From: a virus
DNA length: 27,431 nucleotides
IMG/VR virus record: IMGVR_UViG_3300036944_000411
Location: 1 to 27,431 of that record
Reading direction: 5' to 3' (one strand)
The position numbers and the translations under genes are program-made. This document shows positions 1 through 27,431 of this stretch, piece by piece (position 1 is the stretch's first letter; each line of letters starts with the position of its first letter). The notes below the pieces were generated by a model that was not told where the DNA came from, searched no databases, and was given only the letters and a program-made list of their open reading frames with translations.

Positions 1-119
1 GTCGTAAATTCGTCATCGCGCAACGGCGATGCGGTTGCCATCTCCAGAGCCTTTTCCAGCGCGTTTAGAGAATCCCTTGTGGACTGATCCAAATTCCGTT
101 TTCCTTTGTAACTTGCCAT
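1..119 (-). CDS. Partial gene at the left edge
   Basis: An open frame from an ATG at 117-119 leaves the window at position 1. The 39 visible codons begin MASYKGKRN and continue with a charged helix (STRDSLNALEKALEMATAS), which looks like real protein. AGGAG stands 10 nt before the ATG, a rare SD here. This start overlaps the phosphoesterase by 55 bp; an internal ATG at 39-41 would avoid the overlap. Function not visible. Confidence 0.45.
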   Translation of the reverse strand, partial: MASYKGKRNLDQSTRDSLNALEKALEMATASPLRDDEFT

Positions 120-796
120 GCTGTCCAGTCTCCTGTTTTTGTGTTGATGATGCCATACAAAAAGCCGTTGCGATGCCCTAGTTTTGCTGGCTGTCTGTCG
201 CTGTAAGTGAGTTTGTCGAGGTCTGCCATGCAAGCCACCGAGAACGCTTTGCCTCCTTCAACGTGGCGAGCTGTATGCTCATCCTTCGTGTGACAATGAC
301 CGTGCAAACATTCGCCCCAGTTGTCGAAATGCGCCTTAGCAGGGTAGAGAGTGGAGCGGAAGCCGTGAATGAGCTTCGGACCACCTTCGGGCAGTCTCAA
401 AAACTTGGTCACTTTGTATTCGCAATAGGTAATTTTTCGGCGTTTGAATTCCTTTTCCGATGCCACCACAAGCTCCTCGCATCGCTCGCGTAACATGCCG
501 TCAGCGCAATGCGTAGCGTATTGGTAGATTCGATCGTCGTGGTTTCCAAGCGTCAGGAAATTGGGTTTGTATTCGTCGAGGAAGTTTAAGCCTTCCACAT
601 AGTCATCGGCAATACCAAACGCTTTTTCCTCTTGGCTGGCACCACGGCGAAGCGGTGAAAAGTCCCAGAGATCACCGAGGTGGATCCTGTAATTTGGTTT
701 CCACGTTTCGCAGAACGCTAGCAAAACCTTTTTTGCCGAATGAGACACTAAGCCTCCGTGGTTGTCTGCTGCGACGATGAAACGTTTGTGGCTCAT
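65..796 (-). CDS. Calcineurin-like metallophosphoesterase
   Basis: 243 aa from the ATG at 796, chosen for its TAATG overlap with the endolysin stop (a start 21 bp upstream exists in frame). Motifs in order: DNH (11-13), GDLWD (41-45), GNHDD (84-88), His144, and HGHCH (165-169), the metal-binding set of the calcineurin-like phosphoesterase fold. These are Mn/Fe-dependent phosphatases or nucleases; in phages their targets are mostly unknown (2',3'-cyclic phosphate, phosphoprotein or DNA end processing). The position next to lysis genes gives no clear hint. Confidence 0.82.
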   Translation of the reverse strand: MSHKRFIVAADNHGGLVSHSAKKVLLAFCETWKPNYRIHLGDLWDFSPLRRGASQEEKAFGIADDYVEGLNFLDEYKPNFLTLGNHDDRIYQYATHCADGMLRERCEELVVASEKEFKRRKITYCEYKVTKFLRLPEGGPKLIHGFRSTLYPAKAHFDNWGECLHGHCHTKDEHTARHVEGGKAFSVACMADLDKLTYSDRQPAKLGHRNGFLYGIINTKTGDWTAWQVTKENGIWISPQGIL

Positions 797-1293
797 TATA
801 TTGTAAAAGTGATCCAATCGCGAACGTCTTTGATGTTGCGAGTCCTTATCATGACACAGCCGCCATCGCGCGAGCCTTTGGCATTAGTATTGCCTTCGAT
901 TGTCTGAAAATTGCCAGCCTTTGTCGGTGCTGAAATAGCGATTCCGCAATGGCTAATATGGTCAAGCGAGAATATGCCGATTGCTTCGCCTGTGTGGCTC
1001 CTGCGCGTTTTTGTGCTACGATCCTGAGCTAGGCTCCATTCGTCTAAGCCGTAAGCCGCTGCGGTCTTTGGACGCGCAAATGTGAGCTTGCTGCCATGCT
1101 CTTTTTCCCATCGTGCCATTGCCTCGCGAACGACCCAGCAAATAAACGCTGCGCACCATGGCCAGCCAGTGCCACCTAGTGATGTCGCCGCTTGGTATTG
1201 CCCGACGCGCTCGCCCGTGTTTGTGTAGCCGACTTCCTTCGTGCCGATTTCCTCGGTGGCAACGTCTCGGATGTGTTCGCTGAGTGTTTTCAT
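796..1293 (-). CDS. CHAP-type endolysin
   Basis: 165 aa. Conserved CHAP amidase/endopeptidase elements: WPWCAAFICW with catalytic Cys47, SHCGIAI with His115, and TIEGNTN with Glu133 and Asn135, giving the Cys-His-Glu/Asn arrangement. CHAP enzymes cut peptidoglycan stem peptides or amide bonds; this single-domain form has no separate cell wall binding domain or signal peptide, so export would depend on the holin candidate upstream. A 1-bp TAATG overlap connects it to the metallophosphoesterase gene. Confidence 0.87.
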   Translation of the reverse strand: MKTLSEHIRDVATEEIGTKEVGYTNTGERVGQYQAATSLGGTGWPWCAAFICWVVREAMARWEKEHGSKLTFARPKTAAAYGLDEWSLAQDRSTKTRRSHTGEAIGIFSLDHISHCGIAISAPTKAGNFQTIEGNTNAKGSRDGGCVMIRTRNIKDVRDWITFTI

Positions 1294-1383
1294 AGTGCTT
1301 TTTTGTTATGTGAAACCATTGGTGTTGCGATGTTTTTCCGATGTCAACGAAACAGATTTCGGGAACATAATCATAGTGCTTTT
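1291..1383. repeat. 12-bp direct repeat flanking the endolysin leader
   Basis: CATAGTGCTTTT occurs at 1291-1302 and again at 1372-1383, 81 bp apart. On the minus strand both read AAAAGCACTATG; the copy at 1302-1291 leads into the endolysin ATG, the other straddles the end of the DUF1353-like gene. Between them lies a 76-bp spacer with a small perfect hairpin (1348-1361, CGAAACAGATTTCG). May be a relic of a duplication or a gene insertion at this junction. Confidence 0.6.
1306..1374 (-). CDS. Possible 22-codon minicistron
   Basis: ATG at 1372-1374 forms a 4-bp ATGA overlap with the DUF1353-like stop and reads 22 codons (MIMFPKSVSL then TSEKHRNTNGFT) to TAA at 1306-1308, ending just before the endolysin leader. 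It could be a leader peptide or chance. Coding cannot be told from a frame this short. Confidence 0.2.
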   Translation of the reverse strand: MIMFPKSVSLTSEKHRNTNGFT

Positions 1384-1829
1384 GAATGAACTGTCTTGTC
1401 CTTCTGCCAAAAATCCAAGCCGAAACCCATGACCGCCTGGTAATACATTTCAGAAAGCGGAAAGCGATCCTTGCGCATGAGTGAGCGGAAAAGCCCGTTG
1501 ACTTGTTCGAACGTTAGTTTGAAATGCTTCGTCGCCGAGAATTGGAAAAGCACATCATGCACTAGCGATGCGTGGACGTTGGTCGCCGTGTCTGGAGTGC
1601 CGAGCCACACGCCAAGAACTTTGCGCTTCGGACTGCACCCGTTCCAAGCGTAGCCCTGTGAGACGTAGAGAATGCCCTCCTCAATCGTCGCCCATACTCT
1701 GCCGCTTCCATCACAGAACGCCGCGTTGCGGTGAAAAAACGGGAGCGGTGTTGCGATGATCCGCTTCGTTACATAGCGATAGACATTGCTATCAGTCGTG
1801 CGAGCGTAGTCTGTTCCGAGATGGATCAT
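1371..1829 (-). CDS. DUF1353-like phage protein
   Basis: 152 aa. Features recalling DUF1353: GYAWNGCSPKRKVLG (corresponding to the family's DGAS-P block) and ASLVHDVLFQF (the L-x-HD pattern), followed by a helical end with FEQVNGLFRSLM. The family is found in many phages between tail and lysis genes; its function is not known. The gene begins with a 4-bp overlap to the holin candidate. Confidence 0.6.
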   Translation of the reverse strand: MIHLGTDYARTTDSNVYRYVTKRIIATPLPFFHRNAAFCDGSGRVWATIEEGILYVSQGYAWNGCSPKRKVLGVWLGTPDTATNVHASLVHDVLFQFSATKHFKLTFEQVNGLFRSLMRKDRFPLSEMYYQAVMGFGLDFWQKDKTVHSKAL

Positions 1830-2032
1830 TTGTCAGGTGATTGAATTTTTCTCCAAAAGCACCCATGCGCTCCGCATCCGCCACTTAGTCGTGTGACGTC
1901 TTTTTCAAGTGCTTGTATGCGATACATGAGCAATGAGTAAATCAGCTTTCCCAATGCGCCCACGATGCCGCAGAGCGAGAGAAAACCAGTCAATGCCCAC
2001 CCAATCGGAATTGTAAAAGTTGCTTCATTCAT
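1826..2032 (-). CDS. Holin candidate (single TM with short coiled coil)
   Basis: 68 aa. Residues about 9-36 form one hydrophobic segment (IGWALTGFLSLCGIVGALGK in the core), followed by a charged helix (YRIQALEKDVTRL) and a C-terminal tail with two Cys. Size and layout fit a small holin or lysis-associated membrane protein, and it lies two genes from the endolysin. It overlaps the previous and next genes by 4 bp each. No decisive motif exists for holins, so the call depends on topology and context. Confidence 0.5.
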   Translation of the reverse strand: MNEATFTIPIGWALTGFLSLCGIVGALGKLIYSLLMYRIQALEKDVTRLSGGCGAHGCFWRKIQSPDK

Positions 2033-2361
2033 GCTTCAACTTCTTGCTTTGGTGCTACATATGCAAACGCTCCGTTTTCAAAAACCCAGTTTGATGGCAT
2101 GGTAATCGGTGCGCGAGTTGAGAATCGCTCGTCACCAAGTGCATCGAGTAACTCATTGACCGCTTTTCCCGCTTTGGTATTGAGTTCAAAAATAGCCAGA
2201 TTCCGTGCTACGTTCGCATTCAACTCTGCCAATATTTCATCAACATTTCGTTGCCAAAATGTTTGGTATTGAGTATTCAAAACGGATGCGAAAAAGTGCG
2301 CAGCTTCCGCGCCTGCAAGTGCTGCTTTTTCAAGGACTGTGAATGATGGTAATAGCGACAT
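2029..2361 (-). CDS. Hypothetical helical phage protein
   Basis: 110 aa, a helical protein (LEKAALAGAEAAHFFASVL, ELNANVARNLAIFELNTKAG) with a short C-terminal tail. Lies between the fibre and the holin candidate; leader A-rich (aaactaacagaaccagtataac) with no SD. I recognise the NANVARNLAIF pattern from unknown phage proteins near fibre and lysis genes but no function. Perhaps a fibre chaperone or a tail accessory protein. Confidence 0.5.
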   Translation of the reverse strand: MSLLPSFTVLEKAALAGAEAAHFFASVLNTQYQTFWQRNVDEILAELNANVARNLAIFELNTKAGKAVNELLDALGDERFSTRAPITMPSNWVFENGAFAYVAPKQEVEA

Positions 2362-2384
2362 GTTATACTGGTTCTGTTAGTTTT

Positions 2385-3698
2385 TTAGTTTATTTTTTGA
2401 GCCGTCATATATGAACCTGTGAGCGAATTTGAATCAGTTGCTTGCGCAGCACCTTGTGCATATTGAACTCGAATTACGCAATCAGCGGTTACGTTGAGAA
2501 CGCCATTTGCGCAGAAAATGCCGTCAGTAGCAATAGCGGATGTGGTTGATCTTTCAAGCAACAATCCCGATGCACTAGCTTGGCGAACAAGTGTAAAGTT
2601 TGCGATTGCCGATGCGCCTCTTGCGTTTGTCGCTGTGCCGGATGCTACAATTACCTTTGCTTTGCCTCCAGCAGCATTAGTGCTATTTCGGAAAAATAAC
2701 AAAGTGTCGACCAGCCACAAACCAACAGTTAGCGACAATTCTAGCCCAGTGTTAACCAATGTAGTTGAATTGTTTATAATCGGACCATCGCTCGAAAGGT
2801 AAGATGTCAAATATATGCCAAGTGCGTTTCTATGTGCCAATGCCGCGCCTGAACCGTAAGTATAAGTTGTCGCATTGAATGTCGCTGATGTGCCAATCGT
2901 CGGGCTGGTCAGCGATGGCGATGTAGCAAAAACCAATGAGCCGCTGCCCGTTTCGTCGGTGACTGCTGCGGCAAGATTCGCGCTGGTTGGCGTGGCCAGA
3001 AATGTTGCTACGTTTACCGCTGGAGTTGTCGTTGCGAGCGTTGTAAGCCCTAAAGCCGTGCGATGCGCTGCCGCTGCCCCTGTGCCGTAGGTGTAGCTTG
3101 TGCTGTTGATTGTTAGCGTTCCTGCAATCGTGCCGTCTGTGAGCTTGTCGGGAACTCCTGTGGTGCTTGATGTTAAGGCTAGAGTTCCACTCGCTGCTGG
3201 GTATTTGTAAACATACGATCCGCTGGATGTTAGGTTTTCCGTTGTAATTACAAACTCGCGTTCGCCGTATAGCGCGGAATCAGAATACCACTGAAAGTGA
3301 TTTGTGTTAGCGAAAATATCATATCGACCTTTTACGCTGTCGCCATCGCCAACAACCAAAGCTGATCCCACGGTTGCTGTTAAAATTGCGAGATTTGCTG
3401 TGCCGTCTGAGGTGGTCGCGCTGGTTACGGAGTTCGGACCAGCTGCGCCTGTTGCGCCTGTGTCGCCGCGCGGTATCGTGAAGTTAAACACCGCCGCGCT
3501 AGTTGTGCCGCTGTTTGTAACGCTTGCGTTTGTCCCAGCTGCGCCCGTGGTAGTTGTTCCGACCGCTACTGTTGCTGCGTTGCCTGCTGTGCCTTGCGGT
3601 CCAACATTTAAGCGGATGATCGTCGGTCTGCCGGCGCTGCCAAGCTCTACTAAATCGGGTCCAGAAAAAGCGCGAATTTCAACTGTTGAGATGCTCAT
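2385..3698 (-). CDS. Collagen-like tail fibre protein
   Basis: 437 aa. N-terminal half has Gly-X-Y segments (GPQGTAGN at 33-40, GDTGATGAAGP at 78-88) of the collagen-like kind found in phage fibres. The middle has a repeated module: TINSTSYTYGTGAAAAHRTA (196-215) and TFNATTYTYGSGAALAHRNA (273-292), a widespread fibre repeat, with LATPTSANLAAAVTDETGSG (234-253) between them. The C-terminal 130 residues are strand-rich and likely trimerise to bind a receptor. Probably the main host-recognition determinant. Confidence 0.8.
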   Translation of the reverse strand: MSISTVEIRAFSGPDLVELGSAGRPTIIRLNVGPQGTAGNAATVAVGTTTTGAAGTNASVTNSGTTSAAVFNFTIPRGDTGATGAAGPNSVTSATTSDGTANLAILTATVGSALVVGDGDSVKGRYDIFANTNHFQWYSDSALYGEREFVITTENLTSSGSYVYKYPAASGTLALTSSTTGVPDKLTDGTIAGTLTINSTSYTYGTGAAAAHRTALGLTTLATTTPAVNVATFLATPTSANLAAAVTDETGSGSLVFATSPSLTSPTIGTSATFNATTYTYGSGAALAHRNALGIYLTSYLSSDGPIINNSTTLVNTGLELSLTVGLWLVDTLLFFRNSTNAAGGKAKVIVASGTATNARGASAIANFTLVRQASASGLLLERSTTSAIATDGIFCANGVLNVTADCVIRVQYAQGAAQATDSNSLTGSYMTAQKIN

Positions 3699-4009
3699 GG
3701 TCTAAGTTTTAGGTTTCCTCCAGCGATAACAATTGGGTTACTATCTTCATCAACTAACAAGACGCGCCAAGTATAATTTCCTGCCAGAACTCCATCTGTT
3801 GAAGCGTCAACTTCAACGACGCCGCTAGCTGGGGTGGAGATCGTAGGTGACAAGTCGATCACGTCTGTTTCATCGCGTGGCGATTGCCTCACCCATCCTT
3901 CGGCAGTGTAGCCGCTCAGATTGCTTGGTTGTCCCTCATCATCGAGGCAAGATAAGCGAAGCGTGATGACTTCGCCGATGTAATACTCAATATTCGCGCC
4001 GTCGCTCAT
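3695..4009 (-). CDS. Small BppU-N/immunoglobulin-like tail protein
   Basis: 104 aa, entirely beta-strand pattern: IEYYIGEVITLRLSCLDDEG, then LSGYTAEGWVRQSP, SGVVEVDASTDGV and NYTWRVLLVDEDSN. This layout is that of the BppU N-terminal domain-like proteins (baseplate upper proteins or fibre adaptors) found beside phage fibre genes. It probably joins the fibre to the tail tip. The stop overlaps the fibre gene start by 4 bp. Confidence 0.6.
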   Translation of the reverse strand: MSDGANIEYYIGEVITLRLSCLDDEGQPSNLSGYTAEGWVRQSPRDETDVIDLSPTISTPASGVVEVDASTDGVLAGNYTWRVLLVDEDSNPIVIAGGNLKLRP

Positions 4010-4021
4010 GTCCTTTTCCTA

Positions 4022-4726
4022 CTATGCTTTTTGATTTTGTGCAAGCCTAAAGTTGAAGTCGTTCAATCTCCGCATTGCGAGTGTAATTTCAAGCGCTCGA
4101 TCCTTCCAGCCGTCTGCTGGTGGATTACCAAAGGTCAGAACATCGAACCTAGCACAGTCCACGGGGTCGAATGTTTTCGGCACTGCGGAGAAGGCGCCTC
4201 CGCTGGGATTGAAGTCGTGCAGCTTGTGCCGGATGTTCAAACGTTTGATTGATTGCCAGATGAGAACGTCCTCTGGTCCGTGTGGATCATTCATCGCCGC
4301 TAGGTCGTCACGAACCCGGCGAGCCGCATCGCGAGTCAGAGAATAGCAACAGCCGAAAGCTTCGCGCCGGTTCATCGTGCTTGAGCATACTCCAGTGCTG
4401 ATGCCTTGGAAGCTGTCCACTCGCTGAATGATCGTGTCACTGTCGAGCTTGAAGGCATGTCCCGTGTGCGTGAGCCTCATCGCTTCATACAAGCTCTTTG
4501 CGATGCCTGCCGCGCACTCGGTGCCGTTGAGGTTGCCGCGGCGGTTGAAGTCGCTCTGGAAATATAAGCCTCCTTGTGATTCCACCCATGACCAGACGGC
4601 ATGTCCCATCGGGTGCTTTGCGTCGTCGATCACGACTGGCAAAAGTCCTGCGATTTTCGCCCCTCGCACGCACTCACGCAAAGGAAGCGAATCTGCCGAG
4701 TAGGTGAAAATGCAAGCTGGGATCAT
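4022..4726 (-). CDS. GT-A-type glycosyltransferase-like protein in the tail module
   Basis: 234 aa. The start at 4726 is chosen over the ATG 6 bases upstream (4732) because it gives the ATGA overlap seen throughout the window. An N-terminal Rossmann-like strand (IPACIFTYSADSLPL), a DSD motif (95-97, in FKLDSDTII) as the metal/sugar-binding DXD, and GPEDVLIWQSIKR (150-162) with the acidic pair of GT-A catalytic ends suggest a nucleotide-sugar glycosyltransferase. Lying between tail genes, it might glycosylate virion or host envelope components. It is not a usual member of this module. Family number cannot be assigned by eye. Confidence 0.65.
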   Translation of the reverse strand: MIPACIFTYSADSLPLRECVRGAKIAGLLPVVIDDAKHPMGHAVWSWVESQGGLYFQSDFNRRGNLNGTECAAGIAKSLYEAMRLTHTGHAFKLDSDTIIQRVDSFQGISTGVCSSTMNRREAFGCCYSLTRDAARRVRDDLAAMNDPHGPEDVLIWQSIKRLNIRHKLHDFNPSGGAFSAVPKTFDPVDCARFDVLTFGNPPADGWKDRALEITLAMRRLNDFNFRLAQNQKA

Positions 4727-5661
4727 CGCCATAAGATTGAGCCTTCGTGGATCTGTATTAGTAAGCCGCTGCCGTCACTGTATGCAATCGGCACGTATTC
4801 GAGACTTGAACTATTAGCAGGTAGAGTAGTCGAGAAAAACGGACCTGCTACGCTTGTGAAATTACTTCCTGACTTCGTAATTTCGACATAGACGTATCCA
4901 AGTTTCGGGAATGCCGGTGAGAGCGTGACCGCCATGTTGAATGGCTGAGAATCGCCGTATGTCGTATCGCCGTATGCGGTCGATGTGAATGTCCCACTTG
5001 GTGAATCGGGCGAGTAGTCGGCGGATCGCGTTGCAACGTCATCGGTGCCGTCATTGATCTGCGCGGTGCCGTCTGAGTTCGTGGTCAAAAGCCATGTTGT
5101 GTTCGTCCACTCGCGAAATGCGTTAAGAGCGTATTCACCGCCCTGCGCTGTGCCTCTGGATACTAGCACATTCGCCGTGCTGGTGCGTCTCGTGCCGTCG
5201 TAGCTGATGTCGAGTGTGAATGCCGTGCCGCCGTTGTATGTGTCCTCTCCGAACGTCGTAGCGGTAAATGTGCCGATTGGCGCGATTGTGAATGAGCCTG
5301 ATAAAGTCGCGATTGCCGTGTTTGACGGATCAACGATTTCTGCTGTGCCAGCTCCGAAGTCTGCAATCACTTTGTTGCCGACTGAGTCGGTCCATTCGTC
5401 AATCTCGGTTTGCCCGAACCAGCCGACGGGTGACAGCGTAGCGGTGATCGTGCTGTCTGATTTGACGCTGCCCCCACCGCCCCCGAGGAAGATCGGCGCG
5501 GCGCTCGTGCTTGTTCGCAAGTCCTCGGTTGCTGTCAGTAATGACGTCGGAGTGCCACCCACGATGTAGTGTGTGCTGGTTGCTGCCTTGAGATCCACGA
5601 CATAGCCACCATTGCAGAGAATGTTACCGTTTGAATCGACTGTGCAAAGAAATTGGGTCAT
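4723..5661 (-). CDS. Tail-tip protein with two internal repeats
   Basis: 312 aa, 4-bp overlap with the hub gene. Residues 87-165 and 182-259 are two copies of a beta-type domain: EWTDSVGNKVI (89) and EWTNTTWLLTT (184), then GTFTATTFGEDTYNGG (130-145) and GTFTSTAYGDTTYGDS (223-238), an offset of about 94 residues. A Gly-rich linker (FLGGGGGSVKS) precedes the repeats. Two-domain beta repeats are usual in tail-tip and fibre adaptor proteins that contact the cell surface. No enzymatic motif seen. Confidence 0.55.
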   Translation of the reverse strand: MTQFLCTVDSNGNILCNGGYVVDLKAATSTHYIVGGTPTSLLTATEDLRTSTSAAPIFLGGGGGSVKSDSTITATLSPVGWFGQTEIDEWTDSVGNKVIADFGAGTAEIVDPSNTAIATLSGSFTIAPIGTFTATTFGEDTYNGGTAFTLDISYDGTRRTSTANVLVSRGTAQGGEYALNAFREWTNTTWLLTTNSDGTAQINDGTDDVATRSADYSPDSPSGTFTSTAYGDTTYGDSQPFNMAVTLSPAFPKLGYVYVEITKSGSNFTSVAGPFFSTTLPANSSSLEYVPIAYSDGSGLLIQIHEGSILWR

Positions 5662-7634
5662 GGATTGAAAACGATGTTGTCTTGTGAAGTTCTGCGGATT
5701 TTGTCGGTGAAGCTGCGATAGTCGAGACGAGGTGGAGTTCCAAGCGTCAAGTCAGTGGTGCCGTTCTTCAGGTCGAGCGTTTCCTCGGCGACCATGGCAC
5801 CCATGCTAGCAAGCTCGCTGCGTGTGTTGGCAAGATTGACTTTGCAGCCTCGGTATCTTGTCCCGCCTGCGGTCTGCTCAGTGATGCGCACGCTTCCTTC
5901 GTAGGGGATGAAGTTCATCGTCGTGAGCAAGTTTGCCGCGAGGTTCGCCGGTGGTGAGATGAAAGAATAGTCTGCTGGAGCAAACACTTTCGCGCCGAGG
6001 ATTCGATACGGGAATCCTGATCTTGTAGCTGGTCCTGTGGCGGTTGTATATGTCGCCGCTTTTGTCGTGCCATTGTAGCCCGTGATCGTAGCGATATACC
6101 AAACATCGTTCACACCGTCTGGTGGTATTGGTAACGGGTTTTGCATGTAGGCAATTCTCATGCCGGTATAAAAGCCGTCAATCGAGCTTGCGGTCGTTGC
6201 GAGGATCAAGACTCCTGAACCAGTGCTAGTGCGTGTGGTGCCATACATGTGAGGAAGCGTCGAGCTGCTGGTCGTGTAGCCTTGCACCGTGTATTCTCCT
6301 CCGATCAGAATGTAGTGGAAATCTCCATCCCAGAATGAGTCTTTCTGCGCTCCTGACAGTGATGCAATCCATGAAGGCAATGGGTCATTCGATACATAAC
6401 CAGTTCCGAGATTAAATCTTGTGTCCTTCCATTCGTAAATCCATTGCCCTGATATGACAATCGGCTTTAAATTGTGCGCCGTGATTGCCCACTCTGGTAA
6501 GTTGTCGGAGAGAATGAGTTGTGATCCAAGTGAAGCTGGCTGTCCCGTGTCATCGGTAACAGCTGCCGCTGGCTGTGTGTATTGCACTGACCGAGTCCCG
6601 CTGAATGAACCAGTCGAAGGACTTTTGCTGGATGAATAGCCGCTGTATTGCTTTTGCCATTGCTGAATGTTGATCTTGGTAAAGCGTAGCCCGTTCGCGA
6701 CCGCTCCAGCGAATTGTGATGACGATAAAACATAGTCCTCGAACTGCGTAGCGAGCGGAAAACCAGTGAGTGTCGCAGAGTCGAAGTATTCGCTCGGCAG
6801 GAAGGTGTCAAGCTCTGGTCCACTGATTGTCAGCACTTGAATCTTGCCAACTGTTGCTGTGCCTGACGATTGAGTCTGATAGCTCGTCAGCCCGTTTGTG
6901 TCTCGTGTGACGTATGGAAGAACGACCTGCGAAACTTGGAGTTCGATCATCGGGTTCACGTCGAAATCTTCCACGGGTGACGTGCCGATGGTGAGTGTGC
7001 GGGTCGTCGCTGCGCTGCGTCTGACGACATTGAATGTCGGTGTCGAGTTCGTATAGTCAAAGTAAGTCATCGTGTCAGGAACGAGCCTTACAAGCTCACT
7101 GATGACCTGTGCGCACGTTGACTGATTGAGCGTGACGCGCGGGATGTCGAAATATGTCCCGACCGTGCTTCCTCCTGTGATGTTTGCCATCGGCACGCCA
7201 AGTGAAACGCTCGTATCAATAGCGGTCTGAATCGCCGTGGTGAGATTCGTCCCGCTGGTCGCATTGCCGAAAACTCCCGTGATACGATTTGCACTTGCAC
7301 CTGCGCCATCGGTCTGGCTCGTCACATAGTTGATGCGTTCCATGAACCACCACGCATTACTGATCGTGACCGTGATCGAGTTGTTCGATGTCGTTCGGAC
7401 ATTGGTGACGTAACCTGTGAAGAACCGCGAGCCGTTGCGGAAAAGATCGACCCTCTGTGCATAGGTCGGAGCCGTGTAGCTGACCACGTTCTCTGGTGAG
7501 ATGTTCAGCACCAATTCATCGGTGCCGACGCTACGAAACGTGAGCGATGCGTTTTCTACTGCACGCTCTGCCAGCGTCTTGGATGTTGTGTCCCATGACT
7601 TTCCTGCTTCTCCTGTTATGGTCCAGACTGGCAT
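5658..7634 (-). CDS. Tail/baseplate hub protein
   Basis: 658 aa, right after the tape measure. The N-terminal 130 residues (VDLFRNGSRFFTGYVTNVRTTSNNSI in a strand-rich run) resemble the hub domain of gpD/gp27-like proteins, which bind under the tail tube. The middle carries FDVNPMIELQVSQVVLPY and long Thr/Ser-rich strands; the end is TDLTLGTPPRLDYRSFTDKI. It probably forms the trimer at the tail tip to which the rest of the tip attaches. Confidence in the exact domain is moderate. Confidence 0.6.
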   Translation of the reverse strand: MPVWTITGEAGKSWDTTSKTLAERAVENASLTFRSVGTDELVLNISPENVVSYTAPTYAQRVDLFRNGSRFFTGYVTNVRTTSNNSITVTISNAWWFMERINYVTSQTDGAGASANRITGVFGNATSGTNLTTAIQTAIDTSVSLGVPMANITGGSTVGTYFDIPRVTLNQSTCAQVISELVRLVPDTMTYFDYTNSTPTFNVVRRSAATTRTLTIGTSPVEDFDVNPMIELQVSQVVLPYVTRDTNGLTSYQTQSSGTATVGKIQVLTISGPELDTFLPSEYFDSATLTGFPLATQFEDYVLSSSQFAGAVANGLRFTKINIQQWQKQYSGYSSSKSPSTGSFSGTRSVQYTQPAAAVTDDTGQPASLGSQLILSDNLPEWAITAHNLKPIVISGQWIYEWKDTRFNLGTGYVSNDPLPSWIASLSGAQKDSFWDGDFHYILIGGEYTVQGYTTSSSTLPHMYGTTRTSTGSGVLILATTASSIDGFYTGMRIAYMQNPLPIPPDGVNDVWYIATITGYNGTTKAATYTTATGPATRSGFPYRILGAKVFAPADYSFISPPANLAANLLTTMNFIPYEGSVRITEQTAGGTRYRGCKVNLANTRSELASMGAMVAEETLDLKNGTTDLTLGTPPRLDYRSFTDKIRRTSQDNIVFNP

Positions 7635-9064
7635 TATTTTGTTGGGATGTTGCTTATTTTCACTTTCAATCCTTGAATCTCTTTCGACATGGATTCCATC
7701 TTGGCTCCAATGGTATCATTGAGCGTCAAAAGCTCACGAAGCGTTTTCAGATTGCCTTCTTGCCCAGTTTTGAGCGAACTCATGAGAGTTCTGAGATTAC
7801 CAGAAATGAGCTTCTGGTCTTGTGCGGTGATGATACCATCGCTTGCTGCTCCTAGTGCTTCTGCCTTTGCCTGCTGCTGGAGAGGTGTCACTGCATCGAA
7901 TTCACTGATGACTTTGACGATTTCAGCCGCGCCCTTGGTGATGAGTTCTGTCGTCGCACCGAGTTCCTGCGCTTTCGTCGTTAGGTTAAATTTCTCGTTG
8001 ATCTTTGCAATCTGTGAAGCCGAATCATCAACTAGATTTTGCAGCGATGATGCTGAAACAATCGCTTGATTTGTGATCTCTGCGAGTCTTTCAGGAGCTT
8101 TGTTGATGGTATTGTAAATGCCGCCTATTTCTTTTTTCAGCGCATCCATCTCCGCTGTTAAAGCGTTCGTTTTGCCAGATGTCTCATCTTGTCCGAGCGT
8201 TCCAGCGTCTCGGCTTTGCGCGTCCATTCTACGGCTGAAATTCAAAGATGACATGAGTTCTTGCTGCCTTTTTTCAAGTTCAGCAAGTCGCTTTTGTGCC
8301 TGATCGGTCTGACCTTGGACTTCTTGATATTGATCTGAATACTGCTTGTAACGCTCTCGCGCGACTGTCACTTGATTCTCAATGTCTTGTATCTGTGCAG
8401 CCTTTTGTGCTTCTGCCTCTGATTTTCTGATTGCTGCCAGTTGCTTTTCAGCGTTCACAGTCTGCCCTATGGTCTGGAGATATTTTACAGCAGCCACTTC
8501 TAGAGCTGATTGTGAGGCGATGATGGACGAGTCAGCTTCTTGACGGTCTAAACGTGCTTCTAGCAAGTCCACTTCTACTTCACGCAATGACTGCGCAATG
8601 TTTGTTTGATTTTGCAACTGCGCGTTGAAGTCCTCGATTGATTTCTTCGCCTGATCGTCAAAAGCTTCTTTGAGCTTGTCGCTCATGTCCTCCATCGCCT
8701 CGCCTGTCATGGCTGCATTTTCTGCCATGGTCAAAAATACTTTGGTAGCGATTGCTCCAACTGCTACCAATGCTCCTGCAATGGCTCCAGTTGGTCCAAA
8801 TGTCCCAAGTAATTGCGGTGCTTGCTGAGAAAAAGCAGTTAAAGCACTAGTTCCTCCGCCGACTTGAACTGCAAAGTCCTGTATTTGAAAACCAGCTTGT
8901 CCTGCTAGAGAACCTAGCTTGCTTGTGGATGTTGATGCAGTGTTTGTCGCTGCCGCTGCCTTTGTAGATGACGCAGCTAGCTTGTCCATGTCAGCTGCCG
9001 TCTGCTTCGCGCCTGTCCCGCTCGCAGTCGTGTTGATTTTGATATCTACGTTCTTCGCTGCCAT
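7634..9064 (-). CDS. Tape measure protein (short)
   Basis: 476 aa. Starts with Lys/Ala/Thr-rich helix, then AGQAGFQIQDFAVQVGGGTS (residues about 54-73) and SQQAPQLLGTFGPTG, a typical tape-measure segment, followed by a hydrophobic stretch (AIAGALVAVGAIATKVFL) likely membrane-active at ejection, then a long Gln/Glu/Lys/Ala coiled coil (roughly 140-310). Tape measure length sets tail length; 476 residues would give a fairly short tail. Only 3 bp separates it from the previous gene, and the stop overlaps the next start by 1 bp (TAATG). Confidence 0.85.
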   Translation of the reverse strand: MAAKNVDIKINTTASGTGAKQTAADMDKLAASSTKAAAATNTASTSTSKLGSLAGQAGFQIQDFAVQVGGGTSALTAFSQQAPQLLGTFGPTGAIAGALVAVGAIATKVFLTMAENAAMTGEAMEDMSDKLKEAFDDQAKKSIEDFNAQLQNQTNIAQSLREVEVDLLEARLDRQEADSSIIASQSALEVAAVKYLQTIGQTVNAEKQLAAIRKSEAEAQKAAQIQDIENQVTVARERYKQYSDQYQEVQGQTDQAQKRLAELEKRQQELMSSLNFSRRMDAQSRDAGTLGQDETSGKTNALTAEMDALKKEIGGIYNTINKAPERLAEITNQAIVSASSLQNLVDDSASQIAKINEKFNLTTKAQELGATTELITKGAAEIVKVISEFDAVTPLQQQAKAEALGAASDGIITAQDQKLISGNLRTLMSSLKTGQEGNLKTLRELLTLNDTIGAKMESMSKEIQGLKVKISNIPTK

Positions 9065-9066
9065 GG

Positions 9067-9813
9067 CTAGTATTTACCGAGGATTGTTACGTTTTGCAAG
9101 ATCGAAACTCCGTTTTGCGCGAGATTGACCACGCATGAGACACTGGAGAGCGTTTTCGAGTTGGAGATTGTCGGGGCTACTCCAGCCGTTGAAGGCGCTC
9201 CGCTCGTTGCACCTGTGATACCTGGCAATGGCGAGCCGTTTGTCGTTACAAGTGCAAGCGTGCCGTCATTGGCTTCTGCTTGGCGCTTTGTGATGATGAC
9301 GGTCGCACCTGAACTCGTGATGACATAGCGAAACGCGATGCTTGAATTTGCGTTCAGTGAGGTCGCAATCTTCGCCGCGTATTGTGTCGGCGTGTCACCC
9401 GATAGCACTGCGGTAGTCCCGCTCGCTGTCACGTCCACGCTCGTGAATGACCAGTCAATGTTACCAGCTCCTGTCGTTGTGCCGACACAAGTGAGTGTCT
9501 CAGATTGCACTGTGCCTGCCGCTGTGAGCCTGCCAATCGTTGCCGTTTGGCTCGCCTGTGATAGCAAGCCTTGAGGCATGTTGAGCAAGTAGTTCTCGGC
9601 GTCGGTTAGTGACGTGAATGTCAGCACGCTGTCAAAACTGACAGTCGTGCTAGATCCACCACGGAAGAACTGATCGAACTGGTCAGCCTCGATGTATTGC
9701 ACCTGCTGAAAGTTCGGCTCAGCCGAGATTGAGAAGTTGGACGTTTCGCTTCTTTGACCGTCGCCACCGGCGAGGTCGTAAGCAATCGCGCCGCGCTGGA
9801 GTCTTACGAACAT
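9067..9813 (-). CDS. Tail protein of unknown type (beta-rich)
   Basis: 248 aa, rich in Thr, Ser, Gly and Ala and made of short strands (TATIGRLTAAGTVQSETLTCVGTT within a longer run). A NWxF-like helix is absent. The chain has no motif I recognise, but its site between the tube protein and tape measure suggests a tube-end, chaperone-like or minor tail protein. A translational frameshift, common for tail chaperones, is not visible: the gene is a continuous frame and does not overlap the previous one. Confidence 0.5.
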   Translation of the reverse strand: MFVRLQRGAIAYDLAGGDGQRSETSNFSISAEPNFQQVQYIEADQFDQFFRGGSSTTVSFDSVLTFTSLTDAENYLLNMPQGLLSQASQTATIGRLTAAGTVQSETLTCVGTTTGAGNIDWSFTSVDVTASGTTAVLSGDTPTQYAAKIATSLNANSSIAFRYVITSSGATVIITKRQAEANDGTLALVTTNGSPLPGITGATSGAPSTAGVAPTISNSKTLSSVSCVVNLAQNGVSILQNVTILGKY

Positions 9814-9816
9814 GGC

Positions 9817-10728
9817 TTATGATACTGCGCCGATTTGGAATAGGGTGACTGATGCGCCTGCGTTGAATGTCCGCTTGGCGCTCATTGTGAGCGTGCCGAG
9901 TCGGTTGTCACTCGCTGAGAAGTTGCGTTGAAGCTCGGTGACTTGAACCGCTGCTGCATCGAAGTCCAATCCTCCCACTGTGGTGGTTTTGATTTCGAGC
10001 AAGCTCACTGCCAAGTCCTCGCCTGCGCTGAGGTTGTCGAAGAACGTGTCGAAGTCGAGTTGGGCAATGCCTGTCGGAATGCATGAGATGTTGCAGCCGA
10101 GATTGCCCATGCTCATGTCCACCGTGCCGATTCCATCGACAAGCACTGGATTGAGTGAAAGGTCAAAGCTGATCTCAAAGCCTTCTGCGCTCATGAATGG
10201 ATCAAGTGCTCCAAGTGTCGCGGTGTAAGGTGCGGTGTAGATCAAGGATGGATTGAATCCTGTGCCGATGCTATCGCCGCCTGCGGTCGTGTAGTAGTCC
10301 TCGATGTTCTGCGGATCGCCGTCTTTTTTAAGTAAGCCGGTGAACTGCACAGAGCCGAACGCTGTCTTGGTCGCGCTGCACGAGATGGTCGGCATTTGCG
10401 TAATCTGCGCGTTGAGGATCGTGTAGGTTTTGTCAGCCGATACGATGACAAGGTTCTTGTCGGTCGAACCGTAGATGCTGGCTCCCATTGCGGTGTTGCC
10501 GTGCGGGAAAAGAACTGCGAGTGCCTCGATCTCGCCTACTGGCTCAAATTCAACGACGATGGTAAAGTCGGTTTTCGACTTGCTCACGATGCCGTAAGCG
10601 TCAGTTTCTTTGTCGAATGTCGAGTTAGTCGTGGTCAGCACCACTCCAGCTTTGGAGTAGAATGTTTGCGAATCATAGGTGACTTTGCAAGGACCGCGAA
10701 CGATGGTGGTTCTGTCGAATGTTGGCAT
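9817..10728 (-). CDS. Major tail (tube) protein, putative
   Basis: 303 aa, beta-strand-rich, with no signal peptide, the size and composition of a siphovirus tube protein. Notable segments: PTFDRTTIVRGPCKVTYDSQTFYS at the start, DFTIVVEFEPVGEIEALAVLF in the middle, and a C-terminal RLGTLTMSAKRTF. It is the abundant-protein slot between tail terminator and tape measure. The next gene follows after 3 bp. No contractile sheath gene is seen anywhere, so the tail is probably non-contractile. Confidence 0.65.
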   Translation of the reverse strand: MPTFDRTTIVRGPCKVTYDSQTFYSKAGVVLTTTNSTFDKETDAYGIVSKSKTDFTIVVEFEPVGEIEALAVLFPHGNTAMGASIYGSTDKNLVIVSADKTYTILNAQITQMPTISCSATKTAFGSVQFTGLLKKDGDPQNIEDYYTTAGGDSIGTGFNPSLIYTAPYTATLGALDPFMSAEGFEISFDLSLNPVLVDGIGTVDMSMGNLGCNISCIPTGIAQLDFDTFFDNLSAGEDLAVSLLEIKTTTVGGLDFDAAAVQVTELQRNFSASDNRLGTLTMSAKRTFNAGASVTLFQIGAVS

Positions 10729-10734
10729 GATGGT

Positions 10735-11220
10735 TTAGCGTGTTGGAGTTGTATTTTGTAGCCCGACTGGGCAGTTGAAAGTGATGATTTGTTGAAGCAT
10801 CGGAGGTGTTGCGTCCTCCTGCATCGAGTCGAAAGTGAGAACGCCGCCGGTTAGTGAATCGCCGTTTGTATCGACTGGTTTGTGATGATGCAGAATGCGA
10901 GCCACTGCCTCGCCGATCTCTGTTGCGCTTGGTTTTGACATGTTGCCAGCCTGCTGCCTCCAGACGCTTGGAATCTCCGAGCATGTCACGCTGAACGTCG
11001 CCGAGTCCATGTATGGTCCGGGTGTGTCCGATGACGATGCCTCGCTCTGTGAGAAGTTTACCATGACGAAGGCGCCTGCCTTGCTCATTGCATTCTCGAT
11101 CTCGCGGTCGATGTCTTTGTGATCCTGAACCAGAACGGGAATAATCGGCACGGTGCGAAAATACGCATGATCCTTCAGCGTCTTTGCCATGCTTTCGACT
11201 ATCTGACGTATGAGGCTCAT
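10735..11220 (-). CDS. Tail terminator/completion protein (putative)
   Basis: 161 aa, 4-bp overlap with the connector gene. Contents include a helical N-terminus (SLIRQIVESMAKTLKDHAYF), a hydrophobic strand (VPIIPVLVQ) and alternating strands (FVMVNFSQ, ATFSVTCSEIP, then a helix GEAVARILHH). This mix and the position before the tube protein fit gp37-like/minor tail terminator proteins that cap the tail. Family call is by position and fold pattern, not by a clear motif. Confidence 0.5.
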   Translation of the reverse strand: MSLIRQIVESMAKTLKDHAYFRTVPIIPVLVQDHKDIDREIENAMSKAGAFVMVNFSQSEASSSDTPGPYMDSATFSVTCSEIPSVWRQQAGNMSKPSATEIGEAVARILHHHKPVDTNGDSLTGGVLTFDSMQEDATPPMLQQIITFNCPVGLQNTTPTR

Positions 11221-11669
11221 GGTGATTCTGAAAAGTTCATGACAGCAGCGCCGCCATAACGAAAAGAACTGCCAGTTGTAGCAGCGAATGATTCGGCTCC
11301 GGTGTCGTCGGAGTCTGCGTTATTGTTTGCGAGGTCATCGAGATAGCTGTTGGCTTCCTCGACTGCTCTGCGTCGATCGTCGCCGTTAAATTCTGCGAGC
11401 GATGGATAGGAATCCGTTAGTTCTTGGCGTGAGAGATTGTATGCGTGCCTGCGTGCGCCCGGTGGGACATACAAGTTCGTATTGACCACTGGAGGTAGTC
11501 CACGCTTGCGACGACCTGAGTTGACGCGTGAGGCAATGTCTTGCGCTACGCTCGTGAGAATCTCCTGAGCTTTGTCCTCGGGTGTCGGACATTCGGCAAG
11601 CAAACGGTTGAACTCCTCGGTTGAGAGTCTATCACGAAGTGCGGAGTATGTTAAAGCGAGCCAAGCCAT
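11217..11669 (-). CDS. Head-tail connector (Mu gp36/DUF1320-like), putative
   Basis: 150 aa. The N-terminus (LTYSALRDRLSTEEFNRLL), then a helix with AQDIASRVNSGRRKRGLPPV and a helix-rich ARRHAYNLSRQELTDSYPSL region follow the DUF1320 layout of small helical connector proteins in Mu-like and other phages, which bind under the portal. The C-terminal tail is Asp/Ala/Ser-rich and probably flexible. It lies between the capsid block and the tail terminator candidate and overlaps the next gene by 4 bp. Confidence 0.55.
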   Translation of the reverse strand: MAWLALTYSALRDRLSTEEFNRLLAECPTPEDKAQEILTSVAQDIASRVNSGRRKRGLPPVVNTNLYVPPGARRHAYNLSRQELTDSYPSLAEFNGDDRRRAVEEANSYLDDLANNNADSDDTGAESFAATTGSSFRYGGAAVMNFSESP

Positions 11670-11692
11670 GATGATTTGAGTTTCAAGAATTT

Positions 11693-11727
11693 AGGGCGAC
11701 GGAGGAAACTACCAACTCCGTCGCCCT
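11693..11727 (-). terminator. Perfect 12-bp hairpin between capsid/decoration and connector genes
   Basis: Arms 11693-11704 (AGGGCGACGGAG) and 11716-11727 (CTCCGTCGCCCT) are perfectly complementary with an 11-nt loop. It lies in the 79-bp gap between the decoration protein and the connector gene. A true U-tract is missing on the minus strand (AAATTC follows), so it may be a weak or partial terminator, an mRNA end stabiliser or a processing site rather than a strong intrinsic terminator. Many phages have such an attenuator right after the abundant capsid genes. Confidence 0.6.
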
Positions 11728-11748
11728 TTGCACACAAGTTCCAACGGA

Positions 11749-12147
11749 TTAGAACAAAAGCTTGGCGACCATGCTGCCAGTAACTGTTCCAGCCGAGGCG
11801 GTCATCGTTTGAGCGATGCGCACATATCGGCGGGTGTTAGCTGGAACGCGGAAGCGAACCTCTTTGGCAACGATGCCGGAGGCAGTAGCGGTCTGAGTCG
11901 TACTGATCGCTGGATCAACGGCAGCCCATGAAGAACCGTCGGCGCTGTCTTGCAGTGCGTAGGTCACGACTTTGGTGTCGGCGATACCAGCAGCAGTTGG
12001 AGCGGAGAGCGAGAAAACTACTCGCTCGATGTCGCCACCAACTACTTGCTCAAGGTCAAATGCTGCGGTGTTAGCACCAGCCTGAGCGATAGCCACAGTG
12101 GAGGTGTAATTCTTGTCTTGAATGTTTCGGTTGAATTCGAAGCTCAT
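11749..12147 (-). CDS. Bbp16-like capsid decoration/stabilisation protein (putative)
   Basis: 132 aa, beta-rich, no membrane segment. Features such as AAFDLEQVVGGDIERVVFSL, ALQDSADGSSWAAV and RRYVRIAQTMTASAGTVTGS resemble the Bbp16 family that accompanies this kind of capsid in Bordetella phage BIP-1-type genomes and forms part of the virion surface. Position just after the major capsid gene supports a decoration or capsid-stabilising role. The stop is followed by a strong hairpin. Confidence 0.6.
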   Translation of the reverse strand: MSFEFNRNIQDKNYTSTVAIAQAGANTAAFDLEQVVGGDIERVVFSLSAPTAAGIADTKVVTYALQDSADGSSWAAVDPAISTTQTATASGIVAKEVRFRVPANTRRYVRIAQTMTASAGTVTGSMVAKLLF

Positions 12148-12165
12148 GATTTTGTATGGTTAGAA

Positions 12166-13107
12166 TTAAGCGGTCAGGGTTTCGGTGTCAACGATCGAGT
12201 CGGTGATGATGATTGGAACTCCGAAGGATTCCGTTGGCACGCCGGGAAGGATGCCAGTGAAGGCTTCCTGCTTGGTGGATGGGGTTGTGTTCCGGCTGAC
12301 TTGCAATTGGAATGCGGAACGGCGGGACATGAGCAAATGAGTCGGACGCTCGCCAACTGGGAACTTGCTGAGAAGCTCGGCAATCTTGGCGTCTGTGCAT
12401 CCTTTGCCGCTGTCTGCGGTTAGGTCTTTCAAACGACCGATTGCATGTTTGTTGACGCACTGGAAGCCGATCCATGCGGTGAGGTCAGCGATGAATGCTG
12501 CGTAGCGCTTGGCGTCTGCATCAACTGCGTCGCCTTCGCGGAATGGCGAGAGGTCGAAGGTCGTTCCGTTGCCGTAGACGTATTGCACGCCGGTGTTGCC
12601 TGCTTTGATGGCATAAACCGAGGAACCAGTTGCGGAGGTTGTGCCGCCTGCGTCAACTACGATGTCACTGCCAAGAGCGGACACCAATGTTTGCAGACCA
12701 GCGAAGCCTTTCGAGCTTGCGTTATCACCGTAGATGGTTTGTGTTCCGACGGTGGTCAGGGCAGCGCGCATCACACCCATTGCCTCGATGGCTTGGAGAG
12801 CCTCGGCACCGTCCTCGTAACCGCGTGCGACAGCCTTATCGACTTCAACGCGAGCGGAGAGAATAAAGCACTCAACCAGACGTTCGGTGAAGTTCGACTT
12901 GGTTGCGTCCGTGCCTTCGTTGGCTTGACGGAACGCAACGCTCGGGCGACTGTTGCGGGTCACTGTCTTGTAGGACGTGCCGCGAATCGTGCGAGCTGGA
13001 ATGATTGTTACCTCAGGTGAGGCACTGGCGACTTCCTCAATCAGACCGACGATGGGATCATGTCCGTTGAGCTTGGCAAGGTCTAACAGAGTTAGGTTGT
13101 TTGGCAT
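12166..13107 (-). CDS. Major capsid protein (HK97-fold candidate)
   Basis: 313 aa, directly after the protease/scaffold gene and before a decoration-like protein, the usual slot of the major capsid protein. Sequence features fit the HK97-like capsid: a segment ASPEVTIIPARTIRGTSYKTV at the start of the N-arm/E-loop side, AIEAMGVMRAALTTVGTQTIYGD as spine helix and linker, NASSKGFAGLQTLV, and a C-terminal LLMSRRSAFQLQVSR followed by TESFGVPIIITDSI (axial-domain strand). The leader (taaacaaacaatact) is A-rich without SD. No long N-terminal delta domain, consistent with a separate scaffold. Confidence 0.8.
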   Translation of the reverse strand: MPNNLTLLDLAKLNGHDPIVGLIEEVASASPEVTIIPARTIRGTSYKTVTRNSRPSVAFRQANEGTDATKSNFTERLVECFILSARVEVDKAVARGYEDGAEALQAIEAMGVMRAALTTVGTQTIYGDNASSKGFAGLQTLVSALGSDIVVDAGGTTSATGSSVYAIKAGNTGVQYVYGNGTTFDLSPFREGDAVDADAKRYAAFIADLTAWIGFQCVNKHAIGRLKDLTADSGKGCTDAKIAELLSKFPVGERPTHLLMSRRSAFQLQVSRNTTPSTKQEAFTGILPGVPTESFGVPIIITDSIVDTETLTA

Positions 13108-13119
13108 AGTATTGTTTGT

Positions 13120-14115
13120 TTAGTGAGATTGGTTTTGAGCTTTGAAGGATGCTTCGACGAGTGCGAGTCCTTTGAGTTCGGTTTGTTTGGTGCCTTCTTC
13201 AGCTTTACCGGCGAGAACGGTTTCGCCGTTCACTGGTTTGGCTGTGATGGCGTTGAGAATTTCAAGATTGCTCTTGTCGGCTTTGATTTGTGCCTTCCAG
13301 AACGATTTGGCTTTGTCATCTTGTGGAGCGATGCGACCAGCTTTGACAGCCTCGTCGATCACGCTGTCAGCAGCTTTATCCTCGATTTCAGCGAGAGATG
13401 CTTTGAGTGTTTCTACTTCGCTAGCGAGAGCGTCACGCGATGCGGTGACTGTCTCCAGTTCGTTGGCGTGGTTGGCAGCAGCTTGCACTGCGTCGGCTTC
13501 CTTAGTCATGTAACCGGCTTCGATCTCAGCGATCTTGCTTTTCATGGCTTCGATTTCGAGCTTAGCAATTTCCATTGCTTTCTCAGGGTCAACATCCTCG
13601 GCAACAAGTCCAAGGTCGATTAGTGGTTTGATGTCCATATTGGTTTCGTTGTATGATGCAGCGATCTTTTCCATCGCCTCGAATGCTGGCTCGTTAACGA
13701 GCGAACCGATCTCGCCGTGTGTCGGCAGACCTGCTGGCGTGCCGTTGGCGAGTAGAAAGTTCGGGGAAAAATAGGAGTAGTCCTTGCCTTCGATGGCGGT
13801 CTTGCCTGCTTGTGTCCATTCGATGTCTAGCACAAGTCCAACGCCCGTTTCATATCGGAATTCTTTCGGAATGAATGATGCCGGACCAGCTTTGTGATCG
13901 AAGCCAGCGAAGGGTCGCACGTTGCGAGATTGGCGAGCTTGCAGGTCGCTTGCGAATGCAGCGAGGATCGACTCATCGACCTTCACCTTGCGCTTGGCTG
14001 CCTTGCCGTTGACGGTAGCATAGATTACATGCCTGCCTTCAGGGAGGTATACAATGCTCTCAGCCAAGGCTTCCACTTCGGTCTGGAATGATGCACTGAT
14101 GATTTCGTTCGCCAT
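13120..14115 (-). CDS. Mu I-like prohead protease and scaffold
   Basis: 331 aa. N-terminal protease part (about 20-150): AGFDHKAGPASFI with His74, a GLVLDIEWTQ segment and DYSYFSPNF with Ser117, matching the Mu I family pattern of a DH motif and a Y-x-YxSP motif. C-terminal part (about 175-250) is a long charged coiled coil (EKAMEIAKLEIEAMKSKIAEI) typical of a scaffold. In Mu the free scaffold Z is made from an internal start within the same frame; here Met160 (codon at 13636-13638) is a candidate for that role. It precedes the capsid gene. Confidence 0.82.
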   Translation of the reverse strand: MANEIISASFQTEVEALAESIVYLPEGRHVIYATVNGKAAKRKVKVDESILAAFASDLQARQSRNVRPFAGFDHKAGPASFIPKEFRYETGVGLVLDIEWTQAGKTAIEGKDYSYFSPNFLLANGTPAGLPTHGEIGSLVNEPAFEAMEKIAASYNETNMDIKPLIDLGLVAEDVDPEKAMEIAKLEIEAMKSKIAEIEAGYMTKEADAVQAAANHANELETVTASRDALASEVETLKASLAEIEDKAADSVIDEAVKAGRIAPQDDKAKSFWKAQIKADKSNLEILNAITAKPVNGETVLAGKAEEGTKQTELKGLALVEASFKAQNQSH

Positions 14116-14162
14116 TTCGAATAGAAGATTACCACCCGATTCTGGCTTGTAATTGCTTTTTT

Positions 14163-14768
14163 TTAAGTAGTGCCTTCGATCTGTGCGATGATGCTTTCGA
14201 GCGCCCCATTCGTGAACGCATCGAGATAGGTTTTCTCAGGTGGCAGAGCGTTTCGCCATGGCTTCTGCGTGATTGATTTCTTGAGCACGAATACCGGCTT
14301 GATGCCAGTCGGAGAGTTCTCATCTGCTTGCGCTAGAACGCCTTTGACGGCGAACAGTGGGGCGATTGTTCGGCTGTATGTCCGAGCTGTCAGACCGTGC
14401 GCCTCTGGCACAATCGGGATCGTCAGGAACTTTGCACGTCGCGCGGTGATCGTCCCGCCGGTGACTTTGTGCGAGAATCCGATGGCGCCTTTGCTGCGCA
14501 GTGTCACGCCTGATCCACTCGCCCCCATGATTGACCACGAGCCTGCTACTTTTCGCCACCATTGAGTTTTTTTCCTACCTGGACCATGTGTCGGAAGCGA
14601 TGGATTTTCCCACAGCTTCGATCCGCCCATGTTGTAGTATTTTTCGACAACTTCTAAAGCGTCCTGCGCTCCAGTCATCACAGCGATCTTTCGCACCGAT
14701 GCCGATTGTAGGCGGATCATTGATGCTTTTACTGGGTCGAGTCCCGTCGCCGTGATTGTGATTTTCAT
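14163..14768 (-). CDS. Virion morphogenesis (Mu gpG/P2 gpS-like) protein, putative
   Basis: 201 aa. After a short N-terminal helix region the protein has a basic, Trp-rich middle (KKTQWWRKVAGSW) and a segment with GFSHKVTGGTITARRAKFLTI, resembling the phage virion morphogenesis/tail-completion family (Mu gpG, P2 gpS) that joins heads and tails. Position between portal and the Mu I-like protease matches that of Mu gpG. I recognise the family only loosely. A 47-bp gap with a T/A run follows before the protease gene. Confidence 0.5.
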   Translation of the reverse strand: MKITITATGLDPVKASMIRLQSASVRKIAVMTGAQDALEVVEKYYNMGGSKLWENPSLPTHGPGRKKTQWWRKVAGSWSIMGASGSGVTLRSKGAIGFSHKVTGGTITARRAKFLTIPIVPEAHGLTARTYSRTIAPLFAVKGVLAQADENSPTGIKPVFVLKKSITQKPWRNALPPEKTYLDAFTNGALESIIAQIEGTT

Positions 14769-15004
14769 AGTTCGCGCTCTAGTGATTTGACGATTGCCGC
14801 GCCGATCTCATTCTCCAGCGATGTTTCAAGCGCTCGTTTATCTAGCATGAAAAACAACTGCGGAATGCGTTCGATGACTTGCTCAACCTCGATCTGAAAC
14901 GCGCCTGCCGTCATGTGATAGCTTTTGTCGATCAGGTCAGCAAAGATCTGATCCACCGGCGAGAGCCATTGCCCCGCGACCTCACGCATCTGTTCATCGG
15001 TCAT
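14765..15004 (-). CDS. Small helical protein between portal and gpG-like gene
   Basis: 79 aa from the ATG at 15004, overlapping the portal end by 11 bp; a longer frame starts at 15124 but its first 40 residues are a Lys/Thr-rich antisense-like shadow of the portal C-terminus. The protein is a mainly helical, acidic chain (EVEQVIERIPQLFFMLDKRAL, LENEIGAAIVKSLEREL). In this position Mu-like phages often have a small protein of unknown role. The stop overlaps the next ATG by 4 bp. Confidence 0.55.
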   Translation of the reverse strand: MTDEQMREVAGQWLSPVDQIFADLIDKSYHMTAGAFQIEVEQVIERIPQLFFMLDKRALETSLENEIGAAIVKSLEREL

Positions 15005-16631
15005 TTTCGATTTGTTTGAGCTTTGCGTTCGCCCACTCTCTGCCAGCGTCGCCGCCCCAGCCGTGCCATGCCTGCCAGCCTTTGCCTTTGTCGCCCCATG
15101 TCTCGCCTTTTTTGTCGATCTCATGGCGTGCGAAGAATGATACCATGCGCTTGACTGTCTCAGCCGATAGCTCGGAACGATTGGAAATGTCCCTTGCTCG
15201 TGCGATGCCGACCGATGTCATACCACGCTGTGATGCTGGCTTCTGTCTGCGGATTTCGAGAGCGTCTTGTGCTGCCTTTGCCATGTCATCGGTTGGTCGC
15301 AGGTCAATGTCAGCGCGCGCTGCCTCGGCGATTTCAGGGAGTAACGGAAGCGGATCTTCGACTTCGCCAAATAGCGCCTCGCCTTCTTGCGGTTCTGCGA
15401 TTCCGAGTTCGTTGTAGATCCATTTGTTCGAGACTGGAAGCCCGATGTCCTTCGTGACGATCTTGACGCGCTCGGCGATTGCTTTCTCGTCCTTCGGCTT
15501 CGGTATTACGATTTCAGCATAGGGCATGTCCTCGCTGGCGATCGCTGCGCCGTAATTCATACGAACGATTGAAGGAATCAACTGTGTTGTCACGACCTGC
15601 CCGATCCATGTCGCGACTGCCTGCAAGATGTCGCCGCGCACTGTAGCGTGGACATCGCCAAGCGCTCGGCTTCCGCTGTCGCCCACGTCTGTGGTGAGAG
15701 TTTGTCCAAGCATGAGAATATCGCACGCTTTGTCTGATTCATTCATGAGAGCTACCTGTGGCAGCGATTCGCCACCTTTGATGCCGTCCATGATCGAGAA
15801 CTTCACACCCGGTCCTGTGACTGCATAGCCGCTCGTTCCGATGTTCTCCAGCATTTCCTGCGCTTTCATCATTGCTTCGTCACTGCCGTCCGTCTCAGCG
15901 TGTCGCCACGGGATCGAGTAAAGCTGCGCGTATTGCATGAACCAGCCCAGTCCATAAATTGCACCGAGCCAGAACTTCGTGAGAGCGCGGAGGTTTGCCG
16001 AGTGGATCGGGTGACAGCCTCCTTGCTGCCAGATGGCAATCAAGAACTTGTCGGGCGGGAAGTCGATCAGGGTGTCGTAGTTGACGCCGTTCGGTGCCAT
16101 CATCAGTCGGTCAATCTCATTCGATGCAGAAGGATAGGCGAGATACTTAGCAGGCACTGGAGCGTAGCAGCGCGGTGAAACGATGCCGTTCTCAGTGTGC
16201 CAGATGATTTCCACGACGCTGATACCTTTGGCGTAGGCGTCAATCAGCGCCTTGATCATGCCCTTCGTGTCGAGTTCCCAATGGCTTGGACGTGGAGCAT
16301 ATGATTCAAGCGCTCGTTCGACTGTTTCGTGGATCTGCAATGCCTGCGGTGTCGGTTCCTCGGCGCCTTCGCGGATACCTGGCTTGATCTCGATGTCGAG
16401 AGCCGTTACGTTTCCAGCGATCTCGTTGATGCACTTGCGCAGACGCGACCAAGAATCGACCATCATGCGAAACAGCCGATCTTGATCCTCCAGCTTGCCG
16501 GTGCGCACGTTGCGCAGGATACTACGCACCTGTTCTGGCGTTACATTGGCAAGGTCATAGTCCTGCGTGCGGTAGGAAGCTGGCAAAGGCGCTACGATGC
16601 CCTTTCGTTCGTCTGCGGTCATGGTGAGCAT
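14994..16631 (-). CDS. Portal protein (DUF935, Mu gp29-like) with extra C-terminal domain
   Basis: 545 aa from the ATG at 16631; an in-frame TTG at 16667 directly after the terminase stop is possible. The body has DUF935 portal features: a helical N-terminus (DRLFRMMVDSWSRLRKCINE), an IGNV-like core (EIAGNVTALDIEIKPG), GISVVEIIW, FKFW-like segments (RALTKFWLGAIYGLGWFMQY) and a DVGDSGSRALGDVH motif. The portal is the dodecameric vertex for DNA entry. After about residue 470 comes an extension (RMVSFFARHEIDK, then GWQAWHGWGGDAGREWA) that I recognise as a small domain found on various phage structural proteins, not part of the portal fold. Confidence 0.88.
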   Translation of the reverse strand: MLTMTADERKGIVAPLPASYRTQDYDLANVTPEQVRSILRNVRTGKLEDQDRLFRMMVDSWSRLRKCINEIAGNVTALDIEIKPGIREGAEEPTPQALQIHETVERALESYAPRPSHWELDTKGMIKALIDAYAKGISVVEIIWHTENGIVSPRCYAPVPAKYLAYPSASNEIDRLMMAPNGVNYDTLIDFPPDKFLIAIWQQGGCHPIHSANLRALTKFWLGAIYGLGWFMQYAQLYSIPWRHAETDGSDEAMMKAQEMLENIGTSGYAVTGPGVKFSIMDGIKGGESLPQVALMNESDKACDILMLGQTLTTDVGDSGSRALGDVHATVRGDILQAVATWIGQVVTTQLIPSIVRMNYGAAIASEDMPYAEIVIPKPKDEKAIAERVKIVTKDIGLPVSNKWIYNELGIAEPQEGEALFGEVEDPLPLLPEIAEAARADIDLRPTDDMAKAAQDALEIRRQKPASQRGMTSVGIARARDISNRSELSAETVKRMVSFFARHEIDKKGETWGDKGKGWQAWHGWGGDAGREWANAKLKQIENDR

Positions 16632-16669
16632 GGCAATAGCACGCAATGCAGCCAATGGCAAGCTCAAAT

Positions 16670-18019
16670 TTACAGAGCGTTAAACCCTCGAACCGTTCGA
16701 CTGGCGAATGTGTTCCGTGATGTGGTAACCGATGCCGCCCCCGTCATGGCTCCACTGATGCGACTGCCGAGCGCAATGCAAGCAAGCAATGCGTCGGCGC
16801 GGTCCGGTGACTTCATGCTTTTTGCTGCCATCTTTTCCTTTGATTCGACGCGCAGCTTGCCGGTCTCATTCCATTCGCTTTTTCGCGTTGTGATCTGCGA
16901 GAACGTCATCGGATCGAGTTCGCCGACGTGTATTCTCCCGCGCTCCAGCTCACGACTGGCAACGTGCCAGACCTGCGCGATCAGGTTCGCATATTCGTCC
17001 TTCTCGCTCGCAGGCTTGCCGCCGTGGAAGCGGTTGATGTGCCAGCCAAGCTCGGCGAACTGGTCGCAGAAGCCTGTGCCTAGTCCATCGGCATCGCCCC
17101 AGACTTGCCCAGCGCTTAGTCCCTCTGCCTCAAACATCCGTATGAATTCCCTCGCCGCCTGCACTGTGTCCCGCTCCTGCCATGCTTTGACGATGCGTGC
17201 GTGATTGCCGCGTCGGATCGCCAGAACGTTTTCGTCACGCCCTGCCGCGAAGTCGCAGAATGCCACCACCTCACCGAACGGCGCTGGCTTTGGCTGAATG
17301 TCCAGTGCGTTGCGTAGCAAGTCCGGTGCGAGAACCAATCGGTCGAAGTCCTCGGTGAACTCGGCGAGATGCTTTGAGCGGTAGAGCGGGTGACTTTCTC
17401 CATATTTCAGGCGATCCAGTTCGCGCTTCTCGGCGCTGATGTGTGCGCAGTCTGTCGATGGCACGCGAATCGTCTTGTAGAGGCTCGCGTTCTTGTGGAA
17501 TGAATCGTAGAATTGACCCCGCGGCGCTCCCGGTGATGATACCCAAAGTTCGAACTTCCGCGTGCATCGATCGAACGCTTCGAAGATAGCGTCTGGAACC
17601 GTCTTGGCTTCGTCAATGATCAGGAACACGGGATCAATATCGCCGCCTATCTTCGGGTGATGCCCTTCCGCTCTGCCTGAGTTGTCGGTGGAAAAGCCGA
17701 ACGCATAGCCACCTTCTGGTGTGCGCAGTTCCTCGGACATGAAGCGCCAATGCGGGAAGCGGTGCTGATAGACTTTGACGGCGCCCCAGAGCTGCTTCTC
17801 AATCTGCATCCACGAGCCGCTGGTGAAAATGCACTGACCGCGCGGAAACTCATGCAGGAACCAAAGCACAAGCGGAGCCACAAGGCGCGCTGTCTTTCCG
17901 CTGCCGTTCGCTGCGACTACGCTGGTCGGCTGTTCCATCGCTACCGACTCCATGGCTTCACACTGCCAAAGGTAAGGCGTGATTCCCAAGACGCGGATAC
18001 AGAACTCGGTTGGACTCAT
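16670..18019 (-). CDS. terL: Terminase large subunit (DNA packaging ATPase/nuclease)
   Basis: 449 aa. ATPase domain: Walker A ANGSGKT (37-43), Walker B VFLIIDE (131-137) with catalytic Glu137, coupling motif near SSPGAPRG (161-168). Nuclease domain: acidic residues Asp256 (CDFAAGRDE), GDADGLG (308-314) and SPDRADA (404-410), the RNase H-like metal site. The protein pumps DNA into the prohead through the portal and cuts it. Length and order fit Mu-like/other phage terminases. It follows the small subunit with a 4-bp overlap and is followed closely by the portal. Confidence 0.93.
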   Translation of the reverse strand: MSPTEFCIRVLGITPYLWQCEAMESVAMEQPTSVVAANGSGKTARLVAPLVLWFLHEFPRGQCIFTSGSWMQIEKQLWGAVKVYQHRFPHWRFMSEELRTPEGGYAFGFSTDNSGRAEGHHPKIGGDIDPVFLIIDEAKTVPDAIFEAFDRCTRKFELWVSSPGAPRGQFYDSFHKNASLYKTIRVPSTDCAHISAEKRELDRLKYGESHPLYRSKHLAEFTEDFDRLVLAPDLLRNALDIQPKPAPFGEVVAFCDFAAGRDENVLAIRRGNHARIVKAWQERDTVQAAREFIRMFEAEGLSAGQVWGDADGLGTGFCDQFAELGWHINRFHGGKPASEKDEYANLIAQVWHVASRELERGRIHVGELDPMTFSQITTRKSEWNETGKLRVESKEKMAAKSMKSPDRADALLACIALGSRISGAMTGAASVTTSRNTFASRTVRGFNAL

Positions 18020-18405
18020 TTTTTCGCCTTTGCCCGTGCGATTTCCACGAGGGTAGAAAGGTTTTTATCTTGCTCAACCGATAGCGGTAGCTGCATGACT
18101 GGTGATCCATCTGGTCCACTGATCTCCTGCTTGTCTGCCTGTCCGAGCATGTTCTTGCCGAGGAAAATGAGCATCGTCACATTGCCAGCGAGCGCAACCT
18201 CGATCTGCTTTTTGCGTAGTCGGGTTTTCCCATTCTCGCGCCCTTTTGTGATAACATCGGAAAAACGGTCAGTGAGCGTGTCCACCGAGCATCCTATGAT
18301 TGCCGCGATTTCTTTGTTTGGACAGCCGATGCCTGCGAGCTTTTCGACAAGGTCTGGGTCAATCTCCAGCTTCGGTCTGCCGCCTTTGTTTGGTTTTTCA
18401 CTCAT
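18016..18405 (-). CDS. terS: Small terminase subunit (putative)
   Basis: 129 aa, joined by 4-bp overlaps to the methyltransferase before it and the large terminase after it. Starts with NKGGRPKLEI, then a helix-turn-helix (EKLAGIGCPNKEIAAIIGCSVDTLTDRF) as in DNA-recognition domains of small terminases, and a basic helical segment (RLRKKQIEVALAGNVTMLIFLGKNMLGQAD) typical of the Nu1-like/phage small terminase family. It would recognise the packaging site and regulate the large subunit. Call rests on the HTH, the LIFLGKNMLGQ motif and the position. Confidence 0.75.
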   Translation of the reverse strand: MSEKPNKGGRPKLEIDPDLVEKLAGIGCPNKEIAAIIGCSVDTLTDRFSDVITKGRENGKTRLRKKQIEVALAGNVTMLIFLGKNMLGQADKQEISGPDGSPVMQLPLSVEQDKNLSTLVEIARAKAKK

Positions 18406-19691
18406 GATTGTTGCTGTTCTTTCATCTCATCAAACGTCTTGCCGCTGGCTTCGTGGATTGCCTGTTTGCCTGCGAAGTCCTGCCAGCGCTTGACGATGAC
18501 GTCGCAATACTTCGGGTCGAGTTCCATGATGCGAGCGATGCGTCCGTTCTTCTCGGCTGCGATCATCGTCGTGCCGCTGCCTCCAAAGCTGTCCAACACG
18601 ATGTCCCCACCCTTGGTGTTATTGAGCATCTGATACTCAAAAAGCGCGACGGGCTTCATCGTTGGATGCTCACCGTTGCGCGATGGCTTCTCGAACTCTA
18701 GGATCGTGGTTTGCTTGCGGTCTGTTGCCCACAGGTGACCTGCACCTTCCTTCCATCCGTAAAGGCACGGTTCGTGTTTCCAGTGGTAGTCTTGCCGACC
18801 CATTACCATCGTGGACTTCTTCCAGATCAAGCACTGCCTGACTTTCCATCCCGCGTCGTGGGCAGCACCTCGGAAGTTATAGCCCTCCGAATCCGCGTGC
18901 CAGATATAGAAAACCGCTCCCTGTTTCATAACTGCATCTGCAGCCACGTAAGCGTCCCGAAGGAACGTGCGGAAGCTATCGTCGGTCATGCTGTCGTTTT
19001 GAATAGTCAGCGCATCCTTTGTTTTGCCTTCATAAGCCACATTGTATGGTGGGTCGGTCAGCCACATGTCCACATCCTGCTCGCCGCACAGCTTGCGCAG
19101 GTCATCGATGCTGGTTGAGTCTCCGCAGAGAAGGCGATGCTTCCCCATGACCCAAACGTCTCCACGCACCGTCACGGGATCGACAGGAGGCTCTTGCACC
19201 TCGTCTGGATCGGTTTTGCCTTCAATTGTTTCAGCAAGCAAGTCAGCAAGTTCTGATTCATCAAAACCAGTCAGAGATAAATCAAAATTGTCGTCTTGCA
19301 ACTCTGCTAGCTCCAGCGCTAGCATTGAATCATCCCATCCGCTATTCAGTGCCAGCTTGTTATCAGCGATGACGTAAGCCTTGCGCTGCGTTTCGGTCAG
19401 GTGATCTAAGCGGATGCACGGCACCTCGGCAAGTCCGAGCTTCTGCGCTGCCATGATGCGCCCATGCCCTGCGATGATGCCGTTCTCCGCGTCGATCAGA
19501 ACTGGGTTAGTAAATCCGAACTCTCGGATGCTGCCTGCGATTTGCGCGACCTGTGCCTCGCTGTGCGTCCTGCTGTTCCGAGCGTATGGGATCAGTGAGT
19601 CGGTTTTGAGTATTTCTATTTTCGGTTTGTTTTTCATGACGTAGTTTTCTCTTGACGTGTTTTTCTCTCTTGGTAAAATCTTGGTTATCAC
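18402..19691 (-). CDS. ParB-domain-fused DNA methyltransferase (adenine-N6 or cytosine-N4)
   Basis: 429 aa from a GTG forming a GTGA overlap with the MuF-like stop; an ATG at 19637 is the alternative start and loses only a nonconserved 18 residues. Residues about 24-120 are a ParB N-terminal domain (NSRTHSEAQVAQIAGSIREF, then IIAGHGRIMAA with GHGR at 75-78). Residues about 175-410 are an N4/N6 methyltransferase of the beta order: DPPY (213-216) comes before the AdoMet motif DSFGGSGTT (367-375), with HPTMKP at 342-347. It modifies DNA bases, probably protecting phage DNA from restriction; the ParB part may aid DNA loading. It lies inside the packaging operon, directly before the terminase. Confidence 0.9.
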   Translation of the reverse strand: MITKILPREKNTSRENYVMKNKPKIEILKTDSLIPYARNSRTHSEAQVAQIAGSIREFGFTNPVLIDAENGIIAGHGRIMAAQKLGLAEVPCIRLDHLTETQRKAYVIADNKLALNSGWDDSMLALELAELQDDNFDLSLTGFDESELADLLAETIEGKTDPDEVQEPPVDPVTVRGDVWVMGKHRLLCGDSTSIDDLRKLCGEQDVDMWLTDPPYNVAYEGKTKDALTIQNDSMTDDSFRTFLRDAYVAADAVMKQGAVFYIWHADSEGYNFRGAAHDAGWKVRQCLIWKKSTMVMGRQDYHWKHEPCLYGWKEGAGHLWATDRKQTTILEFEKPSRNGEHPTMKPVALFEYQMLNNTKGGDIVLDSFGGSGTTMIAAEKNGRIARIMELDPKYCDVIVKRWQDFAGKQAIHEASGKTFDEMKEQQQS

Positions 19692-20575
19692 ATCCTCAGC
19701 GCCTGTTTGAGCGCATCGAGTGTTGGTTTGCCATCGCGACCGATTGCCTGCGGTCCGAGCCTGTCAGTGATCGCCTGCCGTGCCTCGTTTGCCAGTTCGG
19801 GCGTGAGGTCATCAATGTTTGCATCGACGCCAGCGTTGAATTGCTTTCCGAGGTCAACGCCGAATTGCGCGACGTTCGGAGCTTTGACTCGTTCGCCTTT
19901 TCTGACCAGCTTGCGGCGCTCGGCTTCGGCACGTTTGACCGGCTCTTGGATCATGTATGAGTTGAAGCCAAACGGACCCCACGGAACGTCGAAGCCTCCG
20001 ATGTCTGCTGCGTTTTGGAACTGCCAATAGGCGAAGTCATCCCATCGTCTCACGTCGCCTTCGGCTTCAACATGGCGCTGCCGCTTGATGCGCGCACCTG
20101 GTCGTCGGACGAAGCGTGCTGCGGGATTGAGATTGAGCCAGTCCTCATTGCGCATTCTGCCCTGCCACTGCGCGAACGTCGAAGCTTGCTCTAGGTTGGT
20201 ATTGTAAATCAACTGCAAACGAGCGTTTGAAATCACGTTGGTGATCTTGGTGTCCTTGTAGTCTGCCGGTGTTGCCAGTCCTTCCTGAATGAGGAACTCC
20301 GCGGAACGCTCGCGGAACTTGGCGAGTCCCGTCTCTTTGTAGGCTGTCACTGTCTCTCCCGTGTTGACGTCCACGATCTCCTCTGTGGCGTCCGCTTGCC
20401 AGTCCAGTAACATGTTGCGCATTTTGTTGAGAACGCGCGCTGAGGTCACTGTGGCGCTGAAAAACGAACGATTGCGTATTGCCGGTGCCATCGCTGACCA
20501 CTCACGCCAACGGAACCACGAAGGCGTCACTTTGCGCCGTGAGAGGTTTTCGATTGCTTGGAGAAATAAGTTCAT
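19688..20575 (-). CDS. MuF-like phage head morphogenesis (minor head) protein
   Basis: 295 aa. The centre resembles the Mu gpF/SPP1 gp7 minor-head domain: RLQLIYNTNLEQASTFAQWQ, then NPAARFVRRPGARIKRQRHV, WDDFAYW and WGPFGFNSY, corresponding to the family's R-T-N helix, R-x-x-H block and GFxCRC-like end (here GFNSY, without the usual cysteines). These proteins sit inside the head near the portal and help assembly or DNA ejection. In Mu it follows the portal; here it comes before the terminase, separated from it by a methyltransferase. It starts with a 4-bp overlap to the winged-helix gene. Confidence 0.7.
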   Translation of the reverse strand: MNLFLQAIENLSRRKVTPSWFRWREWSAMAPAIRNRSFFSATVTSARVLNKMRNMLLDWQADATEEIVDVNTGETVTAYKETGLAKFRERSAEFLIQEGLATPADYKDTKITNVISNARLQLIYNTNLEQASTFAQWQGRMRNEDWLNLNPAARFVRRPGARIKRQRHVEAEGDVRRWDDFAYWQFQNAADIGGFDVPWGPFGFNSYMIQEPVKRAEAERRKLVRKGERVKAPNVAQFGVDLGKQFNAGVDANIDDLTPELANEARQAITDRLGPQAIGRDGKPTLDALKQALRM

Positions 20576-20952
20576 CTCGTTGATTCTGCGCTGGTCAGTT
20601 CAGCGATTGCTCGCTTGCCTGCTGCGGTGAGGTGGTATGTCGAAGGTCTGCCAGCTCGCTTGGCAATGTAGCCCTTTTGAGTCAGGCTCCAGAGCTTGTT
20701 ATTCACAAAAACCAAGCTTGCTTTGGCTTGAGTGGCGATTTCGCGCATAGTTCTCCCATCGGTGATGACGAAGATTTGCGCTTCGCTGATTCCGATTCCG
20801 AGCATGTAGAGTTTGCCAACAATGGCATGAACCGTGGTAGTGGTCACGGAAGCAACATACAGAAATCTGAGCGGTTGGCAAGCGTCAAATGTTGCGAGTT
20901 CGCCCCCACTCCACGCGCCTGAACATGCGGGAGCGAGGGCATTAGTTCCCAT
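20572..20952 (-). CDS. Winged-helix protein upstream of the head operon
   Basis: 126 aa from an ATG overlapping the previous stop by 1 bp. The C-terminal 70 residues form a winged helix (MREIATQAKASLVFVNNKLWSLTQKGYI, then RPSTYHLTAAGKRAIAEL as wing and last helix). The N-terminal 49 residues are not typical of that fold; an internal ATG at 20805 would give a 77-aa protein and leave about 150 bp that contain a weak promoter-like pair (TTGCCA, 16 bases, TATGTT). It directly precedes the structural genes, so it could regulate them. Confidence 0.6.
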   Translation of the reverse strand: MGTNALAPACSGAWSGGELATFDACQPLRFLYVASVTTTTVHAIVGKLYMLGIGISEAQIFVITDGRTMREIATQAKASLVFVNNKLWSLTQKGYIAKRAGRPSTYHLTAAGKRAIAELTSAESTR

Positions 20953-21233
20953 CAGCCACTCGGCTGGGAGAGTGTTAGCGCGGTCTTTGCCGCATCGTAA
21001 GCTTTGATCATGGCGCGAGCCTGTTCGATCTTGCGGCAGTTGTGCATAACTGTGGTGTGATCCGTGCCGAAAACGGTGCCGATGCGTGACAAAATCCAGC
21101 CTCGGTCCCGCATGACAGCCTGCACGACTGCTCTGGCGTCCGCTGCTTCCTGGAGCCTTGTCTTGGTTGTTACGAGGTGAGGATCGACGCCCATTTCGGC
21201 GCTGACGATTTCGATGATGTCTGAGATTTTCAC
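20952..21233 (-). CDS. Stand-alone DnaA domain IV-like DNA-binding protein
   Basis: 93 aa, GTG start at 21233. The whole protein matches DnaA domain IV: a helix with VVQAVMRD, then RGWILSRIGTVFGTDHTTVM (residues 44-63) containing the DHTTV signature that contacts the DnaA box, and a CRKIE helix. The AAA+ ATPase domain is absent, so it can bind DNA but not remodel the origin by itself. It may recognise DnaA-box-like sites on phage or host DNA, helping replication or competing with host DnaA. A 1-bp TGATG overlap joins it to the next gene. Confidence 0.8.
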   Translation of the reverse strand: MKISDIIEIVSAEMGVDPHLVTTKTRLQEAADARAVVQAVMRDRGWILSRIGTVFGTDHTTVMHNCRKIEQARAMIKAYDAAKTALTLSQPSG

Positions 21234-21250
21234 AGTTTGTGTTGGCTTAA

Positions 21251-22036
21251 TTACTTGATAACTGGGAACTGCTCTATGGCGTCTCCCTTTTCACGCCACC
21301 GCAGGAATCGCACCGATGTTCCAGCCCTAGCGTGATTCCACGCTTTGATGCAAAGCGCCATCATGTAGGGTTGAGACATTTTAGCCTTTGAGAGTGAGTT
21401 GCCCATCAGTCGTTCACGCAGCACATACCAAGGAGTCCCTTCCTCTAGTCCGGTGCCGCGAATGACCTTTTCGACAAACTGGTCAGCAAGTGCTGCGTCT
21501 TTTCGGCTGAACAGGTAATGGCAGGCATCCAGCACACTTGGTAGAATCAAGCCTTTGGCTTTGTATGAGGTTTGAAGTGATTCCCGTGCCTCATGATACT
21601 TCTCAAGCAATTCTTCCATTTCGGTGTTGGTATAGCTGACGGATTTGTCAGCACGTCCGGTCATATACTTGTCGGTTAGAACCAAGCAAGCCGCCAGTCG
21701 GCAGGCATTTTGTTCACCTCGAACTCCCAGCGTGTCACCAGCGCTGCGGCGCTTTCCTACGTCTTTTGTGTCGAACACATCAGATGCTAGTCCCTCAACT
21801 ACGAATGTCTGGATTGATACTCCAGAGAGCACTACGGCTGCGAGTCGGTGTTGCCCGTCGATTAAGCGATCTTCATTCACGCAGATTGTGTCACCGTTCA
21901 CTTTCCATGCTCCGCGCTTCATCTCCTTTGCTAGAGACTCAACATGGATTCGATTCATCGGACGATTTCCCGCATTCTTTTCATTCAGTATTTTTTGCGC
22001 CCACTCAGGCGTGATGGTCATTAGGTTTGCTTTCAT
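21251..22036 (-). CDS. ParB/Srx-fold (DGQHRL) phage protein
   Basis: 261 aa. The N-terminal half has the ParB/sulfiredoxin-like core: NRIHVESLAKEMKRGAW, then VNEDRLIDGQHRLAA (DGQHRL at 60-65), matching the G-x-H-R nucleotide-binding box of the fold. It is followed by FDTKDVGKRRSAGDTL (88-103), common in a family of phage and plasmid proteins. The C-terminal half is helical. ParB-fold proteins of this kind may bind CTP or ATP; their phage role is not settled. It sits directly before a DnaA-domain protein, suggesting a replication or regulatory module. The leader is long and A/C-rich with no SD. Confidence 0.7.
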   Translation of the reverse strand: MKANLMTITPEWAQKILNEKNAGNRPMNRIHVESLAKEMKRGAWKVNGDTICVNEDRLIDGQHRLAAVVLSGVSIQTFVVEGLASDVFDTKDVGKRRSAGDTLGVRGEQNACRLAACLVLTDKYMTGRADKSVSYTNTEMEELLEKYHEARESLQTSYKAKGLILPSVLDACHYLFSRKDAALADQFVEKVIRGTGLEEGTPWYVLRERLMGNSLSKAKMSQPYMMALCIKAWNHARAGTSVRFLRWREKGDAIEQFPVIK

Positions 22037-22040
22037 ATTG

Positions 22041-22226
22041 TTATATTTTGTTGGTTTTGTGTGTTGATTTGTTGATTTGTTGTTTGTGCCGTATCGCCAT
22101 ACCGTCCCACGATACTTCGTAGGCTCTCTCCCATGCGGGGTTCCGATTGGCTAGCAATACCCACCAGAAGCTCCTGCGCTTTCGGAAAAGGTGAGATACT
22201 CGCGCTTGCTTTTGTTTGTTAGTCAT
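22041..22226 (-). CDS. Small basic hypothetical protein
   Basis: 61 aa, strongly basic (many Lys and Arg) with several Trp (SFWWVLLANRNPAWERAYEVSW). Starts with a 4-bp ATGA overlap to the preceding gene and ends 4 bp before the ParB-like start. The last residues are low-complexity Lys/Thr/Asn and overlap the A-rich leader of the next gene. Charge suggests nucleic-acid contact, but no domain is recognised. Confidence 0.42.
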   Translation of the reverse strand: MTNKQKQARVSHLFRKRRSFWWVLLANRNPAWERAYEVSWDGMAIRHKQQINKSTHKTNKI

Positions 22227-22426
22227 AATCTCGATATTTGATACTTGATGAAATCCATTTGCAAATACAGTCCGCAGATTTCCGAGTGCTTGCGCTCAAT
22301 CTCGTTGCGCTCGTCAATCGGAAACGATGCGAACTCTGGTCGCTGCATCGTCGCCGCCAGCTTGTCGCATTGAGCCAGCAGCTCAGCCTCCAGCGCGGTC
22401 GCTAGTTCTAGCGCGCGTTCACTCAT
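22223..22426 (-). CDS. Small helical hypothetical protein
   Basis: 67 aa, almost entirely helical (ALELATALEAELLAQCDKL and DERNEIERKHSEICGLYLQM), consistent with a short helical hairpin. One of the few genes here with a canonical ribosome binding site: GGAGG (22432-22436) five bases before the ATG at 22426. It overlaps the preceding gene by 8 bp and the following ATG by 4 bp. I do not recognise the family. Confidence 0.5.
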   Translation of the reverse strand: MSERALELATALEAELLAQCDKLAATMQRPEFASFPIDERNEIERKHSEICGLYLQMDFIKYQISRL

Positions 22427-22586
22427 GGCTCCCTCCTTTCGTGACTGCTAGGGCTGCGAGTTCATCGCGCTGCTTCGTGACCTCGGCAAGCTCACGTTCG
22501 AGCTTCTGTGCGTCCTGAATTGGCACCATGTATTCGCCAGAGAAAGCCATGCGCGAAGCTTCGTCTGTGCGCGGTGTGTCACTCAC
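22419..22586 (-). CDS. Small SDTPRTD-motif coiled-coil protein (GTG start)
   Basis: 55 aa beginning at a GTG (22584-22586), with GGAGG 6 nt upstream (22593-22597) and a GTGA 4-bp overlap with the preceding stop. The N-terminus MSDTPRTDEASRM carries the same SDTPRTD motif as the 24090-24317 gene, followed by a charged helix (AQKLERELAEVTKQRDEL). The stop lies at 22419-22421, overlapping the start of the next gene by 8 bp. The motif is common at the start of small phage proteins; function unknown. Confidence 0.6.
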   Translation of the reverse strand: MSDTPRTDEASRMAFSGEYMVPIQDAQKLERELAEVTKQRDELAALAVTKGGSHE

Positions 22587-22780
22587 TGGGAGCCTCCTTT
22601 CTGACCGTATGCGCTGCCCTGCGCGTCCCTGCCGTCAAGGTCGGTCGGTGGCAAGCAATAGCTGGTATCATCCTCGCGGTAGAGATGGATCAGCACGCGC
22701 AGCCATAGCGCGGCGTGAATGACTGTAATCAGGATCGCTCCGATCGCAATCGTGACGATAATTTGGTCTATGGTGGTCAT
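22583..22780 (-). CDS. Small single-pass membrane protein
   Basis: 65 aa from the ATG at 22780 (4-bp overlap with the gene before); a longer upstream frame exists but would cover the whole neighbouring gene. Residues about 5-30 form a hydrophobic segment (IIVTIAIGAILITVIHAALW) typical of one transmembrane helix, followed by a polar tail. Its 3' end encodes QKGG and contains the GGAGG that serves the next gene. Its role is unknown; small membrane proteins in the early region often modify host functions, but that is a guess. Confidence 0.5.
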   Translation of the reverse strand: MTTIDQIIVTIAIGAILITVIHAALWLRVLIHLYREDDTSYCLPPTDLDGRDAQGSAYGQKGGSQ

Positions 22781-22962
22781 TGTTCTGTGTTTTCTTTGGC
22801 TAGTGTTTCGATTTTTTGAGTGAGCCAGCCGAGCGTAATCGCATCGACTTCCGATGATGACATATAGATCGCATTGCGTAGGTCGCGCATTGCGTATTCG
22901 AGCAGGAGCTTTGCCTGCGCTTCGGTCAGGTTCTGGATTTGGTCTTGGATTTGGTCTTGCAT
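22777..22962 (-). CDS. Small helical hypothetical protein
   Basis: 61 aa, acidic and Gln-rich. The first residues are a short tandem repeat (QDQIQDQIQ), encoded by a 12-bp DNA repeat around 22930-22960, followed by two predicted helices (LTEAQAKLLLEYAMRDL and WLTQKIETLAKEN). No family is recognised. The stop overlaps the next ATG by 4 bp, which supports it as a true gene in a coupled array. Confidence 0.5.
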   Translation of the reverse strand: MQDQIQDQIQNLTEAQAKLLLEYAMRDLRNAIYMSSSEVDAITLGWLTQKIETLAKENTEQ

Positions 22963-22967
22963 ATGAA

Positions 22968-23231
22968 TTAGATGTTACGAGTTGAATAAATGTGTGACTC
23001 AGTGCCGTCATTGTTTTTGAAGCACTTTTCGTATTCGCCGATGCGCACTGTTTTTGTCGCGCCTGATTTCAGCGTGACTTCGATTTCGCCAAGCAAGCTG
23101 ATTTCTTTGCCGCCGATGATTTCAACTGTGCTGTTGAGAGTGTTGTCCTTTGTCAATTGAACATCGGACTTGATCATCCATTCGCCTTTGTAGTTGGTGA
23201 AGGTAACGTGTGGTTTGGTGGTAGTTGTCAT
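22968..23231 (-). CDS. Hypothetical beta-rich protein, first gene of an operon
   Basis: 87 aa starting with MTTTTKPHVTFTNYKGEW. The chain alternates short beta-type segments (STVEIIGGKEISL, EIEVTLKSGATKTVRIG) and has no signal peptide or membrane segment. It looks like a small beta-sandwich or beta-barrel protein. It is the first gene after the promoter at 23264-23293; the leader (ctaccaactacgaac) has no SD. I do not recognise the family. Confidence 0.5.
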   Translation of the reverse strand: MTTTTKPHVTFTNYKGEWMIKSDVQLTKDNTLNSTVEIIGGKEISLLGEIEVTLKSGATKTVRIGEYEKCFKNNDGTESHIYSTRNI

Positions 23232-23263
23232 GTTCGTAGTTGGTAGTGCCCTGCGGCGCGCTC

Positions 23264-23293
23264 AATATACAGTGATTCCTTGTAAATTGACAA
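23264..23293 (-). promoter_or_regulatory. Sigma70-like promoter for the 23.2 kb operon
   Basis: On the minus strand TTGTCA (23288-23293) is followed after 18 bases by TATATT (23264-23269), each one mismatch from consensus. It lies in the 94-bp gap between the methyltransferase end and the next gene, with the ATG about 32 bp downstream of the -10, which would give a short leader of about 25 nt. This is the best promoter candidate in the window and would drive the small-protein, ParB-like and DnaA-like genes and perhaps the structural genes. Confidence 0.55.
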
Positions 23294-23325
23294 GCATATT
23301 CCGCAATAAAATTGAAAATAGTTCT

Positions 23326-24093
23326 CTAGCCTTTATGTATCAATGGTTTTTTGTGTAGTCGATTCGTCAAAACTTGCCATGCTGTTGCCGCCACACCTGG
23401 AACTTGCGCGTTTCCAGTGGAGCCAATGCGGTCCAGTTGATTGGGAATCCCATTAGCCATTCGTGCCATTCCGGGTTTATCTTTCCCCCAGCGTGTGTAG
23501 ATAGAGGCGGGGTATTTCTGCGATATTCGGACGGGTAGCAAGCATCTTTCTGATCGTGCTTGGTTGGAGTAGGCAAGAATCCATATTCTTTCCCTGACAT
23601 GGGCAGCTCCACAATCTGCCGCTGAAATAATTCCCCATTCCGCATCATACCCCATCTCGGAAAGGTCGCCAAGCACTCTGTTAATTCCTCGAACAGTGAG
23701 CATTGGTGAGTTCTCCACGAAAACGTATTGGGGTCGTATTTCGCTAATGATTCGCCGCATTTCGCCCCATAGCCCACTACGTTCTCCACTAAGTCCTGCG
23801 CCTTTTCCTGCTGCGCTGATGTCCTGGCAAGGGAATCCGCCGGCAACAACATCAACGAGTCCTCGCCATGGCTTGCCGTCGAATGTTTGCACATCATCAA
23901 AGATGGGAAACCATGGAAGGTGACCGTCTTTTTGCCGTGCTGATAAGACTTGCTGGCAATAGGGTTCGATCTCGACAGCGCACACTGGGTGGTGTCCGAG
24001 GAGTATATCGGCAAGTATCCCGCCTCCAGCCCCTGCAAAAAGGTGGAGAGTTCTGAGTTTGTGCAATTCACTGGTTCGTTGTTCATTTTTCAT
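23326..24093 (-). CDS. dcm: DNA (cytosine-5) methyltransferase, short phage type
   Basis: 255 aa. The C5-methyltransferase motifs appear in order: motif I LFAGAGGG (18-25, AdoMet binding), motif IV GGFPCQDIS (85-93, catalytic Cys89), motif VI VENSP (126-130), motif VIII AHVRERIWI (164-172) and motif X GNAQVP (227-232). The region between VIII and X, where the target recognition domain lies, is very short (about 50 residues), so the enzyme is compact compared with bacterial homologues (usually over 300 aa). It probably modifies phage DNA to evade host restriction; no cognate endonuclease is nearby, so it looks like an orphan. The start overlaps the preceding stop by 4 bp, and a second ATG 7 nt further opens a long overlapping frame (separate entry). 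Confidence 0.92.
   Translation of the reverse strand: MKNEQRTSELHKLRTLHLFAGAGGGILADILLGHHPVCAVEIEPYCQQVLSARQKDGHLPWFPIFDDVQTFDGKPWRGLVDVVAGGFPCQDISAAGKGAGLSGERSGLWGEMRRIISEIRPQYVFVENSPMLTVRGINRVLGDLSEMGYDAEWGIISAADCGAAHVRERIWILAYSNQARSERCLLPVRISQKYPASIYTRWGKDKPGMARMANGIPNQLDRIGSTGNAQVPGVAATAWQVLTNRLHKKPLIHKG
23367..24086 (-). CDS. Overprinted reading frame inside the cytosine methyltransferase gene
   Basis: A 239-codon frame on the same strand as the methyltransferase, shifted by one base, starting at an ATG 7 nt after the methyltransferase ATG and ending 41 nt before its end. The predicted protein does not look random: it has FSWRTHQCSL and PRWGMMRNGEL segments, a FLPTPTKHD segment, and a C-terminal block with INPEWHEWLMGFPINW and PLETRKFQVW. 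I recognise these as signatures of phage proteins usually annotated near or as methyltransferases. It is by far the longest same-strand shadow frame in the window. It may be a real dual-coded protein, or its database resemblance may only reflect frame-shifted annotation of conserved dcm genes. Function unknown. Confidence 0.5.
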   Translation of the reverse strand: MNNEPVNCTNSELSTFLQGLEAGYLPIYSSDTTQCALSRSNPIASKSYQHGKKTVTFHGFPSLMMCKHSTASHGEDSLMLLPADSLARTSAQQEKAQDLVENVVGYGAKCGESLAKYDPNTFSWRTHQCSLFEELTECLATFPRWGMMRNGELFQRQIVELPMSGKEYGFLPTPTKHDQKDACYPSEYRRNTPPLSTHAGGKINPEWHEWLMGFPINWTALAPLETRKFQVWRQQHGKF

Positions 24094-24317
24094 TTTGTTT
24101 CCGTGGTTAGTCTATTTGCTGCCGCAATCGCTCTTGTGAGCAGTGGGTGCATCATGCTTGCGCCTTCGTGCCTGCCGATCTCATCCGTCAAGTTCCGCAG
24201 TGCGGTCATTGTCTCGTTTAGCTCTCGCTCTAGTTTCTCTGCGTGATTTAACATTTCAGAATACCAGTAGCCTTCAGCAACTTCATCCGTCCTCGGCGTG
24301 TCTGATTCTTTGTTCAT
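24090..24317 (-). CDS. Small SDTPRTD-motif coiled-coil protein
   Basis: 75 aa from the ATG at 24317, which overlaps the previous stop by 4 bp; its own stop overlaps the methyltransferase ATG by 4 bp. The N-terminus carries the SDTPRTDEVA motif, a short signature seen at the start of many small phage proteins of unknown function, followed by a heptad-like helix (HAEKLERELNETMTALRNL). A second gene at 22419-22586 has the same N-terminal motif and a similar KLEREL helix, so the two are paralogues. Function is unknown. Confidence 0.6.
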   Translation of the reverse strand: MNKESDTPRTDEVAEGYWYSEMLNHAEKLERELNETMTALRNLTDEIGRHEGASMMHPLLTRAIAAANRLTTETK

Positions 24318-24646
24318 TGTTCGGTTGGTTTGTAGTTTGCAAAAACTTCCCACATGGCAATCAACCTTGGAATGGTTTTTAACCCTTCTTCAATGCCTAC
24401 GATATAGCCATAATTCAGCACCTGAATCCAGCTTTCATCTTTAGCCTCTCCGCAAAGCTCAATCTCGAAAGATTCTCGACCTTCCCATTGTGAGACGTTA
24501 ATGGCTACTTGGATTCCCGCTTTGTTATCATTGCAATTGCATCGTGTTGGTGTATCAAATCGCTTGTAAAAGCATCTTGATGTTGGCTTGAGTCTGTTAG
24601 GAAATTCTATCCAGCCTTCGTTTTTTAGGTGTTGTATTGTGTTCAT
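24314..24646 (-). CDS. Conserved-looking hypothetical protein
   Basis: 110 aa from the ATG at 24646, with an A/C-rich leader (accaaaacaaa) and no SD. It starts with a short helix (TIQHLKNEGWIEFP), then has a mixed beta segment with three Cys near residues 25-38 (RCF, RCNCND) and a helical end. The composition looks like a real globular protein, and its stop overlaps the next start by 4 bp. I do not recognise the family. Confidence 0.5.
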   Translation of the reverse strand: MNTIQHLKNEGWIEFPNRLKPTSRCFYKRFDTPTRCNCNDNKAGIQVAINVSQWEGRESFEIELCGEAKDESWIQVLNYGYIVGIEEGLKTIPRLIAMWEVFANYKPTEQ

Positions 24647-24664
24647 TTTGTTTTGGTTCTGTGG

Positions 24665-25195
24665 TTAAAACGATTGTTCATCAGTCGTGTCGGTCTTGGT
24701 AGGATCGAATCCCAGGTATGACCGGAAGTCCAGTCCATCGCCGAGGTGACCCAGTTTCGCTCTAGTTTGCTCCTTGATCTGCGCATGTAACGCATCGACT
24801 TCCTGCCGTCCTGCGTAATATGCCGTTTGCTGAGCCTCAGCGTGCTTTTCCTCGCGTTCTGCGTTGCGGTCGCTAAGATTATACCCTCGGACCACTAAAT
24901 CACGAATTTCGGCACTTGTGAAGCCCATCACGAAGCCTGACATCTGCTCGCCGAGGATCATCAGCTTTTTAACCTTTCGAGCTTCGCCATCTCTCCAGAT
25001 CGACTTCGGTGTGAAAAGATTGCTTTTTCGCAGGTCGGCGATGAAGTTTTGTCGGCTTTTTGGGTCTTTGTGGAAGTTGTCGAGACGTTCGGCAATGAGC
25101 CAGACGGCATCGCATGACCGGCAGAACATGCCGCGTGAGCTTGGACGAGTGCAGTTGATGCAGGGTCGCGTGTGTAGTTTGATTTGTGTTTTCAT
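24665..25195 (-). CDS. Cys-rich phage protein of unknown function
   Basis: 176 aa from the ATG at 25195, chosen for its 4-bp overlap with the DUF1376 stop. The N-terminus has two Cys pairs (CINC at residues 12-15, CRSC near 25-28), a likely treble-clef or zinc-ribbon site. The rest is predominantly helical and charged, with a coiled-coil-like stretch (AEREEKHAEAQQTAYYAGRQEVDAL without Pro or Gly in its first part). No enzyme signature is seen. Position directly after the replication protein suggests a DNA-associated accessory role, but that is inference only. Confidence 0.5.
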   Translation of the reverse strand: MKTQIKLHTRPCINCTRPSSRGMFCRSCDAVWLIAERLDNFHKDPKSRQNFIADLRKSNLFTPKSIWRDGEARKVKKLMILGEQMSGFVMGFTSAEIRDLVVRGYNLSDRNAEREEKHAEAQQTAYYAGRQEVDALHAQIKEQTRAKLGHLGDGLDFRSYLGFDPTKTDTTDEQSF

Positions 25196-26001
25196 GATCC
25201 GTAATAAAGTGAGTCTCGTGAGTTTGGCGCGCGGTAGCCCGTGGCATTTTTCCATTTGTCAGCAGTGGCAAGTGTCGAGCTGAGATTTTCGCAGAATTTG
25301 TGTCGTTGCTCAAATTTGAACCATGCTTTGTCGTCTGGTGCTGCATAGAAAGCTTTGAGCAAGTTCCAGTCATCATCGGTTAGTGATTCGATCTGCGATG
25401 CCGAGCCATTGCGCAGAGATTCCATCTCGTTGCGATTCCATCGTGGAACGCGCTTCCATGCAGGTCGCAGCTCATTGATCTTGTCCATGATTTGCTGCAT
25501 GGTCAGGCTGGCTTCTGGCGGAGAATCCAGAAAAGGGGATTCAATCACACACGCCGCCTCTTTAGTAGGTGTGTATGTATTATTTATAGATGAAGTAGAA
25601 GATGAAGATGAAGAATGAAGATGAAGAGCATCCGTTTTGCATATGCTACCGTCATGCACGTGCATTGCTAGTGCATCGTCATTCTCTGTCTTATTCCAAC
25701 GCTTGTTTGCATTCTCTTTCCTTGTTTCTATAAAGGATTTTTGCTTTTCACGCACTTTTTCCATGCGTTCATTTCTCAAAAAACCGTCATCGGAAATAGA
25801 GAACTTGCGCATCACCATTTCGCTTGGAACCTTGCGAGAATTTATCATTTTTTTGATCGTTTTTTTGCAATTTGGCAGTGATCCATGCAGCCACTGTGTC
25901 GAAAGCATCTTGATGTAGATGCCGACTTCCTCGTCTGTCATACCCATGATTCCGATCATGAAGTCAGCCGCGTAAAATTGAAATGCTGGTGATTTGCTCA
26001 T
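25192..26001 (-). CDS. DUF1376-type phage replication (replisome organizer-like) protein
   Basis: 269 aa from the ATG at 26001; a TTG 12 codons upstream is in frame, but the family motif starts right after this ATG. The N-terminus (FQFYAADFMIGIMGMTDEEV then GIYIKMLSTQW) is characteristic of DUF1376, a winged-helix domain at the start of phage replisome-organizer/DnaD-like proteins that bind the origin and load helicase. A basic segment (NANKRW near residue 100) follows, then a low-complexity Ser-rich linker at about residues 126-138, then a C-terminal domain with Trp-rich segments (RPAWKRVPRWNR). No SD precedes the start. It ends with a 4-bp ATGA overlap onto the next gene. A role in replication initiation is inferred from the family. 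Confidence 0.7.
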   Translation of the reverse strand: MSKSPAFQFYAADFMIGIMGMTDEEVGIYIKMLSTQWLHGSLPNCKKTIKKMINSRKVPSEMVMRKFSISDDGFLRNERMEKVREKQKSFIETRKENANKRWNKTENDDALAMHVHDGSICKTDALHLHSSSSSSTSSINNTYTPTKEAACVIESPFLDSPPEASLTMQQIMDKINELRPAWKRVPRWNRNEMESLRNGSASQIESLTDDDWNLLKAFYAAPDDKAWFKFEQRHKFCENLSSTLATADKWKNATGYRAPNSRDSLYYGS

Positions 26002-26093
26002 AATTTTGGACAATAAAAAAGCTCTCAACTCTACCAAGCGTGAGACCCGCTATGAATGGCGGCACTTGGCAGAATTGAAAGCTGTTTGAAGTA

Positions 26094-26124
26094 ATCATAT
26101 TTTTCTCGGTCTCAACGAGGTCAA
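26094..26124 (-). promoter_or_regulatory. Candidate sigma70-like promoter before the DUF1376 operon
   Basis: Read on the minus strand, TTGACC (26119-26124) is followed after 19 bases by TATGAT (26094-26099), each one mismatch from consensus; the spacer is slightly long. It lies about 95 bp upstream of the DUF1376 start in one of the few true gaps. The same gap carries a stem-loop and a partly palindromic TGAGACC (26041-26047) / GGTCTCA (26108-26114) pair flanking the -10, which could be an operator. Confidence 0.35.
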
Positions 26125-26127
26125 TTT

Positions 26128-26155
26128 CTCGACGCGCCAAAAATAGCGCATCGAG
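26128..26155 (-). other. Intergenic stem-loop
   Basis: A 10-bp inverted repeat (26128-26137 with 26146-26155, arms CTCGACGCGC and GCGCATCGAG) encloses an 8-nt loop. In minus-strand RNA the one imperfect position is a G·U pair, so the stem is essentially complete. No U-tract follows on the minus strand, so a classical terminator is doubtful; on the plus strand a short T-rich stretch follows. It sits just upstream of a promoter candidate between the winged-helix and DUF1376 genes, so it could be an operator or an RNA processing signal. Confidence 0.45.
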
Positions 26156-26164
26156 GTCGTTTTC

Positions 26165-26539
26165 TCAAGCAATCTTTTTCGATTTGGCGATTTGGTCAAT
26201 CATGCCCTGAAGGTTTGCGCTGATCTCCGCTGCCTCCTTCCGACCTTTGTCGGTGAGAATGTAGGTGTAGAATGAGTGCGGGTTCGTGTATTGCTCGTGC
26301 TTGGTCATGGTGATATACCGCTCGTGACCTTTCCAGCCTTTGAGGTAGCGATGGTCGCAGCATTTTTGTGATGCCGCTTGCATGTCTCCAGTTCGGACTG
26401 GCGTGTCGTATTGCGCGAGTTCCAGCAGGAAAAGTGCTCGGTAGATGCTCATGCCATAAATCAAGTGTTTGATTTGATCGCGTGAGATGTCGCCTTTTGG
26501 CGTGCGGATTACGAGTTGTAGTAGTTTTATTGGTGTCAT
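26165..26539 (-). CDS. Putative winged-helix phage protein
   Basis: 124 aa from the ATG at 26539, chosen because it overlaps the resolvase stop by exactly 4 bp; the longer frame upstream would run about 90 bases into the resolvase. The C-terminal part holds a YTYILTDKGRKEAAEI segment, typical of the wing and last helix of PadR/MarR-like winged-helix proteins. The N-terminal half is helical with an IYRALFLLELAQYDTPVRTGDM segment. Likely a DNA-binding protein, but no specific family is recognised. It is followed by the only substantial gap in the early block (about 160 bp), so it may end a transcription unit. Confidence 0.55.
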   Translation of the reverse strand: MTPIKLLQLVIRTPKGDISRDQIKHLIYGMSIYRALFLLELAQYDTPVRTGDMQAASQKCCDHRYLKGWKGHERYITMTKHEQYTNPHSFYTYILTDKGRKEAAEISANLQGMIDQIAKSKKIA

Positions 26540-27063
26540 AGTAGTTTTCTTCTGTAAAATTCTGCGATGAGTGCGGCGTCGATAAATCCCATGTTTGATG
26601 TCTTGCTGCGCGGTGTAGCGAGCCAATCCTCATCGTGCCATATTTCGCGCGCTTTTGCCCGTGCATAAGCTTTTGTCTCGCCTTTCGGCACGACACCCAG
26701 CATGACGCTCTGCCATGTCCTAGGGGCGATTCTGACGTGTTTTATTCCGCATGATTCGAGTATGCCTCTGATGGCTCCGTAGCAGTCCCACATCGAGCAA
26801 AGCGCAAGTGTGCCAGGCGAGTGTTTGGACGGCGTTTCGAGCGCAACGGCGATGTCATCGGTGTGAGTAAAATTCTCGATCCATTCGCAAACTGCGACCG
26901 CATCACACTCCCTGCTGGTGCCAGTGGATCTTGTCGGCATTAGGATTTTGTCAATGACTAGCCCGTGGTGCGCTGAGATTGCCACCAAACTACCGCTGAT
27001 GCCGTTGTCGATGCCGATGATGATGTCTGGTTTATCGTAGTTCATACACAGTGAATTTTCCAT
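26536..27063 (-). CDS. RuvC-like Holliday junction resolvase
   Basis: 175 aa; a second in-frame ATG seven codons in (27045) is an equally likely start and would shorten the overlap with the winged-helix gene. The RuvC fold is suggested by the first strand with acidic residue IGIDNG (Asp19), the second acidic residue ALETPS (Glu76), a PRTWQ segment at about 114-118 common in phage RuvC-like proteins, and a C-terminal FIDAALIAEF helix (Asp162). RuvC-family enzymes cut four-way junctions; in phages they resolve branched replication or recombination intermediates before packaging. Length fits RuvC (about 170 aa). It lies in the early DNA-metabolism block and ends with a 4-bp overlap to the next gene. 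Confidence 0.8.
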   Translation of the reverse strand: MENSLCMNYDKPDIIIGIDNGISGSLVAISAHHGLVIDKILMPTRSTGTSRECDAVAVCEWIENFTHTDDIAVALETPSKHSPGTLALCSMWDCYGAIRGILESCGIKHVRIAPRTWQSVMLGVVPKGETKAYARAKAREIWHDEDWLATPRSKTSNMGFIDAALIAEFYRRKLL

Positions 27064-27232
27064 TGTTAAACGTTTTCGATGCCACCATGCGGTGCTTCTC
27101 CAGCCGGTCCATGATTCTCTGGATCGTGCTTGCCGTTTGACCGAAGCGTAATGCTATCGCATCAACGGTCGATTGCCCCGCGCTAAGATCGCGCAGGATT
27201 CTTTTTTCTTCATATGTAAGCCTTTGGTTCAT
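27032..27232 (-). CDS. Small winged-helix DNA-binding protein
   Basis: 66 aa from the ATG at 27232. This start is preferred over a longer in-frame extension because it gives a 4-bp ATGA overlap with the zinc-ribbon gene and drops a low-complexity basic extension. The pattern is helix (YEEKRILRDL), helix-turn-helix (TVDAIALRFGQTASTIQRIMDRLEKHRMV), then a short beta wing ending in FTVYELR, typical of MarR/ArsR-type winged helices. It is probably a small regulator of early phage genes. The leader before the ATG is A/C-rich (caaacaaacaaa) with no Shine-Dalgarno. Its end overlaps the RuvC-like gene start by 14-32 bp depending on which ATG is used there. Confidence 0.65.
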   Translation of the reverse strand: MNQRLTYEEKRILRDLSAGQSTVDAIALRFGQTASTIQRIMDRLEKHRMVASKTFNNGKFTVYELR

Positions 27233-27417
27233 TTTGTTTGTTTGTCTATTGTTCCCACGGTAGCTCCGCAGTCGATGCAGACCAGCTTGCCGTTTCGTTC
27301 TAGTGGTGTGCCGTATTTGCAAACGGGACAGTCAGGAAGGTCAGCAAAGCTAGGAGGTGCATAAAATGCTTGCCCGTCTGGTGAGTGCGCGTCCTTGATA
27401 ATTGGGATGCTCTGCAT
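27229..27417 (-). CDS. Small zinc-ribbon protein, possibly 5'-truncated by the window edge
   Basis: 62 aa from an ATG at 27417. The protein has two Cys pairs (CPVC near residue 30 and CIDC near residue 52), the layout of a rubredoxin-like zinc ribbon, so it is likely a small zinc-binding protein of DNA or RNA metabolism; no enzyme motif is visible. The frame stays open upstream to the window edge (no stop in the last 14 bases), so the real start could lie outside the window. No Shine-Dalgarno motif precedes the ATG. Its TGA stop overlaps the ATG of the next gene by 4 bp, implying coupled translation. Function beyond metal binding is unknown. Confidence 0.6.
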   Translation of the reverse strand: MQSIPIIKDAHSPDGQAFYAPPSFADLPDCPVCKYGTPLERNGKLVCIDCGATVGTIDKQTK

Positions 27418-27431
27418 GTCGAATTGTCGCT

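What the first reader, a model, noticed from the sequence alone, without database searches (positions are those of the whole stretch)
14994..16631. Portal with an extra C-terminal FFARHE/GWGGDAG domain
After the DUF935 portal body, about 80 residues follow that carry RMVSFFARHEIDK and WHGWGGDAGREWA, a domain I know as a separate module on other phage structural proteins. Its fusion to a portal suggests a packaging, assembly or ejection role for this poorly described module.
Basis: partly seen in the sequence, partly recalled or inferred. Interest (0 to 1): 0.5.

Follow-up and report, generated by a model that had tools for sequence, protein, structure and literature searches.

The report
Portal carrying a wandering head domain
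The doorway protein of this virus of microbes carries at its end a small extra domain of unknown job that other viruses attach to one or another of their head proteins, and that some bacteria also make on its own.

Summary
The Mu-type (DUF935) portal on the minus strand ends in an extra ~98-residue domain (residues 459-556; 15293-15000). AlphaFold gives a confident six-helix domain (pLDDT 96) behind a disordered linker. It matches PHROG 2859 (function unknown); no Pfam or NCBIfam family reaches its cut-off and no PDB match is significant.

It is not an ordinary portal part: 0 of 80 Mu-type loci carry it and no module place coincides with any of 82 DUF935 places in 299 Pseudomonadota genomes, against 75 of 75 relatives of this portal whose contigs reach it. 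It recurs behind the portal domain of four Pfam portal families, on prohead proteases and capsid polyproteins, or alone. Each of 43 chosen records has exactly one copy. In bacteria it is mostly a small gene, with a TUDOR-type domain beside or joined to it in 49 of 80 loci. Three portals 84% identical to a carrier lack it, two keeping an apparent scar.

My reading: a head-interior passenger, perhaps acting on DNA; location is inferred, activity not shown. A 79-aa gene overlapping the portal's end is probably Mu's portal tail, detached.

The parts
14994..16667 (-). Mu-type (DUF935) portal gene with C-terminal module; likely start ATG 16631 (residue 13) or residue 16 rather than TTG 16667
   Evidence: Pfam PF06074 E 2.6e-62; fold match to JBD30 portal Z 27.6 and Mu portal Z 26.2
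15372..16538 (-). portal body, residues 44-432
   Evidence: AlphaFold model; dN/dS 0.015-0.034 against the 13 closest relatives compared
15294..15371 (-). linker, residues 433-458, mostly predicted disordered (433-452 pLDDT under 50)
15000..15293 (-). six-helix accessory module, residues 459-556 (PHROG 2859 family)
   Evidence: pLDDT 96.2, pTM 0.86; alignment A2 of 106 sequences; PHROG 2859 E 7.2e-15
15111..15149 (-). RMVSFFARHEIDK, residues 507-519; A2 invariant M508, F512, H515
15030..15068 (-). WHGWGGDAGREWA, residues 534-546; A2 invariant W534, W537, G538, G539, G542
14765..15004 (-). 79-aa gene overlapping the portal's end by 11 bases; probable detached relative of the Mu gp29 C-terminal tail
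   Evidence: found behind the portal in 74 of 80 relatives, the other 6 being cut at a contig end; profile match to the Mu portal C-terminus 72% probability over 52 columns, controls at most 5.1%

Best explanation
The extension is an accessory, independently folding six-helix passenger domain that the phage places inside its head by fusing it to a head protein whose chain end faces the interior, here the portal. Shown by computation: it is a real, conserved domain of a promiscuous family; most phage carriers to which Pfam gives a functional name are head proteins (portals, prohead proteases, capsid polyproteins); one copy in each record searched; absent from the DUF935 portals of other groups sampled; missing from some near-identical portals of one group. 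Inferred: the module hangs on a flexible linker past the last ordered part of the portal, inside the capsid, beside the DNA, in 12 copies. Inferred, weaker: what is selected is its presence in the head rather than a fixed partner or dose, and it acts on DNA (packaged or entering), as suggested by its pairing with TUDOR-type proteins in bacteria, its Lys/Ala-rich tails in Xanthomonas and its conserved arginines.
For: Fold: pLDDT 96.2, pTM 0.86 alone; in the whole portal it stays at 88-95 for residues 461-550 after a linker under 50. Position: the portal body 15-427 aligns to JBD30 portal residues 11-409 (Z 27.6, rmsd 8.1) and to the Mu portal (Z 26.2, rmsd 7.1); the JBD30 paper puts crown and wing inside the capsid and the Mu paper reports the last 124 gp29 residues absent (passages). 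Carriers: Pfam of 80 viral carriers, one protein can count twice: S78 protease 17, Phage_capsid 7, Phage_portal_2 6, Phage_portal 5, Clp protease 5, Portal_Mu 4, DUF2213 1, Mu_F 1, ART-PolyVal 1; HATV-3 adds Phage_portal_3. One copy in 43 of 43 records, which I chose. Missing from portals L353, L354, L356. TUDOR-type domain: in 49 of 80 genome loci (beside the module gene; in L247 in the same chain), in the same chain in 7 of 80 viral loci, in another gene in 2 of 18 isolate loci, in 0 of 97 DUF935 loci. Portal/other label needs 14 changes on the module tree.
Against: No assay and no DNA-binding family match. Some modules are acidic (net down to -20 in halovirus BLv36), against a simple charged DNA binder. 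In the window's own clade TUDOR is absent (0 of 81 loci, the window's own included) and no member whose contig reaches the module lacks it, so there it may be needed. Many carriers have no Pfam name, so it is not shown that all sit in the head; stand-alone PaBG and SCTP-2 copies are not next to annotated head genes. Loss at the portal is seen in one group only, and two of its three records are short. Interior placement rests on relatives and a model, not on a dodecamer.
Confidence: 0.45

Rival explanations
1. Procapsid-stage assembly domain: the module works like a scaffold or delta domain, helping carrier proteins co-assemble, and is removed by the maturation protease, as the Mu portal C-terminus is thought to be.
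For: It occupies the position of Mu gp29's absent C-terminal 124 residues; on two protease-capsid polyproteins it lies at the N-terminus, before the protease (L127, CRP-406); it is also on prohead proteases; a Mu-like protease gene lies three genes downstream.
Against: One copy per record on carriers of very different dosage (copy numbers recalled); missing from near-identical portals; the probable Mu tail relative is the separate ORF2, and the module itself shows no similarity to that tail (0.3%); chromosomal bacterial copies.
Confidence: 0.22
2. Ejected effector: the module enters the cell with the DNA and acts on a host target, like effector domains known on portals, MuF and polyvalent proteins.
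For: One viral carrier joins it to ART-PolyVal and a 1880-residue open frame in a Burkholderiaceae MAG to zeta toxin, ParB and AAA domains; published precedent for PBECR, 2H and InPase domains on portals (PMC5512222 passages); one copy per record and loss from some portals.
Against: No enzyme family or known fold found; free bacterial copies, often at one chromosomal place in Rhizobiales, are not explained; a portal-linked copy would need cleavage to leave the head.
Confidence: 0.2
3. Ordinary part of DUF935 portals, overlooked because it is poorly annotated.
For: Present in every relative in the window's clade whose contig reaches it (75 of 75) and in part of a second DUF935 group.
Against: 0 of 80 Mu-type, 0 of 6 Akkermansia-phage-type, 0 of 5 reference and 0 of 30 prophage loci (of the 30, L372 is short); no module place coincides with any of 82 DUF935 places in 299 genomes.
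Confidence: 0.02

Closest known systems
PHROG 2859 (unknown function)
   Same: Same domain: all 15 seed sequences match it, best E 1.1e-31
   Different: The PHROG profile spans 740 positions, the module only part of it; no function is attached
Portal of phage Mu (gp29) and JBD30, Pfam Portal_Mu PF06074
   Same: Portal body by sequence and fold
   Different: Mu-type portals sampled end in a different C-terminal tail and lack the module
Portal-MuF fusion proteins of haloviruses HRTV-28 and HRTV-4
   Same: Module lies behind the portal part
   Different: The records note a Mu gpF-like part; Pfam finds PF04860 and Mu_F in HRTV-28 and nothing in HRTV-4
Polyvalent phage proteins and effector domains fused to portal or MuF (PMC5512222, passages read)
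   Same: Small domain carried on a portal, plausibly placed in the head
   Different: No recognised enzyme or effector domain; one known carrier plus one small module
Small bacterial proteins beside TUDOR-type genes (Rhizobiales and others)
   Same: Same domain, 42-59% identical to the window's module over the aligned part in the 80 genome loci kept
   Different: Mostly free proteins (64 of 80 loci have open frames of 180 aa or less), no portal; function unknown

Membership tests
Portal_Mu (DUF935) portals | Pfam PF06074 match above cut-off | tested here: met
   211.6 bits against cut-off 23.9
Portal_Mu (DUF935) portals | Portal fold like Mu and JBD30 | tested here: met
   Z 27.6 over 365 residues, rmsd 8.1 (8rka_A); Z 26.2 over 324, rmsd 7.1 (9knu_A); Z 25.7 over 313, rmsd 4.0 (9khx_M); model mean pLDDT 75.8
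Portal_Mu (DUF935) portals | C-terminal tail after the body as in Mu gp29 | tested here: inconclusive
   Not in the portal; a separate gene matches that tail at 72% profile probability
PHROG 2859 module family | Profile match | tested here: met
   E 7.2e-15 in the whole protein, 8.8e-16 for the module
PHROG 2859 module family | Conserved core (L12 G29 R32 A33 M50 F54 H57 G72 A75 W76 W79 G80 G81 G84 in module numbering, residue = number + 458) | tested here: met
   Invariant in the 106 sequences of A2, the window's included; in the 15-sequence set with haloviruses fewer are invariant
PHROG 2859 module family | Shared fold | tested here: met
   47 BFVD models at E 0.001 or better, among them a gp29-type portal (TM 0.97 over the module), prohead proteases and a TUDOR protein
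Polyvalent proteins | Recognisable enzymatic or effector domains in the same chain | tested here: not met
   Only Portal_Mu reaches a Pfam cut-off; no NCBIfam or PADLOC match
Polyvalent proteins | Packaged in the virion and delivered to the host | not testable with these tools
   Needs virion proteomics and delivery assays
Solved domain fold in the PDB | Fold match of the module | tested here: inconclusive
   No Foldseek match at E 0.001 or better; best VIA Z 3.7 among 38 chains

The most novel reading that the evidence does not exclude
A previously undescribed DNA-associated head-interior domain, shared by phages, haloviruses and bacteria and partnered with TUDOR proteins, that phages insert once per genome into whichever interior head protein is available, so that a DNA-acting factor is packaged with, and perhaps delivered alongside, the genome.
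Probability: 0.25. Interest if true: 0.75.

Novelty: new variant of a known kind. Interest (0 to 1): 0.52.

Why it matters
Its pattern (one copy per record, changing head partners, absence from some near-identical portals, pairing with TUDOR in bacteria) makes it testable in small purified proteins and may help to find passengers of the phage head. It also shows a portal whose probable Mu-type tail has become a separate gene.

Tried and rejected
Ordinary portal part: rejected by counts. In one search at most 16 candidates of a genome were scored, so a weak module could be missed there.

Known domain under another name: Pfam, NCBIfam, PADLOC and PDB sequence searches gave no significant match to the module; the Calponin, DUF6009, DUF7185, DUF5014 and calcium-binding hits are weak or below cut-offs. 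The PDB fold search found nothing at E 0.001.

Programmed frameshift from portal into ORF2: rejected as the general rule, because the distance from portal stop to ORF2 start varies over 74 loci (-11 in 36, -8 in 18, -4 in 11, -1 in 4, +120 to +239 in 5); coupled translation is simpler.

First ORF2 profile comparison gave 50.8% over 28 columns; the run with another alignment of the Mu tail gave 72% over 52. Neither is proof.

TUDOR partnership as explanation for the window: not used alone, because the window's clade has no TUDOR match within its loci.

The viral carrier list kept the 80 best of at least 555, and the genome list 80 of 292, both ranked by likeness to the window's module, so carrier proportions are not unbiased. 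The 43 records were picked by me, mostly larger ones; some are fragments. Partner clusters merged through shared domains; only the Xanthomonas cluster is used. Partner labels on the tree were set by me and record annotations; the class protease_MCP_other is mixed and includes unnamed proteins. For dN/dS, L019 and L032 were dropped for an in-frame stop; L047 and L300 also had stops.

Literature: searches by motif strings, PHROG number and neighbouring family names found no paper on the domain; they listed three papers (on Pfam, an ART family and an algal virus) that I did not open. sought related topics. The library holds open-licence papers only. Matched passages only were read of PMC5512222, PMC7824862, PMC11445458 and PMC11915804; others were seen in listings.

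Full report
What was seen. The finding is real but lies on the minus strand. The 557-residue ORF is a Mu-type portal (Pfam PF06074 at 64-423, E 2.6e-62) whose last 98 residues or so are something else. PHROGs recognises them as part of PHROG 2859, function unknown; no Pfam or NCBIfam family reaches its cut-off there. The window is an IMG/VR virus record and holds one copy.

Is it a domain? An alignment of 106 modules from phages and bacteria has 14 invariant positions, and AlphaFold folds it as six helices at pLDDT 96.2. In the whole portal the module is confident while the linker before it is not. It is under purifying selection: dN/dS 0.016-0.067 for the module against 0.015-0.034 for the body, over the 13 closest of 24 usable relatives; the other 11 give 0.10-0.26 for the module where computable, and many of those pairs are near saturation (two of 26 relatives were dropped for a stop codon). 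The PDB holds no clear fold relative; the viral model library holds 47 at E 0.001 or better, among them portals, prohead proteases, XkdF proteases, a TUDOR protein, ParB-like and HAD-like proteins.

Is it normal for the portal family? No. Of the 80 nearest relatives, all 75 whose contigs reach this region carry it, one of them cut inside it. None of 80 Mu-type loci, 6 Akkermansia-phage-type loci, 5 reference-phage loci or 30 prophage loci does. In 299 Pseudomonadota genomes there are 82 PF06074 places in 59 genomes and 7 genomes with a module, the centre genome included; no place coincides. A more distant DUF935 group (three members 23-26% identical to the window's portal) is split: 3 of 6 loci have the module and 3 do not, although the bodies of those 3 are 84% identical to carrier L117. 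Two of the three that lack it keep residues like the end of the module's last helix (QLDKAEGK), which suggests loss rather than absence from the start. One of these three records, of 37,311 bases, has no module anywhere; the other two are short (10,755 and 14,468 bases) and have none either. So for those portals the module appears dispensable.

Where else is it? Among 80 viral carriers Pfam names S78 proteases (17), capsid proteins (7), three portal families (6, 5 and 4), Clp proteases (5) and single cases of DUF2213, MuF and ART-PolyVal (one protein can count in several families). HATV-3 adds a fourth portal family, and CRP-406 a protease-capsid polyprotein. On the portals scanned the module lies behind the portal domain, last in the chain or followed by further segments. 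Small free versions exist in phages: Vibrio phage 1.123.O between the MuF-type gene and a coiled-coil gene, S-CBS4, and PaBG next to gyrase genes. Each of 43 records searched whole has exactly one: 17 isolate phages and 26 IMG/VR records that I chose, mostly the larger ones; some are fragments. On a tree of 122 modules the portal label needs 14 changes, gains and losses not told apart; the window's clade is one group (support 96) with Vibrio phage modules nearest (support 89). Many forks are open, since only 110 columns are available.

Bacteria. Of 80 genome loci kept of 292, 64 have open frames of 180 aa or less. A TUDOR-type domain lies beside the module gene (in L247 in the same chain) in 49 of 80 genome loci, in the same chain in 7 of 80 viral loci, and in another gene in 2 of 18 isolate loci, but in 0 of 81 loci of the window's clade and 0 of 97 DUF935 loci then held, three of which carry the module (with a profile grown from two seeds of my own; Pfam finds Hva1_TUDOR in 6 of the 80 viral carriers). 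Seven Xanthomonas proteins share a C-terminal region; in the two that I read it is a Lys/Ala-rich tail. In a draw of 299 Pseudomonadota genomes the module is rare, 7 with the centre included.

Where it sits. The portal body superposes on JBD30 and Mu portals up to residue 427. The JBD30 paper states that crown and wing stay inside the capsid, and the Mu paper that the last 124 residues of gp29 are absent and may be cleaved by protease I (passages). The module therefore most likely hangs inside the head. This is inference from relatives.

The neighbour gene. ORF2 (14765-15004) overlaps the portal's end and is found in 74 of 80 relatives, the other 6 being cut at a contig end. Its profile matches the Mu portal's C-terminal tail at 72%, against at most 5.1% for ten earlier segments of the Mu portal (1-105 to 361-465, the last reaching into the tail), 1.5% for reversed ORF2 and at most 0.8% in 20 shuffles. 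The simplest account is that the module sits between portal body and tail and that the tail is now a separate, probably translationally coupled gene.

What it does. I judge a head-interior passenger that acts on DNA most likely (0.45), then a procapsid assembly domain (0.22) or an ejected effector (0.20). The location is reasonably inferred; the activity is a guess from company. The acidic haloviral versions and the absence of TUDOR in the window's clade speak against a simple DNA-binding story.

Novelty. Accessory domains on portals are known (PMC5512222 passages). This domain appears undescribed: no family entry outside PHROGs in the libraries searched here, and no paper on it found in searches.

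Noticed in passing
window 12166-16667: Mosaic head: a Mu-type portal and Mu-like protease (Mu-like_Pro E 9e-17) beside an epsilon15 gp7-type major capsid protein (NCBIfam NF045672 E 6.5e-49).
   Followed up: no
window 14765-15004: 79-aa gene overlapping the portal end, probable detached relative of the Mu gp29 C-terminal tail.
   Followed up: partly
L121, L153, L114, L178: Other small domains of unknown function (DUF5824, DUF3721, DUF6582) share chains with the module; DUF5872 is on 13 of 80 viral carriers.
   Followed up: no
L184-L259: In Rhizobiales the free module gene often lies near ruvC-ruvA-ruvB and a ybgC-like gene (gene names recalled from sequence, not searched), with a TUDOR-type gene beside it.
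   Followed up: partly
L130, L135: Two viral proteins join an N-terminal ART-like region to a C-terminal module (Pfam ART-PolyVal E 1.1e-19 in L135; L130 by eye only).
   Followed up: partly
L019, L032, L047: Portal reading frames with an in-frame stop among close relatives of the window's portal; sequencing error or broken gene not told apart.
   Followed up: no
window 18402-19691: DNA methylase gene with an N-terminal ParB-like region that falls just below the Pfam cut-off.
   Followed up: no
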